This document shows, one piece after another, positions 1 through 64,000 of a stretch of DNA of 64,000 bases; the stretch's first letter is position 1; every line of letters starts with the position of its first letter. Position numbers and translations under genes: made by a program. The stretch spans positions 620,001 through 684,000 of the forward strand of contig NZ_JACCBA010000001.1 of the NCBI RefSeq assembly GCF_013409365.1. The letters run 5' to 3'. The stretch is from Actinomadura luteofluorescens (GTDB lineage: Bacteria; Actinomycetota; Actinomycetes; Streptosporangiales; Streptosporangiaceae). The notes beneath the pieces are model-generated. The model searched no databases and was not told where the DNA came from. It worked only from the letters and a program-made list of their open reading frames with translations.

Positions 1-175
1 AGATGTCGCAGGCGACGACCCGGATTGCTCCCACGTCGAACCCCACTGGTACTCCCTACCGCACTCCCTCGCCCAAGAGCGCTCGGATGGTGCCCCACCC
101 CAGTCCTAACACGCCCGGACGGCACCATCTAGCGGACTCCACGCCTCCCCAGATCTGCGCAGAGCACAACGAACC

Positions 176-361
176 ATGTTCGGCTTCCGCAACCGATGGC
201 TGCGCTCGTTCGCCGACACGACCGGCGAGTGCGTGGAGGCCGTCGGCGGCGAGGGCGGCGATGCCGGGGCGCGCCTGGCCAAGCTACGCGACTTCTCCCT
301 CTTCGCCGCGTCGGAGATGGCGAGCATGCAAGAACGGTGGAAGCAGGCGCAAAGCGAGTAA
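176..361 (+). CDS. Small hypothetical protein (61 aa)
   Basis: This is a possible short gene of 61 codons beginning MFGFRNRW and ending in a charged helix-like tail (ERWKQAQSE). The residue composition looks protein-like: Phe, Trp and acidic residues are spread evenly, with no long Arg/Pro runs as in shadow frames. No domain is recognised. No strong Shine-Dalgarno stands before the ATG, which keeps confidence low. A perfect 20-bp hairpin about 80 bp downstream would end its transcript. It could be a soluble helical protein; no function is proposed. Confidence 0.35.
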   Translation: MFGFRNRWLRSFADTTGECVEAVGGEGGDAGARLAKLRDFSLFAASEMASMQERWKQAQSE

Positions 362-443
362 CCGCGCCCTCAGCGGGCGGCGCCAGGCCGCCGAGGAGTC
401 CCTGCGAAGCGCCGTCCGGGACGGCAGGCTGACGCCCGGACGT

Positions 444-485
444 GACAGGCCCCGCTCCCGTCCGAGGACGGGAGCGGGGCCTGTC
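444..485. terminator. Strong bidirectional hairpin terminator
   Basis: A perfect inverted repeat has 20-nt arms at 444-463 and 466-485 separated by only two bases. The arms are GC-rich. It lies between the rightward small ORF and the leftward double-psi-barrel gene ending at 506, so it can serve both. There is no clear T-tract, which is usual for actinomycete terminators. Confidence 0.8.
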
Positions 486-505
486 ATGAGACCTGGGCTG
501 TCTGG

Positions 506-1234
506 TCAGCCGAGGGGCTTCGGGGCGCCCTTCTTGCCGGCGCCGTGGCCCCAGGAGAGGACCTCGTACTTGACGCCCTTCAGGTGGCCCGCCGAGGTAC
601 CGGTGTTGTACTTGCTGCTCGGCTTCTTGCCGTCCACGAGGTGGCGGAAGGTGTAGGTGTCTAGGTCGAGCATGACGCCGCGGTGCGACGGCTCGCCCGG
701 CCCGCGGTCGCCGACGAAGCCGGTGACGCTGCGGCCCTTGTAGGTGACCTTCACCTTGGTGTGCATGGGCCAGCTCGGGCTGGCGAACAGGCCCTTCTGC
801 ATCGGCTTGCCGCCGGCGGGGGCGCCGGTGTCACCGTTCACGCCGGACCCGTCGTCCCAGAAGTAGGACGCCTTCGTCTTGCCGCTGAACAGGGCCTTCG
901 GGCCCTTCTTCACGGGCTTGGCGGTGGCATGGCGGGCGGCCTGCATGTCGTTCTGCCCGGTCACCTGCTGCCCGGTCGCCTGCTGCCCGGCGGCCTTGGG
1001 CTCGGACACCCGCTGCCCGGTGACCTTGTGCCCGGACACCAGCTGGTCGGTGACGTTGTGCCCGATCAACTGCTGCCCGGCGGCCTTGTGCGCGGTCACC
1101 TGCTGTCCGGTGACCTTCTGCGCCGTCGGCTCGTCCGCCGGGCCCCCATGAGTGGCCCCGGCCGCCACGCCCGTCACCAGCAGGCCCGCGAGGGCGGTGC
1201 CGATCAGGGCGGTGTCGATGACTCGCTGCTGCAT
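506..1234 (-). CDS. Secreted double-psi beta-barrel (RlpA-like) protein with pentapeptide-period repeat
   Basis: This is a predicted exported cell-wall protein. A signal peptide (charged start, hydrophobic LIGTALAGLLVTGVAAGA) is followed by an 11-fold five-residue repeat of the VTGQQ/VSGHK/AAGQQ type. A C-terminal domain of about 120 residues has RlpA/DPBB features: an ASYFWDDGSG segment like the RlpA ASWYG start, a VKVTYKGRSV strand, the DRGPG turn, and a DLDTYTFRHL strand where RlpA has its DLS segment. The ATG at 1240 abuts AAAGG (1241-1245) directly, while the ATG at 1234 lies six bases from it, so 1234 is chosen; the protein is then 242 aa. DPBB proteins bind or cut peptidoglycan; whether this one is enzymatic is unclear. 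It follows the CHAP hydrolase gene on the same strand, suggesting a shared cell-wall role. Confidence 0.8.
   Translation of the reverse strand: MQQRVIDTALIGTALAGLLVTGVAAGATHGGPADEPTAQKVTGQQVTAHKAAGQQLIGHNVTDQLVSGHKVTGQRVSEPKAAGQQATGQQVTGQNDMQAARHATAKPVKKGPKALFSGKTKASYFWDDGSGVNGDTGAPAGGKPMQKGLFASPSWPMHTKVKVTYKGRSVTGFVGDRGPGEPSHRGVMLDLDTYTFRHLVDGKKPSSKYNTGTSAGHLKGVKYEVLSWGHGAGKKGAPKPLG
950..1114 (-). repeat. Eleven tandem 15-bp units encoding a pentapeptide-period repeat
   Basis: Within the double-psi-barrel gene, about residues 43-97 (counted from the upstream ATG) read as eleven five-residue units: VTGQQ, VTAHK, AAGQQ, LIGHN, VTDQL, VSGHK, VTGQR, VSEPK, AAGQQ, ATGQQ, VTGQN. The consensus is small/hydrophobic, small, Gly, Gln/His, Gln/Lys. 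It forms a linker between the signal peptide and the barrel. It is not the A(D/N)LXX quadrilateral-helix pentapeptide repeat. Confidence 0.8.
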
Positions 1235-1402
1235 GTTCATCCTTTGCTCGGTGGTCCGGGCGCCGGGTCACGCCTTCGGGCGTGAGGGGCTCGCCGTTGG
1301 GGCATGACGGACCCGGCGCACGGCACGTGGGCGTGCTCGCGACGTGGGTGTGATCGCGCGGGGATGGAGAGGGGGCGCACCACTGGACGGTGCGGGGCAA
1401 GG

Positions 1403-1417
1403 GGCCGCTGAACGGCC
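1403..1417 (-). terminator. Short hairpin after the CHAP gene
   Basis: A small inverted repeat (GGCCG, five-base loop, CGGCC) lies just past the stop of the CHAP gene on the minus strand. It is short and could be only a weak terminator, so read-through into the double-psi-barrel gene is possible. Confidence 0.3.
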
Positions 1418-1422
1418 TCAGC

Positions 1423-2091
1423 TCACCGGTACTCGGGGTAGCCGTAGCCGGCGACGGTGGAGGTGTCGCGGACCTTCTTCTTCACGGCGTCGCCGGTGTT
1501 GCCCTCGATGGTGTTGATGGTCCCGTCGTGGTTGTCCTTCACGACGATGCCGACGTGCTCGACGCCCTTGATACCGCCGCCGTTCCAGGCGAAGAAGACC
1601 ACGGCCCCGGGCTTCGGGGTCTCGCCGAAGCGGCCGGTCTTCTTGAACCACTTGGCGTGGCTGACGGTGTAGGCGTCGGCGCCCATGCCCTTGGTGCCGG
1701 TGTGCTGGCCCAGCCAGGACACGAACATGTCGCACCACGACTGGCCCTTGTAGACCGAGGCGCTGTCGGCACCGATCCGGTGGGCGTTCTGCTCGCCCAG
1801 CGGCGAGCCGACGTACCAGTCGTTGAACTTGCTGTTGCCCGAGGCGTCCTCGTGGGTGCCGACCTGCGTGCGGGCGAGGTTGATGACGTCCTGCGCGGAG
1901 GCGCCGGCCTGGGCGCCGCTGGCGTCGGCCTTGGACACGGGGGCGACGTTCACGGTGTTCGCGGGCTTGGCGTCCGCCTGGGCTGCCGGGGCCAGGGAGG
2001 CGAAGCCGAACGCGCCCGCCAGGGACAGGACGGCTCCGGCGGCGACGCGGGCGCCCATGCGCTTGGTCAGGTCGAAGGTACGAACGGTCAT
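1423..2091 (-). CDS. Secreted CHAP-domain peptidoglycan amidohydrolase
   Basis: This 222-aa exported protein has a signal peptide (RVAAGAVLSLAGAFGFASL, cleavage near AQA) and a C-terminal CHAP domain from about residue 65. The catalytic Cys sits in QSWCDMFVSWLG and the His in GVEHVGIVVKD, with the acidic/Asn region IEGNTGD following, as in actinomycete CHAP hydrolases. CHAP enzymes cut peptide or amide bonds in peptidoglycan. The gene has a good Shine-Dalgarno (AGGAG, nine bases upstream). Its leader carries a c-di-AMP riboswitch, so expression should respond to c-di-AMP as for resuscitation and cell-wall lytic genes of Streptomyces. The RlpA-like gene lies downstream in the same direction. 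Confidence 0.93.
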   Translation of the reverse strand: MTVRTFDLTKRMGARVAAGAVLSLAGAFGFASLAPAAQADAKPANTVNVAPVSKADASGAQAGASAQDVINLARTQVGTHEDASGNSKFNDWYVGSPLGEQNAHRIGADSASVYKGQSWCDMFVSWLGQHTGTKGMGADAYTVSHAKWFKKTGRFGETPKPGAVVFFAWNGGGIKGVEHVGIVVKDNHDGTINTIEGNTGDAVKKKVRDTSTVAGYGYPEYR

Positions 2092-2115
2092 GCGAAGGTT
2101 CTCCTGAGTTCTTCC

Positions 2116-2268
2116 AGTCCGCCTACCGGGTTAGCTGTCGGGTTCGGGCGTGGAAGTGGCCCTACCGCGGCCCCGCGCATGGCGGGGGTGCGGATTCACC
2201 CCGGTGTTTCGGTGGGTCCCCGGCTCCGCTGCGCCATGATCGGCGCTCTGCGGACTCGGCGGCGGACG
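2116..2268 (-). promoter_or_regulatory. c-di-AMP riboswitch (ydaO/yuaA type)
   Basis: Read on the minus strand, the leader holds the conserved ydaO blocks in order: the GCCGCCGAGTCC start, GGGGACCCACCG, ACACCGGGGTGAATCC, GGTAGGG, and the closing CGAACCCGACAGCTAACCC followed by GGTAGGCGGA. The 5' TCCGCC (2261-2266) pairs with the 3' GGCGGA (2118-2123) to form P1. In actinomycetes this motif controls secreted cell-wall hydrolases such as rpf and NlpC/CHAP genes. It ends about 25 bases before the CHAP start codon. Whether it works by termination or by ribosome access cannot be read from the sequence. Confidence 0.9.
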
Positions 2269-2269
2269 T

Positions 2270-3266
2270 GCCTTGATCGGCCGTCCTGATGATCAGGGAC
2301 TCGACGCGCCCTTCATGATCTGGTCGGGCGCTCCGGACGGGCTTTCCCGTCGGTCACACACCCACAACAGGTTCAAGCGGCCCCATATTTCGTCAAGTCC
2401 ATCCCAAAGACGCGACCCACCTGCAAAGACTCTCCAAAGCTCCCTGCACGCAAGGGCTGTGGACCGGTCAAGTCCGCCCAAGATTTCTTGTCGGCCCCCT
2501 CCACCCCGAGGGATCGACCCCGCCTGACCGCCCAGGACGTTCCCTGAAATGCGCACACCACATGATCCGTTGCCTTTAAGACGCGGGCGCGGGTCTGAGC
2601 CGACCGGGCGCCGAAGGTGGGGCCGGATCCCCCGCCGCCTGCGGTGATGCCGGACGTGAGCGATGCCTGAGGCGGAGGAACAACGCAGGGAACTGAACGG
2701 CCCTCGGCACCGGCGAGCCGCTCCTTCCCGCCCGCAGTCCACCCCCGCACGCGTGGGATCTCTGTCGTCTAGGCAGGTCGACACCACAGTCCTCAGGCTG
2801 CGGAAGAGCGTCTGGTCTCACCCCGGACGAGCCCGCCCGGGCAGGTAGATCGGGATCTTGCAAGAGGGCGCGCCTTGGGTGGGTGGGGGACGCTACGCGC
2901 AACGGACCCTCGAACACGATCCGGTTGCCTAAGCCGTTGAGGTTCTTCTCGAACCGTTACTGCTCGGCCGATCGTCGGCATCGACGATCTCGGCGATGAG
3001 TACAACGCCGTCCACTCGAATCCCCATGGCGCGGGCCGTTGTCGGCCGGGCGCTCTTGGCACGCGCTATCGACGCGAGCGGGAGCAGCGAGCCGGACCCC
3101 CTGGCCGCGGCCTCGGTGACTTCGCTGAGCAGGTCACCCGGGGTTCTCGGATGCCGGAACCAGCACACGGAGCCGACCACACGAACCCAACTAAAAGCAA
3201 CCATATAATCACCGCGGATGGGCTCGGAAGAGCACTGGAAGCGCTCCCATCCAAGCCGCTGTCCGA
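2270..3266. other. Gene-poor stretch of about 1 kb
   Basis: No convincing gene is seen here. Open frames are short, lack Shine-Dalgarno sequences and translate to Arg/Pro-rich strings. Base composition is lower in GC than the neighbours. The part nearest the riboswitch must hold the CHAP promoter. A 91-codon minus frame at 2929-3204 (VVGSVCWFRHPRTPGDLLSE) has a somewhat protein-like composition and could be a remnant, but it is not called. Confidence 0.5.
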
Positions 3267-3269
3267 TGC

Positions 3270-3911
3270 TCAGCTCATCGCTATGGCGAACAGCGCACCC
3301 AGTAGCATGAACGGCCCGAAGGGTATCTCGGTCTTTCTCGTCGCCTTGCGGAGCGCTATGAGCGCGATGCCGAACAGGCCCCCGAAGAAGAAGCCGGCGA
3401 CCAATCCGAGCAGCCAGGCGCCCGAGCCCAGCCAGCCCAGGTACAGGCCGAGGACCCCTGCCAGCTTGACGTCACCCCGCCCGATCGACCGCGCCGCGAA
3501 CAGCCGCTGGACGGCGTAGGCGGCCCACAGCGCCACCGCGCCCGCCAGCGCGCCCACCAGCGGCCAGAACTCGGCGGCCACCAGCGTGGCCACCATCAGC
3601 AGCCCCGTGCCGATCGGGTAGGACGGCAGGACGAGCAGGTCGGGCAGCCGCCTGACCGCCAGGTCCACGGCCGCGAGAAGGGTGCCGACGGTCCCCAGGT
3701 AGAGGAACGCCGGCAGCTCGGGAACGAGCCCGATGCGCCAGGCCAGCAGGGCCCAGACGGCGGCCGTCGCGGACGCCACCGCCAGTCTCGGCGCCAGCCG
3801 GGCGGCCCGCCGGGCACGCGCCTGCTCCGGCAGGAAGCGCCAGGCGTGCGGCGCGGCGAACCAGCCGACGGCTCCGCCGGCCGCCGCGCCTCCCGCGACG
3901 AGCGCGATCAC
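3270..3911 (-). CDS. tadV: TadV/CpaA-type prepilin peptidase
   Basis: This is an A24-family membrane aspartyl protease that would cleave Flp and TadE/F prepilins at the Gly before the hydrophobic helix. The 213-aa protein is polytopic. The first catalytic Asp is in LAAVDLAVRRLPDLL and the second in the GxGD signature IGRGDVKLAG. It lacks the N-terminal zinc/methylase domain of PilD, as expected for TadV. The gene follows the TadG-like gene by six bases, forming a two-gene leftward operon divergent from the main tad operon. Substrates in this locus would be the Flp pilin at 14.2 kb and the TadE-like segments at 8.3 and 8.7 kb. Confidence 0.9.
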   Translation of the reverse strand: MIALVAGGAAAGGAVGWFAAPHAWRFLPEQARARRAARLAPRLAVASATAAVWALLAWRIGLVPELPAFLYLGTVGTLLAAVDLAVRRLPDLLVLPSYPIGTGLLMVATLVAAEFWPLVGALAGAVALWAAYAVQRLFAARSIGRGDVKLAGVLGLYLGWLGSGAWLLGLVAGFFFGGLFGIALIALRKATRKTEIPFGPFMLLGALFAIAMS

Positions 3912-3917
3912 CGCTCG

Positions 3918-5108
3918 CTACCGGTGCTGCGCGGGGCGGGTGAAGGCCGCCGGGGCGCCGGCGGTGCCGGGGGCGCCGTAGCCCGTGATCCGGGCGCGGC
4001 CGTCGCCGGTGAACTCGGCGTAGGTGCGGGCGGCGGGGTCCAGTACGATGCCGACCCGCTCGGGCCGACCGTCCTCGCCCCGGAGAAACACCAGGTCGGC
4101 GGCCTTCTCCTCGCCCGGCCGTACGGGGGCGCCGTAGGCGCGCAGGGCGCCGATCCCGTCGGGGATCTCCAGCCCTGCCAGTCGGTGCACCTCGCGGACG
4201 AATCCGGATCCGTCGCAGGCCGCGCGCCTCCAGCGCTCATCGAATTCCTTCCGTGATGCGTCGTCGCCGCCCGGCGGCCGGGCGGCGAGCCGGGTGCAGG
4301 GCCCGGTCCCAGGGCCGATCCGCCGGTAGGTCTCGGCCAGCACGCGCGCCGCGGCGGGTGGGGTGCCGGGCGGGGGGTTGGGGACGGCGCCGTCGGGCTC
4401 GCCGCCGTAGGTTTCGGGGTCGTCGGCGTCGACGAGGTTCGCCCGGAAGCGGCGGCCGACCGCGGTCCGGTCGCCATCGGGCCAGGCCCGCACGCCGTCG
4501 CAGATCAGCCGCGGCGTCCCGGCGCTCCCCGGAACGCGGGCGCAGGAGGGCAGGTCGAGCCGGGCGGCGGCCGTCGCGGTGCCGGAGCGGCCGAGGCCGC
4601 GCTCGCCGAACCTGTCCCGGCAAAGGCGGGTCTCGGTGGGGAGTGGGGACGCCGTGGCGCCGGGAGCGGGCGGCGTTTCTGGAGGCTTCGTGCTCTCCTC
4701 GGCGCCGGGCGCCCCGGCCTCCGGCACCGGACTGGTCACCTTGCAGTCGCGGGTCGCGACCGACACGCTCGCGGTGCGGCCGCGTAGCCCGCTCAACCGG
4801 ACCGGCCCGACCAGGTCGGCCCCGTTCAGCCCGGCGTAGCGGGCCGCGCGCTCCCTCGCCGCGTCCTCGCCGACGTCCCAGTAGGCCGCCCCGCGGGGGT
4901 CGACCCCGGCGAGCGCCAGTTCGAGGGCGTACTCGCGCAGCGGCTGCACCGCCGCCAGGGCCGCCGCGTCCGCCGCGACCTGAGCGCGGCCGCGCAGGTC
5001 GCTGGAGAAGGCCAGCCGGCCGACCAGCATCGTGGCGGCGACCAGGAGCAGCGTCATCCCCACCACCAGCACGATGGTGGCTCCGCCGCGGTCCCGTTCG
5101 GCCCTCAC
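3918..5108 (-). CDS. TadG-like protein with a degenerate NlpC/P60-like C-terminal domain
   Basis: This 396-aa protein begins with a Tad/TadG-type segment: RGGATIVLVVGM, one membrane helix, then the ALAAVQ motif typical of TadG N-termini (RAQVAADAAALAAV). A variable, Pro-rich middle follows. The last 90 residues resemble the NlpC/P60 fold: CDGSGFVREVHRLAG where the family has DCSGLVxYVYxxAG, then GEEKAADLVFLRG like the PGDLVFF turn, and ERVGIVLD where active enzymes have HVGIYxG. The Cys is displaced and the catalytic His is Arg, so hydrolase activity is doubtful. It is probably anchored in the membrane with the C-terminus outside, perhaps binding peptidoglycan. It is the first gene of the operon with tadV. 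Confidence 0.75.
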   Translation of the reverse strand: MRAERDRGGATIVLVVGMTLLLVAATMLVGRLAFSSDLRGRAQVAADAAALAAVQPLREYALELALAGVDPRGAAYWDVGEDAARERAARYAGLNGADLVGPVRLSGLRGRTASVSVATRDCKVTSPVPEAGAPGAEESTKPPETPPAPGATASPLPTETRLCRDRFGERGLGRSGTATAAARLDLPSCARVPGSAGTPRLICDGVRAWPDGDRTAVGRRFRANLVDADDPETYGGEPDGAVPNPPPGTPPAAARVLAETYRRIGPGTGPCTRLAARPPGGDDASRKEFDERWRRAACDGSGFVREVHRLAGLEIPDGIGALRAYGAPVRPGEEKAADLVFLRGEDGRPERVGIVLDPAARTYAEFTGDGRARITGYGAPGTAGAPAAFTRPAQHR

Positions 5109-5265
5109 CTGTCACTACGCATTCTCTGTCATTTCCCGGCTGAATCCGGCCGCCAATCGACCGTCCCGCCGCGACGGTAAAACTCGGGGCCGCGCGGCGG
5201 GCAGGGCCGATGGGCCCAATAAAGTCCCTCAATCAACGCTCGACGGAGCTTTTCCGGCTTCCTAC

Positions 5266-5301
5266 CCCGATGCTTGACATCTCAACATAATCGGGTCTAA
5301 A
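5266..5301 (+). promoter_or_regulatory. Likely promoter of the rightward tad operon with overlapping inverted repeat
   Basis: A TTGACA box (5274-5279) is followed after 16 bases by TCTAAA (5296-5301), a sigma70-like promoter about 50 bases before the first start codon. An inverted repeat CCCGAT (5266-5271) / ATCGGG (5290-5295) overlaps it and could bind a regulator. The 242-bp gap also holds the leftward tadG-tadV promoter. Confidence 0.5.
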
Positions 5302-5350
5302 CAAAGACAACCAAGCACCGTTCGCCACCGACCCGAGGTCCTGGAGAGCG

Positions 5351-6421
5351 ATGAACGAGCACCGTGTCCGCCGTGCCGTCGTGGCCATCGGCGATCTACC
5401 CAGCACCGGCCACGTCCCGGCCGAGCCGGCCGAGCGGCTGACCGTGCCGAGTGCTCTGACCGGCACCGCCGACGCCTACGAACGGGTCGCCGCCCACCTG
5501 GCCGATTTCGCCGAGATCCTGGTCGTCTACCCGGAATGGGACGCCGCCCCGGCGCGGCGGCTGCTGCCGGTCGTCCGAGGCCTCCTGGACACCGACCGGG
5601 TCGCGGAGCTCGGGCTGCGGTTGCCGCCGCTGGCCTTCTCCCTCGTCGCCGACCTGCTGGCGCACTCCGCGCGGTACATGCCGCTGGGGCTGCTGGCGCG
5701 GGTGAGCGAGCGGCTGGAGCGCGAGGTCGCGGCCGGTGCCCGGATGGGCAGCGTCACCCGGCTGGCGAACGTGCCGGCCGGGCTGCGCCAGCACGTGCGG
5801 TCGTACGTGCCGGGCTCCGGCTTCGTGGCCTGGGCCGCGCCGGTGCCCCGGGTGGACGCCGTCAACCGCCGCACCGGCACCGTCGACCCGCCCGAACCGG
5901 TTCCGGACGGGCAGGTCCACCTGCTGGTCGCGCGGCGGGACGGGGAGTTCCCCGGCCTCCGGGACAGGCTGGTCGAGGCGTTCCGGCCGGACAAGGTCCT
6001 GGACGTCGCGCCGCAGCCGCTCGGCACCCGCTACTGGGGCACCCGCCGGCACGCGGAGTTCGTCGCGTTCAGCACCGCCCCCTCCGCGTTCCGCGCGCTG
6101 GTCCAGGGCGAGCGGTTCTGGCACTGCCCCTGGTGCCGCCGCCCGACGGCCTCCGAGATCTGCCCGTCCTGCCGCATGTTCCAGACCGACCCACCGCACC
6201 AGAACCAGAGCTGGCCGCCCGCCCCGCCGGACCCGGCCCCCGGCCGCGAGGCCGCGCCGGCCGCCCGCGACGGCGCCGCGGTGCCGCTCGGCGACTCCCC
6301 CACCCCCATCCTGACCAGCGCAGTGAGGACGACCGTGAGAACGCCCATCGCCCTGCCCCCGGCGGGCACGGCCGCCGCCCACTCCAGCGGCGCCCCCGAC
6401 GATCCCGCGAGGTCCGCGTGA
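5351..6421 (+). CDS. Tad-locus protein of unknown function with C-terminal zinc ribbon
   Basis: This 356-aa soluble protein opens the rightward tad operon (GGAG before the ATG). No enzyme family is recognised. Residues 1-170 are helical and Leu/Arg-rich (LLPVVRGLLDTDRVAELG), and the middle holds VHLLVARRDGEFPGLRDRL. Near residue 259 two CxxC pairs, CPWCRRP and CPSCRMF, form a treble/ribbon-type zinc site. The last 80 residues are Pro/Ala-rich and probably disordered. Its stop overlaps the GTG start of cpaB, so the two are translationally coupled. It may be a cytoplasmic assembly or regulatory factor; that is inference from position only. Confidence 0.7.
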   Translation: MNEHRVRRAVVAIGDLPSTGHVPAEPAERLTVPSALTGTADAYERVAAHLADFAEILVVYPEWDAAPARRLLPVVRGLLDTDRVAELGLRLPPLAFSLVADLLAHSARYMPLGLLARVSERLEREVAAGARMGSVTRLANVPAGLRQHVRSYVPGSGFVAWAAPVPRVDAVNRRTGTVDPPEPVPDGQVHLLVARRDGEFPGLRDRLVEAFRPDKVLDVAPQPLGTRYWGTRRHAEFVAFSTAPSAFRALVQGERFWHCPWCRRPTASEICPSCRMFQTDPPHQNQSWPPAPPDPAPGREAAPAARDGAAVPLGDSPTPILTSAVRTTVRTPIALPPAGTAAAHSSGAPDDPARSA

Positions 6422-7083
6422 ACCCCCGGCAGCGGCGCGGCGCGGTGCTGCTGGGCGTCGCGGTCCTAGGCTCCGCCTTCGTGTTCGCCTCGGTCTACCG
6501 CTACGTCGCCTCCGTGCGCGCGGAGGTCGGCCCGAAGCTCAGCGTCCTGGTCGTGACCAAGGAGGTCGGCGCCTACCAGCGTCCCGGTCCGGACGCCCTG
6601 GCGACGCGGACGATGCCCCGCCAGTGGATCCCGCCCAGCGGGATCCTGCACCGGCCCGAGGAGATCGGCGACCGGGTGGCCGCCACCCGGCTGCGGCCCG
6701 GCACCTACCTCGTGCCGGACCTGCTGACCGCCCAGCCCGACCTGCGGCCCGGCCAGCGGGCGATCACCCTCCAGGTGACCGTCGACCCCAACGTCACCGG
6801 CCGGCTGCGGGCCGGTGCGCTGACCGACGTCTACGCCACGTTCCCGGCGCAGGGGAAGCGGCAGGCCTGCGCGTCGCGGATCGTCTCGCGCGCCCTGGTC
6901 CTGCAGGTCGGGCGGCGGGAGGGGGAGCATGTCGCGATCATGTTCGCGTTCGACGGCCGCGACTCCCTCAAGGTCACCTACGCCGAAAGCTTCGCCAACC
7001 GCATCCGGCTGGCGCTCATCAGCGAGGCCGGGGAACCGGGCGAGCTGCAACTGACCCCGCTCTGCTCCGCCCCCGTGAGGTGA
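6418..7083 (+). CDS. cpaB: CpaB/RcpC-like pilus assembly protein (SAF domain)
   Basis: This 221-aa protein has an N-terminal membrane helix (GAVLLGVAVLGSAFVFASVY) followed by a SAF-type domain (RPGTYLVPDLLTAQPDLRPGQRAITLQVT) and the downstream RcpC-like strands (AGALTDVYATF, SRALVLQVGR). CpaB proteins sit at the outer face of the membrane and help stabilise the Tad secretion channel. The start is the GTG at 6418, which overlaps the previous stop as GTGA and gives a clean membrane anchor. A longer in-frame reading begins at 5536, but it would overlap the upstream gene for 880 bases. The next gene starts four bases after the stop. Confidence 0.85.
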   Translation: MNPRQRRGAVLLGVAVLGSAFVFASVYRYVASVRAEVGPKLSVLVVTKEVGAYQRPGPDALATRTMPRQWIPPSGILHRPEEIGDRVAATRLRPGTYLVPDLLTAQPDLRPGQRAITLQVTVDPNVTGRLRAGALTDVYATFPAQGKRQACASRIVSRALVLQVGRREGEHVAIMFAFDGRDSLKVTYAESFANRIRLALISEAGEPGELQLTPLCSAPVR

Positions 7084-7087
7084 CGAC

Positions 7088-8683
7088 GTGAGCATCCGCG
7101 TCATGCTGGCCGTCGGGGACCTCCCGACGGCGGCCGTGCTGCGCGCCCTGCTGGACGAGCTGACCGGCGTCGTCCTGACGGCGGAGGCGGCGACCGCCGC
7201 CGACGTCGCGGCGGCGGTGGCGGCCGAGGCCGAACCCGACGTCCTGCTGCTGCACCACACGCTCGATGGGTTCCCGACCACCGACCTGGTGCGCGAGCTG
7301 ACCGGCCGGCACCCGGCGCTCGCGATCATCGTCGTCGTCGAGGAGCCCACCACCGACCAGCTGGGCCTGGCGATGGAGGCGGGCGCCCGCGGCGTGATCG
7401 ACGCGCACCCGTCGCTGGCCGAGCTCCAGCACCGGACGGGCGCCGCGGCCGACTGGTCGCGGACGATGCGGCACCACCTCGACCCCGGCTCGGGCGGCGA
7501 CCCCGGCGCCTCCCGCCGCGGCTACACGGTCGCGGTGTGCGGGGCCAAGGGCGGGACCGGCACCACGCTGCTGGCCGTGCACCTGGCGCTGTCCGCCGTG
7601 GGCGCCGGGCGGCGGGTCTGCCTGGTGGACCTGGACCTGCAGACGGGCGACCTGCAGTCCTACCTCGACATCACCCACCGCCGCAGCATCGCGGACCTCG
7701 GCGCTGCGGCCGACGACCTGGACGGCACCGTGCTCGCCGACGCGCTCTTCGCGCACCGCGACGGGCCCCACGTCCTGCTCGCCCCCGCCGAGGGAGAGCG
7801 CGCCGAGGAGGTGACCGAGACGGCGACCCGGCAGATCCTGGTCGCGCTGCGGTCCCGCTACGACGCCGTGATCGTCGACTGCGGCGCCCAGCTCACCGAC
7901 GCCAACGCCGTCGCCATCGAGACGGCCGACCGCGTCCTGGTCACCGCCAGCCCCGACCTGCCCGCACTGCGGGGGGTGCGGCGCCTGGTCGGGCTGTGGG
8001 AGCGGCTGTCGGTGCGCAAGAAGGAGGACGTGGGCGTGGTGCTGGTCCGGCACTCCCGCCGCGACGAGGTCCAGCCGGACTTCGCCCGCCGGGTGCTGAC
8101 CGCGCCGCTGCTGAAGACGGCCGTCCCGGCGGACTTCCGCGCCGTGGAGGAGGCGGTGAACACCGGGGCCCCCGGCAACGCCGCGTCCAGCTCCTACCGG
8201 AGCGCGGTGGAGGCGCTGGCCCGTGAGATCGGCCTGCACGAGTGGGGCGCGGCGCGGCGGCGCGGGCGCCCCGGGCACGGCCGCAGGACCCGCGACCGGG
8301 CCCGGCGCGGCGGCGGTGACTCGGGCGCCGCCGTCACCGAGTTCGCGGCGGTGCTCCCGCTCATCGGCCTGCTGCTGCTGGTCGCCTACCAGGTCGTCCT
8401 GGTGGGCGTGACCGCCGTGTACGCGACGCTGGCCGCCGGCGAGGGCGCCCGCGCGGTCGCGGTCCTCGGCAACGGCGCGGCCGACGGCCCGGTGGTCCGC
8501 GAACGGGTCGCGTCCCGGATCGCCGCGCCGTGGGACCGCCCCGACCGGCTGCGGCTGAGCGCGGACGGCGACTGGTTCACCGCGACGGTGCGGGTCCCGG
8601 CCGTGCTGCCCGGAACGAGCGGCCTGTTCGACCTGCACGCCCGGGCCCGGGTCGTCCACGAGGAGAAGGGCACGGAGGAATGA
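7088..8683 (+). CDS. CpaE-TadE fusion: pilus-localisation ATPase with C-terminal pseudopilin segment
   Basis: This is a 531-aa fusion. Residues 1-125 resemble the receiver-like N-domain of CpaE/TadZ (PDVLLLHHTLDGFPTTDLV). Residues 145-385 are a ParA/MinD-like ATPase: deviant Walker A CGAKGGTGTT (151-160), then VDLDLQTGDL and the YDAVIVDCG strand. After a basic linker (RRRGRPGHGRRTRDRARRGGG) comes a TadE segment, SGAAVTEFAAVLPLIGLLLL, with Gly413 and a Glu five residues later, the class III prepilin cleavage pattern, and about 100 further TadE-like residues. No ATG or GTG in the linker allows a separate TadE start. CpaE normally is cytosolic and TadE a separate minor pilin. TadV cleavage after Gly413 could release the pseudopilin. 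The stop overlaps the next ATG. Confidence 0.85.
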   Translation: MSIRVMLAVGDLPTAAVLRALLDELTGVVLTAEAATAADVAAAVAAEAEPDVLLLHHTLDGFPTTDLVRELTGRHPALAIIVVVEEPTTDQLGLAMEAGARGVIDAHPSLAELQHRTGAAADWSRTMRHHLDPGSGGDPGASRRGYTVAVCGAKGGTGTTLLAVHLALSAVGAGRRVCLVDLDLQTGDLQSYLDITHRRSIADLGAAADDLDGTVLADALFAHRDGPHVLLAPAEGERAEEVTETATRQILVALRSRYDAVIVDCGAQLTDANAVAIETADRVLVTASPDLPALRGVRRLVGLWERLSVRKKEDVGVVLVRHSRRDEVQPDFARRVLTAPLLKTAVPADFRAVEEAVNTGAPGNAASSSYRSAVEALAREIGLHEWGAARRRGRPGHGRRTRDRARRGGGDSGAAVTEFAAVLPLIGLLLLVAYQVVLVGVTAVYATLAAGEGARAVAVLGNGAADGPVVRERVASRIAAPWDRPDRLRLSADGDWFTATVRVPAVLPGTSGLFDLHARARVVHEEKGTEE

Positions 8684-9063
8684 GCCGCACGGCGGCCGGC
8701 GGGCGGCCCGTCCGCGGGGCCCGCGACGCGGGCACCGCCGCGGTCGAGTTCGCGGCCGTGCTGCCGATCGCGGGGGTCGGCATCCTGCTGTGCCTGCAAG
8801 CGCTGGTGGCCGTCGTGTCCGTCGAGCGGGTGCAGAACGCCGCCCGCACTGGCGCGCGGGTCGCCGCGCAGCGGCAGGACCCGGGCGCGTGCCCGGCCGC
8901 CGCCCGCGGCGCGCTGCCCGGCTGGGCGAGGGAGCCGCGCGCCGTGGGCACCGCCGCCGGTGACGGCGTGAGCTGCGAGGTCACGGTGCGGACCCCGCTG
9001 CTGGTTCCGGGTGTCCCGCTGGACCTGGAGTTCACCAGGACCGTCCACATGCCGGGAGGTTGA
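8680..9063 (+). CDS. tadE: TadE-like minor pseudopilin
   Basis: This 127-aa protein has a basic leader (about 18 residues, RPVRGARDAG) followed by TAAVEFAAVLPIAGVGILLCL. This gives the class III cleavage pattern: Gly at -1, Glu at +5, then a membrane helix. The remainder is a small beta-rich TadE domain (QNAARTGARVAAQRQ) with two Cys (ACPAAARG and VSCEVTV) that may form a disulfide. The start codon overlaps the previous stop as ATGA. It should be processed by TadV and act as a minor pilin priming Flp assembly. TadF is an alternative label, since TadE and TadF are hard to separate by eye. Confidence 0.88.
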   Translation: MSRTAAGGRPVRGARDAGTAAVEFAAVLPIAGVGILLCLQALVAVVSVERVQNAARTGARVAAQRQDPGACPAAARGALPGWAREPRAVGTAAGDGVSCEVTVRTPLLVPGVPLDLEFTRTVHMPGG

Positions 9064-9066
9064 GCG

Positions 9067-10398
9067 ATGGCGCTGCGCAACAGGACGGGCGAACCCCATC
9101 AGAACGGGCACCGGATCAATCCGGGCTCGGTGTCGCGCTGGCGGCAGCGGCTGCTGGAGGAGGTCAGCCTCGACGAGCTGGCCGACCTCGACCTGGCCCA
9201 GCGTCGCGCCCGGCTGGAGAAGGTCACCGGCCACATCATCAGCCGCGACGGGCCGGTGCTGTCGGCCGGCGAGCGCGGCCAGATGATCCGCCGCGTCGTG
9301 GACGAGGCGCTCGGCCTCGGCGTGCTGGAACCGCTGCTGGCCGACCGCTCCATCACCGAGATCATGGTGAACGGCCCCGGCGACGTCTACGTCGAGCGCG
9401 GCGGGCGGCTGGAGCGCATCGACACCCGGTTCACCGACGAGGAGCAGCTCTACCAGACCATCGACCGGATCGTGGCCCAGGTGAACCGCCGGGTGGACGA
9501 GTCGTCGCCGATGGTGGACGCCCGGCTGCCGACCGGTGAGCGCGTCAACGTCATCATCCCGCCGCTGTCGCTGACCGGCCCCGTGCTGACGATCCGCCGG
9601 TTCCCCCGCGCCTACATGGTGGACGAGCTGGTCGCCCAGGGCAGCGTGGACCCGGCGACGGCGATGCTGCTGGCCGCGCTGATCCGCGCCCGCGTCAACG
9701 TGGTGATCTCCGGCGGGACCGGCACGGGGAAGACGACGATGCTGAACGCCCTGTCGGCGTTCATCCCGGCCGAGGAGCGCATCGTCACCGTCGAGGACTC
9801 CGCGGAGCTCCAGCTCCAGCAGCAGCACGTGATCCGGCTGGAGTCCCGCCCGCCCAACATCGAGGGGCGCGGCCAGGTGACGATCCGCGATCTGGTCCGC
9901 AACGCGCTGCGCATGCGGCCCGACCGCATCATCGTCGGCGAGGTCAGGGGCGCGGAGACCCTGGACATGCTCCAGGCGATGAACACCGGTCACGAGGGGT
10001 CGATGGTGACCGTCCACGCCAACTCCGCCGAGGACGCCGTCCACCGGTTGCAGACCCTGGGCAGCATGAGCGACCTGCGCCTGCCGTTCGAGGCCGTGCG
10101 CGACCAGATCGTCCACGCCGTCGACGCCGTCGTCCACCTCACCCGGGGCCCGGACGGGACCCGCCGGGTCGCCGAGGTCGCCGTGGCGTCCCGGACGGAC
10201 GGGGCCCAGGCCGCCGTCCGGTTGCAGACCGTGTCACGGTTCGCGGCCGAGCCGCTCGGGCCCGACCTGAGGGTGCGGGGCGAGCACCGGCGGCACGCGC
10301 TCCCCGCGCAGCTCGTCGAGCGGCTGCTGCTGGGGGGCGAGAGCGTCCCCGGCGGGTTCGACGCCGCCCCCGCCCCGGTCAGGGAGGTGGGGGGATGA
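9067..10398 (+). CDS. tadA: TadA/CpaF pilus assembly ATPase
   Basis: This secretion ATPase of the Tad family powers Flp pilus polymerisation at the inner membrane. The 443-aa protein has an N-terminal helical domain ([19 protein letters not shown] near 86-104) and a RecA-like core: Walker [10 protein letters not shown] (216-224), Asp box EDSAELQL, Walker [12 protein letters not shown] (287-297) and the His box ([13 protein letters not shown] near 308). Length and motifs are typical. It starts three bases after the tadE stop, and its stop overlaps tadB as ATGA, so translational coupling is likely across the operon. Confidence 0.97.
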
Positions 10399-11324
10399 GC
10401 GTGACGCCCGCACTGATCCTGTGGCTGACGGCGGGGGCGCTGGCCGTGGCCGTCCTCGGGCTCATGCAGTTCCTGGCCGGCTGGGAGCGGCGCCGGGTCC
10501 TGGCCGAGCGCTCGGTGACCGGCGAGCGCCTGCTCGGCCGCGGCCCGCGCGAGGCGTTCGAGCGCTGGCTGCGCGGCACCGAAGCGGGCCGGGTCGTGGA
10601 ACGCCGCCTCACCGCGTCCGGGGTGCGGATGAGCGTGCTGACGTTCCTGACGCTGCTGACGCTCAGCACCGTGGCGGTGCTCGTGCTGATCGGCGCCTAC
10701 CTCGCCCCGCTGTTCGGCGTCGCCGCCGGAGTCGGGGTCGCCCTCGCGTTCTTCGGCTTCCTGCGCCGCCGGGAGGACCGGCGGCGGGAGGAGTTCATCG
10801 CCCAGCTCCCCGAGCTGGCCCGGGTGCTGTCCAACGCCTCGTCGGCCGGGCTGGTGCTGCGCACCGCCATCGAGATGGCCGCCGAGGAGCTGGAGGACCC
10901 CGCCCGCTCCGAGCTGCGCATCACCTCCGCCGCGCTGCGCATCGGCAAGCCGATCGACGAGACGCTGCACGAGCTCGGCGAGCGCCTCCCCTCCCGCGAG
11001 CTGGCGGTGCTGGTCAGCACGCTGCTGGTGGCGGCCCGCTCGGGCGGCTCGCTGGTCACCGCGCTCCAGGGCATCGCCACCACGCTCGACGAGCGCAAGG
11101 AGACCCGGCGGGAGATCCGCACCATCCTGGGCGAGGCCGTCGTCAGCAACTGGGCCGTCGGCGTGCTCGGCATCGGCGCGCTGCTGCTCATCAACCTCAT
11201 CCAGCCCGGCGTCCTGCGGGAGATGGCCGGGAGCACCGTCGGGCAGGCGATGCTGGGCGTCTCCCTCACCCTCTTCGTCACCGGACTGGTCATCATCCGG
11301 CGCATCACCAGGATCGACCTGTGA
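10395..11324 (+). CDS. tadB: TadB pilus assembly membrane protein
   Basis: This is a T2SF/GspF-type inner-membrane platform protein of 309 aa. A membrane helix at the N-terminus (LILWLTAGALAVAVLGLMQFL) and a pair near 75-115 precede the GspF domain (FIAQLPELARVLSNASSAGLVLRTAIE... TLLVAARSGGSLVTALQ). Two C-terminal helices follow (WAVGVLGIGALLLINLI and MLGVSLTLFVTGLVII). TadB pairs with TadC to couple the TadA motor to pilin extraction. The ATG overlaps the tadA stop, and the stop overlaps the GTG of tadC. Confidence 0.95.
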   Translation: MSVTPALILWLTAGALAVAVLGLMQFLAGWERRRVLAERSVTGERLLGRGPREAFERWLRGTEAGRVVERRLTASGVRMSVLTFLTLLTLSTVAVLVLIGAYLAPLFGVAAGVGVALAFFGFLRRREDRRREEFIAQLPELARVLSNASSAGLVLRTAIEMAAEELEDPARSELRITSAALRIGKPIDETLHELGERLPSRELAVLVSTLLVAARSGGSLVTALQGIATTLDERKETRREIRTILGEAVVSNWAVGVLGIGALLLINLIQPGVLREMAGSTVGQAMLGVSLTLFVTGLVIIRRITRIDL

Positions 11325-12208
11325 ACCCCGCGGTCAGCGCCGTGCCGGCGGCCTGCTGCTTCCTGGCGGCGACGGCCGGGTACGCGATGCTGCGCTCGTC
11401 CGAGCGGGTGAACGCCCCCGCGGCACCGGCGGCGGCGCGGGCGGCCCGGCGGCGCGGGGTCGTCCCGCTGGGAGGTCTGGCCGACGTGCTCGGCCGGCCG
11501 TTCACACCGCTGGCGCTCGCCATGATCGGCCGCTGGCGGATCGGCATCCGCAAGCGGATCGAGGCCGCCGGACGGCCCGGCGACATGACGCTGGAGGTGT
11601 ACGCCCGGCAGACGGCCGGTTTCGCCGTCCTGTTCGGCTTCACCACGGCGATCCTGCTGCTGTCGGGCATCGGGCTGCCCAGCCTGCTGCCGCTGCTCGG
11701 CGTGGGGCAGATCGAACTGCTGCTCTACAGCCGGGTCCGCGCCCGGCGGGAGCAGATCGAACGTTCCCTGCCCGACTTCCTCGACGTGCTCGCCGTCACC
11801 GTCACCGCCGGGCTGAGCTTCCGGCTGGCGCTGGGCCGGGTGTCGAGCAGCATGCCGGGGCCGCTGGCGGACGAGTTCCAGATCGCGCTGCGCCAGATGG
11901 AGCTCGGCACGCCTCGCCGTGCGGCCTTCGAGGAGCTGCGCAGGCGCAACCGCTCGGCGTCGCTGCACCAGTTCATCACCGCGCTGCTGCAGTCGGAGGA
12001 GCTGGGCGCCCCGCTGTCGGCGGCGCTGGAGCAGATCAGCGCGGACATGCGGCGGCAGGCGGCGCAGTGGGCCAAGCGCAAGGCGCAGCGCAACACCCCG
12101 CGGATCACGGCGGTGACGACGACCCTGTCGCTGCCCGCCATCATGATCCTGGTCCTCGGCTCGATGCTCTTCACCGTGGGGGCGGACGTCGTTGCGGTAC
12201 TTCGCTGA
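11321..12208 (+). CDS. tadC: TadC pilus assembly membrane protein
   Basis: This second GspF-type platform protein is 295 aa. The start is the GTG at 11321 overlapping the tadB stop. It carries helices near 8-22 and 110-150, and the cytoplasmic GspF segment (RSLPDFLDVLAVTVTAGLSF ... SLHQFITALLQSEELGAPL). A C-terminal membrane helix (PAIMILVLGSMLFTVG) follows a basic stretch (AQWAKRKAQRNTPR). The arrangement tadA-tadB-tadC is the canonical core of Tad loci. The following histidine kinase begins 17 bases inside its 3' end, so sensor and pilus genes are in one transcription unit. Confidence 0.95.
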   Translation: MNPAVSAVPAACCFLAATAGYAMLRSSERVNAPAAPAAARAARRRGVVPLGGLADVLGRPFTPLALAMIGRWRIGIRKRIEAAGRPGDMTLEVYARQTAGFAVLFGFTTAILLLSGIGLPSLLPLLGVGQIELLLYSRVRARREQIERSLPDFLDVLAVTVTAGLSFRLALGRVSSSMPGPLADEFQIALRQMELGTPRRAAFEELRRRNRSASLHQFITALLQSEELGAPLSAALEQISADMRRQAAQWAKRKAQRNTPRITAVTTTLSLPAIMILVLGSMLFTVGADVVAVLR

Positions 12209-13448
12209 GACCGGCGGGTCCCCCGGGGGACCGGCCACCGCACAGGGCGCCGCACCGGGCGCCGCGGTCGACCGCGTCCCGGCCGGGCGGGTCACCGAGA
12301 CCTTCCGGCTGATCATGCATCTGCGGACGGCGCTGGCCGGGGTGTCGATGCTGCTGCTGCCCCGCGACCGGCTGACCTTCGGCGCCATCGCCCTGGTCAC
12401 CTGCGTCGGGGTGGTCTCCTGGCTGGCCGCCCGGCACGCCGGGCGGGTCGTCGCGCTGCTGGAACGGCACCCGCTGCTCGCCGCGCTGGACGCGGGCGTC
12501 CCGTTCGGCGTCCTGGCACTGGGCGGGCCGCTCGGTCCGTTCTTCCTGTCCACCCTGCTCACGGCGCTGGTGGCCGGGCTCCTGTTCGACCGGGTGGGCG
12601 TGGCGGCGCTGTCGGTCCTGCACGTCCTGTGCTACGTCGGCACGATCGCCTTCGTCCCGGAGGCCCAGCAGCACACGCTCGCGTCCTTCCAGGCGCTGGT
12701 CGGGCAGCCCGCCTGCTATCCGCTGGCCGCGTTCGCCGGCCGGACGGTGCGGCGGATGCTGGAGGAGAACGCCGACGCCGACCGGGCGCGCGTCCGCGCG
12801 GAGGCCATCGCCGCGGCCGCGCAGGAGCGGCTCCGGCTGGCGCGCGACATGCACGACTCCGTCGGCAAGACGCTCGGCGGCATCGCGCTGGCCGCCACCG
12901 CGCTGCCGTTATGGCTGCGCCGCGACCCCGAACGCGCCGCCCGGGAGGCGCACACGATCGCCGAGCACGTCCGGGTGGCGGCGGTGGAGGCCCGCGAGCT
13001 CATCTCCGGGCTGCGCGACCCGGCGCTCGACCGGCCGCTCGCCGAGACCGTCGCGGCCAGGAGCGGAGCGTGGCGCGACCGGCACAAGGTCCGCCTGCGA
13101 TGCCGGATCGACCCCGCCGCGGACCTGTCCCCCAGTGGAAGGCGGGAGCTGCTCGCCATCCACGGGGAGGCGCTGGCGAACGTCGCCCGGCACGCGGGCG
13201 CCCGGTCGGTCACCGTCCGGCTCGCCGTCGAGCCGGACGCCGTGGTGCTGTGCGTGTCCGACGACGGCCGGGGCTTCGCCCTGACCTCCGTCGAGGACCT
13301 CGCCCGGGAGGGCCACTACGGACTGCTCGGCCTGCGCGAGCGCGCCGAGAGCATCGGCGGCACCCTGTCGGTCGAGTCCCGGCCGGGCACGGGCACGACC
13401 GTGACCGTCCGGGTCCGGTACGCGGGCACGTTGCGAAGGGCGGGCTGA
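12192..13448 (+). CDS. NarL-type sensor histidine kinase of the tad locus
   Basis: This 418-aa membrane sensor starts at a TTG that overlaps tadC by 17 bases; no upstream ATG or GTG fits. Five or six membrane helices (about residues 45-185) form an input domain without a large extracellular loop. The HisKA_3 box is RLRLARDMHDSVGKTLGG with phospho-His 221, and the HATPase domain shows EALANVARHAGA, DDGRGF and GTGTTVTV. It is paired with the response regulator starting one base after its stop. A two-component pair inside the operon suggests that pilus production is tuned by a membrane or envelope signal; the signal is unknown. Confidence 0.93.
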   Translation: MRYFAETGGSPGGPATAQGAAPGAAVDRVPAGRVTETFRLIMHLRTALAGVSMLLLPRDRLTFGAIALVTCVGVVSWLAARHAGRVVALLERHPLLAALDAGVPFGVLALGGPLGPFFLSTLLTALVAGLLFDRVGVAALSVLHVLCYVGTIAFVPEAQQHTLASFQALVGQPACYPLAAFAGRTVRRMLEENADADRARVRAEAIAAAAQERLRLARDMHDSVGKTLGGIALAATALPLWLRRDPERAAREAHTIAEHVRVAAVEARELISGLRDPALDRPLAETVAARSGAWRDRHKVRLRCRIDPAADLSPSGRRELLAIHGEALANVARHAGARSVTVRLAVEPDAVVLCVSDDGRGFALTSVEDLAREGHYGLLGLRERAESIGGTLSVESRPGTGTTVTVRVRYAGTLRRAG

Positions 13449-13449
13449 C

Positions 13450-14136
13450 ATGGCCGACTCGGCAGACCTGACCACGCGGGCCGCCGGCCGCGACCGGGAA
13501 CCGATCCGGGTCCTGGTCGCCGACGACAACCCGGTCGTCCGCTCCGGGCTGGCGTCGCTGCTGGGAGCGGCCGGGATCACCGTCGTCGGGGAGGCCGCCG
13601 ACGGAGAGCGGGCCGTCGCGCTCACCGAACGGCTGCGCCCCGACCTGGTCCTGCTGGACGTCCGGATGCCGCTGCTCGACGGCATCGGCGCCGCCGCCCC
13701 CCTCGCCCGGATCAGCCGGGTGCTGATGCTGACTTACTCCGACGACCCCGAGATCGTGCGCGAGGCCGTGGCGAACGGCGCCGCCGGATACCTCGTGCAC
13801 GGAACCTACGACCAGGACGATCTCGTGACCGCGGTCCACGACGTCGTCGGAGGCGGCAACCCGCTCTCCCCGGCCGCGAGCGCGGCGCTGGTCGACGCCG
13901 TCCGGGTCGCGTACGCGGGGGACCCGATCGAACGGTTCGGGCTGTCGGCCCGCGAGATCGCGATCGTGGACCTGGTCGCGCGCGGACTGTCCAACCGCGA
14001 GATCGCGGGCCGGCTGTTCCTCGCGGAGAAGACCATCAAGAACCATCTCAACCGCGTCTACCCGAAGATCGGTGTCTCCTCCCGCAGCGGGGCCATCGCC
14101 CTCTGGCTGCGCCTGCGCCCGCCGCAGGACGACTGA
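13450..14136 (+). CDS. NarL/FixJ-family response regulator of the tad locus
   Basis: This 228-aa protein is a receiver domain plus LuxR-type HTH. The receiver has the acidic pair DD at 25-26, phospho-acceptor Asp70 in VLLDVRMP, and the conserved Thr in LMLTYSDD. The HTH (LSAREIAIVDLVARGLSNRE, then TIKNHLNRVYPKIGV) lies near 155-215. It is adjacent to the cognate kinase. Likely targets are the tad promoters at 5.1-5.35 kb and the flp promoter just downstream, but no binding site is proven. Confidence 0.94.
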   Translation: MADSADLTTRAAGRDREPIRVLVADDNPVVRSGLASLLGAAGITVVGEAADGERAVALTERLRPDLVLLDVRMPLLDGIGAAAPLARISRVLMLTYSDDPEIVREAVANGAAGYLVHGTYDQDDLVTAVHDVVGGGNPLSPAASAALVDAVRVAYAGDPIERFGLSAREIAIVDLVARGLSNREIAGRLFLAEKTIKNHLNRVYPKIGVSSRSGAIALWLRLRPPQDD

Positions 14137-14163
14137 ATTTCCGGGCCCCGGCCCAACGGAAAT
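14137..14163 (+). promoter_or_regulatory. Inverted repeat in the flp pilin leader
   Basis: ATTTCCG (14137-14143) and CGGAAAT (14157-14163) form an inverted repeat with a GC-rich 13-base centre, starting immediately after the response-regulator stop codon. It could be a partial terminator that lowers read-through before the highly expressed pilin, or an operator for a separate pilin promoter in the remaining 80 bases. Confidence 0.4.
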
Positions 14164-14243
14164 AGGGACCATCAGCCCTGTGATCGAGGGCCATTGGTTT
14201 CTAGCGTATTGATTGCAAAACACCGTTTCTACCGGGAGGCGAC

Positions 14244-14486
14244 ATGTATTCAGTTCGTCTGGTCCTGCTCATGCAGAATGGCTGCGACAAGCTCGGGAAG
14301 TGGTACGCCGACCGGGGCGAGGGCGAGCGCGGGGTGACCATCACCGAGTACGCGGCCCTGCTGGTCCTCGTCGGCGCCCTGGTCACCGCGCTCTACGCGG
14401 CGGGCCTGCTCAGCAAGTTCTCCAGCGCGGTGAGCAGCGCGATCAGCGCCATCTTCACGCCGTCGAGCGGCTCGGCGACCTCCTGA
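14244..14486 (+). CDS. flp: Flp-family major pilin
   Basis: This 80-aa prepilin has a 30-residue leader ending GEGERG and then VTITEYAALLVLVGALVTAL, the Flp signature with Gly at -1 and Glu-Tyr at +5/+6. The hydrophobic helix is followed by a short Ser-rich tail (SKFSSAVSSAISAIF). The mature pilin would be about 50 residues, normal for Flp. GGGAGG lies seven bases before the ATG. TadV would process it and TadA/B/C would polymerise it. The leader is longer than usual and contains a Cys (QNGCDKLGKW); an internal ATG at 14271 would give a more typical leader but has no Shine-Dalgarno. Confidence 0.93.
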   Translation: MYSVRLVLLMQNGCDKLGKWYADRGEGERGVTITEYAALLVLVGALVTALYAAGLLSKFSSAVSSAISAIFTPSSGSATS

Positions 14487-14495
14487 GGCACCGCG

Positions 14496-16016
14496 ATGCG
14501 CCCCGACACTGACGAACGGGCGGGACGAGGCGCCGGCGCCCCGGCACCGCCGCCCGTCCCGGGTCCCGGTCGGCCGGGGCGGGCACTCCCCTGCCTCGGC
14601 CCTCCAGGAATGGTGACGCTCTACGCCGCGGTATGGATGGTGTTCGGCTGGGCCAACGGCCAGCGGCGGCTCGCCGACAGTTCCTTTCTGTGGCATCTGA
14701 GGACGGGGCACTGGATTCTGGAGCACGGGATTCCGCGCTCGGACATCTACTCCTTCACCGCGCCGGGGACGTCCTGGGTCGCCCAGTCCTGGCTCGCGGA
14801 GGTCTGCTACGCGCTGCTGGACACGGCCGGCGGCCCGGTCGCCCTCCGGCTCTTCGGGGCCGCCGTCGGGCTGGCGATCGCGGCGCTCTCGTTCCGGCTC
14901 GCGCTGCGGCTGTCCAACGACCGGCTCGCCGCCGCGCTGCTGCCCGCGTCCGGGCTGATCGCGGCCGGCCTGGTCTGGTCGGAGCGGCCGCTGCTGCTCG
15001 GCGTCCTGGCACTGCTCGTGCTGGTGTGGGTCGTGGACGTCCCCGAATCCCCGGCCGGGCGCCGCCCTCACCTGGTGATCCCCGTGGTGATGTGGCTGTG
15101 GGTGAACGTGCACGGCAGCTTCGCGCTGGGATTCGGCTTCCTGGCCCTGCATCTGGCCGGCCGCTGGCTGGACGGCGCTCCGCCGTGGCGGGACCGCGAG
15201 CGGGCGCTGGCCCGGGCGGGGCTGCTGGCGGGGGCGGTCTGCCTGGTCAACCCCTACGGACCGGCACTGCTGTGGTTCCCCGTGGCGCTGCTGATGCGCG
15301 GCGACGTCCTGGCCGCGATCATCGAGTGGAAGTCCCCGGATCTGCGGACGCCGCAGGGCATGATGTTCGCCCTGTTCCTCGCGACCGTGCTGGTGGTGCT
15401 GGCCCGCGCGCGGCGGCGGCCGTCCCGGCGGGACGTCCTGGTGCTGGTGTCCTTCCTCCTGCTGGCGCTGTGGGCGCAGCGCAACATCGCGGCCGCCCCG
15501 GTCGTCGCCCTGCCGATCGTCTCGCGCCTCGCCGGCCGCGACGCGCCGCGCCCGGACGCCCGGCGCCGCCCCCACTGGGTCCCGCTGGCGCTGGTCCTGG
15601 CGTTCGCGGTGTTCTGGACGGCCGACCGGCTGCCGCGCCCGGCGTTCGGCCATGACGTCACCGACTACCCGGTAGCGGCGATGCGCGCCGTGGAGCGGAA
15701 CGGGCTCCTGGGCCGGCGGCTCCTCACCACCGACGTGTGGGCGGGCTACACGATCCACGAGTACTGGCCGCGGCAGCGCGTCTTCATCGACGACCGCTAC
15801 GACATGTATCCCCGGCAGCTCATCCACGATTACCTGCGACTCCTCGGAGGCGAACCCTCATGGCGCAGCACTCTCGACCGCTATCGGGTGGAGGTGGTGG
15901 TCTGGCCCCGCGAGCACGCGTTCGCACAGATCCTCTCCGGCGACCTCCGCTGGAAGCTGGTGTACGCCGACGCCGCCGCGGTGGTCTACACCCGGATCGG
16001 AGCGACCGCGGGGTGA
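14496..16016 (+). CDS. Polytopic GT-C-like membrane protein, possible pilin glycosyltransferase
   Basis: This 506-aa protein has a Pro/Gly-rich cytosolic start, about ten to eleven membrane helices and a C-terminal outer domain of about 120 residues. The first loop, WHLRTGHWILEHGIPRSDIY followed by SFTAPGTSWVAQSWLAE, is typical of GT-C-fold membrane transferases, where an acidic residue near this place acts on a lipid-linked sugar. The tail (DDRYDMYPRQLIHDYLRLLG) recalls the extracytoplasmic part of such proteins. It starts ten bases after the pilin stop, so modification of the Flp pilin or the secreted product is an attractive inference. Sugar and acceptor are unknown, and the family assignment rests on pattern rather than proven homology. 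Confidence 0.65.
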   Translation: MRPDTDERAGRGAGAPAPPPVPGPGRPGRALPCLGPPGMVTLYAAVWMVFGWANGQRRLADSSFLWHLRTGHWILEHGIPRSDIYSFTAPGTSWVAQSWLAEVCYALLDTAGGPVALRLFGAAVGLAIAALSFRLALRLSNDRLAAALLPASGLIAAGLVWSERPLLLGVLALLVLVWVVDVPESPAGRRPHLVIPVVMWLWVNVHGSFALGFGFLALHLAGRWLDGAPPWRDRERALARAGLLAGAVCLVNPYGPALLWFPVALLMRGDVLAAIIEWKSPDLRTPQGMMFALFLATVLVVLARARRRPSRRDVLVLVSFLLLALWAQRNIAAAPVVALPIVSRLAGRDAPRPDARRRPHWVPLALVLAFAVFWTADRLPRPAFGHDVTDYPVAAMRAVERNGLLGRRLLTTDVWAGYTIHEYWPRQRVFIDDRYDMYPRQLIHDYLRLLGGEPSWRSTLDRYRVEVVVWPREHAFAQILSGDLRWKLVYADAAAVVYTRIGATAG

Positions 16017-16222
16017 CGACGGCCGGGTACGGCGCCCTCCTGGTCGTGGTGGGCGGGCTGGTCGTCGCACTGCTGACCGTCAACCTCCCCTGGGTGGTCG
16101 AGGCGCGCTCGTCGGTCGCGGTGTGCCGGATCTACCGCCTCGTCGGCCAGGACTGCACGCCTGACAAGCCGCCGAAGCCGGGCCCGAGCCTCCTCCAGTA
16201 CGCACAGAGCTGCCCCTCCTGA
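16013..16222 (+). CDS. Small pilin-like membrane peptide (69 aa)
   Basis: This short protein begins at a GTG overlapping the previous stop (GTGA), with GGAG about nine bases upstream. Its start, VTTAGYGALLVVVGGLVVAL, mirrors the mature N-terminus of the Flp pilin (VTITEYAALLVLVGALVTAL) almost position by position, but the essential Glu at +5 is Gly and no leader is encoded. The outer part holds CRIYRLVGQDC and a final QSCPS, so two or three Cys may form disulfides. It may be an unprocessed pilin-derived accessory peptide or a decayed second flp copy. Position between the GT-C gene and the secreted protein argues for a role in the pilus system. Confidence 0.65.
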   Translation: MTTAGYGALLVVVGGLVVALLTVNLPWVVEARSSVAVCRIYRLVGQDCTPDKPPKPGPSLLQYAQSCPS

Positions 16223-16245
16223 CCGGAACGAAGGATCGGAACGCG

Positions 16246-17415
16246 ATGAACTCGACGGGCACGGCGGCACGGCACGAGGAGCGCCCGCGCGCGCGGCGGC
16301 TGCGGAACCGGGCGCTCACCGCGGGAGTGGTCGCCACCATGGCCGCGGCGGGCCTGGTGACGACACCCCCGTGGGCCCGCGCGGACGACGACAACTCCGA
16401 CGATTTCGCAAACTGGTGCAAGGACCACACCTCCGACTGCGACTACCCCGTCGCCCCGAAGACCGGCACGGACGAGTTCGACCGGCTGCTCTACGACATC
16501 TGCGACGAGAAGGGGGGCGGGGAGGCCGAACCGACCAAGTACACCTGGCACCAGAAGGACAAGTTCCTGGGCGACTGGATGCTGTTCCAGCCCGTGAACG
16601 CGGACGGCTGCGAGTTCGTCCCGGACGGGGAGCCGATCGTCCAGACCGGCAAGGACCCCAAGCCGTACCGCAACGACCGGAACCAGTTCACCCGCAACTG
16701 CGCTCAGACGGCCGACGCCATCGTCACCACGCAGTACCAGGACACCGAAGTCAAGCTGTACACCGTGGGCACCAGCGTCTCCGTCGGCGGCAAGGCCGGG
16801 CTGTTCGGCCTCGCCGAAGTCGAGTGGAAGGTCGAGTTCAACTTCTCCTACCAGTGGGGCACCTGGACCTGGAAGGGGCAGAGTTTCGCGGTCCCGCCCG
16901 GCTACGTCGGATGGCTGGAGAGCACCGAGGACTGGGGCGTCATGAAGGGACGCTACAAACTGAACTTCCCGCACCCCCTGCGCGGCCACTACTACTGGTA
17001 CACGCCCCAGGTCACCATCGAGGCTCCGCTCAAGGGAACCGGCACCACCAACTACCAGGTCCGGCCCATGACGGACGAAGAGATCAAGAGGATGTGCCCG
17101 CACTGGGACTGGGACGGCTGGGACCCTCGCGACGACCCGAGCGGCAACGGCGGCACCACGCCGCCCACCTGCACGTCGGGCTCCCCCGGCGGTCCGACCG
17201 GCCAGCCGAGCACGACACCGCCGTCCGGGACCACCGGCCCGACCCCGACGGACAGCGGAACCTCCAAGCCGCCCGAGTGGGCGGCCGGGCAGGACTACGA
17301 ACTCGGCGACCGGGTGACCTACGGCGGCCACACCTACCAATGCCTGCGCGCCCACGTCTCCGACGCCGGATGGACCCCCGACCGAACCCCCGAACTCTGG
17401 CGCCGCCTCAACTGA
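16246..17415 (+). CDS. Secreted beta-rich protein with C-terminal CBM5/12 chitin-binding module
   Basis: This 389-aa exported protein has a twin-Arg-containing basic start and hydrophobic core (ALTAGVVATMAAAGLVTTPP, cleavage near ARA). The middle of about 250 residues is rich in beta-strand patterns and Trp/Tyr (TVGTSVSVGGKAGLFGLAEV, then TWTWKGQSF), with paired Cys (WCKDHTSDC). This resembles aerolysin/ETX-type elongated folds, but the match is weak. A Thr/Pro/Gly linker leads to a C-terminal module WAAGQDYELGDRVTYGGHTY ... HVSDAGWTPDRTPELW, a clear CBM5/12 carbohydrate-binding pattern. It ends the tad gene string, 23 bases after the pilin-like gene. A role as a pilus-linked or co-secreted adhesin for chitin or other glycan surfaces is inferred. 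Confidence 0.82.
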   Translation: MNSTGTAARHEERPRARRLRNRALTAGVVATMAAAGLVTTPPWARADDDNSDDFANWCKDHTSDCDYPVAPKTGTDEFDRLLYDICDEKGGGEAEPTKYTWHQKDKFLGDWMLFQPVNADGCEFVPDGEPIVQTGKDPKPYRNDRNQFTRNCAQTADAIVTTQYQDTEVKLYTVGTSVSVGGKAGLFGLAEVEWKVEFNFSYQWGTWTWKGQSFAVPPGYVGWLESTEDWGVMKGRYKLNFPHPLRGHYYWYTPQVTIEAPLKGTGTTNYQVRPMTDEEIKRMCPHWDWDGWDPRDDPSGNGGTTPPTCTSGSPGGPTGQPSTTPPSGTTGPTPTDSGTSKPPEWAAGQDYELGDRVTYGGHTYQCLRAHVSDAGWTPDRTPELWRRLN

Positions 17416-17433
17416 CCCCGAAGGTCCGAGTTA

Positions 17434-17822
17434 CCTGGCGGACGGTAGCTCGGCGTGGTTCTTCTCGCGGGTCGAGGTGAGCAGGTGGGCTCCGGTGTGG
17501 ACGGCCTTCAGGGTTACGGGGAGCATGATCGCGGCGTCGCGGAGTGTCCGCGCCGTGTCGCGGCGGACACCCGCGCGGCCGAGCGCGCGCCACAGTGAGC
17601 AACCTCGCTGACGCCGCCTGCGCGGCGGTTCGATGCGATTCCCCGCGTCAGGTCGATTAGGCGGCTCGGCGAAACAACATCGCCGAGCGGTCCAATGAGG
17701 CCGGGGGCTTCAATGCAGAGCGGGCACCTGGTGACAGGCGACCTGACGCCCGGCCGCCAGGTCGAGAGCACGCACTGAGCTAGGCAGACGTCGTTCCTCT
17801 GCTTGGCTGCGCCTGGTGTTGG
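17434..17822. other. Intergenic region with possible minus-strand gene remnant
   Basis: No intact gene is seen. On the minus strand, ending at a TAA (17431-17433), a frame reads LRDAAIMLPVTLKAVHTGAH then LLTSTREKNHAELPSAR. This is protein-like, but there is no start codon or Shine-Dalgarno before it within a plausible distance, so it may be the tail of a lost gene. The rest shows nothing clear. Confidence 0.3.
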
Positions 17823-18447
17823 TCAGAACACTGATTCCGCAGCCAGCAGGCGATCGGACGATGGGCGGCGGCGCGGTGAGTCGACTCGCATCAATTCACT
17901 TCGCAGCGTGGCGAGCGACACGGCTCCGACGAGGACGGTCCCGTCCGGGAAACGGAAGACCGGCACTCGCGGGCCGGACGCGCGAGCGGGGCCGCGCTGG
18001 TTCCGCGCGGGGCCTCTCGCCGTCCCACCGGACGCCGATCGCGGAGGCCAGCCCCCGCAGCACGTTCACGTCGCCGATGTCCAGACCGTCACTGAAGTAG
18101 GCGCGGTAGAGGCGGGCGGTCATGTCCTCGGCGTTGCCTTGCGCGGCCGCCAGCGCGATGAGCCGGTGGGCCTCGCCGGTGTGGGCCGGCACGATCCGGT
18201 CGAGGTTCACCACCAGGCCGTCGGCCGCCGCTGCCCGTGCGATCTGCTCGATCCGCGCGGCGGGGGCGGGCTGGAGCTGGCCGCGACCCGACGGTGTTTC
18301 CGTTGACGAAGGCTCGGTCTCGTACGGCCTGAAGTCGACCTCCAGTTCGCCGCCACCGGCCCTGTGCTCCTCGGCGGCCCGCCGGAAGCGAATGTAGGCG
18401 AGCGCCGACCAGACGCAGGCGATGTCGTGCGTGAACTCAACTTCCAT
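17823..18447 (-). pseudogene. FrnE/DsbA-family oxidoreductase, frameshifted
   Basis: The first part (MEVEFTHDIACVWSALAYIR, then VDFRPYETEP, EAHRLIALAAAQGNAEDM, LYRAYFSDGLDIGD) follows the FrnE branch of DsbA-like thioredoxin folds. After about residue 150 the original frame degenerates. The expected C-terminus (ASGPRVPVFRFPDGTVLVGA) reappears in the next frame and ends at a TGA at 17823. One extra base somewhere near 17950-18050 explains it. The active site CPWC is reduced to CVWS, so it lacks the second Cys even before the shift. The ATG at 18447 has GAGGGA upstream and is preferred to 18471. It is divergent from a TetR gene with operators between them. A sequencing error is an alternative to true decay. 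Confidence 0.75.
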
Positions 18448-18466
18448 GGGCTCGTCCCTCAATGGC

Positions 18467-18486
18467 GGCACGGATCGTTCCGTGCC
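18467..18486. promoter_or_regulatory. TetR operator 1 (inverted repeat)
   Basis: A perfect 8-4-8 inverted repeat, GGCACGGA-TCGT-TCCGTGCC, lies about 20 bases upstream of the FrnE-like start. Its right half with flank (GTTCCGTGCCGCCT, 18477-18490) recurs exactly at 18530-18543. This supports binding by the divergent TetR protein. Confidence 0.75.
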
Positions 18487-18522
18487 GCCTCAGCATGCAC
18501 GCCCCCCGCGTCTCACGTCAAT

Positions 18523-18536
18523 ACGGAACGTTCCGT
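18523..18536. promoter_or_regulatory. TetR operator 2 (palindrome)
   Basis: A perfect 14-base palindrome, ACGGAACGTTCCGT, ends 25 bases before the tetR start codon. It shares the GTTCCGTGCCGCCT direct repeat with operator 1. Autoregulation plus control of the divergent oxidoreductase is the usual meaning of such a pair. Confidence 0.75.
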
Positions 18537-18561
18537 GCCGCCTGAGCGGTATGCTGGCCGC

Positions 18562-19161
18562 ATGTCACCCAGACGTCCCGAGCGCCGAAGCGAAGAGGCC
18601 GCCAACGCCGTCATCAAGGCCGCGATGGACCTGTGCCAGGAGGTCGGGTACCGCAAACTCAGCATCGAGGGCATCGCCGCCCGCGCCGGCGTCGGCAAGA
18701 ACACCATCTACCGCTGGTGGCCGTCCAAGGCCGCCGTGCTGCTGGACGGCCTGCTGTCCACATGGAAGATGGACGCGACCTTCCCCGACACGGGTGACTT
18801 CATCGCCGATATCAAGGCGCAGATGGCGGCGGCCTCCCGCATCCTCGGCGACCCGGACGTCTTCCCGCACTACCGCGCGCTGATCGGCGAAGCCCAGCAC
18901 GACCCCGACCTCCACCGGGCCCTGTGGGACAACTTCATCGGTCACCTGGCGGGAGCCGCCGCCGAACGCATCCGCGCGGCGCAGCGCGCAGGCCAGGTCC
19001 GTTCCGACGCCGACCCGGTCCTCGTCACCGAACTGCTCTACGGCGCCGCCTACTACCGCCGACTGCTCACCCCGCGCATCGCCGACACCGCCCACGTCAA
19101 CGCCATCGTCGACCTCGCATTCACCGGTCTTGCCCCGGCGGCCGACGCACCCGCCCAGTAG
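18562..19161 (+). CDS. TetR-family regulator (TetR_C_16-like)
   Basis: This 199-aa repressor has an N-terminal HTH: NAVIKAAMDLCQEVGYRKLS, then IEGIAARAGVGKNTIYRWW and SKAAVLLDGL. The ligand domain (MDATFPDTGDFIADIKAQMA ... HYRALIGEAQHDPDL) is of the kind common in actinomycete TetR proteins beside oxidoreductases. The ATG at 18562 is chosen because it opens the HTH with a normal 15-residue arm; the longer open frame would run through the operators. It is divergent from the FrnE-like gene. Its 3' end overlaps the GntR-TetR pseudogene by 41 bases in the opposite direction. Confidence 0.93.
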   Translation: MSPRRPERRSEEAANAVIKAAMDLCQEVGYRKLSIEGIAARAGVGKNTIYRWWPSKAAVLLDGLLSTWKMDATFPDTGDFIADIKAQMAAASRILGDPDVFPHYRALIGEAQHDPDLHRALWDNFIGHLAGAAAERIRAAQRAGQVRSDADPVLVTELLYGAAYYRRLLTPRIADTAHVNAIVDLAFTGLAPAADAPAQ

Positions 19162-20111
19162 CGGCCTGCGAACCCGGCATCTCGGCGCGGGGCGTGTTCG
19201 AGCGGTCGGCGAGCATCGCGGCGAGTCCGTCCAGATGCCGCGCGAGGGCGTATTCGAAGAGCCCTTCGAGGTCTTCCGCCGTTCCTTGGGGAACAGCGGA
19301 GAGAAGGGGAAACCGGGTGCGGTTGACGGTCTTCCACTCGCGCACCGGCGGGGTCGGGTTCCAACTGTGGAGACTCGTTCCGGTGGTGTTCCCGGTGCAG
19401 TCCTCCTCGGCCAGGGAGCCTGCAGCGGCGACGGCGATCGAATGGATGGTGAGAGCTTCGCGCACCCGGATTTCCATCGAGAGGCCGAGACCGTCGAGGG
19501 CGCGGAGCACCCATTCGGTGTGCGCCATCATGTTCGGCGCGAACAATGGCCGCATGAATGACACGGTCTTCGGCAGCCAGAGGTGGCGTCGACACAGCTC
19601 CCATTCGGCGCGGGCGATGAATTCCAGCTTCGCCCGCCACTCTGCCGGCCCTTTCGCCGGAAGGATGACCTCGCCGAAGACGTGGTCGGCCATGTGCATC
19701 AGGAGCTCTTCTTTGCTCGTGATGCTCTGGTAGAGGGACATCGGCCGGACGCCGAGGTGCGCGCCGAGCCGTCGTATCGACACCGCTTCGATTCCCTCGG
19801 CGTCCGCGATCGCGATGGCCGCCTCCAGCAGCCGCGTGCGCTTGGCCGGTCCCCCGGCCGGCCGGGGGGGCCTCGCTCGGGCCGGCGGCGCTGACCACGG
19901 TTCCCGCGCCGACGCGCGGTTCGACCAGGCCCTGCTCGCGCAGGACGGCGGCCGCCCTGGTCGCGGTCGCGACCGCGACCCCCCACCGCTCGGCGATCTG
20001 GCGGATCGACGGCACCCGGTCGCCGGGCCTGAGCTCGCCGGACTCGATGCGCGATCGGATCTCGGCCGCGATCACAAGGTACGGCGGATCCGGTCGCCGT
20101 GTCGCCGACAT
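19121..20111 (-). pseudogene. GntR-TetR fusion regulator split by a one-base frameshift
   Basis: The N-terminal part is a GntR winged helix (PPYLVIAAEIRSRIESGELR, PGDRVPSIRQIAERWGVAV). The second half is a complete TetR-type unit in another frame: PAKRTRLLEAAIAIADAEGI, then MSLYQSITSKEELLMHMADH and a ligand domain ending near 19121. The GntR-linker-TetR architecture is a known actinomycete regulator type, normally one protein of about 330 aa. The frames differ by one base, and the change falls in a GC homopolymer zone with C5 (19851-19855) and G7 (19864-19870); removing one base restores the full protein. The ATG at 20111 is used because GGAGGG lies eight bases before it. It is a pseudogene, a slippage-switched gene or a sequencing error. 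Confidence 0.8.
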
Positions 20112-20168
20112 GATCATCCCCCTCCAGGCAGTCGCCCACTCTGTCCCGACCGCGATCTCCGGTGCAAC

Positions 20169-20201
20169 TGAACTAGTTGACTTTCCTGCCGGACTAGTTC
20201 A
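20169..20201. promoter_or_regulatory. Inverted repeat upstream of the GntR-TetR gene
   Basis: TGAACTAGT (20169-20177) and ACTAGTTCA (20193-20201) are inverted copies separated by 15 bases. Each contains the ACTAGT palindrome. The pair lies about 60-90 bases before the GntR-TetR start and before the divergent FAD-monooxygenase remnant, a normal place for an operator of that regulator. Confidence 0.5.
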
Positions 20202-20363
20202 CTTCTTCCCTGCTGGGCGTAGAACAGGGGCTTTTCTGTGGTTACGGTGTATCGAGTGAAAGATACGCCGTACGAACACCCGTCTGCGGGACGGCTGCTC
20301 CGAACCGGCGCGTCCTCGACCGGAGCACCTCGCGCAGGCGGCGACACGTCCAGGGGGAAACCC

Positions 20364-20870
20364 ATGAGAAGCCGCCGCGTCCTGATCTCGGGCGCCGGGA
20401 TCGCCGGCCCCACGCCGGCGTACTGGTTACACAGGTTCGGTCTCTAGCCGACCGTCGTGGACGCGCGCCCGACCTGCGTGCGGGCCGGTACGCGGTCGAC
20501 ATCCGTGGCGAGTCGCCGAGCGGACGGGCATCGACCCTCATGGACGGCAGCCCCACACCGGCGCGCATGGCATGGCGTTCGTCGATCACTCGGGCAAGCG
20601 GGCCCCGGCGCCGAGCGCGGAAGTGTCCTGAGACTCCGGCGGCCCATCGCCGAGGCGGCGATCCGCCGGACGACCTCCCCGCGGATTCTGAACGCCGCAC
20701 CGCGCAATGACGTCGAGTGCGTATTCGGCGGCTCGATCAGCGATATCGAGAATGACGGCGGTGGCGTCAGGCCCGCTGGGAATCCGGCGGGTCTGGAGAC
20801 TTCGGGCCTGGCGTTCGGCCCGGAACAGCGCTTCGTCCAGCGTCCAAAAAATGAGCGCACACCTAAATGA
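20364..20870 (+). pseudogene. Remnant of an FAD-dependent (PHBH-type) monooxygenase
   Basis: The gene begins well, MRSRRVLISGAGIAGPTPAY, the FAD-binding GxGxxG start of class A monooxygenases, but meets a TAG at 20445. The following frames still show family pieces: PTVVDARPTCVRAG, then RAGRYAVDIRGE in another frame, and ILNAAPRNDVECVFGGSISD (family pattern LYDATRDDVEYVFGDSI) near 20690-20750. At least two frameshifts, a stop and a large deletion have occurred: only about 500 of 1,200 expected bases remain. It is divergent from the GntR-TetR gene, which may have regulated it when intact. Confidence 0.75.
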
Positions 20871-20883
20871 CCAAGGAACAGAA

Positions 20884-22317
20884 ATGGAGCATGCGATGGT
20901 GACCAGGATCGAGACCGACTACCTCGTGGTCGGAGCCGGCGCGACGGCAATGGCCTTCGTGGACACGCTTCTCACCGAATCGGACGCGACCGTGGTGATG
21001 GTCGATCGCTACCACCAGCCCGGCGGGCACTGGACGGTCGCCTACCCGTACGTGCGGCTGCACCAGCCCTCGGTGATGTACGGCGTGAACTCGCGGCCGC
21101 TCGGCAACGGAGCGGTCGACAGCGCCGGCTGGAACGCCGGGCTGTACGAGCTGGCCGGCGCGGGCGAGATCTGCAGCTACTACGACCAGATCATGCGGCA
21201 GACGTTCCTGCCGTCCGGCCGGGTGTCGTACTTCCCCATGGCCGAGTACGACGGCGCCGGCCGCTTCCACCTCACGACCTCCGGCGATGAGTACGAGGTG
21301 ACCGTGCGCCGGAAGGTCGTGGACACCACCTACCAGGGCGTGACCGTGCCGGCGATGCAGCCTCCGGAGTTCCCGGTCGCCGACGGCATTCACCTGGTGC
21401 CGCCCAACCGCCTGCCCGCCGTTCGCGCGCCCTACGACCGGTACGTCATCGTCGGCGCCGGCAAGACCGGCATCGACGCCTGCCTCTGGCTGCTCGAGCA
21501 GGGGGTCGACCCGGCGAAGCTGACCTGGATCATGCCCCGCGCGCCGTGGCTCATCGACCGCAGGACCGTGCAGCCGATGCCGCTCCGCCGGCCCGAGGAG
21601 ATCGTGCGTGACCACATGGCCCGGCACGAGGCCGTCATGGGCGCCGAGTCCGTCCCCGACCTGTTCGAACGGCTCAACGCCGCCGGCACCGTGCTGCGCA
21701 TCTCCGCGGACGACCGGCCGACGGCGTTCCGCTGCGCGACCGTCTCGCGGGCCGAGCTCGACCAGCTGCGCCGGATCGAGCACGTCGTGCGCCTCGGCCG
21801 GGTGAAGCAGATCACCCGGACCGACATCGAACTCGACGGCGGCAGCGTGCCGACCGGCCCCCGCGCGCTGCATGTGGACTGCACCGCCGACGCCATCAAG
21901 CAGCGCCCCATCGTCCCGATCTTCCAGGACGGGCTGATCACCACGCAGTCGGTGCGCGTCTGCCAGCCGGTGTTCAGCGCCGCGCTCATCGCGCACGTGG
22001 AGACGGCGTACGGCGATGACGCGGAGAAGAACGCGCTCTGCCCGGTCTCGCAGAATCCGCGCACCGACGCCGACTGGCTCCGCTTCGCCATCTCCGGGAA
22101 CCTCGAGCAGCTGCGCTGGGCGGGCAACGCCGAGATCGGCCACTGGCTGAACACGTCCCGGCTCCAGCCGAACATGGCCCCGCCGATGCCGGAGGACCCG
22201 GCGCTGCGGGCGGCGTACGAGCAGCAGGCCATGGCCCTGGCCGAGGCGCAGACCGCGAAGCTCGAGGAGCTGCTGCTCGCGCACACGGCCCGCACCGGGA
22301 CGGGGGGCGCGGCCTGA
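20884..22317 (+). CDS. FAD/NAD(P)-binding flavoprotein of unknown substrate
   Basis: This 477-aa flavoprotein has an N-terminal Rossmann motif VVGAGATAMAFVDTLL and the FAD-contact segment MVDRYHQPGGHWTVAYPYVR. A second nucleotide-binding loop, VIVGAGKTGIDACLWLLEQG, follows near residue 190. This two-site layout is that of flavin monooxygenase/NAD(P)-binding proteins, but the BVMO fingerprint is not seen. C-terminal helices (MALAEAQTAKLEELLLAH) close the protein. AAGGA is six bases before the ATG at 20884; an ATG at 20896 is also possible. The stop overlaps the start of a membrane-protein gene, so the two are likely co-translated. Confidence 0.8.
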   Translation: MEHAMVTRIETDYLVVGAGATAMAFVDTLLTESDATVVMVDRYHQPGGHWTVAYPYVRLHQPSVMYGVNSRPLGNGAVDSAGWNAGLYELAGAGEICSYYDQIMRQTFLPSGRVSYFPMAEYDGAGRFHLTTSGDEYEVTVRRKVVDTTYQGVTVPAMQPPEFPVADGIHLVPPNRLPAVRAPYDRYVIVGAGKTGIDACLWLLEQGVDPAKLTWIMPRAPWLIDRRTVQPMPLRRPEEIVRDHMARHEAVMGAESVPDLFERLNAAGTVLRISADDRPTAFRCATVSRAELDQLRRIEHVVRLGRVKQITRTDIELDGGSVPTGPRALHVDCTADAIKQRPIVPIFQDGLITTQSVRVCQPVFSAALIAHVETAYGDDAEKNALCPVSQNPRTDADWLRFAISGNLEQLRWAGNAEIGHWLNTSRLQPNMAPPMPEDPALRAAYEQQAMALAEAQTAKLEELLLAHTARTGTGGAA

Positions 22318-23336
22318 TGACCGGACGACTGAACTGGCGCCGGATCAGTGCCCCGTGGGCGCTCGTCCTCCTGACGACGGCGTGCGCGGAACTGACCTTC
22401 ACCGCGGTCGCCGTACCGGCGACGTGGCTGCTCCTGCCGCTGCTGCTGGTGATGTACGGGGCGGGGGTCCTGTTCATCCGGGAGGCGGTCGTCCGGGTCG
22501 GCGGCGGCTGGCCGAGTCTCGTGCTGCTGGGCCTGGCCTACGAGCTCGCCGAGGACGGGCTGGGCCTGCAGGCCCTGACCAGCCCCCGGATGTACGGCGC
22601 CGCCGACTGGGGCCTGCGTTTCCTCGGCCTGAACTGGACCTACTGGGAGTCCCAGATCGGGGTGCACGTGGTCCTCAGCGTCCTCGTCCCCATCGCCCTC
22701 GCCGACCTGCTCTTCCCGCATCGCCGGAACCGGCCGTACCTGGGCCGGGGCGGATTCGTCGGCGTCGGCGCCCTGGCGATCGTGGGCGTGTTCGGGCTGC
22801 GCACCATCGTGTCGGCGATCGTGGATCCCGGATACCAGATGCCGTGGAGCGCGATGGTGGTGTTCACCGCACTCATCATCGGGCTCGCCGTGCTCGCTCT
22901 GATGGGCGTCGCCCTCCCGCACCGTGAGGAACTCGGCCGGGCCGATCGGCGCGCGCCGCGCCCGGGGGTGGTGGGGTTCGTGTCCATGTATCTGACCATG
23001 GCGTTCCTGACGACGGTGCTCCCGCTCGGCCTCGGATCCACGATGCTGCTCGGCGACATGATGGCGCCGGTTCTCCTCCTGGTCGTGGGGGCCATGACCG
23101 CCGTCCCGTTCGGGCTGGTGGTGCTGCGCTGGCGCACGGCCGCCAACTGGAGCGACCGGCACCGGATCTGGCTCATCGGCGGGATCCTCGTGTCGCACAC
23201 CGCGTTCATGATGCTCGGTTCAGTGCTCAGTGCGCTGCTCGGCGCGCTGACCCTGGCGGCTTCGGTCATGCTGCTGATCAAGCTGGCCGGCCATGTCGCA
23301 CAGCGCGAGACCCAAGCGAACACAGTCCTGGTGTGA
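22317..23336 (+). CDS. Polytopic membrane protein of unknown function
   Basis: This 339-aa protein has about nine to ten predicted membrane helices and no recognised family. Notable segments are LLLPLLLVMYGAGVLFIREA and a short conserved-looking loop, ALTSPRMYGAADWGLRFLGL. The gene starts at the last base of the flavoprotein stop (TGATG), a strong sign that the two work together. It could anchor the flavoprotein, transport its product or act as an integral enzyme. A strong hairpin follows its stop. Confidence 0.75.
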   Translation: MTGRLNWRRISAPWALVLLTTACAELTFTAVAVPATWLLLPLLLVMYGAGVLFIREAVVRVGGGWPSLVLLGLAYELAEDGLGLQALTSPRMYGAADWGLRFLGLNWTYWESQIGVHVVLSVLVPIALADLLFPHRRNRPYLGRGGFVGVGALAIVGVFGLRTIVSAIVDPGYQMPWSAMVVFTALIIGLAVLALMGVALPHREELGRADRRAPRPGVVGFVSMYLTMAFLTTVLPLGLGSTMLLGDMMAPVLLLVVGAMTAVPFGLVVLRWRTAANWSDRHRIWLIGGILVSHTAFMMLGSVLSALLGALTLAASVMLLIKLAGHVAQRETQANTVLV

Positions 23337-23359
23337 CAACCACTAGGACTGTGCGCGGC

Positions 23360-23408
23360 CCTGCACGGGTACTTCGAGCGGCGGTGCTCCTCGAAGTACC
23401 CGTGCAGG
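23360..23408. terminator. Strong bidirectional terminator
   Basis: A perfect 18-bp stem (23360-23377 with 23391-23408) and a 13-base loop lie between the rightward membrane-protein gene and the leftward MFS gene. The stem is long and GC-rich, suitable for ending transcription from both sides. Confidence 0.85.
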
Positions 23409-23450
23409 CCGAAGCCTCGCGGTCGCTGTTCCCGGGATCCCTCGCCGCGG

Positions 23451-24890
23451 TCAGTGGCTCGTGGCGTTCTCATGAACGCGCGGGGCCGGGCTTGCCGGAC
23501 GTGACGACTCAGTGCTCCTGGTCAGCCACAGGCCCGTGAACACGGCTGTGGCCAGGGTGACGACGCCCGCCACGACGAAGGCGCTGGTGAGTCCCTCCTC
23601 GAAGGAGGCGCCACCGGACTCCCGGGTGCGGACGACGGCTCCGAGCACCGCCACGCCGAGGACCGCGCCGATCTGCCGCGTGGTGCTGCTGACGCCCGAG
23701 GCCAGGCCGCCCTCCTGCGGGCTGACCGACTGGATGGCGGCGCCGGTCAGCGGCGACATGGTCAGGGCGAACCCGATGCCGACGACGGCCAGCCGCCACC
23801 ACACGTTCGCGTAGCCGGTGTCGGCCTGCACGAAGCCCAGGGCCAGCAGTCCCAGCCCGGCCAGCGCCAGGCCGAGGGTGACCATGATCCGGAAGCCGTA
23901 CCGGGCGGCGAACCGGCCCGCGAACGGGCTGACGACGACCATCGCGAGGGTGGCGGGCAACGTCTGCACCCCGGCTCGCAGGATCGAGCTGCCCTGGACG
24001 TAGACGAAGAACTGGGAGAAGAAGAACGACGAGCCCATGAGCGCGAAACCGACCACGATCATCGCCGTGTTGGAGACCGTGAACAGCCGCTGCCGGAAGA
24101 GGCGCAAGGGCAGCATCGGTGCCGCGACGCGTCCTTCGACGACCACGAAGGCGGCGAGGATCACGGCCGCGGCGGCGAAGCCGCTCAGGATCACGGGCGA
24201 GGTCCAGCCACGGGAGCCGCCCTCGATCAGCCCGTAGGTGAGCGCCCCCACGCCCAGGACGGACAGGACCGTTCCCGGGACGTCGATCGCCGGCGCGCTC
24301 GGGTTGCGGGACTCGTCCAGGGTGCGCAGGCCGGCGACCAGCAGGACCGCGCCGACGGGCACGTTGACGAGGAAGATGGCGGGCCAGCCGAAGGCCTCCA
24401 CCAGGACGCCGCCGGCCAGTGGTCCGGCGGCCAGACCGATTCCGCTGAATCCGGCCCACAGCCCGATCGCCCTGACCCGCTCCTGCGGGACCGGGTACGC
24501 GGCGGTGAGCAGGGTCAGCGAGGCGGGGCTCAGCGCCGCGGCCCCGACGCCCTGCAGCACCCGCCCGGCGATCAGCCAGCCGATCGAGGGCGCGACGGAG
24601 CACAGGACGGACGCGGCGGTGAACACCACGACGCCCGTGAGGTACATCCTCTTGCGGCCGAAGCGGTCGGCGAAGACGCCGCCGGACAGCAGCAGCATGG
24701 CGACCAGCAGCACGTAGGCGTCGACGATCCATTGCAGCCCGGTCAACTGCGTGTGCAGCCGCTCCTGCATGTCGGGCAGCGCCGCACCGACGATCGTGTT
24801 GTCGAGCAGCACCATGAACTGCCCCAGGCAGGTCACCGTGAGCAGCGCCGCCCGGTTGGGCACGGCCACCGGCGGTGCGGACTTCGCCAT
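23451..24890 (-). CDS. MFS drug exporter, DHA2 (EmrB/QacA) family
   Basis: This 479-aa, 14-helix proton-driven efflux pump carries motif A variants (GGVFADRFGRKRMYL), the antiporter motif C region (GIGLAAGPLAGGVLVEAFGW) and the DHA2 start LLDNTIVGAALPDMQERL with the helix 1 Asp. Such pumps export antibiotics, dyes or endogenous metabolites. The gene is divergent from a TetR gene with a shared operator in the 88-bp gap. The C-terminal 20 residues are polar. No biosynthetic genes are adjacent, so resistance is more likely than self-export. Confidence 0.93.
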   Translation of the reverse strand: MAKSAPPVAVPNRAALLTVTCLGQFMVLLDNTIVGAALPDMQERLHTQLTGLQWIVDAYVLLVAMLLLSGGVFADRFGRKRMYLTGVVVFTAASVLCSVAPSIGWLIAGRVLQGVGAAALSPASLTLLTAAYPVPQERVRAIGLWAGFSGIGLAAGPLAGGVLVEAFGWPAIFLVNVPVGAVLLVAGLRTLDESRNPSAPAIDVPGTVLSVLGVGALTYGLIEGGSRGWTSPVILSGFAAAAVILAAFVVVEGRVAAPMLPLRLFRQRLFTVSNTAMIVVGFALMGSSFFFSQFFVYVQGSSILRAGVQTLPATLAMVVVSPFAGRFAARYGFRIMVTLGLALAGLGLLALGFVQADTGYANVWWRLAVVGIGFALTMSPLTGAAIQSVSPQEGGLASGVSSTTRQIGAVLGVAVLGAVVRTRESGGASFEEGLTSAFVVAGVVTLATAVFTGLWLTRSTESSRPASPAPRVHENATSH

Positions 24891-24898
24891 CGCTCCTC

Positions 24899-24923
24899 CT
24901 AATGCAGTTCTCTACTGCGTTAG
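24899..24923. promoter_or_regulatory. TetR operator between the MFS exporter and its regulator
   Basis: CTAATGCAGT and ACTGCGTTAG form a 10-base inverted repeat with one mismatch and a five-base centre, about eight bases from the exporter start codon. It is the expected site for the divergent TetR protein. Confidence 0.65.
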
Positions 24924-24978
24924 GAACCTAGATGGTGGGAGCTGTAAACGCAACTGGGAGCTGCGCTAAGGTGGGCCC

Positions 24979-25554
24979 ATGGAGGAGAGACGGCCGGCCC
25001 GGCGGCCCGGCGGGCGCAGCGCCCGTGTCCGAGCGGCGGTGCATCAGGCCGTCACTGACCTGGTCGGCGAGCGCGGCTACGGGGAATTCACGGTCGGCGA
25101 CGTCGCGGCCCGCGCGGGCGTGGCCGACACCAGCATCTACCGCCGGTGGGGCACCCTTGAGTCCCTGCTGACCGACGTGGTTCTCACGCGCCTGAACGCG
25201 CAGTCGCCGATGCCCGACACCGGGAGTCTGTCCGGTGACCTGCACGCCTACGCGGCCCAGGTGGCACGCGAGATCACGGGACCCGACGGTCTGGCGGTGC
25301 TGCGCCTGACCGTCGCCCTGTCGAACAGGGGCGAACGCGGTCTGCGGGCGCGTGACGACTTTCTCGCCGAACGCACCCGGTTCGTCCAGGCCATGCTCGA
25401 CCGCGCCGGCGAACGCGGCGAGAGCCCACCCGACGTGCTGGGCGTGCTCGACCACATCATGGCCCCGATGTACATCCGCGTCCTGTTCGGCGCGGGCCCG
25501 CTCACCCCGGACTACATCGCCGGGCTGGTCGACCGCTTGCTGGAACGGCCCTGA
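24979..25554 (+). CDS. TetR-family repressor of the MFS exporter
   Basis: This 191-aa regulator has an HTH region (VHQAVTDLVGERGYGEFTVG, DVAARAGVADTSIYRRWGTL) and a TetR_C ligand domain (FLAERTRFVQAMLDRAGERG ... DHIMAPMYIRVLFGAGPLT), like TetR proteins next to DHA2 pumps. The ATG at 24979 has AAGGTG upstream. The divergent layout and the operator in the gap indicate local repression relieved by a pump substrate. Confidence 0.93.
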   Translation: MEERRPARRPGGRSARVRAAVHQAVTDLVGERGYGEFTVGDVAARAGVADTSIYRRWGTLESLLTDVVLTRLNAQSPMPDTGSLSGDLHAYAAQVAREITGPDGLAVLRLTVALSNRGERGLRARDDFLAERTRFVQAMLDRAGERGESPPDVLGVLDHIMAPMYIRVLFGAGPLTPDYIAGLVDRLLERP

Positions 25555-25594
25555 TCCGCACCCGGGCCGTCGGTGGGTGGGTATGCCGTCGGAG

Positions 25595-26347
25595 TCAGCG
25601 GAGGGAGTTGCCTCCGTCGGCGATGAGGGCGCGGCCCGTGATCCAGGCGGCCTTGTCGCCGCAGAGGAACGAGACGACCCCGGCGAGGTCTTCGGGGGTG
25701 CCTGCGCGGCCCAGTGGGGTGGCGCGGGCGGCGGCGGACAGGAGGCGTTCGGGGTCGGGGCTGATGTCGCGCAGCGCGTCCGTGGCCACCACGCCGCCGC
25801 TCACCAGGTTGACCGTGATGCCGTCGCGGCCGAGTTCCACCGCCAGGTAGCGGACGACGCACTCGGTCGCGGCCATCGCGGCGGCGATCGCGGCGTAGCC
25901 CGGCACGTGCCTGCTCGTCCCCGTGCTCACGGTGGTCACGACCCGGCCACCGCCGGTCAACTGCGGACGTGCCGCCGCCACCAGGGCGAGGAGGGAGCCG
26001 ACGCGGGCGGCGAACATCTCCTCGTAGGTGTGCCAGGGCGTGTCGAGGGCCTCGCCCAGGGACGGTGAGGTCGAGCCGAAGCCGGTGGCGTTGGAGATGA
26101 CGGCGCGCACGGGGCCGAGCCGTTCGCCGGCCGCGCGCACGAACTCGGCGCACTGGTCCCGGTCCGCGACGTCCAGCGCGAAGGCTTCGGCGCGGCCGCC
26201 GTCGCCGCGGATCCCCTCGACGACCTCGGCGGCGGACTCCGCGTTCCGGTGGTAGCCGACCGCGACGGCGTAACCGTCGCGCGCGAGCGTGCGCGCGGCG
26301 GCGCGGCCGATGCCGCGGCCGGCGCCGGTGATGACGGCGGTCCTCAT
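25595..26347 (-). CDS. SDR-family oxidoreductase, FabL-like, without the catalytic Lys
   Basis: This 250-aa Rossmann protein has TGAGRGIG (7-14) and the FabL-type C-terminal pattern VVRYLAVELGRDGITVNLVS, close to enoyl-ACP reductase III proteins. Tyr151 is present (VPGYAAIAAAMAA), but the Lys expected at Tyr+4 (FabG) or Tyr+7 (FabL) is Ala or Met. Activity may be altered or lost. It is the last gene of the eight-gene leftward operon starting at 32926; its ATG overlaps the crotonase stop. The substrate is presumably a CoA-linked or cyclic intermediate of the pathway. Confidence 0.85.
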   Translation of the reverse strand: MRTAVITGAGRGIGRAAARTLARDGYAVAVGYHRNAESAAEVVEGIRGDGGRAEAFALDVADRDQCAEFVRAAGERLGPVRAVISNATGFGSTSPSLGEALDTPWHTYEEMFAARVGSLLALVAAARPQLTGGGRVVTTVSTGTSRHVPGYAAIAAAMAATECVVRYLAVELGRDGITVNLVSGGVVATDALRDISPDPERLLSAAARATPLGRAGTPEDLAGVVSFLCGDKAAWITGRALIADGGNSLR

Positions 26348-27138
26348 CGGTGCTCCCCGAAAGCGACGCGGTCGCCGTCGGCCGCCTCCGCGTAGCGGCG
26401 GCGCGCGTCGTCCTGGAGCGTCCTGGACTCGGGACTGGCCAGCCGCTCGGCGAAGAGGGCGGCCTCCAGGCGGAGGCCGTCGGTGAGCGGCATGCGGGAG
26501 CCCTCGACCAGCGCCTGCTTGGCGGCGCCGAGGGCGGCGGCGGGGCGGGACGCCATGTGCCGGGCCAGCCGGACCGCCTCCGCCCGGAATCCCGCGGCGG
26601 GGAGCACCCGCTCGACGATCCCGCACGTCCAGGCCTGCTCGGCGGTGAACACGTCGCCGGACAGGACGACGTCGGCGGCGCGCCCGGGGCCGATCAGGCG
26701 GGCCAGGCGCTGGGTGCCTCCCGCACCGGGAATGATGCCGAGCGCGGTCTCCAGCAGGCTGACGTGGGCGTCCGCCGAGGCCCAGCGCAGCGTGCAGGCC
26801 AGGGACAGTTCGAGGCCGCCGCCCCACGCCTGGCCGTCGATCGCGGCGATCACCGGCTGCGGGATCCGCTCGATCCGCCGCATCGCGGTGTACCAGATCC
26901 GGGCGCGCGGCACCGGCCCCCGGGAGAGTTCGGCGAGTTCGTCCAGGTCGGCGTGCGCGATGAAGTAGCCGGGGACGCCGCCGGTGAGCATCACGACCCT
27001 GACGTCCGGGTCGGTCTCCACCCGGGCGAGCTGGGCATCGAGTTCTTCGAGCGCGGCGAACGTGAGGAAGTTGCGCGGGGGGTTGCGGTAGGTGAGGACG
27101 GCGACGCCGCCGCCGTCCTCACGACTCCACATCGTCAT
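26344..27138 (-). CDS. Enoyl-CoA hydratase/crotonase-family protein
   Basis: This 264-aa crotonase-fold protein has both acids of the hydratase pair: Glu110 in AWGGGLELSLAC and Glu130 in VSLLETALGIIPGAGG. The first oxyanion-hole strand reads GVPGYFIAHADLDEL. It should hydrate an enoyl-CoA or act on a related CoA ester. The ATG at 27138 lies inside the preceding hydrolase gene's 3' end (20-base overlap), and its stop overlaps the next SDR. It is a member of the 32.9-25.6 kb operon. Confidence 0.92.
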   Translation of the reverse strand: MTMWSREDGGGVAVLTYRNPPRNFLTFAALEELDAQLARVETDPDVRVVMLTGGVPGYFIAHADLDELAELSRGPVPRARIWYTAMRRIERIPQPVIAAIDGQAWGGGLELSLACTLRWASADAHVSLLETALGIIPGAGGTQRLARLIGPGRAADVVLSGDVFTAEQAWTCGIVERVLPAAGFRAEAVRLARHMASRPAAALGAAKQALVEGSRMPLTDGLRLEAALFAERLASPESRTLQDDARRRYAEAADGDRVAFGEHR

Positions 27139-27958
27139 GTCGGCCCTTCGGTGAGTCGAGTCCGTGCTCGGCGAGGAACCGCAGCACGGCGCCATTGAAG
27201 AAGTCGGGGTTGTCCTGGTTGGCCAGGTGGGCGGCGTCGGGGACGACGAGGTGGCACGCCAGCGGGTCCCGGCGCTCCCAGACGGGCATGGACGTGCGGA
27301 AGTTGCCGAGCCGGTCGTGCTCGCCGCGCAGCAGCAGCTCGGGCAGCTCGATCCGGTAACCGGGCTCGGGGTGGAGCGCGCCCACCAGGCTCGCCATGAC
27401 CGCGACCATGTCCGGGCGCGACATCCGGGCGGCGGTCTCGCGCACGTACTCGCGGACACGGGGGTTCCGGGCGGAGGCCCTGGCCTCCTGGCGGATCAGC
27501 GCCCCGCGCGGGTACCAGGGCAGCATGCGGACGACCGCCGCGGCCTGGATCCGCTCCCGGCGCGACAGCGGCAGGGTGTTCCCGGCGCAGCCCAGCGCGA
27601 CCAGAGCCGAGACCCTGCCCGGGTGGTGGTGGACGATCTCCTGGGAGAGGTTGCCGCCCATCGACTGCCCGACGAGGACGGCGCGCTCGACGCCCTCCTC
27701 GTCGAGGATCGCGAGCAGGTCGTCCATGGCCGCGCGCAGGCTCCACGCCGACCGGTTGGGGATGGAGCGGCCGTGCCCCCGGACGTCCCACAGCACGATC
27801 CGGTGCCGGGCGGCGAACGCCTCGATCTGCGGTTCCCACGTGCGGTGGTCGAGGGTGGCGCCGTGGGTGAGGACGATCGGGGCGCCGTCGCCGGAGCCGC
27901 CGGTCCAGTAGTGGATCTCGCAGCCGGGGCGCCGGAGGGTCCGGTGCCGCGGCGTCAC
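27119..27958 (-). CDS. Alpha/beta-hydrolase (Ser nucleophile)
   Basis: This 279-aa hydrolase has the oxyanion HGATLDHRTW region, nucleophile elbow GQSMGG with Ser99, acid Asp in LRGEHDRLGN and His in DAAHLANQDN. The layout resembles MhpC/lactonase-type enzymes that open C-C or lactone bonds in catabolic pathways. It starts four bases within the end of the CocE-like gene upstream and overlaps the crotonase downstream. No lipase signal peptide is present, so it is cytosolic. Confidence 0.9.
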   Translation of the reverse strand: MTPRHRTLRRPGCEIHYWTGGSGDGAPIVLTHGATLDHRTWEPQIEAFAARHRIVLWDVRGHGRSIPNRSAWSLRAAMDDLLAILDEEGVERAVLVGQSMGGNLSQEIVHHHPGRVSALVALGCAGNTLPLSRRERIQAAAVVRMLPWYPRGALIRQEARASARNPRVREYVRETAARMSRPDMVAVMASLVGALHPEPGYRIELPELLLRGEHDRLGNFRTSMPVWERRDPLACHLVVPDAAHLANQDNPDFFNGAVLRFLAEHGLDSPKGRHDDVES

Positions 27959-29616
27959 GGCCCCGCCCCGTCGCCCAGAAGGAGGACCGACGTCCCGTAG
28001 TGGACGCTCTGGGCGGACGGTGTGCCGGGTCCGGCCGCGGCGGCCGGTCCCCCGTCACCCTGGTTGCGGTCGAAGTGCGGGAAGTTGCTGCTGGACAGCA
28101 GCAGCCCGATGCGGTGGCCCGCCGCGAAGCGCTGGGCCGTGTACCCGAGGTCGATCTCCAGCGCCACGGGCTCCCCCTTCGGCACCGGCGTGTCCGGGCC
28201 GTCGCGGTGGCTCAGCCGGGCCACTCCCTCGCAGACCGGCAGCAGCCGCCCGTCCGGCAGGCGGTCCACCAGCCGGGCCATCACGTCGGCGTCCGCCGCG
28301 TCGGTGGCGAACGAGAGCTTCAGCCGCACCGCGCCGATCACGTCGGTGTCCTCGCCGAGCACGTCGCCGAGGTAGAGCAGGACGTCGGTCCTCTCGGCCG
28401 TCCGGCTCAGGTCCAGCGGACCGGGGACCAGGCGGCCGAGGTGCAGGACGCGCCCGCCGCGGCTCGGTACCGGGGCGGCCGGTTCGTGGACGTAGCCGTC
28501 GGGCTCCGCGGAGCCGGGCTCGGCGGACAGCCGGCCCGGCGGCCCGCCCGCGACGGCGGGGCCCGCCAGGTGGAGGGCGTGCCGGGCGGCGCCCGGGGGC
28601 GGCCACCGCTCGGCGCCGCGCCACTCGTCGGCGCCCATCAGGAAGTACCGGACGGGGGCGGGCCCGTCCGGTCCGTCGAGGCAGCGGCGGAAGAACTCCA
28701 GGTGCCGGGCGGGGAGCCGGGCCGCCGCGGCCGAGGCCGCGACGCCGAAGTTCACCTCGCCCTGCAGGTGGGTCAGGGCGCCGGTGTGCGCCCAGGGGCC
28801 GACGATCAGTTCGTGCCGCAGGTCCGGGCGCAGCCGCCGCATCTCCAGGTGGCCGCGGACGGTCGCGGTGGCGTAGACGTCGTACCAGCCCGTCACCGAC
28901 AGGACGGGCACCTCGACCGCCGCGTGGTCCCAGTCGGGCAGGGCCCGGACCCGCCCGTCCAGCAGGTCGCCGACGCGGATCGGGAACCCGGGCAGGTCCA
29001 GTTCCGGCATGGCGGCGAGCGGCAGCCGCCGCATCGCCCGCTCCGGGTCGTGGATCAGCGCCGCGACCTTCGCGACGAGCGCCGGGTCGGCGTCCGGCCC
29101 CAGCCGCCCCAGCCAGTCGGCGGCCATGTAGGCCAGCCATCCGACCAGGTGGTCGAGTCTCAGCGCGCCACCGGTGTCGCGGACGTCCGCCGCCGCGCCG
29201 GTCGTCATGGCCGGGGCGATGCCGCGCAGGTGCGGCGGGCGCAGCGCGGCGCCGAGCCAGGCGACGATGCCGAGGTAGGACGTCCCGGCGAGGAACACGT
29301 TGCCGTCGCACCAGGGCTGCGCCGCCGCCCACTCCACGGTGTCGTAGGCGTCCTCGGCTTCTTGCTCCCACATGACGGGCCGCCACTCGCCGTCGGACTC
29401 GAAGCGGCCCCGCGTGTCCTGCACCAGCGCGGCGAACCCTCCGGCGAGGCAGTGCTGGGGGTGCAGCGTGTCGGAGCTGATCTGCCGCCGCCCGTACGGG
29501 GTCCGGAACACCACGGCAGGGGCCGGGGACGGCGGCCGCCACAGGTCGCCGCGCAGAACGACGCCGTCCCGCATCGGGGTCTCGACGCCGCCTTCGATGC
29601 GTCCCAGCTCCGCCAT
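27955..29616 (-). CDS. CocE/NonD-family hydrolase (S15 peptidase-like)
   Basis: This 553-aa enzyme has an N-terminal alpha/beta-hydrolase domain (RDGVVLRGDLWRP, FRTPYGRRQ, nucleophile GTSYLG with Ser113, the VGPWAHTG His) and a C-terminal jelly-roll PepX_C domain (DVLLYLGDVLGEDTDVIGAV). The family includes cocaine esterase and X-Pro dipeptidases and cuts esters or acyl amides. The ATG at 29616 overlaps the SDR stop (TGATG). An in-frame GTG at 29619 is an alternative. In a catabolic operon it may release a side chain. Confidence 0.92.
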   Translation of the reverse strand: MAELGRIEGGVETPMRDGVVLRGDLWRPPSPAPAVVFRTPYGRRQISSDTLHPQHCLAGGFAALVQDTRGRFESDGEWRPVMWEQEAEDAYDTVEWAAAQPWCDGNVFLAGTSYLGIVAWLGAALRPPHLRGIAPAMTTGAAADVRDTGGALRLDHLVGWLAYMAADWLGRLGPDADPALVAKVAALIHDPERAMRRLPLAAMPELDLPGFPIRVGDLLDGRVRALPDWDHAAVEVPVLSVTGWYDVYATATVRGHLEMRRLRPDLRHELIVGPWAHTGALTHLQGEVNFGVAASAAAARLPARHLEFFRRCLDGPDGPAPVRYFLMGADEWRGAERWPPPGAARHALHLAGPAVAGGPPGRLSAEPGSAEPDGYVHEPAAPVPSRGGRVLHLGRLVPGPLDLSRTAERTDVLLYLGDVLGEDTDVIGAVRLKLSFATDAADADVMARLVDRLPDGRLLPVCEGVARLSHRDGPDTPVPKGEPVALEIDLGYTAQRFAAGHRIGLLLSSSNFPHFDRNQGDGGPAAAAGPGTPSAQSVHYGTSVLLLGDGAGP

Positions 29617-30386
29617 CACACGGCCTTGAGGGTGAGCATCGTCCGGGCCATCTCGTTCCACCCGGCGGTCGCGCCGCCGTCCACGGTGAGGGCGCAGCCG
29701 GTGAGGAAGGAACTGCCGGGCAGCGCGGCGAACACCGCGGCGCGGGCCTGCTCCTCGGGGGCGGCGAGGCGCCCGGCGGAGGTGGTCGCGGCCAGGGAGT
29801 CGCGGAGCGGGCCGGGCGGCCACAACTCGTCCACCATCCCGGTGTGCGTGGGGCCGGTGACCAGGGCGACCGCGCGGATCCCCTGCGCCCCGTAGTCGAC
29901 CGCGACCGACTGGGCGAGGCCGATGAGGGCGTGCTTGGCCATGTTGTAGACCGGGGAGCGGGGCGTCGCCGCCACTCCGCACATCGAGGAGGTGAACACG
30001 AACACTCCCCCGTGCGCGCGCATGTGCCCCACCGCGGACCGCACCAGGTAGAAGTTCGCGTCGCAGCACACGCCCATCACCTTGCGGTAGTCGGCGTCGG
30101 TGAGGCTGTGCGGCCGGCCGGGGACGTTGACGCCGGCGTTGCCGTGGACGACGTCGAGCCGTCCGTGCCGGGAGGCCACCGCGTCGACGACCTCGGCGAC
30201 CTGCGCCGGATCGGAGACGTCCGCCTGGACGATCCCCTCCCCCGCGACCAGGTCCACCCCGACGACCTCGGCGCCCACGGCCCGGAACAGCCGCACCGAG
30301 GCGGCGCCGATGCCGCTCGCCGCGCCGGTGACCAGGACGACCCGGCCGTCGAGGCGGCCGAAGACGTCGCCGTCTGTCTTGGTCAT
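29616..30386 (-). CDS. SDR-family oxidoreductase
   Basis: This 256-aa protein is a classical SDR: TGAASGIG (20-27), Asp near 45 (VGVDLVAG, favouring NAD), GNAGV, Ser134 in FTSSMCG, and YNMAK with Tyr147 and Lys151. The start at 30386 has GGAGGAACGC immediately before it. It belongs to the hydroxyacyl or alcohol dehydrogenase type and would oxidise a hydroxylated intermediate made by the crotonases. Ten bases separate it from the upstream crotonase gene. Confidence 0.92.
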   Translation of the reverse strand: MTKTDGDVFGRLDGRVVLVTGAASGIGAASVRLFRAVGAEVVGVDLVAGEGIVQADVSDPAQVAEVVDAVASRHGRLDVVHGNAGVNVPGRPHSLTDADYRKVMGVCCDANFYLVRSAVGHMRAHGGVFVFTSSMCGVAATPRSPVYNMAKHALIGLAQSVAVDYGAQGIRAVALVTGPTHTGMVDELWPPGPLRDSLAATTSAGRLAAPEEQARAAVFAALPGSSFLTGCALTVDGGATAGWNEMARTMLTLKAV

Positions 30387-30396
30387 GCGTTCCTCC

Positions 30397-31221
30397 TCAG
30401 CGGCCGGTGAACTCGGGGTCGCGCTTCTCCACGAAGGCGCGGGCCCCTTCGACCGCGTCATGGACTTCCCTGTTGTTGCGGATGTGGAAGGCGTTCTGGA
30501 TCCGGAGCGCCTGCTCCAGCGGCTGGCCGTACACCCGTTCGCGCAGCTGCTTGTAGAGGCCGATCGCGCGGGTCGGCCCGGCCCCGAGGCGCCGGGCCTC
30601 GGCGAGCGCCGCGTCCGGCAGGTCCTCCGGCGGGACGACCCGGGTGTAGATACCCAGGCGCTCGGCCTCCGCGGCGTCGAGCAGCCCTCCCGACAGGTAG
30701 ATCTCGGTCGCCTTCGCCGTCCCGACGATGCGGGCCAGCATGACGGCGGTGCCGGTCTGGGCGACGTTCACCAGGCAGCTCCCGATCCGGGCCGTGCCCG
30801 ACGCGATCCGCAGGTCGGCGGCGCACGCCAGCTCGGTGCCCGCCCCGGCCGCGGGGCCGTTGACCGCCGCGATGACCGGCTGCGGCGCCGTGACGATCGC
30901 CTCGACGATCCGCAGGTACACCGGGTCGGCGGTGTCGCCGAGGACCGGTGAGCGCCGCCGGTCCCCGGCGAGGTGCTCGTCCACCGCGCCGAGGTCGTCC
31001 CCGCCGCAGAAGGCGCTGCCGGCGCCGGTCAGCACGACCACCCGGGCCGCCGGATCGGTCTCGGCGCGCTCCAGCGCCCGCAGCAGCTCCTCCCCGAGCG
31101 CGCGGTCGAGCGCGTTGCGCCGCTCCGGGCGGTTCATGGTCAGCCACAGGACCCCGGGCGCCGGGCGGGAGACCAGCAGGGGTCCGGCGCCTCCGGGCGC
31201 CGCGCCCTCTCCGTGCGTCAT
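30397..31221 (-). CDS. Crotonase-family protein lacking the second hydratase Glu
   Basis: This 274-aa crotonase-fold protein has the oxyanion strand GSAFCGGDDL and PAAGAGTELACAAD with Glu130. The position of the second hydratase acid reads RIGSCLVNVAQTGTA, with Leu where PEV would place Glu. Single-acid crotonases act as isomerases, decarboxylases or C-C lyases rather than hydratases. The C-terminal part (TRAIGLYKQLRERVYGQPLE) is typical. The ATG at 31221 overlaps the upstream SDR stop. Confidence 0.9.
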   Translation of the reverse strand: MTHGEGAAPGGAGPLLVSRPAPGVLWLTMNRPERRNALDRALGEELLRALERAETDPAARVVVLTGAGSAFCGGDDLGAVDEHLAGDRRRSPVLGDTADPVYLRIVEAIVTAPQPVIAAVNGPAAGAGTELACAADLRIASGTARIGSCLVNVAQTGTAVMLARIVGTAKATEIYLSGGLLDAAEAERLGIYTRVVPPEDLPDAALAEARRLGAGPTRAIGLYKQLRERVYGQPLEQALRIQNAFHIRNNREVHDAVEGARAFVEKRDPEFTGR

Positions 31222-31961
31222 GCTCTGACCATCCCTCCGTCGACGAACAATGCCTGGCCGGTGACGTAACCGGCGCTCATGCCCAGCAGCCACACGACCG
31301 CGGCGGCGACCTCCTCCGGGTATCCGCAGCGGCCGATCGGCAGCCGTGCGGCGACCTTCTCCGCCAGCCCGCGAAGCCCGCTCTCGTCGAGCATCGGGGT
31401 GTCGATGAAGCCGGGGCACACGGCGTTCGCGCGGACGCCGAGCGGCCCCAGTTCGACGGCGAGCGACCGGGTCAGGCTCAGCAGCCCGCCCTTGCTCGCG
31501 TCGTAGGCGGCCTGCCCGGCGAACCCGGTCACCGCGATCGAGCAGACGTTGACGACGGCAGCGCCCGGCACGCCGGCGAGGGCGGGCGCCGCCGCGCGGG
31601 CGAGCCGGAACGGCGCCGACAGGTTGATCTCCAGCACGCGCCGCCAGTCGGCCGTGGTGTGCTCGCCCAGTGCCGCGCGGTGCTCGACGCCGGCGTTGTT
31701 GACGAGCCCGTCCAGGCCGCCGAGCCGGTCGACCGCGCCGGCGACGAGCCGCCGCGGCGCGCCGGTCTCGGTCAGGTCGAGCGGCACGGTGTGGAGGCGG
31801 TCGTCCTCCAGCCGGTCGGCGAAGCGCCGTTCCAGGCGGCGGCACCCGGCCTCGTCGACGTCGGTCGCCAGCACGGACGCCCCCTGGAGGAGCAGTTCGG
31901 CGACGAGCGACGTGCCGATGCCTCCGGCCGCGCCGGTGACCAGGATCCGGCGGCCGTTCAC
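31218..31961 (-). CDS. SDR-family oxidoreductase
   Basis: This 247-aa classical SDR has TGAAGGIG near residue 9, the NNAGV loop, Ser141 in NVCSIAV, and YDASK with Tyr153 and Lys157. It ends in the usual GQALFVDGG strand. The start is the GTG at 31961, overlapping the amidohydrolase stop (GTGA). Its stop overlaps the next ATG. Asp near 34 (LATDVDEAG) suggests NAD. It probably oxidises an alcohol in the same pathway as its neighbours. Confidence 0.91.
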   Translation of the reverse strand: MNGRRILVTGAAGGIGTSLVAELLLQGASVLATDVDEAGCRRLERRFADRLEDDRLHTVPLDLTETGAPRRLVAGAVDRLGGLDGLVNNAGVEHRAALGEHTTADWRRVLEINLSAPFRLARAAAPALAGVPGAAVVNVCSIAVTGFAGQAAYDASKGGLLSLTRSLAVELGPLGVRANAVCPGFIDTPMLDESGLRGLAEKVAARLPIGRCGYPEEVAAAVVWLLGMSAGYVTGQALFVDGGMVRA

Positions 31962-32926
31962 GCCGCCGTCCGTGCGCGGGCGCGGGCCAGCAGCCGCTCG
32001 GCGTTGCCGTGCAGCCAGGCGCGGGCGGTGGCGTCGGGGAGGCCGAGCCGGGTCACCTCGGCGGCCAGCGCGGCGGGCGTGCTCGCCTGCGTCCAGCTGG
32101 TCGAGCCGAACATGACCCGGTCCCGGACGGGCCGCGCGGCCGGCGACAGCAACGCGTCCCAGCCCGATCCGCCGATCGCCATCCTGGACGGGCGGTGGGA
32201 CGAGAACTCCAGGTGGACGTCGGCGTGCCGCTGCGCCACCGCCAGCATCTCGGTGACCCAGGGCCACCCTCCGTGCCCGGCCACGAGGACGAGGCCGGGG
32301 TGGGCGCCGGCGATCCGGTCCAGCACCCGCGGCGCGGAGACGTCGATCGGCACGTCCGAGCGGAAGTGCTGCCCGCAGTGCATCCACACCGGGACGCCGC
32401 GGTCGGCGGCGAGCCGCCAGAGCTCCGTGTGCCGCGGATCGGCCGGGTCCACGCCGTCGAGGAAGGGGATCACCGACAGGCCGGTCGCGCCGAGCTCGTC
32501 GAGCGCGCGGCGCGCCTCGGCGACCGCGGCCCGCGGATCGGTGAGGCTGACGCCCGCCCAGGCGCTGAGCCGGTCGGGGTGCCGGGCGGCGAAGGCGGCG
32601 ACCCGGTCGTTGACGGTGCCGCCCGCGACGGGCCACGGCCCGCCGTGCAGGACCTGGTGGACGACCCCCGTCCCGGCCAGCTCGGCGACATGGCGGTCCA
32701 CGTCGAAGCCGCGCCCGAGGACGGCGGCCAGCCGCTCCGCCGTTCCGGCGGGGTCGCGGGCCGCCTCGGCCGCGACGACGTCCGGTTCCCCTCCGGTGGC
32801 GGCGGCGAGCCGCCCGGCGAACAGGACGAGGTAGCGCGGCGCGGCGGTGGCCAGCGAGCGCAGATAGGCCGTCCAGCACTCGGTGTCGTAGGCGACCTCG
32901 CAGACGTCGATCACCGGTTCACTCAT
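31958..32926 (-). CDS. Amidohydrolase-2-family protein (altered metal site)
   Basis: This 322-aa TIM-barrel protein of the amidohydrolase_2/decarboxylase group has VPVWMHCGQHFRS, LVAGHGGWPWVTEML and VMFGSTSWTQ, which match the His and Asp regions after strands 5, 6 and 8. The first strand lacks the HxH pair (PVIDVCEVAYD), and the last Asp appears as Ser. Family members hydrolyse or decarboxylate ring acids. It is the first gene of the eight-gene operon; the shared 15-base operator lies just before it. Confidence 0.82.
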   Translation of the reverse strand: MSEPVIDVCEVAYDTECWTAYLRSLATAAPRYLVLFAGRLAAATGGEPDVVAAEAARDPAGTAERLAAVLGRGFDVDRHVAELAGTGVVHQVLHGGPWPVAGGTVNDRVAAFAARHPDRLSAWAGVSLTDPRAAVAEARRALDELGATGLSVIPFLDGVDPADPRHTELWRLAADRGVPVWMHCGQHFRSDVPIDVSAPRVLDRIAGAHPGLVLVAGHGGWPWVTEMLAVAQRHADVHLEFSSHRPSRMAIGGSGWDALLSPAARPVRDRVMFGSTSWTQASTPAALAAEVTRLGLPDATARAWLHGNAERLLARARARTAA

Positions 32927-32940
32927 CCCGGCCCCCTTCT

Positions 32941-32955
32941 GTATGAACGTTTGTT
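32941..32955. promoter_or_regulatory. Operator of the catabolic regulon, copy A
   Basis: The 15-base sequence TGTATGAACGTTTGT begins 14 bases upstream of the amidohydrolase start codon. The identical 15-mer occurs at 40094-40108, before the ABC-transporter operon. The core GAACGTT is shared with the palindrome at 32982-32993 before the tetR gene. Confidence 0.85.
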
Positions 32956-32981
32956 TATCAGATTCGGCGAGCGCAGGTCAA

Positions 32982-32993
32982 TGAACGTTCATG
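32982..32993. promoter_or_regulatory. Operator of the catabolic regulon, autoregulatory palindrome
   Basis: A perfect 12-base palindrome, ATGAACGTTCAT, lies 18 bases before the tetR start. It is the symmetric form of the ATGAACGTTTGT core found in the two operon promoters. Confidence 0.8.
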
Positions 32994-33011
32994 TGGTGAT
33001 AGCGTCGGGGC

Positions 33012-33665
33012 GTGGCTACGACACGCTCCCGGACGACCGCCGACGACACACCGGCCACGGGCTCGATGAGCCGGCGGATCCTCGACGAGGCGGCGCGCCT
33101 GTTCTACGAGGACGGGTTCCCCGCCACCAGCGTCCGCAAGATCACCGCCGCGTGCGGCGTCACCGCGGGCTCCCTCTACAACCACTACGGGTCCAAGGAG
33201 GAGGTGCTCTACGCGATCCTCAGACGGGCCCACGAGGACTCCGAGCGCATGCTGGAGGAGGGGCTCCTGCGCGGCGGCGACCGGGCCGACGGGCAGCTGG
33301 CCGAACTCGTGCGGGAGCTCACGCTCTTCCACACCGAACGGCGCATCGAGGGCCTCGTCGCCCGGACCGAATGGCGCCACCTCCCGCCCGGGCAGGCCAG
33401 GGAGGTCCTGGACGCCCAGCGGCGCGTCCGCCGGATCTTCGAACGCACCCTGGAGCGGGGCCTGGCCGCCGGCCGGTTCCGCCTGAGCGACCCGCGGTCG
33501 CCGCGTCCGGTCCAGGTCGACGTGGTCGCCAAGGCCATCCTCGACATGTGCATCAACGCCGGGCAGTGGTTCCGGCCGGAAGGCGCCATGTCGGCCCAGG
33601 ATCTCGCCGACCAGTACGCCTTCCTCGCCCTGCAACTCGTCGGCGCCGGTTCCCAGGACACCTGA
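33012..33665 (+). CDS. TetR-family repressor of the catabolic island
   Basis: This 217-aa regulator has its HTH at MSRRILDEAARLFYEDGFPA, TSVRKITAACGVTAGSLYNH and YGSKEEVLYAIL. The ligand domain (LFHTERRIEGLVARTEWRHL ... AKAILDMCINAGQWFRP) is like TetR proteins that sense acyl-CoA thioesters (KstR2/FadR-like), which is an inference. The GTG at 33012 is the start. It sits between the two leftward operons and shares the GAACGTT operator with both, so one pathway intermediate probably induces import and degradation together. Confidence 0.93.
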   Translation: MATTRSRTTADDTPATGSMSRRILDEAARLFYEDGFPATSVRKITAACGVTAGSLYNHYGSKEEVLYAILRRAHEDSERMLEEGLLRGGDRADGQLAELVRELTLFHTERRIEGLVARTEWRHLPPGQAREVLDAQRRVRRIFERTLERGLAAGRFRLSDPRSPRPVQVDVVAKAILDMCINAGQWFRPEGAMSAQDLADQYAFLALQLVGAGSQDT

Positions 33666-33672
33666 CGGCCCC

Positions 33673-33701
33673 GCCTCCGGCGCGCGTCAACGGCCGGAGG
33701 C
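33673..33701. terminator. Hairpin between tetR and the acyl-CoA ligase gene
   Basis: GCCTCCGGC (33673-33681) and GCCGGAGGC (33693-33701) form a 9-bp GC stem with an 11-base loop, between two converging genes. A second GC-rich inverted repeat follows closely. It is likely bidirectional. Confidence 0.6.
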
Positions 33702-33743
33702 CCCGCCCGGCACCAGTGCCGGCGGGCCCTCCGGCCGGTGGGC

Positions 33744-35390
33744 TCAGCGGTCGGAGGACGTCCCGCCGATGCGGTCGCGCCTGACCACCACGCCCAGCCG
33801 TTCGCGGTCGGCCGTGTCGTGCGTGACGCCCTCGGCGCGCAGCCGGTGCTTCTCGACCTTGTGCGTCGGGGTGTGCGGCAGCGCGCCGACCACGCGCACG
33901 TAGCGGGGCACCATGAAGTGCGCCATGCGCGGGACCAGGAAGCGCAGCAGCTCGGCCGGATCGACCGTCCCGCCTTCCACGGGCGCGACGACCGCGAGCA
34001 CGTCGTCCTCGCCGTACGGGCTCGGGACGGCGACCACCGCGGCCTCCCTGACCGACGGATGCGCCAGCAGCTCGGTCTCCACCTCGGCCGAGGAGATGTT
34101 CTCCCCGCGGCGCCTGATCGTGTCGCCCATCCGATCCACGAAGAAGTACTCGCCGTCCACCGTGCGGAAGGCGTCGCCGGTGTGGAACCAGCCGTTGCGC
34201 CACGCCCGCGCGGTCGCCTCGGGCATCCCGAGGTACCCGGAGTTCATCGCCCAGGGCTGGTCGGTGCGCAGCACGAGCTCGCCGACCTCCCCGTCGGGGA
34301 CCGGCCGGTCGTGCTCGTCGACGATCCGGGCCTCGACCCCGGGACGCAGCCGCCCGGACGTGCCCGGCACGCCGGGATCGGCGCCCGAGATGATCGGGAT
34401 GGAGACCTCCGTCATGTTGAACATGGCGACCACGCCGACGCCGAAGCGCTCGGCGAACGCCGCGCTGTCCTCGATCAGCGGGATCATGAAGACGTGCCGG
34501 AGCGGGTGCGCGCGGTCCCGCGGTGACGGCGGGCGCTTGCCGAGGAACGTCGCCATCACGCCGAGCAGCGTGACGTGCGTGGTCCCCGTCGCCCGGACGG
34601 TCGGCCAGAACGACTCGGTGTCGAACGCGCTCACCAGACTGATGCCGCCGCCGAGCAGCAGTGCGGCGTAGCTCCCTATGGTGCCGCCCGCGTGGAACAG
34701 CGGCAGGTTCACCATGTAGCGGTCCTCCGCCCCGAAGCGGCCGCCGAACGCGGCCCGCGCGCACGCCGCGAGCTGCACGTACGAGCACAGGACGCCCTTC
34801 GACGGCCCGGTCGTACCGGAGGTGAGGATCACCGCGTACGGGTCCCAGGGCCGGGGCGTCGACTCCGGCCGGAACCCCGGGGCCGGCGCGGCCAGCGCCT
34901 CCGGCCCGAGCAGCTCCGGTCCCGCCGGCGCGGCCCGGCGCGGCGGCGGGGCGCCGTCGTTCCCGAGCACCACCGCCCGTTCCAGCGCGCCGGTGTCGAT
35001 CTCGTCGAGGCGGCTCGCCAGGTCGGCGTGCACGACCGCCACCCGCGCCCCGGACAGCCGGATCGCGTGTTCGAGCAGCCCGCCGCGGTAGGCGGTGTTG
35101 AGCGGGACGAGCGTGCCGCCCAGCAGGTTGACGCCGAACCAGACGCGCAGAGCGTCCGGCCCGTTCGGCAGCCAGGAGACCACCGTGTCGCCCGGACGCG
35201 CCCCGAGGCCGCGCAGCCCGGCGGCGACCCGCTCGGCCTCGGCGAGGGTCTCGGCGTAGGTCCACCGCGTGCCGTCCTCGAAGATCGCGTACACCCGCCC
35301 GGGATGCTCCCCGGCCCGGCGGACGAGCAGCTCCGCGATCACGCACTCCTCGGCCTCGGGCACCGCCGGGCCCCACCACTCACCGCTCAT
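33744..35390 (-). CDS. AMP-forming acyl-CoA synthetase (class I adenylating)
   Basis: This 548-aa ANL-superfamily ligase activates a carboxylic acid as its CoA thioester. Motifs are the P-loop LTSGTTGPSKGV, MFNMTEVS at the A5 site, GWFHTGDAFR (A7), and the hinge RMGDTIRRRGENIS (A8). The catalytic Lys of A10 is in HTPTHKVEKHRL. Substrate class cannot be read, but the gene ends the importer operon, so the imported acid is probably its substrate. Its start overlaps the end of the LivF gene by 11 bases. Confidence 0.94.
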   Translation of the reverse strand: MSGEWWGPAVPEAEECVIAELLVRRAGEHPGRVYAIFEDGTRWTYAETLAEAERVAAGLRGLGARPGDTVVSWLPNGPDALRVWFGVNLLGGTLVPLNTAYRGGLLEHAIRLSGARVAVVHADLASRLDEIDTGALERAVVLGNDGAPPPRRAAPAGPELLGPEALAAPAPGFRPESTPRPWDPYAVILTSGTTGPSKGVLCSYVQLAACARAAFGGRFGAEDRYMVNLPLFHAGGTIGSYAALLLGGGISLVSAFDTESFWPTVRATGTTHVTLLGVMATFLGKRPPSPRDRAHPLRHVFMIPLIEDSAAFAERFGVGVVAMFNMTEVSIPIISGADPGVPGTSGRLRPGVEARIVDEHDRPVPDGEVGELVLRTDQPWAMNSGYLGMPEATARAWRNGWFHTGDAFRTVDGEYFFVDRMGDTIRRRGENISSAEVETELLAHPSVREAAVVAVPSPYGEDDVLAVVAPVEGGTVDPAELLRFLVPRMAHFMVPRYVRVVGALPHTPTHKVEKHRLRAEGVTHDTADRERLGVVVRRDRIGGTSSDR

Positions 35391-36168
35391 GCCGCTCCTC
35401 GATCCTCTGCCCGCCGGCCCCGGCCGCGCCCAGGTAGGCCGCCCGCAGCGCCGGATCCCGCGCCAGTTCGGCGGCGTCCCCCGCCGCCTCGACCCGGCCG
35501 TGCCGCATGACGAGCCCCCGGTCGGCCAGGGCCAGCGCCTGGCCGACGCGCTGCTCGACCAGGATCACCGTGAGGTTCTCCGCGCGCAGCCGGTCCACCA
35601 CCGCGAACACCCGCTGGATGATCACGGGCGCGAGGCCGATGGACGGCTCGTCCAGCAGCAGCAGCCGGGGCCGGCGCATCAGCGCCTGGCCAATGGCGAG
35701 CATCTGCTGCTCCCCGCCGCTGAGCACCTCCGCGTAGGCGCCCATCCGCTCGCCCAGCACCGGGAACAGGTCGACGACCCGTTCCGTCCGCTCCCGCTCG
35801 ACCCTGCGCCGGTTCGGGGCGTTCCAGAGCCCGAGCCGCAGGTGCTCGGCCACCGTGAGCCCGGTGAACAGCCGCCGGCCCTCGGGGATGTGCACGAGCC
35901 CCTGCGCCACGATCCGCTCCGGACTCCGGCCGGTGATGTCGGCGCCGGCGAACCGCACCGAACCGGACGTGGGGCGGAGCAGCCCCGAGAGGGTGCTGAG
36001 CAGGGTGGTCTTCCCCGCCCCGTTGCCTCCGACCACGGCGAAGACCTCGCCCGTCCGGACCGTGAGGTCCACCGACCGGACCACCGGCACCGCCCCGTAG
36101 CCGGAGCTCAGCCCGGACACGGTGATCAGGTCTTCGCCCGGTGCCGTCCGCTCGCTCCGCGCCGTCAT
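35380..36168 (-). CDS. LivF-like ABC transporter ATPase
   Basis: This 262-aa ATPase of the branched-chain amino acid/HAAT importer type has Walker A GGNGAGKTT, Q-loop region GLVHIPEGRRLFTGL, signature LSGGEQQ and Walker B LLLLDEPSIGL, followed by ILVEQRVGQAL. The start at 36168 overlaps the end of the LivM-LivG fusion gene. Together with LivH, LivM-LivG and the lipoprotein it forms a full importer. Confidence 0.95.
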   Translation of the reverse strand: MTARSERTAPGEDLITVSGLSSGYGAVPVVRSVDLTVRTGEVFAVVGGNGAGKTTLLSTLSGLLRPTSGSVRFAGADITGRSPERIVAQGLVHIPEGRRLFTGLTVAEHLRLGLWNAPNRRRVERERTERVVDLFPVLGERMGAYAEVLSGGEQQMLAIGQALMRRPRLLLLDEPSIGLAPVIIQRVFAVVDRLRAENLTVILVEQRVGQALALADRGLVMRHGRVEAAGDAAELARDPALRAAYLGAAGAGGQRIEERHER

Positions 36169-37961
36169 GCCGGTGCCCCCAGATAGAGTTCGACGACCCG
36201 CGCGTCGCCGAGGGCCTCCTCCGGAGGCCCCGACGTCACCAGCCGGCCCCGGTCCAGGACCGTCACCACGTCGGCGACGCTCGCGACGAGCTCGATGTGG
36301 TGCTCCACGAGGACGACCGTGGTGCCGGCGTCGCGGATCGCGCGGATCAGGCGCCCCAGCGCCTCCAGTTCGCGGGGGGTGAGCCCCGCGGCAGGCTCGT
36401 CCATCAGCAGCAGGCGCGGCCGCGCCATCAGCGCCCGGGCCACCTCCAGCAGCCGCTGCTCGCCGTGCGGCAGCGCGGCGGCCTCCTCGTCCGCCCGCCG
36501 GGCCAGGCCGTGGCCGGCCAGGAGGCGGTCGGCCTCCGCCACCAGCTCCGCCCGCTCCCGGCGGGCCCGCGGCAACCGCAGGACGGTCGCCGGCCCGCCC
36601 GCCCGTTCTCGCGCGTAGGCGCCGAGCAGGACGTTGTCGCGCAGGCTGGACGCGCCGAGCAGCCGCGGCGTCTGGAAGACGCGCGCGACACCGCGCCGGG
36701 CGAGTCGCTCCGCGGTGGCCCGGCTCACGTCCTCGGCGCCGAGCAGGACCCGTCCCCCGTCCTGGCGCAGCAGGCCGCTGATCACGTTGAGCAGGGTCGT
36801 CTTCCCCGACCCGTTCGGCCCGACGATCGCGTGCACCCCGCCGGGCTCGATGGTGAGGTCGACGCCGCCGAGGGCGTGGACGCCGCCGAAGGCCTTGCGG
36901 ATGCCGGACAGCTCGACGCCGAGCGGCCCCCCGCGCGGCGGCCGCACCTCGGCGGTGCCGTCGGACGCGCCGGCGGCGGCCGGGGACGCCGGAGCGGCGC
37001 TCCTTCCCCGGCGTGCCCGCAGCTTGTCCCACGCCCCCGCGATGCCGTGCGGCGCGTACACCATCAGCACGAGCAGCGCCGCCCCGTAGATCAGGCCGCG
37101 CCACTCCGCCAGGCCGGTCAGCAGCTCCGGGAGCGCGAAGAACAGCAGCGTGCCGATGACCGGGCCCGCCGGCCGGGCCGCGCCGCCGATGATCACGACC
37201 AGCAGGAAGAGGATCGAGAAGTCGAGGGTGAAGTCGTCCGGGGTGACCAGCCCGTGGTGGACGGCCAGCAGCGCCCCGCCCAGCCCGGCGGTCGCGCCGC
37301 CGCAGGCGAACGCGAACAGCTTCGCCCGCGCGGGCCCGACACCGACGCTCCGCGCCATCTCGGGCGCGTCCCGCACGGCCATCATGCCCCTGCCCAGGCG
37401 GGAGTCGACGATGTTGCGGACCATGACGAACAGTACGACGTTCAGGACGAGCACCATCCAGAGGACCTCCCGCTCCCCCAGTTCCCGTGAGCCGAACGCG
37501 GGACGCGGGATGCCGACCAGCCCGGACCAGCCCCCCGTCAGCCCCTCGAACTCGACCAGCAGGCTGCGCACCGCCATCGCCGCGCCCAGCGTCACCAGGG
37601 CGATGTACCAGGACGAGAGCCGGAACGCGGGGAGCGCCATGAGCGTCCCGGCGCCCGCGGTGACCACCACCGCCACGGGGGCCGCCGTCCAGAACGTCCA
37701 CCCGTGGCCGGCCATGAGGACGCCGGTCGTGTAGGCGCCGACGGCGACCAGCGCGCCCTGCCCGAGCGAGACCTGCCCGGTATAGCCGAACATGATGTTC
37801 AGCCCCGTGCCCACCACCACATAGATCGCCGCCGTGGTGGCGAGGTAGGTGATCGTCGGGTCGCCGCTCACCAGCGGCAGCGCGGCGGCCGCCGCCAGGA
37901 GGGCGAGCCAGGGGGCCGCGCGCCGGGCCGCGCCCGGCCGTGTCCGGAGACCTTCAGACAT
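36165..37961 (-). CDS. LivM-LivG fusion: ABC permease joined to ATPase
   Basis: This 598-aa protein has a LivM permease with about eight to ten helices (residues 15-320; NIMFGYTGQVSLGQGALVA is the family motif) and a LivG ATPase (about 350-598) after a Pro/Ala linker. The ATPase shows Walker A GPNGSGKTT, the signature in LivG form LPHGEQRLLE and Walker B LLLMDEPAAGLTP. Such fusions are known in actinomycetes. The import channel is completed by LivH. The ATG overlaps the end of livH by eight bases. Confidence 0.94.
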   Translation of the reverse strand: MSEGLRTRPGAARRAAPWLALLAAAAALPLVSGDPTITYLATTAAIYVVVGTGLNIMFGYTGQVSLGQGALVAVGAYTTGVLMAGHGWTFWTAAPVAVVVTAGAGTLMALPAFRLSSWYIALVTLGAAMAVRSLLVEFEGLTGGWSGLVGIPRPAFGSRELGEREVLWMVLVLNVVLFVMVRNIVDSRLGRGMMAVRDAPEMARSVGVGPARAKLFAFACGGATAGLGGALLAVHHGLVTPDDFTLDFSILFLLVVIIGGAARPAGPVIGTLLFFALPELLTGLAEWRGLIYGAALLVLMVYAPHGIAGAWDKLRARRGRSAAPASPAAAGASDGTAEVRPPRGGPLGVELSGIRKAFGGVHALGGVDLTIEPGGVHAIVGPNGSGKTTLLNVISGLLRQDGGRVLLGAEDVSRATAERLARRGVARVFQTPRLLGASSLRDNVLLGAYARERAGGPATVLRLPRARRERAELVAEADRLLAGHGLARRADEEAAALPHGEQRLLEVARALMARPRLLLMDEPAAGLTPRELEALGRLIRAIRDAGTTVVLVEHHIELVASVADVVTVLDRGRLVTSGPPEEALGDARVVELYLGAPA

Positions 37962-38829
37962 GGCGCTGCACCGCCAGACCGCGCAGGCCGTTCGGGCGGA
38001 TCAGCAGGATGAGCAGCATCGCCGCGAACAGGACGACCGACTGCGAGCCGGGCGAGGCGTAGGCGGCGCCCGCCGCCTCCACGGTGCCGAGCACCCACCC
38101 GGCCACCAGCACGCCGCGGTTGTCGCCGATCCCGCCGACCGCCAGGGCGGCGAAGCCCTTGATCAGCAGGCCGAGGCCCATCGTCACCGAGGCCAGCAGC
38201 AGCGGCGCGGCCAGCACCCCGGTGAGCCCCGCCAGGGCGCCGCCGAGCAGGAACGACCGCCGGGTCAGCGCGGTCGGGTCGATGCCGCGCAGCCGGGCGC
38301 CGTCGCGGTCGGCGGCCACCGCCCGCAGCGCGGTGCCGAGCCGGGAACGGTCCAGCAGACCGAGCAGCAGCACCGCGGCGACGGCCACGACGACCACCCC
38401 GACCTGGTAGCTGGAGAACCGGAACCCCGCCACGTGCTCGACGTCCATGGACAGCGGCCACGGGGGCGCGACGGTGCTCGGCTGGTCCGTCCACAGCCGC
38501 CCGGCGGCCTCCGCGATCAGCAGCGAGAACGCCAGCGTGGTGATCACCCAGCCGGCGGCGTGGGACGACCTGCGCAGCACCGGGGTGACGGCCACCCGCT
38601 CCTCGGCCAGCGCCACCACCGCGACGACGGCCATCACGCAGGCCGCGGCGACCGCCCAGGGGAGCCCGCCGATCGGGGTGGCGGCCATCAGCATCGCGCC
38701 GATCATGATGAGCTCGCCCTGCGCGAAGTTCACTACGTTCGTCGGCCGGTGCAGGACGTTGAAACCCATCGCGACGAGGCCGTACAGGCTGCCGAAGACC
38801 AGCCCGGCGACCAGGATGTCGGCGATCAT
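37954..38829 (-). CDS. LivH-like ABC permease
   Basis: This 291-aa inner-membrane permease has about eight helices. The family motif near the start is YGLVAMGFNVLHRPTNVVNF followed by AQGELIMIGA, and the cytoplasmic EAA-like loop is near GTALRAVAADRDGARLRGID. The ATG at 38829 is chosen because the LivH motif starts right after it. Seven bases separate it from the substrate-binding protein gene. Confidence 0.94.
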   Translation of the reverse strand: MIADILVAGLVFGSLYGLVAMGFNVLHRPTNVVNFAQGELIMIGAMLMAATPIGGLPWAVAAACVMAVVAVVALAEERVAVTPVLRRSSHAAGWVITTLAFSLLIAEAAGRLWTDQPSTVAPPWPLSMDVEHVAGFRFSSYQVGVVVVAVAAVLLLGLLDRSRLGTALRAVAADRDGARLRGIDPTALTRRSFLLGGALAGLTGVLAAPLLLASVTMGLGLLIKGFAALAVGGIGDNRGVLVAGWVLGTVEAAGAAYASPGSQSVVLFAAMLLILLIRPNGLRGLAVQRHV

Positions 38830-38836
38830 CGGGCGG

Positions 38837-40075
38837 TCACACCCCGTCCGCGCGGCGCCGCAGGACCCCGCCCAGGCTCTCCGGCTCCTTCGCCGACATG
38901 AGGGTGCCGATGGTGATGTCCTCGTCGGCGATGCCGGAGTGCCTCTTCGCGGTGAACGAGACCTTGGCCCGGATGCCCGCATGGCCGCTGACCCTGTCCA
39001 GCGCGGCCTTGAGCTTCGCCGGATCGAGGCTCCGGGTGTCCTCGACCACCTTGGCCATCAGCATCATGTAGTCGTAGTAGGGGCTGGTCACCGCCGAGTA
39101 CCCGAGGCCCGCCGTGTCCGGATGCCTGTTGATGCGCTCGACCAGCTTCCGCACCTCGTCCGAGGGCTTCTCCTCGCCGGTGTAGGTGAGCCCCCGGTAG
39201 GTCGTGCCGAAGAAACCGTCGAGCAGCGCGCGGGGGAACTCGCCGAGCGCGTCGATGTAGTTGAGGTCATGCGAGACGATCACCGGGTGGAAGTCGCTCG
39301 CGGCCATCGCCCGCAGGATCAGGACGGTGGCCTGCGGCTGGCCGGTGAACAGGCCCAGCCCGTCCACTCCGGCGCGCTCCAGGTTGCGGACGAACGGCGT
39401 CATGTCGGAGGCGTCCACCTCGAACACTTCGACGGCGACCGGCTTGGTGGAGTAGGCGTCCCGCAGCGTCCGGACGACGGCGTCCCTGATCGAGGTACCG
39501 AACTCCGAGTTCTCCACGATGATGCCGATCCTGCGCAGCCCGCGGACCTCGTGCAGGAACCGCGCCGCCACCCTCGCCTGTTGCGTGGTGTTGTAGACGA
39601 GCTGGTAGTGGTGGGGGAAGCGGTCGCCGTCCCCGAGCAGCTCCGCGCCGCCCCACGCCGACTGGATCAGCTTCGCGCGGGCGAGCGCCGTCACCGACGC
39701 CAGCACCTGTGAGCTCCCCGTCGGGCCGACCACGAAGGTCGGCTCGTCCCGGATGAGCCGCTGCGCCACGGCGGGCTGGCTGGCCGGAGACCCCTTGTCG
39801 TCGTGTTCGGAGACCTCCACGGCCTCCCCGAGCATCCCGCCCGCGGCCTTGACGTCCTCCAGGGCGAGCCTCGCGCCGACGTAGATCGGCTTGTAGGCGG
39901 CGGCGAGCCGGCCGGTCTTCGGCTCCACCCAGCCGATCCGGGCCGCCTTCGCGCCGCCGCCCGCCGGGCTCCCGCACGCCGCGGCGCCCAGGCCCAGCGC
40001 GCCGAGCGCGGCGGCCGACGCGGCGCCCGTCAGGAACCCTCGCCGGGACATCCCGTCCATCCGGTAAGTGACCAA
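38837..40075 (-). CDS. Periplasmic-binding lipoprotein of a branched-chain-type ABC importer
   Basis: This 412-aa substrate-binding protein has a Tat signal (MSRRGFLTGAASAAALGALG), a lipobox ending GAAAC, and a type I periplasmic fold (ARIGWVEPKTGRLAAAYKPI, VVGPTGSSQVLASV, RIGIIVENSEFGTSIRDAV). LivK/HAAT relatives bind amino acids, aromatic acids, urea or amides. The start is taken as the TTG at 40075 because GAGGAGG lies five bases upstream; an ATG at 40060 has no ribosome site. It is the first gene of the importer-ligase operon, with the regulon operator 19 bases before the start. Confidence 0.9.
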   Translation of the reverse strand: MVTYRMDGMSRRGFLTGAASAAALGALGLGAAACGSPAGGGAKAARIGWVEPKTGRLAAAYKPIYVGARLALEDVKAAGGMLGEAVEVSEHDDKGSPASQPAVAQRLIRDEPTFVVGPTGSSQVLASVTALARAKLIQSAWGGAELLGDGDRFPHHYQLVYNTTQQARVAARFLHEVRGLRRIGIIVENSEFGTSIRDAVVRTLRDAYSTKPVAVEVFEVDASDMTPFVRNLERAGVDGLGLFTGQPQATVLILRAMAASDFHPVIVSHDLNYIDALGEFPRALLDGFFGTTYRGLTYTGEEKPSDEVRKLVERINRHPDTAGLGYSAVTSPYYDYMMLMAKVVEDTRSLDPAKLKAALDRVSGHAGIRAKVSFTAKRHSGIADEDITIGTLMSAKEPESLGGVLRRRADGV

Positions 40076-40093
40076 GACGGCCTCCTCGTTTGG

Positions 40094-40108
40094 TGTATGA
40101 ACGTTTGT
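40094..40108. promoter_or_regulatory. Operator of the catabolic regulon, copy B
   Basis: The 15-mer TGTATGAACGTTTGT is identical to that at 32941-32955. Here it is flanked by GTAT and ATAC (40095-40098 and 40109-40112), giving a longer dyad. It lies just upstream of the substrate-binding protein start. The rest of the gap to 40494 shows no further clear element. Confidence 0.85.
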
Positions 40109-40112
40109 ATAC

Positions 40113-40494
40113 TTCGCTCCAATGCACGTCAAGAGACACCCGGGAGTTCGCAAGGAGGGACCAGCGTGGGCCCGCACGGCCCGCGCCACGCCGGACGGCC
40201 CGCCGCCGGCCGTCGCGGGACACGCTCACACGGGCGAGGCGACGCGCTCCGAACTGGTCGCCTAGGAGGCGTGTGCCGGGCGCAGGCTGAGACAGGGGCG
40301 CCTCCGGGTGTTCACGGCGTAGTCGCAAAACCGTGAGACAGAACCCTCCACGTCAGATGCCCCCGCGCCAGGGTCACCAGGGGTTCCGGGCCTCGACGCG
40401 CCTTCCGGTCGCCGGGGCGAAGAACCGAGATGACATGCGACCGCCGGGACTGCGATCATGCGCGCCATGATCTTGGTCTTCTCGGGGGTGCGCC
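40113..40494. other. Intergenic region before the Ser/Thr kinase
   Basis: This 380-bp divergent region must hold promoters for the kinase and the importer operon. Short open frames here are Arg/Pro-rich and have no start signals. Nothing else is recognised. Confidence 0.5.
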
Positions 40495-42036
40495 GTGCAG
40501 CCGCTGCGTCCGGCTGATCCGGCCGCGATCGGCGGCTATCCGCTGCTGGGCCGGTTGGGCGAGGGCGGGATGGGGCTGGTCTATCTGGCGCTGGCCGGTG
40601 GGGGCCGGCACATCGCGTTGAAGGTCGTGCGCGAGGGGTTGGACGACCCGCAAATGCTGGCGCGGTTCCGGCGGGAGGCGCAGACCGTGGCGCGGGTGCG
40701 CAGCCGGTATGCGGCGGCGATGGTCGCCTCTGGCCTGGTCGAGGAGCCGTACTGGCTGGCCACCGAGTATGTGCCCGGTCCGACGCTGCGCCAGGCCGTG
40801 CAGCGGTACGGCCCGCCTCCCGTCGGCACCTGTGTGCGGCTGCTGGCCGCGCTGGCCACGGGCCTGGCCGAGGTGCACGCCCAGGGGGTGGAGCACCGCG
40901 ACGTCAAACCCTCCAATGTGGTGCTCGCCCCCGACGCCCCCAGACTGATCGACTTCGGGATCGCGCGGGGCGAGGACCAGACGCAGATCACCCGCACCGG
41001 GGGCTGGAACGGCACCCCCGGCTACGTCGCGCCGGAGGTTCTGCGCGAGCAGGCGTTCGGCCCGCCCGCCGATGTGTTCTCCCTCGGGGTGACGATCGCC
41101 TACGCCGCCACCGGCCGTCCGCCGTTCGGGGCGGGCCCGGTCGAAGCGGTGCTGCTGCGCACCATCAACGACGAACCCGACCTGGCCGGGCTGCCCGCCG
41201 AGCTGGCGGCACCGCTGGCGGCGGCGATGGCCAAGGACCCCGCTGATCGGCCGACCTCACAAGAGCTGGCCGCGGCATGCAGGGCACCTGCGCGAACGTC
41301 CACAACCGCTGTCAGTGACCGTCCTGCCGTTCCAGGCGGCCTGCAGGACGGATTCGCCAGTGACTCCGCCTACCAGCACATCACCGCGCTGGCAGCGCAG
41401 CCAGTCCCAGCGGACGTGGCAACAGCGGTGCGCCAGGGACTGGTACCGGACGGCCACGGGAGGAAGGGAGCGCGGCGCCGCGCAGGAATCCTCGCCGGTG
41501 CCGCGGCCACCGTCCTGGTCCTGGGATCGGCGGTCGGTTTCCGCTACTTCGGGGGCGGGGACGGCGACAACGGCGACCGGCCGCCCACCGGCCGTCCCGC
41601 CGCCGGCGCGACGGTGACCGCCCCCTCCCGGCCCTCGTTCGAGGGGTCGGTCGCCGATCTGAGCGAGAGCCGCTCCGGCTTCGGCTCGTTCCTGAAGAAC
41701 AACATCGGCCGCAAGGTGCGGCTCAAGGTCGGCCTCGACATGGACCTCAAGATCACCGACGGGAAGGGCGCCGCCATCGACGTGAGCGGCGCCGAACACG
41801 ACAACGTCATCTTCCAGGTCTGGTCCGCCTGCGAGGGCGGCCTTCCCGAGAACGAGAAGCCCGAAATCGGGCGTTGCACCGCCTACCACGTGAACATCGG
41901 CAATGACGAGCGCCCGTGGAAGGGGCTCAACTTCGTGCACGGCGAGTTCACCTTCCAGGGCAACTTCGAGGTGTCCGGCGGACAGGACTACCAGGGCATG
42001 ACCCTCTACTCCCTGCTCCCAGTGGCTGCCGACTGA
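40495..42036 (+). CDS. Membrane Ser/Thr protein kinase (PknB-type) with extracellular domain
   Basis: This 513-aa kinase has glycine loop GEGGMGLVY, Lys43 in ALKVV, catalytic HRDVKPSN with Asp136, DFGIA (153-157) and APE (179-181). After a linker, one membrane helix (331-351) leads to an outer domain of about 150 residues without PASTA repeats. The outer domain (FLKNNIGRKVRLKVGLDMDL, then DNVIFQVWSACEGG with Cys pairs) is compact and beta-rich and may sense a ligand. The GTG at 40495 is the start. No phosphatase or FHA gene is adjacent, though an FHA protein is at 57.1 kb. Confidence 0.93.
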   Translation: MQPLRPADPAAIGGYPLLGRLGEGGMGLVYLALAGGGRHIALKVVREGLDDPQMLARFRREAQTVARVRSRYAAAMVASGLVEEPYWLATEYVPGPTLRQAVQRYGPPPVGTCVRLLAALATGLAEVHAQGVEHRDVKPSNVVLAPDAPRLIDFGIARGEDQTQITRTGGWNGTPGYVAPEVLREQAFGPPADVFSLGVTIAYAATGRPPFGAGPVEAVLLRTINDEPDLAGLPAELAAPLAAAMAKDPADRPTSQELAAACRAPARTSTTAVSDRPAVPGGLQDGFASDSAYQHITALAAQPVPADVATAVRQGLVPDGHGRKGARRRAGILAGAAATVLVLGSAVGFRYFGGGDGDNGDRPPTGRPAAGATVTAPSRPSFEGSVADLSESRSGFGSFLKNNIGRKVRLKVGLDMDLKITDGKGAAIDVSGAEHDNVIFQVWSACEGGLPENEKPEIGRCTAYHVNIGNDERPWKGLNFVHGEFTFQGNFEVSGGQDYQGMTLYSLLPVAAD

Positions 42037-42168
42037 TCCCCACCACCCGGACCGAAGCCCCCACCCCCTCGTTCGGCCGAAGTTGTCGGATTCGGGCCGC
42101 GCTGTTCGTAGCCAGGTTGAGAGGCCGTCCACAGGGGCGGCCGTCGCGATCACAGGAGGCGCCGACCG

Positions 42169-42993
42169 ATGCAGCACTCACAGGCCAAGGTCCACCGGAT
42201 GTCCGAGCTCGTCGAGCCGATCGCCACCGTCACCTACTCCGAGATCCCGAACGAGGCGTTCCTGGCCCTCGGCATGCGCAACTACTGGGACGGATACTTC
42301 GCCGGCCGGGCCGCGCCGCTGGGGCAGGCATCAGCCGAGGTAGTGCACGCGGTCTTCTACAACTTCGCCGGCGGCGAGGTGGCGCGGCACATCCCGTGGG
42401 TCTGGGGGAAGATCACCCCGCAGGAGGCGATCGCCGTGCGCGAGCGGGGCAGCGCCGCCGCGCTGCGGCAGATGATCGGGCAGCTCGCCGACTCCCCCGG
42501 TCTGGCGCGGGCCGCCGATCTCGCCACCCGAGCAGCGGTCAGCGCGCCGACCGAAGGGCGGGCACTGTACGCCGGACTCCGGGCGCTCGACGTCCCCGAG
42601 GAACCGGTCGCCAGGCTCTGGCATGCGGCGACGCTGCTGCGCGAGCACCGCGGGGACGGCCACAACGCCGCACTCCTCGCGCACGGTATCGGCGGCACCG
42701 AAGCCCACGTCCTCATGGCTCTCTCCCTCGGCATGAGGGCCGAGGAGTTCGGCCGGATCCACCACCTGCCCAAGGCGCAACTGGCCGCCGTCGTCGACGG
42801 CCTGCGCGGCCGCGGCCTCGTGACCGCCGACGGCGCGTTCACCGACGTCGGCCGGGAGGCCAAGGAGCGGATCGAGACCCTCACCGACGAGCTGGCGGCA
42901 CCGCCGTACGACGTACTCAGCGCGGACGAACTCGACGAGCTGGTCGCGGAACTCGAGCCGATCGCCGCCGCCGCACGAGACGACGACGACTGA
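42169..42993 (+). CDS. SCO6745-family protein
   Basis: This 274-aa soluble protein matches the actinomycete SCO6745/SalK-like family as far as can be told by eye. The N-terminal half is helical (YWDGYFAGRAAPLGQASAEV ... YNFAGGEVARHIPWVW). The C-terminal half contains a winged-helix-like segment (HLPKAQLAAVVDGLRGRGLV, TADGAFTDVGREAKERIE) resembling MarR proteins. Function is unknown. GGAGG lies nine bases before the ATG. It stands alone between the kinase and the MerR gene. Confidence 0.75.
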   Translation: MQHSQAKVHRMSELVEPIATVTYSEIPNEAFLALGMRNYWDGYFAGRAAPLGQASAEVVHAVFYNFAGGEVARHIPWVWGKITPQEAIAVRERGSAAALRQMIGQLADSPGLARAADLATRAAVSAPTEGRALYAGLRALDVPEEPVARLWHAATLLREHRGDGHNAALLAHGIGGTEAHVLMALSLGMRAEEFGRIHHLPKAQLAAVVDGLRGRGLVTADGAFTDVGREAKERIETLTDELAAPPYDVLSADELDELVAELEPIAAAARDDDD

Positions 42994-43170
42994 GCAGACG
43001 ACCAACAGAGACGCCGCAACCCCAGCCCAGCCGCCGAAGTGTCCAACGTCCTTAGAGGACGAAAGACTTCGGGCTTCTCACCTGTCTTCTGTCCAGCAGC
43101 CCGGCGAGGCTCCCGCGTCCGTGGGCGGGCAAGCGCGCTCTTCGCGGGCCACCCTGGGTAGGGAGTGAGC

Positions 43171-44136
43171 ATGGACGACCTGACAGGTGGGGAGCCGGGT
43201 CCCGACATGAGCGGGCTCGGGGTGGCGGCGGTCGCGCGTCGTCTGGGCGTGGCGCCCTCCACCCTGCGCACTTGGGATCACCACTACGGCGTAGGCCCGA
43301 CGGGCGGCGGCTCTGAAAGGCAGCACCGCTACACCCCGGCCGACGTTGCCCGGCTGGAGACCATGCAGCAGATGATCTCCGCGGGAGCGCCGCCGGCGGA
43401 GGCGGCCGAGGCGGTCCTGCGGACGCCGCACGGACAGGAGCAGGAACCACGGAGCCACGACGCGGCCGCCGCACACGGTGCTCTGGACATCTCTGCCATC
43501 GAGCACGCCGCTTCGCTAGCCTCGCGGATCCGGAACCTCGCGGATGCGACCATGGCGCTGGACGAGCTCGTGATGACCGGCATCCTGGAATCAGCCCTGC
43601 GGCAAGAGGGCGTCACTGCGACGTGGGAACAGGTGATCGCACCGGTCCTCGTCGACCTCGGAAGCAGGCATTCGACAACCGGCGAGTACATAGAGGTGGA
43701 ACACCTTCTGTCGGCCGTGGTGTCGCGCTGTCTCCTTGCAGTGACGTCGCCTCAGGCGCAGTTTTCAGCAGGCCGGCTTCGCAGTCCCGTGGTGCTGGCA
43801 TGCGCCCCGGACGAGGAGCACACCCTGCCGCTCCTCGTGCTGGCGGCCGCCCTGGCCGAGACCGGCGCGGCGAGACTCATGCTGGGTGCGCGGGTGCCGG
43901 CATCGGCCCTGGCAGCCGCGGTCAGACGGTCTGGGGCGCGCGCGGCGTTCGTGTGGTCGCAGACGTCCGAGACCGGTGACCCGTCCTGGCTCACCGACCT
44001 GGCCACCACGAATCCCGCGCTGCAGGTGGTGGTCGGGGGCCCGGGCTGGGCCCGTGACCGGCTCCCGCCCGGGGTGCCCTTCGCGTCATCGGTGTCCATG
44101 GCGCTCGGAACGTTGCTCGCAGCAGCCTCCCACTGA
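43171..44136 (+). CDS. MerR-family regulator with altered B12-binding (CarH/LitR-like) sensor
   Basis: This 321-aa regulator has a MerR HTH at 16-75 (GVAAVARRLGVAPSTLRTWD, HRYTPADVARLETMQQMI). A helical bundle at 110-190 and a Rossmann-like domain at 205-321 follow the CarH/LitR plan. In the photoreceptor family the bundle carries Wx9EH; here it is His167-x9-Glu177-His178. The cobalamin motif ExHxxG appears as EEHTLP (215-220): the ligand His217 is kept and the Gly is Pro. B12 binding may persist without classic photochemistry. The ATG at 43171 has GGGAG five bases before it. Confidence 0.85.
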   Translation: MDDLTGGEPGPDMSGLGVAAVARRLGVAPSTLRTWDHHYGVGPTGGGSERQHRYTPADVARLETMQQMISAGAPPAEAAEAVLRTPHGQEQEPRSHDAAAAHGALDISAIEHAASLASRIRNLADATMALDELVMTGILESALRQEGVTATWEQVIAPVLVDLGSRHSTTGEYIEVEHLLSAVVSRCLLAVTSPQAQFSAGRLRSPVVLACAPDEEHTLPLLVLAAALAETGAARLMLGARVPASALAAAVRRSGARAAFVWSQTSETGDPSWLTDLATTNPALQVVVGGPGWARDRLPPGVPFASSVSMALGTLLAAASH

Positions 44137-44340
44137 CCGCAGAATCGCTTCTCCGCCGCCTCGTCGACGGAATCGCGGAGAAGCAGGGATTTGCCGCTCC
44201 CCTGCTCGCCGTCCACCAGCATCACCCTGCCGGCCCCTCGCCGGGCACGCCGCGGCAGGCCGCCAACGATCTTCTGCTCCGCCGCACGCCCGTGCACGGC
44301 CTCCCGGACGGATGAACGCTCGTTGGTCCCTGGCATGCCG
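44137..44340 (-). pseudogene. Fragment of a LuxR/AAA-type ATPase gene
   Basis: On the minus strand a frame begins MPGTNERSSVREAVHGRAAE, continues QKIVGGLPRRARRGAG and then RVMLVDGEQGSGKSLLLRDS, a good Walker A with the usual N-terminal lead of LuxR-type (LAL) regulators, and VDEAAEKRF. After about 70 residues it runs into the 3' end of the MerR gene and loses similarity. The remaining 800 or so codons are absent. The rest of this gap to 44461 shows no gene. Confidence 0.65.
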
Positions 44341-44461
44341 CCGTGGTTCCTCGCCGAACACCTCGTGGACACGCCCCTCGTACCGACCGCGCAGGAGGGG
44401 GGAGCCCGTGGAGGGGGCACGGAGGGATCCCACCTCTGCGCTCCGGGGAACCGCGCACGTG

Positions 44462-45907
44462 TCAGCCGCGGTAGGCCTCGAGGAGGCGGAGCCAGACTTC
44501 GCTGATGGACGGGAAGCACGGGACGGCGTGCCAGAGCCGGGCGACGGGTACCTGTGCGGCGACGGCGACGGTGGCCGAGTGGATCAGTTCCTCGACGCCG
44601 GGCCCGACCATGGTGACGCCGAGCAGGTGGCCGTGGTCCTCGTCGACGACCATGCGGGCGCGCCCGGTGTAGCCGTCGGCGTACAGCCCGGCCCCCGCCA
44701 CCTTCCGCCCGGGATCGACGTCGACCACGCGGATCCGGTGCCCGGCGCGTTCGGCCTGGTCGGCGGTCAGGCCAACCGAGCCGGCCGGCGGGTCGCAGAA
44801 GAACACCTGCGGGACCGCGCGGTGGTCGGCGGTGACCGCGTGGGCACCCCACGGCGCGGTGTCGAGGGGTTGCCCCGCGGCGCGAGCGGCGATCGCGGCG
44901 CCGGCGATGCGAGCCTGGTACTTGCCCTGGTGGGTGAGCAGTGCGTGATGGTTGACGTCGCCGAGGGCGTACAGCCAGCCATCGCCGAGAGCGCGCACGG
45001 CGCAGGTGTCGTCGACGTCCAGCCACGAGCCGGGCTCCAGGCCGACTGTCTGCAGGCCGATGTCGTCGGTCAGGGGCCGGCGGCCAGTGGCGAACAGCAC
45101 CTCATCGGCCTCCAGGTCGGCACCGTCTCCGAGGCTCAGAGTGACCGGCCCGGCGCCGCCCGGGCGGCGTGTCCCGGTGACGGTGGTACCGATCCGCACG
45201 TCGATCCCGGCCTGGGTGAACGCGCGGGCGATCATCTCCCCGGCGAAGGGCTCCATCCGGGGCAGCAGTCCGTCCGTCCGGGCGAGCAGCGTGACGGACG
45301 AGCCCAGCCCCTGCCAGGCACTGGCCATCTCCACTCCGACTCCACCGCCGCCGACCACGGCGAGCCGTTCGGGGACGGTGTGCGCGTCGGTGGCCTCCCG
45401 GTTGGTCCAGGGACGCGCCTCGGCCAGGCCGGGCAGCTCTGGCAGGACCGGGCGGCTCCCGGTGCAGATCGCCACCGCCTGTCGGGCGGTCAGGGTGACC
45501 GTCGCTCCGTCCGGTGTCTCCACCGCGACCCGGCGGGCTCCGTCGAGCCGTCCGTGCCCGCGGATCAGGTCGGCGCCGATGCTCTTGAGAAAGTTCGCCT
45601 GCCCGTCGTCGGTCCAGTCGCTCACCCACTCGTCCCGGCGGGCGAACACGGCGGAGGCGTCCACGTGCCCGGTCACGGCCTGGCGTGCTCCGGCGACGCG
45701 GCGGGCGTCGGCGGCCGCCACGACCGGCCGCAGCATCGCCTTGCTGGGGATGCACGCCCAGTACGAGCACTCACCCCCGACCAGCTCCCGCTCCACCGCC
45801 GCCACGCTGAGCCCGGCGGCACGGGCGCGGTCGGCGACGGTCTGCCCGATCGGCCCCGTGCCGATCACGATCACGTCGTAGGTCTCTTCCGCTGGTGACC
45901 TGTTCAT
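44462..45907 (-). CDS. Lipoamide-dehydrogenase-like FAD/NAD(P) disulfide oxidoreductase
   Basis: This 481-aa class I flavoprotein disulfide reductase has the FAD motif DVIVIGTGPIGQTVADRARA, redox-active CSYWAC (Cys47 and Cys52, followed by IPSKAML), NAD(P) loop VVGGGGVGVEMASAWQGLG, and the second FAD strand YALGDVNHHALLTHQGKYQ. The C-terminal base region is HAVPCFPSISEVWLRLLE, a lengthened form of the HPT..E motif. The six-residue CxxxxC is as in dihydrolipoamide dehydrogenase. It is the last gene of the operon that also encodes a lipoyl carrier, so it could reoxidise or reduce that lipoyl group. Its ATG overlaps the VOC stop. Confidence 0.9.
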   Translation of the reverse strand: MNRSPAEETYDVIVIGTGPIGQTVADRARAAGLSVAAVERELVGGECSYWACIPSKAMLRPVVAAADARRVAGARQAVTGHVDASAVFARRDEWVSDWTDDGQANFLKSIGADLIRGHGRLDGARRVAVETPDGATVTLTARQAVAICTGSRPVLPELPGLAEARPWTNREATDAHTVPERLAVVGGGGVGVEMASAWQGLGSSVTLLARTDGLLPRMEPFAGEMIARAFTQAGIDVRIGTTVTGTRRPGGAGPVTLSLGDGADLEADEVLFATGRRPLTDDIGLQTVGLEPGSWLDVDDTCAVRALGDGWLYALGDVNHHALLTHQGKYQARIAGAAIAARAAGQPLDTAPWGAHAVTADHRAVPQVFFCDPPAGSVGLTADQAERAGHRIRVVDVDPGRKVAGAGLYADGYTGRARMVVDEDHGHLLGVTMVGPGVEELIHSATVAVAAQVPVARLWHAVPCFPSISEVWLRLLEAYRG

Positions 45908-46392
45908 CGTGTCATCCCTTCTCTCGGCTCGGTGTGATGTGGCTCCGCGCCGCCCGCGGCTTGGGACGGGCGGAAGCCGATCTCCTGGATCGCCCAGGCG
46001 TTGCCGTCCGGGTCGGCGAAGTCGGCGAGGCTGGCGTAATCGCGGCGTTCAGGGTCGGTCCCCGGCCGCCAATCGCCTTTCCAGTCGTCGATAGGTGACT
46101 TGTGCCGGATGGCGCTGATCTCGACGCCGCGTTCGGTGAGCTCGCGGTGGGCGGCTTCGATGTCGGTGACGGCCAGGTAGGTGGCACGTGCGGATCCGGG
46201 TGCCGCGTCGGTGAGGCCGACACCGATCTGGACCGAGCAGGACGATCCGGGCGGCGTGAGCTGGACGACGCGGAAGCCGGGGGCGGGGTGGTAGTCGACG
46301 TCGAGGGTGAAGCCGGCCCGCCGGATGTAGAAGGCCGCCGCCCGGTCGACGTCGCCGACGGACAGGGTGACGACCTGGAGCCGGTAGTCCAT
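45904..46392 (-). CDS. VOC (glyoxalase/dioxygenase-fold) family protein
   Basis: This 162-aa protein is formed of two beta-alpha-beta-beta-beta halves: VVTLSVGDVDRAAAFYIRRA and ATYLAVTDIEAAHRELTERG, ending FADPDGNAWAIQEI, where the Glu is the usual metal ligand. Members are metalloenzymes or binding proteins for glyoxals, antibiotics and thiol conjugates. The start codon overlaps the GcvH stop, and the stop overlaps the flavoprotein start, so it is tightly coupled to both. Confidence 0.9.
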   Translation of the reverse strand: MDYRLQVVTLSVGDVDRAAAFYIRRAGFTLDVDYHPAPGFRVVQLTPPGSSCSVQIGVGLTDAAPGSARATYLAVTDIEAAHRELTERGVEISAIRHKSPIDDWKGDWRPGTDPERRDYASLADFADPDGNAWAIQEIGFRPSQAAGGAEPHHTEPREGMTR

Positions 46393-46790
46393 CAGGCGCC
46401 TGCCAGGTCGCGGTAGGCGCGGGCGTCCATCAGGGCGGCGAGTCGCCCGTCCAGCGTCGCCGGATCGGTTTCGACCTCGAACATCCAGCCCCGGCCGTAC
46501 GGGTCGGTGTTGACGAGTTCGGGCATGCGGGGAAGGTCGTCGTTGCGGGTACGGACCGTTCCCGTGAGGGGCGTGATCAGGTCGCTGACGCTCTTGACCG
46601 ATTCGATGTCGCCGCAGGCCTCACCCGCCTCGACCGTGTCACCGGGCCCGGGCAGGGTCACGGCGACCACGTCACCGAGGGACTGCTGGGCGTAGTCGGT
46701 CACTCCGACCCGGACCAGGCCGGTGCCGGGGTCGGGCCGGACCCAGAGATGATCGTCGCTGTACTTCAGATCGGCCGGGATGTCGGACAT
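46392..46790 (-). CDS. GcvH-like lipoyl carrier protein (orphan)
   Basis: This 132-aa protein has the glycine cleavage H fold: KYSDDHLWVRPD, GVTDYAQQSLGDVVAVTLPG and GDIESVKSVSDLITPLTGTV, with the lipoylated Lys66 in ESVKSVSD and a downstream ELVNTDPYGRGWMFEVE. No gcvP, gcvT or lipoate ligase is nearby, so it is not in a glycine cleavage operon. GGGAGG lies four bases before the ATG at 46790. The frame stays open upstream to an ATG at 46955 that has its own GAGGA, so a form with 55 extra residues is possible. A partnership with the flavoprotein two genes on is inferred. Confidence 0.9.
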   Translation of the reverse strand: MSDIPADLKYSDDHLWVRPDPGTGLVRVGVTDYAQQSLGDVVAVTLPGPGDTVEAGEACGDIESVKSVSDLITPLTGTVRTRNDDLPRMPELVNTDPYGRGWMFEVETDPATLDGRLAALMDARAYRDLAGA

Positions 46791-46967
46791 CGTTCCTCCC
46801 GTCGAAGCCCGGCGGAGTGCCAGGCGTGCCGCGGCGGTCACGGCGTGCCGGATCAAGGCGTTGATGCTGGTCTGTCCTGGTGTCCTGGGGACGAGGACGG
46901 CGGGGACCGGGCCGTCGCCCGGGCTTACGGCGAAAGGCTTCTCGTCGATCGTCATGGTGTTCCTCGC

Positions 46968-48698
46968 CTACATGTCCAGGACGATGTCGGTGCGGGGCCT
47001 GGCGCAGCAGATGAGCACCTGCCCGTCGGGCGGGGGTTCCAGCGGGTCCGGCGCGTAGGCGATGTCGCCGGAGAGCAGGGGCGTGGCGCAGGTGTGGCAC
47101 ACGCCGGTACGGCAGCTCCAGCGGGTGGGGACATCGCAGGCGTCGGCGAGGTCGAGCACGCTGCCTCGTCCGGTCGCGAACGGCACGGAGATACCGCTGC
47201 GGGCGAAGACGACCTCCGGGCCGGTTCCGGCGGGCCCGGGCGGCGGGTGGGGCGGCCTGCGGCGCTGCCCGGTGAGCCCGGGATTGGTCGAGGGCAGCGC
47301 CCCGAACAGTTCGGTGCGGATGCGACCGGCGTCGAGGCCGAGGCCGGTGAGAGCCTCGCGAATGTCGGTCATGAACGGGGCCGGCCCGCAGATGTACGCG
47401 CTGGCGTCAGCCGGTACGGCCAGCGCCCTCAGCGTGTCTTCGGTAAGGCGTCCAGGCGCGGCGTGGGCGAGGCTCCGCTCGGCGGGTGTGGCGGCGCTGT
47501 AGAAGACGTGCTGGTGGACGTGCGGCAGAGAGGCGAGCAGAGCCTGCGCCTCGGCGGCCAGCGCATGCTCGCGGGGTCCCCGGGCACCGTGCAGCCACCA
47601 GATGTCGCGGTCACTGCGAGCGGTGGCGAGTGCGTGCAGCATGGACAACACCGGCGTGACGCCGATCCCGGCGGAGATGAGCAGGACCGGGCCGGTGCCA
47701 CTGTCGAGGACGAAGTCGCCCCGAGGCGCCGCCACATCGAGGACCGCACCCGCTCGTACGCCGCCGGTCAGATAGCGGCTGACGAGGCCGTGCGGCTCCC
47801 GTTTGACGCTGATCCGGTAGGTGCCGGCATCGGGAGCGGACGACAGCGAGTAGCTGCGCACCGGAGCGGGCGGGCCCTCGCCGGGGATCCGCAGCGTCAG
47901 ATACTGACCGGCCCGGGCGGCGGGCAGCGGGCTTCCGTCCGGCGCGGCCAGGTAGATCGACGACACGGCGCCGGTCTCGGGGACCACTTCGGTCACGCGA
48001 AGCGGCCGGAACCCCGTCCATCCCGGGACGGTGTCCTGGGCGGCGGCGGCCAGCAGGTCCCGGAACGATCCCTGCCAGCCGGGGCTCAGCGCCGGAATCC
48101 GAGACGCGTCGAGCAGCCTGGCGGGGTCGCGACCGGGCAGGTAGAGCAGCGCGTCGGCCTCGGCCACGGTCACCCCGTACGGACCGGTCCGGGTCTTGAT
48201 GATCTGGTCCCCCGCCTGGATCCGCCCCTCGTGGACGACCCGCATGTAGAAGCCGGGCCGGTGGTGGGCGACCAGCAACGCGGGCAGTTCCGGCTCGCCC
48301 GTCCGAAGGCCCACCCGGTAGCAGGTGACCCGTGGCTGGGTGACCTCGAACTCGGCCGTGCCGATCCGGTACCGGTCACCGATGCAGACCTCGTCGTCCG
48401 GCAGGCCGTCGACGGAGAGGTTCTCCCCGAAATGGCCGTAGCCGAAGTCGTCCCGGCCGAAGTAGCGCCGCCAGTACTCTTGCGACTGGATCTGATAGAC
48501 GAGTACGGCCCGCTGCTCACCGCCGTGCCCGTCCCTGTCGCCTTGACCGTCGCCGTCGATGTTCAGCCGGCGCACCGTCGCCGGCCCGGCCACCGCGTGT
48601 TTCCACACGCCGGTGTGGACGGTCCTGCCCTGCCAGGACACGTCCTTCGGCATGCCGACGTTCACCGAGAGCAGCACCGGCCTGGCGGTGCCCGTCAT
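46968..48698 (-). CDS. MOSC - FAD/NAD reductase - 2Fe-2S ferredoxin fusion
   Basis: This 576-aa three-part protein has residues 1-220 as a YiiM-like MOSC domain (YGHFGENLSVDGLPDDEV, QPRVTCYRVGLR with the molybdenum-cofactor Cys, plus the 3-alpha segment). Residues 230-460 are a ferredoxin-NADP reductase-like domain (PVRSYSLSSAPD FAD motif, LLISAGIGVTPVLSMLHALA, YICGPAPFM). The end is a plant-type 2Fe-2S ferredoxin with CRTGVCHTC and a final ICCARP. It would carry electrons from NAD(P)H to the Mo centre or act on N-hydroxylated or sulfur substrates. The ATG at 48698 overlaps the DUF427 stop. Confidence 0.92.
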   Translation of the reverse strand: MTGTARPVLLSVNVGMPKDVSWQGRTVHTGVWKHAVAGPATVRRLNIDGDGQGDRDGHGGEQRAVLVYQIQSQEYWRRYFGRDDFGYGHFGENLSVDGLPDDEVCIGDRYRIGTAEFEVTQPRVTCYRVGLRTGEPELPALLVAHHRPGFYMRVVHEGRIQAGDQIIKTRTGPYGVTVAEADALLYLPGRDPARLLDASRIPALSPGWQGSFRDLLAAAAQDTVPGWTGFRPLRVTEVVPETGAVSSIYLAAPDGSPLPAARAGQYLTLRIPGEGPPAPVRSYSLSSAPDAGTYRISVKREPHGLVSRYLTGGVRAGAVLDVAAPRGDFVLDSGTGPVLLISAGIGVTPVLSMLHALATARSDRDIWWLHGARGPREHALAAEAQALLASLPHVHQHVFYSAATPAERSLAHAAPGRLTEDTLRALAVPADASAYICGPAPFMTDIREALTGLGLDAGRIRTELFGALPSTNPGLTGQRRRPPHPPPGPAGTGPEVVFARSGISVPFATGRGSVLDLADACDVPTRWSCRTGVCHTCATPLLSGDIAYAPDPLEPPPDGQVLICCARPRTDIVLDM

Positions 48699-49564
48699 GG
48701 CTGCCCGCCGGAACCCGCCTCGTCCAGGGTGAGGTCGCGGTCGACGCCGTGCGGAAGGACGGTCTGGCCGGGCTCGAGCCTCAGCCGGGTGCCGTCCAGC
48801 TCCATCTCGGTCTTGTCCGGTTCGAAGGAGACCATGCCGGAGATGCGCCGCACCTCGGTCCAGGCGTCCTCGTATGACCACGCCGCCTTGCGGGCGTCGG
48901 CGATGTTGTAGTAGCTGCACAGGCCTTTGTAGGGGCAGAAGGTCTGGCCCTTCGCCGGAGTCAGCGCGTCGGCGGCGATGTCGGCGCGGGGAACGTACCA
49001 GCGGGGCGCGAACCCCGACTCGTAGAGGACCAGCGGGCGCCTGGTGTCGGCGATGACCCGCTCCTGGTGCCGCACGACGAGATGGCGGCTGGTCTGGCGG
49101 ATGTCGATGCGGTGGTAGGGGTCGGCGGCGTGCCCGACGATCCGCTCGTCCTCTTCGTAGAAGGCGTCCATGGCCCGCCACGCGAAGGCCACCCGTCCCT
49201 TCAGGCCGCCAGCGTGGCCGGGCAGGTCGGTGTGCCGCCAGGCCGCGCGCGGCACGCTGTGCGCGCCCGCTCGCACGGTGTACCAGGAGGTTGGGCCCAG
49301 GTCGCGGTGGTGCGTGACGTGCTCGACGGGCTCCAGCGCGCCGTCGGCGATGTCGCCGAGCGGGAAGTACGCGACCGGGTAGCGGCCGGGCTCGTGCAGC
49401 AGCACGACGTCCTCGCTGTCGGCGATCCAGACACCGCCGTACCGGACCCGCATCCGCCGGCGCAGCGGCTCGGCGAACAGCAGTCGCTCCGGGAGCGGGC
49501 CGGGGACCAGGAAGTGGCCGATCGCGCCGAGGCCGAGCGGGCCCTGCTGCCAGGAAAGACCCAT
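48695..49564 (-). CDS. Tandem DUF427 protein
   Basis: This 289-aa protein has two DUF427 copies. The first is near 36-125 (VRYGGVWIADSEDVVLLHEP ... YPVAYFPLGDIADGAL). The second is near 160-255 (VVRHQERVIADTRRPLVLYE ... TFCPYKGLCSYYNIADA), and only the second keeps the Cys-Pro-Tyr-Lys-Gly...Cys pattern. Biochemical function is unknown; it is common in actinomycetes beside oxidoreductases. It starts 31 bases after the SDR gene and is coupled to the MOSC fusion by a four-base overlap. Confidence 0.88.
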   Translation of the reverse strand: MGLSWQQGPLGLGAIGHFLVPGPLPERLLFAEPLRRRMRVRYGGVWIADSEDVVLLHEPGRYPVAYFPLGDIADGALEPVEHVTHHRDLGPTSWYTVRAGAHSVPRAAWRHTDLPGHAGGLKGRVAFAWRAMDAFYEEDERIVGHAADPYHRIDIRQTSRHLVVRHQERVIADTRRPLVLYESGFAPRWYVPRADIAADALTPAKGQTFCPYKGLCSYYNIADARKAAWSYEDAWTEVRRISGMVSFEPDKTEMELDGTRLRLEPGQTVLPHGVDRDLTLDEAGSGGQP

Positions 49565-49595
49565 CGTCAGGCTCCTTTCCGGTAGTTCGGTGATG

Positions 49596-50315
49596 TCAGG
49601 AAAGTGGTTCGCCGCCGTCGATGTGCAGGGTCTGGCCGGTGAGGAAGGTGCTGGTCATGGCGTACAGGACGGCGTCGGCGACGTCGGCGGCGGTGCCGAC
49701 GCGCCGGGCCGGGTTACGGGCGCTCATCTCGGCGAAGTAGTCCGCCTTGCCTTGTTCGCCCAAGGCGTCCCAGGCTCCGGTGTCGATCACGCCGGGAGAG
49801 ACGGCGTTCACCCTGATGGGGGCCAGTTCCAGTGCGAGGGAACGGGCGAGGACGTCGGCGGCGCCGTTGGTGACGGCCACCCCGAGCGTGCCGGCCGTGA
49901 TCTTCACCGCGGCGACGCCGGAGAAGACGACGAACGATCCCGCCTCGGTCATCCGGGGGGCCAGGTGCTTGGCCAGCATGAGCGGGCCGATCACCTTCGT
50001 GTCGAACGACAGCCGGACGGCCTCCCGGTCGAGGTCGGCCAGCCGTCCCCGGGCTCGCGCCGACGCGGTGGACACCACATGGTCGATGCCGCCGAGCCGT
50101 TCGCCCAGTGCGGCGATCGAGGAATCATCGGTCACGTCGACGGTCTCGGTCCTGATGGCGGGCTCCCCGGCGTAGGCAGCGGCCAGGGTGTCCTTGTCGC
50201 GGCCGGCGGCGATGACCTGTGCGCCCGCGTCGCGGGCGGCCACCGCGACCGCGCGGGCGATTCCACCGGCCCGTCCCACCACCAGCACGCTCTGACCGTC
50301 CAGCAGTCCGGTCAC
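49596..50315 (-). CDS. Atypical SDR-family protein without YxxxK
   Basis: This 239-aa Rossmann protein has nucleotide loop VVGRAGGIARAVAVAARDAG and C-terminal SDR features (LALELAPIRVNAVSPGVIDT, GQTLHIDGG). The catalytic Tyr-Lys are missing: the region reads GVAVTNGAADVLARSLALEL where YxxxK should be. Some SDR subgroups are naturally of this kind. The start overlaps the hydrolase stop by four bases. It is a member of the 51.2-44.5 kb operon. Confidence 0.85.
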   Translation of the reverse strand: MTGLLDGQSVLVVGRAGGIARAVAVAARDAGAQVIAAGRDKDTLAAAYAGEPAIRTETVDVTDDSSIAALGERLGGIDHVVSTASARARGRLADLDREAVRLSFDTKVIGPLMLAKHLAPRMTEAGSFVVFSGVAAVKITAGTLGVAVTNGAADVLARSLALELAPIRVNAVSPGVIDTGAWDALGEQGKADYFAEMSARNPARRVGTAADVADAVLYAMTSTFLTGQTLHIDGGEPLS

Positions 50316-51178
50316 GGCAACGTCCTGCCCAGGAACCCGCGGATGTGGGCCGCGGCGACGTCCAGGTGGCTTTCCAGCAGGAAGTGGCCTGCGTCCAGCA
50401 GGTGGATCTCAGCGCCGGGCGCGTCCTTCGCGAACGCCAGCGCGCCCTCGGGCCGGAAGATCTCGTCGCCCCGGCCCCACACCGCCAGCACCGGCACCCC
50501 GCTGGCCCGGAGCCAGGCGTGCAACTTCGGATACAGCGGCAGATTGCCGGCGTAGTCGGCGAGCAGCGCCAACTGCACCAGATCATTGCCCGGCCGGGAC
50601 ACCTGGGCGAAGTCGTGGTTCCAGGTATCCGGGCTGACCAGGGTCTCATCGGGCACGCCGTGCAGGTACTGCCAACGAATCGCCTCAAGAGTCAGCGCCT
50701 GCCGTACGCCCGCCTCGGTCTGCGGGTTCTGGTCGCGCCAGTACTCCCTCACCGGCTTCCAGAACTCCTCCGCGAAACCCGCTTCGTAGCCGTTGCCGCT
50801 CTGGGTGATGACCGCGGTGACCGCATCCGGATTTCCCAGCGCGAGCCGCCAGCCCACCGGCGCCCCGTAGTCCTGGACGTACAGTGCGTACCGGTCGGCC
50901 CCGAGCTGGTCCAGCAGCTCCTCGGTCAGCCCGGCCAGGGCGTCGAAGGTGTAGTCGAACTCGTCGGCGGCGGGCGCGTCGGACAGGCCGAACCCGAGAT
51001 GGTCGGGGGCGATCACGCGATAGCGGTCGGCCAGCGGCGGGATCAGATGGCGGAACATGAAAGAGCTGGTCGGGAAGCCGTGCAGCAGCACTACGGCAGG
51101 CGCCGCGGCCGGACCCGCCTCCCGGTAGAACAGCCGCCGACCGTTGACGGTCGCGTAGCGGTGATGGACGGTTGTCAT
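50312..51178 (-). CDS. Alpha/beta-hydrolase with Asp nucleophile (haloalkane dehalogenase/epoxide hydrolase-like)
   Basis: This 288-aa enzyme has HGFPTSSFMFRHLIPPLA, then VQDYGAPVG with Asp103 at the nucleophile elbow, Asp in WGRGDEIFRP and catalytic His in LDAGHFLLESH. Asp nucleophiles mark dehalogenases, epoxide hydrolases and fluoroacetate hydrolases. The ATG at 51178 is chosen as nearest the conserved start. It is the first gene of the leftward redox operon, divergent from the LuxR gene 84 bp away. Confidence 0.92.
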   Translation of the reverse strand: MTTVHHRYATVNGRRLFYREAGPAAAPAVVLLHGFPTSSFMFRHLIPPLADRYRVIAPDHLGFGLSDAPAADEFDYTFDALAGLTEELLDQLGADRYALYVQDYGAPVGWRLALGNPDAVTAVITQSGNGYEAGFAEEFWKPVREYWRDQNPQTEAGVRQALTLEAIRWQYLHGVPDETLVSPDTWNHDFAQVSRPGNDLVQLALLADYAGNLPLYPKLHAWLRASGVPVLAVWGRGDEIFRPEGALAFAKDAPGAEIHLLDAGHFLLESHLDVAAAHIRGFLGRTLP

Positions 51179-51221
51179 GCCTTCAGCCTGAGTCGGCGGC
51201 GACGGTCCGGCATCCCCCGGC

Positions 51222-51241
51222 CGGGTAGCCATGACGGGTAG
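51222..51241. promoter_or_regulatory. Direct repeat CGGGTAG between the operon and the LuxR gene
   Basis: Two copies of CGGGTAG (51222-51228 and 51235-51241) are separated by six bases in the 84-bp divergent promoter region. The spacing of 13 bases start to start would place them on nearly one face of the helix. They are a candidate binding site of the LuxR-family activator. Confidence 0.4.
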
Positions 51242-51262
51242 TGCCCCGGCCGACCGGATAGC

Positions 51263-54040
51263 GTGTCAGCCGTGCATCTGCCCGGAGGCGACGCGGACTT
51301 GACCGGCCGTCACGCCGAATGCGGAGCGCTCGACCAGCTGGTCGCGGCGATCGTGCAGGTCGGTGAAAGCCGGGCGCTGGTGCTGCATGGCGAGGCCGGT
51401 GTGGGCAAGACGGCCCTGCTCGACTACCTGGCCGAGCACGCCCCGGGCTGCCGGGTGGCGCGCGCCGCCGGCGTCCAGTCGGAGATGGAACTGGCGTTCG
51501 CCGGCCTGCACCAGTTGTGCGCGCCCATGCTGGACCGGCTGGAGGCCCTGCCGCCGCCGCAGCGCGATGGGCTGCGCACCGCGTTCGGCCTGAACACCGG
51601 GCCGCCGCCGGACCGGTTCCTGATCGGCCTTGCCGTACTCAGCCTGCTGTCCCAGGTCGCCGAGGAACGGCCGCTGGTGTGCCTGGTCGATGACGAGCAG
51701 TGGCTCGACCAGGCCTCGGCGCAGGCCCTGGCGTTCGCCGCCCGGCGCCTCGGATCGGAATCGGTCGGCCTGGTGTTCGCGGCCCGGACGCCGAGCGTCG
51801 ACCTCGCGGGGCTGCCGGAGCTGGCGGTCACCGGCCTGCGGGACGAGGGCGCGCGCACGCTGCTGGATTCGGTACTGACCGGGCCGATCGACGGGCGGAT
51901 CAGGGATCAGATCATCGCCGAGACGCGCGGCAACCCGCTGGCACTCCTGGAGCTGCCGCGGGGCCTGACCGCGGCGGAACTGGCCGGCGGATTCGGCCTC
52001 CCCGGCCCGGCACCGCTCGCGGGCAGCATCGAGGAAGGCTTCCGGCGGCGCATCGGCGCGCTTCCGCACCAGACCCGGCGGCTACTGTCACTCGCGGCGG
52101 CCGACCCGACCGGCGATCCGGCGCTGGTCTGGAGAGCGGCCGTCAGGCTCGGGATCGGCGCCGGCGCGGCGGCACCCGCGGCCGACGCCGGCCTGGCCGA
52201 GCTCGGCACCCGCGTGCGGTTCTGCCATCCGCTGGCCCGCTCCGCCGCCTACCATTCGGCGTCCACCCACGACAGGCAGCGGGCGCACCAGGCCCTGGCC
52301 GAAGTCACCGACCAGCAGCTCGATCCCGACCGGCGCGCCTGGCACCAGGCGCGAGCGGCCCCCGGCCCGGACGAGGACATCGCGACCGAGCTGGAACGCT
52401 CGGCCGGGCGAGCGCTCGCGCGCGGCGGCCTCGCCGCGGCGGCCGCGTTCCTGAACCAGGCGGCCGCACTCACGCTCGATCCGGCGCGACGAGCCGAGCG
52501 GGCGCTGGCCGCCGCCCAAGCCAAGATCCAGGCGGGTGCGCTCGACGCGGCGCGGGATCTGCTGGCCATGGCGGAGTCCGGGCCGCTCGGCCGCTACCAG
52601 CGGGCGAGTATCGACCTGATGCGAGCCCAGCTCGCGTTCATCACCAGCCGAGGGGCGCAGGCCCCGCCGCTCCTGCTGCGGGCGGCCGAGAAACTCGAAC
52701 CCGTCGACCCTGAGCTGTCCCGCGCGACGTACCTCGACGCGATCTCGGCCGCGATCTTCACCGGTCGGCTGGCCGAACCCGGCAGCGGCATCCTGGAGGT
52801 GGCCCGCCAGGCCCGTACGGCTCCGCCGGCAGCACACGCCCCGCGCGCACCCGACCTGCTCCTGGACGGCCTGACCGCACATTTCAACGACGGGTATGCG
52901 GCAGGTTTCCCGCTGCTGCGCGAGTCCCTGGCCGTCTTCGGTGACGGCATGTCGGCCGAAGAGGAACTGCACTGGCTGTGGCTGGCGTCCACCTCGGCGG
53001 CGCTGCGAGTCTGGGACTACGACCGCTGGGACGCGCTCTCCGTCCGCCATGTCCGGCTGGCCCGCGACACCGGAGCGCTCAGCGAGCTTCCACTCGCCCT
53101 GACCTCCCGTACCTACGCCCTGCTGCTCGCCGGCGATCTGACGGCCGCGGTGACGCTGACCGACGAGATCCAGACGGTCAAAGAGGCGACCGGAAGCGGG
53201 CTCGCGCCCTACGGCGCCTTCGGCCTGGCCGCGCTCCGCGGCGATGAGGCCAGAGCACTGGCCCTGATCGACGCCACCGTGGAAGACGCGGCCCGGCGCG
53301 GGGAGGGAGTCGGGATCACCTTCGCCGAATGGGCGAACGCGATGCTCAACAACGGCCTCGGCCGCTACGACAAGGCCGCCGCGGCGGCGCGACGCGCCTG
53401 CGCCTTCGACGACGACCTGGGCTCGCTGGTCTGGGCGGTACCCGAACTCATCGAGGCCGCCGCCCGCACCGGCATGGCCGAAGCCGCGGCGTGGGCCGGC
53501 GACCGTCTCGAGGAGATGGCCGGCGCCACCGACACCGACTGGGGACTCGGGATTCTGGCCCGCTCGCGCGCGCTGCTGACCGAGGGTGAGACGGCCGACC
53601 GCCTGTACCGCGAGTCGATCACCCGCCTCGGCAAGACCCGGCTCCGCCCCGACCTCGCCCGCGCCCACCTCCTGTACGGGGAATGGCTCCGCCGCCGACG
53701 CCGCCGCCTCGACGCACGCGAGCAACTGCGCACCGCCCACGACATGCTCGAAACCATGGGCATGGCGGGATTCGCCGAACGGGCACGACGCGAACTCCGG
53801 GCCACCGGCGCGACCGCCCACCAACGCGCCCGGCCCACCAGGCAGCAGGAACTGACCGCCCAAGAGGCCCAGATCGCCCGCCTGGCCCGCGACGGGCTGT
53901 CCAACCCCGAGATCGGCACCCGCCTCTACATCAGCGCGCACACCGTCCAGTACCACCTGCGAAAGGTCTTCACCAAGCTCGGCATCACCTCCCGCGGCCA
54001 ACTCGACCGCGTCCTGCCCAGCGACCCCCGATCGCAATGA
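51263..54040 (+). CDS. Large LuxR-family (LAL-type) ATPase regulator
   Basis: This 925-aa regulator has an AAA-type ATPase with Walker A HGEAGVGKT (42-50) and Walker B PLVCLVDDEQWLD (137-149). A long TPR-like helical middle follows (about 350-850; Ala/Leu-rich helices such as ERALAAAQAKIQAGALDAAR). The C-terminal LuxR HTH is LTAQEAQIARLARDGLSNPE then ISAHTVQYHLRKVFTKLGI. The start is the GTG at 51263 or a second GTG at 51272. LAL proteins bind ATP and an inducer, then activate nearby operons. The divergent redox operon is the obvious target. Confidence 0.94.
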   Translation: MSAVHLPGGDADLTGRHAECGALDQLVAAIVQVGESRALVLHGEAGVGKTALLDYLAEHAPGCRVARAAGVQSEMELAFAGLHQLCAPMLDRLEALPPPQRDGLRTAFGLNTGPPPDRFLIGLAVLSLLSQVAEERPLVCLVDDEQWLDQASAQALAFAARRLGSESVGLVFAARTPSVDLAGLPELAVTGLRDEGARTLLDSVLTGPIDGRIRDQIIAETRGNPLALLELPRGLTAAELAGGFGLPGPAPLAGSIEEGFRRRIGALPHQTRRLLSLAAADPTGDPALVWRAAVRLGIGAGAAAPAADAGLAELGTRVRFCHPLARSAAYHSASTHDRQRAHQALAEVTDQQLDPDRRAWHQARAAPGPDEDIATELERSAGRALARGGLAAAAAFLNQAAALTLDPARRAERALAAAQAKIQAGALDAARDLLAMAESGPLGRYQRASIDLMRAQLAFITSRGAQAPPLLLRAAEKLEPVDPELSRATYLDAISAAIFTGRLAEPGSGILEVARQARTAPPAAHAPRAPDLLLDGLTAHFNDGYAAGFPLLRESLAVFGDGMSAEEELHWLWLASTSAALRVWDYDRWDALSVRHVRLARDTGALSELPLALTSRTYALLLAGDLTAAVTLTDEIQTVKEATGSGLAPYGAFGLAALRGDEARALALIDATVEDAARRGEGVGITFAEWANAMLNNGLGRYDKAAAAARRACAFDDDLGSLVWAVPELIEAAARTGMAEAAAWAGDRLEEMAGATDTDWGLGILARSRALLTEGETADRLYRESITRLGKTRLRPDLARAHLLYGEWLRRRRRRLDAREQLRTAHDMLETMGMAGFAERARRELRATGATAHQRARPTRQQELTAQEAQIARLARDGLSNPEIGTRLYISAHTVQYHLRKVFTKLGITSRGQLDRVLPSDPRSQ

Positions 54041-54217
54041 GGCGGGATGCGCAGGGACGAGTCCCCCGATGAGGCCTGATCGTCGAGGATCTGGCCGGTC
54101 TCTCGGCCGATGCCGGGTGATCGCGCTGGTCCTGATGTGCGACGGTCGACGAGCGCGGGGTGGGCGTGTGGTCGGCCGTGCTGGAATCTCGTGGGCGCTG
54201 AGACGGTTGACGTGGGT

Positions 54218-55240
54218 GTGAAGAAGATCGGTTTTCTCTCGTTCGGTCACTGGAGTGACACCGCGGGGTCGCGGACCCGGTCGGCGGCGGACGCCCTGCT
54301 GCAGTCGGTCGATCTCGCCGTGGCCGCGGAGGAACTGGGCGCCGACGGCGCCTACTTCCGTGTGCACCACTTCGCCAGGCAGCTGGCCTCGCCCTTTCCG
54401 CTGCTCTCCGCGATCGGCGCGAAGACCTCGCGCATCGAGATCGGCACGGGCGTGATCGACATGCGTTACGAGAACCCGATGTACTTCGCCGAGGACGCCG
54501 GGGCCGCCGACCTGATCTCCGGTGGGCGGTTGCAGCTCGGCATCAGCCGGGGATCACCGGAACAGGTCGTCGACGGGTGGCGGTACTTCGGGTACGAGCC
54601 GTCCGAGGGCGACACCGATGCCGACATGGCGCGCATGCACACCGAGGTCCTGCTCACGGTGCTGCAGGGCAGAGGCTTCGCCCAGCCGAACCCGCGGCCG
54701 ATGTTCCCCAACCCGCCAGGGCTCCTGCGCGTCGAACCGCACTCCGAGGGACTGCGCGACCGCATCTGGTGGGGTTCGGGTTCGAACGCCACCAGCGTGT
54801 GGGCGGGCCAGCTGGGCATGAACCTGCAAAGCTCCACGCTCAAGGACGACGAGACCGGCGAGCCGCTGCACGTCCAGCAGCGCAAGCAGATCGAGGCCTA
54901 CCGGCAGGCGTGGAAGGACGCCGGGCACCAACGCGAGCCGCGCGTGTCGGTCAGCCGCAGCATCTTCGCGCTGACCAGCGATCTCGACCGTGCCTACTTC
55001 GGCCGCGACGCCGACTCTGACGACCACATCGGGATGATCGACGAGAACACCAGGGCCATCTTCGGGCGCTCCTACGCGGCCGAGCCGGACGTGCTGGTCA
55101 AGCAGCTCGCGGGCGACGAGGCCATCCAGGCCGCGGACACACTCCTGCTCACGGTCCCCAACCAGCTCGGCGTGGACTACAACGCACACGTCCTGGAGAA
55201 CATCCTGACCCACGTCGCACCCGAACTCGGCTGGCGCTGA
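54218..55240 (+). CDS. Luciferase-like (LLM class) flavin-dependent monooxygenase
   Basis: This 340-aa TIM-barrel monooxygenase begins KKIGFLSFGHW and continues with SVDLAVAAEELGADGAYFRV, HHFARQL, IEIGTGVIDM, and SGGRLQLGISRGSPEQVVDG, the bacterial-luciferase pattern. It would use FMNH2 or F420H2 supplied by a reductase. The GTG at 54218 (or 54212) is the likely start; the longer open frame adds 36 Arg/Trp-rich residues without family similarity. It stands alone and converges with the MFS gene. Confidence 0.9.
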   Translation: MKKIGFLSFGHWSDTAGSRTRSAADALLQSVDLAVAAEELGADGAYFRVHHFARQLASPFPLLSAIGAKTSRIEIGTGVIDMRYENPMYFAEDAGAADLISGGRLQLGISRGSPEQVVDGWRYFGYEPSEGDTDADMARMHTEVLLTVLQGRGFAQPNPRPMFPNPPGLLRVEPHSEGLRDRIWWGSGSNATSVWAGQLGMNLQSSTLKDDETGEPLHVQQRKQIEAYRQAWKDAGHQREPRVSVSRSIFALTSDLDRAYFGRDADSDDHIGMIDENTRAIFGRSYAAEPDVLVKQLAGDEAIQAADTLLLTVPNQLGVDYNAHVLENILTHVAPELGWR

Positions 55241-55263
55241 AGCCACAGCCAGCGCCCCACGCT

Positions 55264-55278
55264 CCCGGCGGCGCCGGG
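55264..55278. terminator. Short GC hairpin between converging genes
   Basis: CCCGGC and GCCGGG with a three-base loop lie just after the monooxygenase stop. Several more GC-rich inverted pieces follow up to the MFS stop at 55403. The region probably ends both transcripts. Confidence 0.4.
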
Positions 55279-55402
55279 CACCCCGAGGCCGCCCCGGCCC
55301 TGACGGTCCTCCGCGGCGGCCCGGGACCGCAGGCAGTATGCGAACGCATGTGGGCACCGCTGGCTTGTCGGGCAGGGGCACCGTTGGGTCCTGGCCGGTG
55401 TG

Positions 55403-57031
55403 TCAGGCGTCGGCAGGCTGGACGGCCGCACCCTCGGCGGCGCCGGCGGTCCGCTTGGTGTCCACGCCGAACACCGCGACGACCAAAACCGCGAGCAGCA
55501 GCGGCACCGCCCCGAGCAACGCGGTCGTGTTGATCGACGGCACCGTCGCGCCCGCCACCAGCACGACCGTGACGGCGACGCCGCCGAGTTTGCCGACGCC
55601 CGCCGACAGTCCCGACCCGCGCGAGCGGATCCGCGTCGGGTAGATCTCCGAGCTGTAGGCGGCCAGGACAGCCGCGATCGTCGCGGTGCCCACGATCGGG
55701 CCGGCCAGGAGCACATAGAGCCAGGCACGGTCGTGCGCGAGATGCTCGCCAGAAACCGAGAACGCCACCAGGGCCGCCGCGACCAGGGCGGTCAACATGA
55801 TGATCGTCTTCTTGGCGCTCCACAGCCCGTACATCGCGGCGGCGACGAACACCAGCGGCAGCCCGAGCAGCGAGGAGTCGCGCAGCGCCGCGTCCGCCGT
55901 CTTCTGCGCCAGTCCGAGTTTCTGCAGGTTGGACGGGATCCACAACTGGAACCCGTAGGTCACCAGCCCGATGCCCAGGCCGAGCACCACCACGGCGATG
56001 CTGAGCCCGGCGAACGGCGGCCGGAACAGCGGGGTGAACCCGGCGCCGTGCGCGGCCTCCCTGCGCTCCTCGGCGGCGTCGGTGTCCGGGTCGGCGGCGG
56101 GCGCCTCGACCGCGCCGTACCGTGCCATGATCGCGCGGGCCTCGTCCTCCCGGCCGTGCGCGAGCAGGAACCGCGGCGACTCGGGTATCCAGCGGTTCAG
56201 CGCGATGAGGAGCACGCCCGTCGGCATCCCCAGCAGCCAAAGGATCCGCCACGAGTAGTGCGGGACCAGCGCCGACGACAGCGAGCTGGTGATCGAGTAG
56301 GCCAGCGCCAGGTTCCCGCCGATCAGCACCATCACCCAGCCCCGGTGCCGGCCCGGGATCATCTCCGCCAGCAGCGAGAACGTGATCGGCAGCATCCCAC
56401 CGGCGGCCAGCCCCATCATCAGGCACATCGCCAGGTTCCACCAGAACGACGGCATCGCCCCGCACACCGCGGTGGTCACGAACATCACCCCGGCCAGCAG
56501 GATCGACGACCGCCGCCCGATGTGGTCGCCGAGCCACCCCCACAGGAACGACCCGAGCACCGTTCCCGTGAGGCCGAACAGCGGCAGGAGCGCGACCGGC
56601 CAATGCCCGCCCGGGTTCAGCGCCGACTTCAGCCCGTACTCCTTGCCCATCCCGGGCGCCACGAACGACAGCGTGATCGGCTTCATCGCGTCGATCGTCA
56701 CCGCCGTCGTCATCACCAGGACGAGGCCGATGTGAGCCGGCCGGAACGGCGCGTCGTGCGCGGCACGGATCCGGGCCGCGCCCTCGCGCCGGGACGCCGC
56801 GAGCCCTCGCGGGAGCAGCCCGTAGGTGGTGAGCGCGAGCCCCACGACGATCAGCGCCATACCGGTGACCATCGGGGCGTCCATCGCCATCCCGCGCATG
56901 TGGTAGTGCATGTCGGCCGAGCCGATGTACATCGGAAGGTGCAGCGCCACCCCCGCCACGCAGGCCAGGAACCCGGTCCAGAAGGCCGGCGGGTGGGCGA
57001 ACGTGATGCCGCCCATGGGACGTGTTCGCAT
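55403..57031 (-). CDS. MFS transporter (metabolite:H+ symporter type)
   Basis: This 542-aa transporter has an unusual first part: two helices (FWTGFLACVAGVALHLPMYI and APMVTGMALIVVGLALTTYG) with a His-rich loop HYHMRGMAMDAP, before the 12-helix MFS body. Motif A is LWGWLGDHIGRRSSILL and the sugar-porter-like loop is IPESPRFLLAHGREDEA. The second half has SEIYPTRIRSRGSGLSAGVG. AAAGGAGA is four bases before the ATG at 57031, which decides the start. Relatives carry organic acids or aromatic compounds; the true substrate is unknown. Confidence 0.9.
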   Translation of the reverse strand: MRTRPMGGITFAHPPAFWTGFLACVAGVALHLPMYIGSADMHYHMRGMAMDAPMVTGMALIVVGLALTTYGLLPRGLAASRREGAARIRAAHDAPFRPAHIGLVLVMTTAVTIDAMKPITLSFVAPGMGKEYGLKSALNPGGHWPVALLPLFGLTGTVLGSFLWGWLGDHIGRRSSILLAGVMFVTTAVCGAMPSFWWNLAMCLMMGLAAGGMLPITFSLLAEMIPGRHRGWVMVLIGGNLALAYSITSSLSSALVPHYSWRILWLLGMPTGVLLIALNRWIPESPRFLLAHGREDEARAIMARYGAVEAPAADPDTDAAEERREAAHGAGFTPLFRPPFAGLSIAVVVLGLGIGLVTYGFQLWIPSNLQKLGLAQKTADAALRDSSLLGLPLVFVAAAMYGLWSAKKTIIMLTALVAAALVAFSVSGEHLAHDRAWLYVLLAGPIVGTATIAAVLAAYSSEIYPTRIRSRGSGLSAGVGKLGGVAVTVVLVAGATVPSINTTALLGAVPLLLAVLVVAVFGVDTKRTAGAAEGAAVQPADA

Positions 57032-57146
57032 CTGTCTCCTTTCGGGGACACGGCCGGGACAGCGGCCGATGTCGATCATGGTCGAGACTGACCGAGGGGA
57101 CGTGGGACGCCCTGTCCGGTGCCCGTCTGAATCCCCCCGGACCGGA

Positions 57147-58256
57147 TCAGATCTTCCGGTTGGACTCGAAGCGGAGCGTGCGCGCCAGCCCCACCCGCAC
57201 GGTCGCGCCCGGCGCCAGCTCCAGCGGGGCGTCCGGCGCGAGCCGGACGAACTCGGTCTCGCCGGGGCCGCGCACGGCGGTGCCGTTCGCCGAGCCGAGG
57301 TCGACGACGTTGACCTGCCACTCCTCCAACCGGACCAGCGCGTGCCGCCGCGAGATCGACTCCTCGGCGTCGGCCATCCGCAGCGGGTGCGCCCGTCCGT
57401 CGGTCACCTCCGGGGCCCGGTCGGGCAGCCGCCCGATCAGCTGGTCGTCCTCCAGCGGGACCGTCTGCCCGTCGTCCAGCAGCAGCACGCCGAGCGGCGG
57501 CCGCGGGCCGCGGAACGGCAACAGCGTCAACTGCAGCATCGAGATGCCGCACACGGCGCAGTAATGCGCGCGCGGATCGTTGAAATGCTCGTTCTTGCAG
57601 TTGACGCCGAGGACCGGCGGGCCGCCCGGACGCCGTTTGGGCTGTTTGCGGATAAGGCTGACCCTTTCCTGCGGGGCGGCCTCGTCCAGCATCGTCCTCA
57701 GCTGCTCAGGCGCGACGGCCCGCGGCCCGCCCGCCGCCGGCTGGTCGGCCCGCGCCGCGGAGTCCCCCGCCGGGCGCCGCACCGACCGGCGCAGCCCCCC
57801 GCCGCGCGTCACGCCCGACCCCAGCCGCAGCCGCGGCTCGGCCCGTCCCGCGCCGGGCAGTGTCAGCTCCAGGCTCGCCACCGGGCCCTCCACGACCCGG
57901 TCGGCGGCCCCGTGCGGGTCGCCTCCGATCCGGACCTCGCGCCCATCGGCGAGCATCACCCGCGCCGCGGCGTCCCCGCTGACCAGCACCGCGAACCCGG
58001 TCCGCCCTGCGGGGCCGGCGAGCGCGCAGGCCAGCGGACGGTTCCCGTGCTGCGCCGCCAGCACCCGCGCCGCGCGGCGCACCAGCGCCGGACCGTCACC
58101 GCCGCCGGCGGCGACCTGTTCCAGCGCGGCCAGCAGCCCGTCCACCAGCGCCGCGGTCACCGCGTCCGGGGCGGCGCACACCAGCGACAGCTCGCCCTCC
58201 TGCGCGACCAGCCCGTCCCCGGCCAGCGGCCGGGCGACCCCCCCGGGGCCCGCCAC
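57147..58256 (-). CDS. FHA-domain protein with zinc ribbon
   Basis: This 369-aa protein has residues 1-145 as a Gly/Ala-rich domain of unknown type (DGLLAALEQVAAGGGDGPALV). Residues 220-236 are a zinc-ribbon-like element, CKNEHFNDPRAHYCAVCG. Residues 257-365 are an FHA domain with GR (275), SRRH (302-305) and NGT (324-326), the phospho-Thr-binding residues. FHA proteins read Ser/Thr kinase signals, and a PknB-type kinase is at 40.5 kb. The GTG start follows the stop of the small membrane protein directly. It is the third gene of the flavoprotein-membrane-FHA module. Confidence 0.88.
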   Translation of the reverse strand: MAGPGGVARPLAGDGLVAQEGELSLVCAAPDAVTAALVDGLLAALEQVAAGGGDGPALVRRAARVLAAQHGNRPLACALAGPAGRTGFAVLVSGDAAARVMLADGREVRIGGDPHGAADRVVEGPVASLELTLPGAGRAEPRLRLGSGVTRGGGLRRSVRRPAGDSAARADQPAAGGPRAVAPEQLRTMLDEAAPQERVSLIRKQPKRRPGGPPVLGVNCKNEHFNDPRAHYCAVCGISMLQLTLLPFRGPRPPLGVLLLDDGQTVPLEDDQLIGRLPDRAPEVTDGRAHPLRMADAEESISRRHALVRLEEWQVNVVDLGSANGTAVRGPGETEFVRLAPDAPLELAPGATVRVGLARTLRFESNRKI

Positions 58257-58694
58257 TCACAGCACCCGCCCGCCGCGCAGCCTCCACTGCACGAACAGCA
58301 CCCGCATCGGGCCGTTGACGAAGAGCCACTGTCCGAGCCACACGAACGTGAACATCGTCCAGAACGTGGACGCGGCGACATGCTCGCCGCCGGGGACAAG
58401 CCCTGCGTCGACCAGCAGCCACATCACCAGCCCCTCCGGCACGATCGTGACCAGGCCGAACAGGGTCGGCCAGTCTTTGTCCCAGCGGAACTGCATCAGC
58501 AGGTGGTACACCAGCTCCCACCCCAGGCCCACCACGATGACCGCGAGAAGGATCAGGTAAGCCGTCCTGTAGGTCGCGCCGATCGACCCGGACGTGCCGG
58601 GCAGCACCGGCACGATCAGGCCGGTCAGCACGACGCCGACGGTGGCCAGCACGAAGATCCTCGTCTGCAGGCGTCCGGCGAGGGTGGGGATCAT
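58257..58694 (-). CDS. Small membrane protein of the FHA module
   Basis: This 145-aa protein has three or four membrane helices (RIFVLATVGVVLTGLIVPVL, YLILLAVIVVGLGWELVYHL, FGLVTIVPEGLVMWLLVDAG, FWTMFTFVWLGQWLFV). No known family is recognised. The loop QFRWDKDWPTLFG is charged and faces the cytosol by the positive-inside rule. GGAGTG lies before the ATG. It sits between the flavoprotein and the FHA gene and may anchor them. Confidence 0.78.
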   Translation of the reverse strand: MIPTLAGRLQTRIFVLATVGVVLTGLIVPVLPGTSGSIGATYRTAYLILLAVIVVGLGWELVYHLLMQFRWDKDWPTLFGLVTIVPEGLVMWLLVDAGLVPGGEHVAASTFWTMFTFVWLGQWLFVNGPMRVLFVQWRLRGGRVL

Positions 58695-58761
58695 GGGAGC
58701 ACTCCTGACGTCGGGGGACGGGGCGGTGAGGTACCCGGTGGCCGGGCCACGGGGAACCCGG

Positions 58762-60291
58762 TCAGACTGGGCGTCCGGCCGCCCACCTGACCCACTGCCC
58801 TACCGACCGCACCGGCCCGAGGCGCGAGCAGAAACCGCGACGGGCGAGGTCGGCGGCGATGTCCAGCGCCGCGGTCTGCATCCCCAGGAAGCTGTCCACG
58901 GCGGGGAAGTGGTTGCCCGCGACGGCCGCGCCGGAGGCGTACAGCACGCCGCCCTCGCTTTCGGCACCGAGCACCTCGAAGTGCTCTCCGACCGTCAGGC
59001 GCCCGGCGCCGTTGCGCCGGGCCCCGCCGAACCGCAGCAGATCGGCCAGCACCCGGTGCTCGGGCATGTCGGCCTCCAGCCCGGTGCAGTCGATGATGAA
59101 GTCGGAGACGTAGCGGCCGAGCCGCCCGTCACCGCTGCGGGTGAGACTGACCAGCCGCCCGTCCGGCGCCGGCTCGACCCGGTCGACCACCGCCTGGAAC
59201 GGGTGGTACCAGCCGCCTTTCCTCCCCCGGCGCATCTGCTCCTGCCAGCGCCGCAGCCGCGGCGTGGTCGTCCCGCCGACCATCTTGGACAGCGCGGCCC
59301 TGCGCTCGGGGCCGGCCCGCCGGAACTGCGCCTTCAACTGCCCGCCGAACGCCGATTTCGGCAGCGTGAACGCCTGGTAGGCCCACCCATCGCCGCCCTT
59401 GCGCCGCATCCGCGGGCCGGGGCCGTGCGCGCTCGTCACGAACGTGCGGAACATGTGCACGATCTGCGTCTGCAGGCCGTACTTCTCCCGGTCGTCCATC
59501 AACCGCTGCAGCACGCGGGAGGCGACGATGCCCGCACCGCGCACCACGACCACCCCGGGACGCGACTTCAGCGCCTCGTAGACGTGCTCGTGCGGCTCAT
59601 AGGCGTTGACCACCCGGTGGTAGTCGTTGTGAGTTTCGCGGAACTCCTGCAGGTCCGGCAGGAACTTCAGGCCCGGGTACCCCACAGCCAGGTGCACGTA
59701 CTGCGACCGGAACACCACCCGCTTGGTAGCCGTGGTGCCAGGCGGCGGCGTCAGAACCGTGAAATAACCGCCGCCCGCCCGGCGCCGCACCATCCGCACC
59801 TGTCCCTTGGCCAGCATCTCCCAGTAGGACACCCGGTCGGCCTCGCGGCGCATCGTCTCGAACACGGTCGCGGCACGCGGGCTGAAGAAGTCGGACAGGA
59901 CCGGCTCGGTCAGCACTTGCAGGAGCAGCTTCACCGACTTGTCCCGCCACGCCTCGTGCAGCGCGTACGAGGGGAACCCCCAGATGTTGTCCGGGCGCGC
60001 TCCGGCGTCGGAGCGGATCCGCTCGCCCGCGGGCAGCTGCGAAACCCGCGTCAGGTACTCCCACGACTGCCACGGCGCGTCCCGGCTGGACAGCACCCGG
60101 ATCGAACCCGGTGGAACGCCTTGGATCCGCAGCACGTCCACCAGCGTGAACGTGCCGATCCCGCCCCCGACCGACACCATTGGCACGTCGTACAACGGAA
60201 TTCCGGCGGCTTCCACTTGCCGGTCGTGCCAGAGCGGTGAGCGAAGCAGCTCGGGCGTGAGATCACCAGAAGGCCGGCCACCCTGCAACGA
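58762..60291 (-). CDS. FAD/NAD(P)-binding flavoprotein of the FHA module
   Basis: This flavoprotein of about 509 aa has its nucleotide site away from the N-terminus: [20 protein letters not shown], where GGGIGTF replaces the usual GxGxxG. A second loop, [20 protein letters not shown], lies near residue 270, and an FAD-end segment, [20 protein letters not shown] then [16 protein letters not shown], near 410-470. The middle is basic ([29 protein letters not shown]). The substrate is unknown. Start candidates are ATG 60306 and 60294 and in-frame codons after; the exact start is uncertain. It is followed by the membrane and FHA genes. Confidence 0.78.
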
Positions 60292-60306
60292 CATCCCCCG
60301 CGACAC

Positions 60307-60832
60307 TTTTCCTACAAAACCGGCGATACCTTATCCCACAGCGGACGCCCGGCAGCAGGGAAGGAGCGATTGGCGAAGCCGAGGCAGGCCGCCTCCCACC
60401 GGCGATCTCGGTGGCAATGTTCCGGCGTCCGCCCCCCGCGCCGCCTCCAAGGCACGGCCGTCCGCAGGTGGGGTGGCCGGGTCCCGGTCGGAACTCGTCC
60501 GACACCGATGCCAAGGCCAGGGTCGCCAGACCGCGCGTCCATGCGGGCAGGCCACGGCTCCCCCCACGCAGGCTCTCGCGCCCGGGCAGCCACTCAGGTA
60601 CTGCCCCAGGCCACCCGGCGGGGCCCGTTGCCCGGACGGTTTATCGCATGCAAGGCTGAACAGTCCTCACAAGAATCTCTTCCGCTTACACTCCGCGCCC
60701 TCTCGGAGTGGACGGTGCACAGGCCCGCGGAGATCACTGCCGCTTTGTGCCGCCGGCGACGTCCACGAGCACGGCGCGAGGAACCCGGGCCACGCCGGGT
60801 TTCCCCACCGGAACGGCCAACAAGGGACACAA
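60307..60832. other. Intergenic region of about 525 bp
   Basis: No gene is recognised. Open frames are Arg/Pro-rich and lack ribosome sites. The left end must carry the promoter of the flavoprotein module and the right end that of the cupin-TPR pair. Nothing else stands out. Confidence 0.5.
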
Positions 60833-61294
60833 TTGACTGATCACGCACGGGGGGCGGCGGCCTGGCATGGCCGCATCGAGCATGTCCGCGGCGCCGACCT
60901 GGACCCCGACACCGCACAGACATCGGGAATGCGAAGGTACGAGGCGATCTCGGGCAGGAGGGTGGGCTCGGAGCGGCTCTGGATGGGCCGTACCCACGTC
61001 GGGCCCGCGACCAGTTCCGGCGACCATCACCACGGCGAGGCGGAAACGGCGATCTACATCGTCTCCGGCCGCCCGGTCTTCGTCTTCGCCGAAGGCACCG
61101 AGGAGGTCCGAGTCGAGACCGGGCCTGGCGACTACATCTTCGTCCCGCCCTATGTCCCGCACCGTGAAGAGAACCCCTCCCCCGACGAGGAGGCAGTCGT
61201 GGTCATCGCCCGCAGCACGCAGGAGGGAATCGTGGTCAACCTGCCCAGCCTGTGGGCGGACGTCGAGCGTCCGGCGGACCCCGGACAGCCATGA
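60833..61294 (+). CDS. Cupin-domain protein
   Basis: This 153-aa small beta-barrel protein is probably started at the TTG at 60833, with AAGGGA seven bases upstream; the next ATG lies inside the fold. Cupin motif 1 reads SSGDHHHGEAETAIYIVSGR with the metal His residues and Glu. Motif 2 is GPGDYIFVPPYVPHREENP with the final His. Such cupins bind Fe, Mn or Zn and act as small oxygenases, isomerases or sensors. The stop overlaps the ATG of the TPR gene, so the pair is translated together. Confidence 0.85.
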   Translation: MTDHARGAAAWHGRIEHVRGADLDPDTAQTSGMRRYEAISGRRVGSERLWMGRTHVGPATSSGDHHHGEAETAIYIVSGRPVFVFAEGTEEVRVETGPGDYIFVPPYVPHREENPSPDEEAVVVIARSTQEGIVVNLPSLWADVERPADPGQP

Positions 61295-62688
61295 GGGCCG
61301 ACGAGCACGGGCAGGCCATCGGTACGGGAAGCCGCACCGCACTCGAACACTACGACAACGCCATCCACGAACTGCTGCACTTCCGCCCGGAGGTCGACGC
61401 CGAAGCGAAGCAGGCACTCGAAGCGGATCCCGACTTCCCGCTGGGCAACGTCCTGTCGGCATACCTCCAACTGCTGAGCACCGAGCCCGACAACGCGCGG
61501 GCCGCGGCGGAGCGGTTCCGACACTTCCGGTCGCGCGTGGACGGCTCCGGGCTCCTCCCCCGGGAGCGAGCACACGTCGCGGCGGTCGACCGCCTGTTGG
61601 CGGGCGACTTCCCCGGCTGCGGCCGCTTGCTCGGCAAGATCAGCGAGGAGTATCCACGCGACGTCCTCGCGCTGTTCGTCGGCCATCAGATCGACTACTT
61701 CACCGGCGACGCCCGCGCGTTGCGCGACCGGGTCGGCGGTGCGCTGACGGCATGGAGCGAGACCGACCGGCATTTCGGCCAACTGCTCGGCATGTACGCC
61801 TTCGGATTGGAAGAGGCCGGGCACTACGACCGATCTGAAGAGGTGGGGCTGCGCGCGGTCGAACTCGACCCCAAGGACGTGTGGGGCATCCACGCGGTCG
61901 TCCACACCTACGAAATGCAAGGCCGATTCCGGCGAGGAACCGCCTACCTGGACGAACGTCTGACGGACTGGTCGACCGGCACGTTCTTCAACGTGCACGC
62001 ATGGTGGCACTACGCCCTCTACGCACTGGAGGCCGGAGACACGGCCCGGGCCCTGGAGATCTACGACGCCGTACTCCACGGCCCGGAGTCCACAGGCACC
62101 GCGATGGAACTGCTGGACGCCGCCGCCCTGCTCTGGCGCCTGCTTCTCGAAGGCGATGACCAGAACGCAAGGTGGAACGCCTTGGCCGACGCATGGGCGT
62201 CCAAAGCCCGGGAGCCTTTCTACGCGTTCAATGACATGCACGCGGTGATGGCCTTCGTCGGCGCCGGCCGCTTCGGCGACGCCGACCGGCTGATCGCCGA
62301 CCGCGAGGCCTACCTGGCCGCCCCCCTGCCCGACGTCACCAACCAGGCGATGACCGCACGCGTCGGCCTTCCCGTCTGCCGCGCCCTGGTGGCCTTCGGC
62401 CGCGGAGACCACACCACCGCCGTCGACCTCCTCGCCCCCGTCAGGCACCACGTCAACGAATTCGGCGGCAGCCACGCGCAGCGCGACGCGGTGCAGAAGA
62501 CCCTGCTGGAGGCCGCCCTCCGCTCCGGCCACCTCGATCTGGCCCGCGTCCTGGTCAGCGAGCGGATCAGCGTGCGACCGTCCAGCCCGTTCAACTGGCT
62601 CAAGCACGCCGACGTGGCCGAAGCCCTCGGTGACGCCGCCACCGCGACCACCGCCCGATCGCACGCCGCGAAACTGCGCCAGCCCTGA
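61291..62688 (+). CDS. TPR-like repeat protein (TTC38-type)
   Basis: This 465-aa all-helical protein resembles the TTC38 group: ALEHYDNAIHELLHFRPEVD, ALEADPDFPLGNVLSAYLQL, KISEEYPRDVLALFVGHQID, and the characteristic HAVVHTYEMQGRFRRG and VHAWWHYALYALEAGD segments. Helical repeats continue to the C-terminus (FNWLKHADVAEALGDAATAT). The ATG overlaps the cupin stop (ATGA). Function is unknown; the repeats suggest protein binding, perhaps of the cupin partner. Confidence 0.88.
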   Translation: MRADEHGQAIGTGSRTALEHYDNAIHELLHFRPEVDAEAKQALEADPDFPLGNVLSAYLQLLSTEPDNARAAAERFRHFRSRVDGSGLLPRERAHVAAVDRLLAGDFPGCGRLLGKISEEYPRDVLALFVGHQIDYFTGDARALRDRVGGALTAWSETDRHFGQLLGMYAFGLEEAGHYDRSEEVGLRAVELDPKDVWGIHAVVHTYEMQGRFRRGTAYLDERLTDWSTGTFFNVHAWWHYALYALEAGDTARALEIYDAVLHGPESTGTAMELLDAAALLWRLLLEGDDQNARWNALADAWASKAREPFYAFNDMHAVMAFVGAGRFGDADRLIADREAYLAAPLPDVTNQAMTARVGLPVCRALVAFGRGDHTTAVDLLAPVRHHVNEFGGSHAQRDAVQKTLLEAALRSGHLDLARVLVSERISVRPSSPFNWLKHADVAEALGDAATATTARSHAAKLRQP

Positions 62689-62719
62689 GAAACGGATAGT
62701 GACAATCCAAATTCTCCCG

Positions 62720-62744
62720 CGAGGCACCTGCTATCGCTGCCTCG
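62720..62744. terminator. Hairpin between converging TPR and LysR genes
   Basis: CGAGGCA (62720-62726) and TGCCTCG (62738-62744) form a 7-bp stem with an 11-base loop in the 72-bp convergent gap. It is a modest terminator usable from both sides. Confidence 0.5.
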
Positions 62745-62760
62745 ACAAATGGCTCCCGCT

Positions 62761-63591
62761 CTAAAGGCGGGTGGCCGTCTGGATCAGCCCGGCGAGGGCC
62801 AGGGAACGGCTGTGCGGCGGCCAGGCGATCACGGTGGTGACGGTCGGCGCGTCCAGGATCGGCACGAAGGCGAGGTCGCGGCGGAGATGGATCCGGGCGG
62901 TCTCCGGCAGGAGGGCCACCGCCCTCCCCAGCGCGATCAGCTGCAGGAGCTGGGCGTGGTCGTGCACCTCGGGTCCCGGGCCGTCGGGGTAGCCGCCGTC
63001 GCAGTGCGGCCAGCGTGGCAGCGGAAGGCCGGCGATGTCGGCCATGCGCAGGTCCGTACGGCCTTCGAGGGGATGGTCCTTCGGCAGGACCAGGATCTGG
63101 CCCTCGGTGCTCAGCTCCTCGATGTCCAGGCCGGTCGTCGAGTCGAACGGCCTGTGCAGCAGGCCCACGTCGGCCCGGCCGTCGCGAAGGAGCCGCTCCT
63201 GCTCCCCGATCCCGCACAGCAGGACCTCGACGGCGACCGCGCCGGGCTCGGCGGCGTAGGCGTCCAGGAGCTTCGGCAGCAGTTCGCTCGATGCCCCGGC
63301 CTTCGTGACCAGCACCAGTTTCGGCTCCCCGGCGGCGGCGCGGCGGGTGCGGCGGGCGGCGGCGTCGACCGCGTCGAGGGCAGCCTGGCCCTCCCTGAGC
63401 AGGACCTTTCCTGCCTCGGTGAGTTCGACGGTACGGCTGGTACGTTCGAGAAGCTGAACGCCCAGGCGGCGTTCCAGCTGCTTGATCGCCCGCGAGAGGG
63501 GCGGCTGGGCGATCCCGAGGCGCTCGGCGGCGCGGCCGAAATGGAACTCCTCGGCGACGGCGACGAAGTACCGCAACTCCCGCGTCTCCAT
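62761..63591 (-). CDS. LysR-family transcriptional regulator
   Basis: This 276-aa LTTR has the N-terminal HTH METRELRYFVAVAEEFHFGR, AAERLGIAQPPLSRAIKQLE, and the linker helix followed by a type 2 periplasmic-like effector domain (KLVLVTKAGASSELLPKLLD, GRADVGLLHRPFD). The start at 63591 places the HTH at the N-terminus as in all family members; an upstream ATG at 63615 would overlap the operator. It is divergent from the SDR gene, the usual regulator-target arrangement. Confidence 0.94.
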   Translation of the reverse strand: METRELRYFVAVAEEFHFGRAAERLGIAQPPLSRAIKQLERRLGVQLLERTSRTVELTEAGKVLLREGQAALDAVDAAARRTRRAAAGEPKLVLVTKAGASSELLPKLLDAYAAEPGAVAVEVLLCGIGEQERLLRDGRADVGLLHRPFDSTTGLDIEELSTEGQILVLPKDHPLEGRTDLRMADIAGLPLPRWPHCDGGYPDGPGPEVHDHAQLLQLIALGRAVALLPETARIHLRRDLAFVPILDAPTVTTVIAWPPHSRSLALAGLIQTATRL

Positions 63592-63614
63592 GCTCTCACC
63601 GTACCCGGGGATCA

Positions 63615-63629
63615 ATACCCGTGAGGTAT
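63615..63629. promoter_or_regulatory. LysR-type T-N11-A operator
   Basis: ATACC-N5-GGTAT is a perfect dyad containing the T-N11-A core (T at 63616, A at 63628), in the 95-bp gap between the divergent lysR and SDR genes. It matches the general LTTR recognition pattern. Confidence 0.75.
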
Positions 63630-63686
63630 CGACCGCTACCCAGGCGGTGTTGGAGTGCTCTCGGCCGAGCGGCCAGGATTTCGGGT

Positions 63687-64000
63687 ATGAGCGAACAGAC
63701 GATCACGCTGATCACCGGCGCCAACAAGGGAATCGGATACGAGATCGCCGTCGGGCTGGGCGCCCTTGGCCACACCGTCGGCGTGGGGGCCAGGTCCCCG
63801 GAGCGGCTCTCGGAGGCCGTCGAGAAACTCCGCGCCGAGGGGGTCGACGCGTTCGCGGTACCCCTCGACGTGACCTCCGACGAGAGCGTCGCCGCCGCGG
63901 CCTCCCTGCTCTCCGAGCGTTTCGGACGGCTCGACGTGCTGGTCAACAACGCCGGGGTGACCGGCGGGATGCCACAGACGCCCACGACCGTCGACCCCGC
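63687..64000 (+). CDS. SDR-family oxidoreductase (cut by window end)
   Basis: Only the first 104 residues are present: TLITGANKGIGYEIAVGLGA with the SDR glycine motif, GVGARSPERLSEAVEKLRAE (Arg favours NADP), PLDVTSDESV and LVNNAGVTGG. The form TGANKGIGYE is characteristic of carbonyl-reductase-like SDRs. The start ATG at 63687 has AGGATT upstream. The divergent LysR protein probably regulates it. Confidence 0.9.
   Translation, partial: MSEQTITLITGANKGIGYEIAVGLGALGHTVGVGARSPERLSEAVEKLRAEGVDAFAVPLDVTSDESVAAAASLLSERFGRLDVLVNNAGVTGGMPQTPTTVDP

Follow-up and report, generated by a model that had tools for sequence, protein, structure and literature searches.

In the window, a stretch of 64,000 nucleotides from the Actinomadura luteofluorescens genome (NZ_JACCBA010000001.1, positions 620,001 to 684,000), seven open reading frames with good coding signal occupy positions 44462-51178 of the minus strand (Table 1), and the gene for a LuxR-type regulator lies divergent from them. 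Gaps across the operon run from -4 to +31 bases, namely -4 from the hydrolase (ABH) to the SDR, 31 from the SDR to the DUF427 protein, -4 from there to the MOSC fusion, -1 from GcvH to VOC and -4 from VOC to the flavoprotein; the gap between the MOSC fusion and GcvH is 12 bases, or 177 with the GcvH start at 46790. A scan found no promoters or terminators at the operon. An earlier note, made from the letters alone, had described seven tightly packed genes of these families, and reading frames, coding signal, gaps and the Pfam and NCBIfam profile searches all uphold that description.

Table 1. Genes and associated features of the operon, with positions in the window
Feature	Position	Strand	Basis
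ABH, Asp nucleophile, haloalkane-dehalogenase/epoxide-hydrolase-like	50312..51178	-	profiles, alignment; longer ORF start 51232
SDR-fold protein without Y-x3-K	49596..50315	-	profiles, alignment
Double DUF427 protein, beta-tent fold, invariant C210PYKG	48695..49564	-	PF04248 x2, alignment, model
MOSC + YiiM 3-alpha + FAD/NAD reductase + 2Fe-2S ferredoxin fusion	46968..48698	-	Pfam, alignment
Cluster GcvH, 132 aa, Lys66, Leu15 replacing E. coli Glu-14	46392..46790	-	ORF, NCBIfam, alignment
In-frame 55-codon extension upstream of GcvH: leader, extension or remnant	46791..46955	-	GGCGAGG before ATG 46955
VOC (glyoxalase/dioxygenase superfamily) protein	45904..46392	-	PF00903; 8 more alignment rows
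FAD disulfide-oxidoreductase-fold protein, C47-x4-C52, Phe465, Glu470	44462..45907	-	profiles, alignment, structure match
Large LuxR-family regulator (AAA + LuxR HTH), divergent	51263..54040	+	Pfam; relatives

Conserved residues of the operon enzymes

The MOSC protein is a fusion of PF03473 and PF03475 with FAD, NAD and 2Fe-2S domains, in which Cys126 is present in 45/45 alignment rows and the ferredoxin cysteines are invariant (rows without the protein of genome G400, described below); the role of the invariant MOSC cysteine is treated in the consulted part of PMC5818509. In the hydrolase, an Abhydrolase by profile, the place of the nucleophile is taken by Asp121 (numbering of the longer ORF), found in all 14 rows, while H283 and D256 are kept in 13 of the 14, the exception being a frame-broken row from locus L200. 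Its best score against the haloalkane dehalogenase models of NCBIfam, 106.5, is below the cut-off of 241. The SDR is PRK07041-like at 218.5 bits, again below the cut-off (257). Classical SDR oxidoreductases rely on a Y-x3-K catalytic pair. This motif was found nowhere in the SDR in any of ten rows, in an alignment that holds no classical SDR. The double DUF427 protein comprises two PF04248 stretches, and its C210 is present in 16/16 rows. A structure model of modest quality (pLDDT 68.7), with 3djm as the best fold match, confirms the fold only, which is covered in excerpts of PMC4287342.

The cluster GcvH and its counterpart in a second genome

The operon GcvH scored above the TIGR00527 equivalog cut-off (128.0 vs 115.85 bits) and also passed that of NF002270. 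Counted from the ATG at 46790, which is directly preceded by GGGAGG, residue 66 is the lipoyl lysine of an ESxK motif, just as the earlier note had read it. This Lys66 is among the 32 of 33 well-conserved alignment columns that the protein keeps, and its 132 residues include one cysteine, Cys59. The canonical gcvH of the host lies at 6.21 Mb, adjoined by a gcvT-like gene (judged by eye). The GDC-P matches of the genome are at 6.88, 8.26 and 9.36 Mb and the window at 0.62-0.68 Mb; gcvP is thus absent from the window, as had been claimed.

A PF01597 search covered 25 genomes picked for cluster genes, nine of them less than 90% complete or more than 5% contaminated. Two GcvH copies were present only in this genome and in G400, which belongs to another family, and the other 23 genomes had no second copy. 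In both cases the extra copy sits inside the cluster; the two extra copies scored 114.3 and 113.1 bits, compared with 130.9-152.0 for the 25 other matches. The G400 stretch (locus L200) encodes relatives of the LuxR regulator (68% identity), MOSC fusion (58%), VOC (60%), DUF427 (68%), GcvH (52%) and ABH (70%), with GcvH beginning 31 bases after DUF427. This locus came to light through a GcvH search in a class scan, and it overturned the view, drawn from 0/18 flavoprotein and 0/40 MOSC stretches, that GcvH was linked to the cluster nowhere beyond the window. A GcvH scan of named genomes based on six short words yielded 29 loci, 21 of them with gcvP; the best identity was 55%, and none carried other cluster genes. 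On plasmids, 159 records matched GcvH, none over more than 80% of the query, and identity among the matches listed was at most 50.4%.

The sole one of the 33 well-conserved columns that is altered in both cluster GcvHs corresponds to E. coli Glu-14, which is Leu in the window protein, His in the G400 protein and Glu in 80/84 comparators. In simulations, as reported in the consulted part of PMC7733448, Glu-12 and Glu-14 of the H protein hydrogen-bond the aminomethyl nitrogen; a literature search on Glu14/Asp67 of the H protein gave nothing direct. Since the operon GcvH keeps the lipoyl lysine without Glu-14, we propose that it may have left glycine cleavage. As the replacement is Leu in one protein and His in the other, the loss may be a relaxation. 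A second copy, the lost Glu-14 and linkage to the cluster in another family together suggest, from sequence comparison, that the operon GcvH is an altered copy put to a new use, and so favor the idea, voiced in the earlier note, of a lipoyl-type carrier apart from glycine cleavage.

Common descent of the two cluster GcvHs is suggested but not settled. They group as sisters (97/95) in a tree of 86 rows; the support drops to 80/90 in a 56-row tree, and both branches are long. The two proteins are 51% identical, each is nearer to some canonical GcvHs, and they have no more rare residues in common than other pairs do. An origin of the window GcvH within the host family was not rejected (p 0.20), and one within the genus was rejected only marginally (p 0.037); the origin test for the G400 GcvH gave p 0.06.

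These data bear on two plainer accounts of the gene. It could be an ordinary if fast-evolving GcvH of glycine cleavage or lipoate handling, caught in a mobile cluster and partnered by GcvP and GcvT, an account that we consider doubtful, although it deserves some weight: both profile cut-offs are passed, all but one of the conserved columns are kept, GcvP, two dehydrogenases and a gene resembling gcvT are present in the genome, and origin within the host family is not rejected. However, the same cluster houses a second GcvH in two separate genomes, and both have lost a glutamate that nearly all comparators retain. That the gene is a copy with no present role, being lost and held by both genomes through chance, would agree with the long branches and with the ambiguous start and its 55-codon extension, but it is improbable given an intact frame with coding signal and tight spacing, the retained conserved residues and the repeated placement within the same cluster.

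The flavoprotein and the recurrence of the gene set

In lipoamide dehydrogenases, the His of the C-terminal HPT..E motif is catalytic. The operon flavoprotein, a Pyr_redox protein by profile, keeps the redox-active CxxxxC (C47, C52) and Glu470, and the PDB entries that match its fold best (TM 0.8-0.9) are lipoamide dehydrogenases, but Phe465 stands where the catalytic His belongs, as in 9/9 rows of its nearest group. It missed the TIGR01350 lipoamide dehydrogenase cut-off (264.8 vs 408.8) and ranked sixth of the eight TIGR01350 matches in the genome; the two matches above the cut-off have the catalytic His, which the other six lack. The low score and the Phe for His led us to reject the flavoprotein as the lipoamide dehydrogenase of the operon, and the two genuine ones are encoded elsewhere in the genome. 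A parallel may be 2-ketopropyl-CoM oxidoreductase/carboxylase (2-KPCC), which has the disulfide-oxidoreductase fold and CxxxxC, with a Phe/His pair replacing His/Glu. Fold, CxxxxC and Phe465 are shared with the operon flavoprotein; 2-KPCC has His for the partner Glu, whereas the operon protein keeps Glu470. The consulted part of PMC6947548 lists the 2-KPCC enzyme among DLD-like structures. Literature searches on the 2-KPCC Phe returned nothing direct. In the nine proteins put through the Pfam scan (seven of the operon and two neighbours), we recognised no coenzyme-M gene.

We then compared 18 other DUF427 loci, which contained MOSC in 14, ABH in 9, SDR in 7, the flavoprotein in 6, VOC in 5, LuxR in 4 and GcvH in 1. 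GcvH was absent from all 17 loci found by routes other than GcvH, the 18th being that of G400, and the MOSC fusion likewise occurred without GcvH in every fetched locus except the window and G400. The core of double-DUF427 protein, MOSC-reductase-ferredoxin, hydrolase, SDR, VOC and flavoprotein therefore recurs in shifting mixes, nearly always without GcvH, which is an optional addition to the cassette and not part of the core. No gene occurring only together with GcvH was found among the loci compared.

As a measure of whether the grouping is more than chance, none of the 13 loci of flavoprotein paralogues (L039-L051) had any other cluster gene, and 15 loci with more distant MOSC fusions (L141-L155) had no companions, save VOC in one. 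Against this, 27 of 40 MOSC stretches taken from the family lack all companions, so the cassette is loose. Relatives of the LuxR regulator (61-68% identity) occur in L120, L121, L123 and the G400 locus. A DUF427-VOC-FAD run is annotated on a Mycolicibacterium arabiense plasmid; relatives of the flavoprotein also occur in three plasmid stretches of Streptomyces, where a cluster gene (VOC) was seen in only one, the other two being unannotated in one case and holding only other genes and transposases in the other.

The earlier note had further proposed a cycle in which the lipoyl group of GcvH is reduced or oxidised by the operon flavoprotein, while whatever it has bound is the target of the MOSC protein. 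The shared operon, the DLD-like fold and the retained redox cysteines would be in keeping with this, but the missing His, the score below the cut-off, the six DUF427 loci with the flavoprotein and without GcvH, and the failure to find the flavoprotein in the 19.5-kb GcvH-bearing G400 stretch make it quite unlikely. That interpretation is hence partly supported: the orphan carrier is, and the cycling of its dithiol by the flavoprotein is not.

A possible role for the cassette and related systems

We put at roughly one in two the probability that the operon is a detoxification-type cassette which has gained a GcvH with a specialisation other than glycine cleavage, acting as a lipoyl thiol carrier reduced by a host dehydrogenase. 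The locus would be one form of a cassette for handling reactive small molecules that is widespread and reshuffled among actinomycetes. Judging from its family, the MOSC fusion may pass electrons from NAD(P)H via FAD and 2Fe-2S to the molybdenum cofactor, reducing N-oxygenated compounds. The hydrolase, with its observed triad, would form an Asp-ester intermediate and so open an electrophile, perhaps an epoxide or a halide. The flavoprotein could carry NAD(P)H electrons to Cys47/Cys52 and on to a target other than an ordinary disulfide, because the His acid-base is lacking. VOC, the double-DUF427 protein and the SDR-fold protein might bind or convert intermediates. In this genome and in G400, the second GcvH would be a protein-bound dithiol carrier serving these enzymes, its dithiol presumably kept reduced by the genuine lipoamide dehydrogenases of the cell.

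The dihydrolipoyl arm of GcvH might even replace a small thiol (such as coenzyme M or mycothiol), capturing an electrophile that the cassette enzymes convert and the Phe-type flavoprotein frees by reductive C-S cleavage in analogy to 2-KPCC, which, if true, would be a protein-bound thiol line of detoxification; we give this very little credence, as the SDR lacks the catalytic pair and the flavoprotein occurs elsewhere without GcvH and is missing from the G400 stretch.

A specialised carrier of this kind would have parallels in known systems. In the GcvH-L, SirTM-macrodomain operon of Staphylococcus and Streptococcus, the operon flavoprotein OYE binds GcvH-L only if it is lipoylated, according to the consulted part of PMC4518038. 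There too, a second, non-canonical GcvH stands apart from glycine cleavage in an oxidoreductase operon, which the same source ties to oxidative stress. However, the GcvH-L operon, as described there, has a dedicated lipoate ligase (LplA2), SirTM and a macrodomain, none of which is among the nine scanned proteins, and its partner enzymes belong to other families than those in the window. LbpA of sHdr sulfur oxidation is likewise a lipoyl protein that resembles GcvH and acts as a carrier in a process other than glycine cleavage; the consulted part of PMC6067878 gives it, in most cases, two additional conserved cysteines, together with hdr genes and a ligase of its own, whereas the window GcvH has a single Cys. 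A Pfam scan of the nine proteins found no hdr families. The window GcvH also scored only 40.2 against NF045810 (cut-off 150), which we take to cover LbpA-type proteins. Few lipoyl proteins work outside the classical complexes. A GcvH that retains its lipoyl lysine, lacks an aminomethyl-holding residue and occupies one and the same detoxification-type cluster in two families of actinomycetes would be a further setting for them.

The recurring DUF427-MOSC-hydrolase-flavoprotein gene set is outlined around a domain of unknown function. The DUF427 literature, judged by titles and abstract openings, held no paper on this cluster, and among the matches listed for papers pairing GcvH, DUF427, MOSC or lipoyl, none had DUF427. 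Papers pairing GcvH and MOSC appeared, by title and among the matches listed, to be broad proteome or genome studies. A literature search for a MOSC domain fused to a ferredoxin reductase likewise found no paper. The MOSC fusion of the operon seems to belong to the YiiM-like MOSC-3alpha-flavin-2Fe-2S fusions whose domains, taken from InterPro, appear in the consulted part of PMC10637980, with the same kinds of domain and no difference seen, and public records call such fusions 'MOSC and FAD-binding oxidoreductase domain-containing protein'.

Gene order and conserved residues

All seven genes of the orphan lipoyl-carrier redox operon proposed in the earlier note were found on the minus strand, with intergenic gaps of -4 to +31 bases, and its list of families matches those assigned here by profile search. 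The lipoyl lysine that it had claimed is residue 66 counting from ATG 46790, with GGGAGG just upstream; GGCGAGG precedes an alternative in-frame start at 46955, which gives a longer ORF. Outside the operon, a glycine cleavage set is present in the host genome (a single contig of 9.62 Mb), with a canonical gcvH at 6.21 Mb, adjoined by gcvT-like and glyA-like genes (judged by eye), and a full-length GcvP at 9.36 Mb.

Positions of the features discussed
Feature	Coordinates	Observation
MerR-family regulator	43165-44136	Convergent with flavoprotein gene; weak B12-binding-domain matches (CarH-like), below cut-off
Operon	44462-51178 (-)	Seven genes
Flavoprotein (FAD)	44462-45907	
Cluster GcvH	46392-46790	
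GcvH extension	46791-46955	55 codons, in frame, preceded by a separate ribosome-site-like stretch; leader or remnant gene possible
SDR-fold protein	49596-50315	
LuxR-type regulator, large	from 51263	Divergent from operon
Called gene just beyond LuxR gene	54218-55240	Start luciferase-like by eye
Host GDC-P-family matches besides full-length gcvP	G000:C1:6880382-6881710 and 8261890-8263191	Weaker matches
Another disulfide-oxidoreductase-fold gene, in G400	L200:3013-4407	32% identity; GGTCPNVGC motif; C-terminal THPSSTE stretch; 5.5 kb from GcvH, past transporter-like genes and ABH
G400 ABH gene	L200:5602-6481	Looks frame-broken, since matches fall in two overlapping frames
Caballeronia plasmid DUF427 protein, first half (70% identity), then partial MOSC-reductase match	L197:9001-10558	Transfer between phyla; looks decayed

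The flavoprotein had been called lipoamide-dehydrogenase-like with CxxxxC. It has a disulfide-oxidoreductase fold and the CxxxxC, and its PDB matches are headed by lipoamide dehydrogenases, with mercuric reductases too, but Phe465 stands in place of the catalytic His and its lipoamide-dehydrogenase score was 264.8 versus a cut-off of 408.8. Phe occupies this position in 9/9 rows of the nearest flavoprotein group (window, L038, L195, L199, L220-L224) and Tyr or Phe in more distant paralogues, while His was found in 0 of 31 aligned flavoprotein rows. Two matches in the host genome exceed the cut-off, and both carry the catalytic His, compared to none of the six below it.

Among the other proteins, Cys126 and the ferredoxin cysteines of the MOSC fusion are invariant (45 rows), as is Cys210 of the DUF427 protein (16/16 rows), and all 14 ABH rows have the nucleophile Asp. 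The Y-x3-K motif was found in 0 of 10 rows of the SDR-fold protein, though this protein is conserved across clusters. The MOSC-3alpha-flavin-2Fe-2S kind (PMC10637980) and the MOSC cysteine (PMC5818509) are mentioned in the literature, and the DUF427 fold is given as a beta-tent without zinc (PMC4287342); the fold match of a modest-quality model made here agrees with the beta-tent.

The core cluster in other genomes

The MOSC fusion was detected in 52 of 341 family genomes, host included (E <= 1e-110). When the stretches around 40 other matches were fetched, some on short contigs, 13 contained at least one companion (DUF427 in 8, SDR 7, ABH 5, VOC 5, LuxR 3), 27 contained no DUF427, SDR, ABH, VOC or LuxR gene, and GcvH and the flavoprotein were found in 0 of the 40. 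Searching with DUF427 gave 9 of 221 class genomes, host included, and 1 of 22 in the family of G400, a genome of another family with a cluster GcvH, the one being G400 itself.

The earlier note had suggested checking neighbourhood conservation. The core genes do recur in the 18 DUF427-bearing stretches besides the window (MOSC 14, ABH 9, SDR 7, FAD 6, VOC 5, LuxR 4), but GcvH in only one; the MOSC and GcvH counts are biased upward because eight stretches were fetched via MOSC and one via GcvH. The nine obtained via DUF427 itself (L195, L197, L219-L225) gave MOSC 5, FAD 6, ABH 5 and GcvH 0. In five mycobacteria-like genomes, so labeled by eye from panB/glnA-type neighbours, the flavoprotein (64-74%), DUF427 and ABH share a stretch that also contains MOSC in three cases and SDR in two, and a Mycolicibacterium arabiense plasmid carries annotated DUF427, VOC and FAD genes consecutively. 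Six loci have the flavoprotein with DUF427 but without GcvH; the flavoprotein also lies near ABH in genome G031 and beside VOC in Streptomyces tendae. As controls, 13 stretches containing flavoprotein paralogues with 57-65% identity (L039-L051) showed no other cluster gene, and of 15 stretches around less similar MOSC fusions (L141-L155), one held VOC and 14 were without cluster genes. On a Streptomyces plasmid (L196), a flavoprotein relative (69%) lies among several transposase genes.

Distribution of the cluster GcvH

No close match besides the host's own was found in the genus (1/65 genomes at 1e-40) or family (1/341 at 1e-42). Matches rose to 3 of 345 genomes in the order (1e-37) and 32 of 394 in the class (1e-38), the family, order and class figures referring to the part of the first-look candidates that was scored. 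Among 29 non-host loci from the class search, with flanks of up to 1.5 kb, DUF427 adjoins GcvH in one (L171, in G400). The larger G400 stretch contains LuxR (68%), MOSC (58%), VOC (60%), DUF427 (68%), GcvH (52%) and ABH (70%), plus four transporter-like genes (by eye). By our arithmetic, a second GcvH would by chance lie 1 kb or less from a single-copy DUF427 in a 7.16-Mb genome about 3 times in 10,000, or about 1 in 100 after allowing for the choice of G400 from 29 loci. Nine other fetched GcvH stretches had a near-full gcvP in reach in six cases, an edge fragment in one and none in two. When 25 genomes selected for cluster genes were searched with PF01597 (completeness was 90% or more and contamination 5% or less in 16 of them), a second copy turned up only in the host and G400, the extra copy being the cluster one in both; the cluster copies scored 114.3 and 113.1 bits versus 130.9-152.0 for 25 other matches.

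Descent and probable specialization of the cluster GcvH

We read the core as a detoxification-type cassette, whose chemical steps we infer throughout, and the cluster GcvH as an optional and probably specialized lipoyl carrier. An 86-row alignment, in which each of two pairs of rows repeats one gene, has 33 columns with at least 85% conservation among its 84 comparators. A single one of these differs in both cluster proteins, with Leu in the window and His in G400 where 80 of the 84 comparators have Glu. Two further conserved columns differ only in G400; no column differs only in the window. Glu is missing from four comparators (L083 to L086), three being archaeal contigs and one Gemmatimonadaceae; two of them also lack the lipoyl lysine. 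By our own number matching, this column corresponds to E. coli Glu-14 as numbered in PMC7733448, whose simulations show Glu-12 and Glu-14 hydrogen-bonding the aminomethyl nitrogen; the Glu-12 position is Asp in both cluster proteins and likewise in 12 comparators. In this reading, the cluster GcvH would act like GcvH-L of the SirTM operon (PMC4518038). However, that operon's ligase, sirtuin and macrodomain are absent among the window proteins scanned, and the window operon is thus not a SirTM-operon member.

The two cluster GcvH may have had a single origin or may have been recruited twice into the same cluster. They were sisters in the 86-row tree (support 97/95) but with lower support in a 56-row tree (80/90; 78% of bootstrap trees), both branches being long. 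They are 51% identical to each other, and up to 58% (window) and 54% (G400) identical to canonical GcvH, and share no more rare residues than other pairs. Constraining the window copy with canonical genes of its genus was rejected only marginally (p 0.037) and with those of its family not rejected (p 0.20); for the G400 copy and its own family, p was 0.06. Since one origin and two recruitments each point to it, a link between GcvH and the cluster is indicated.
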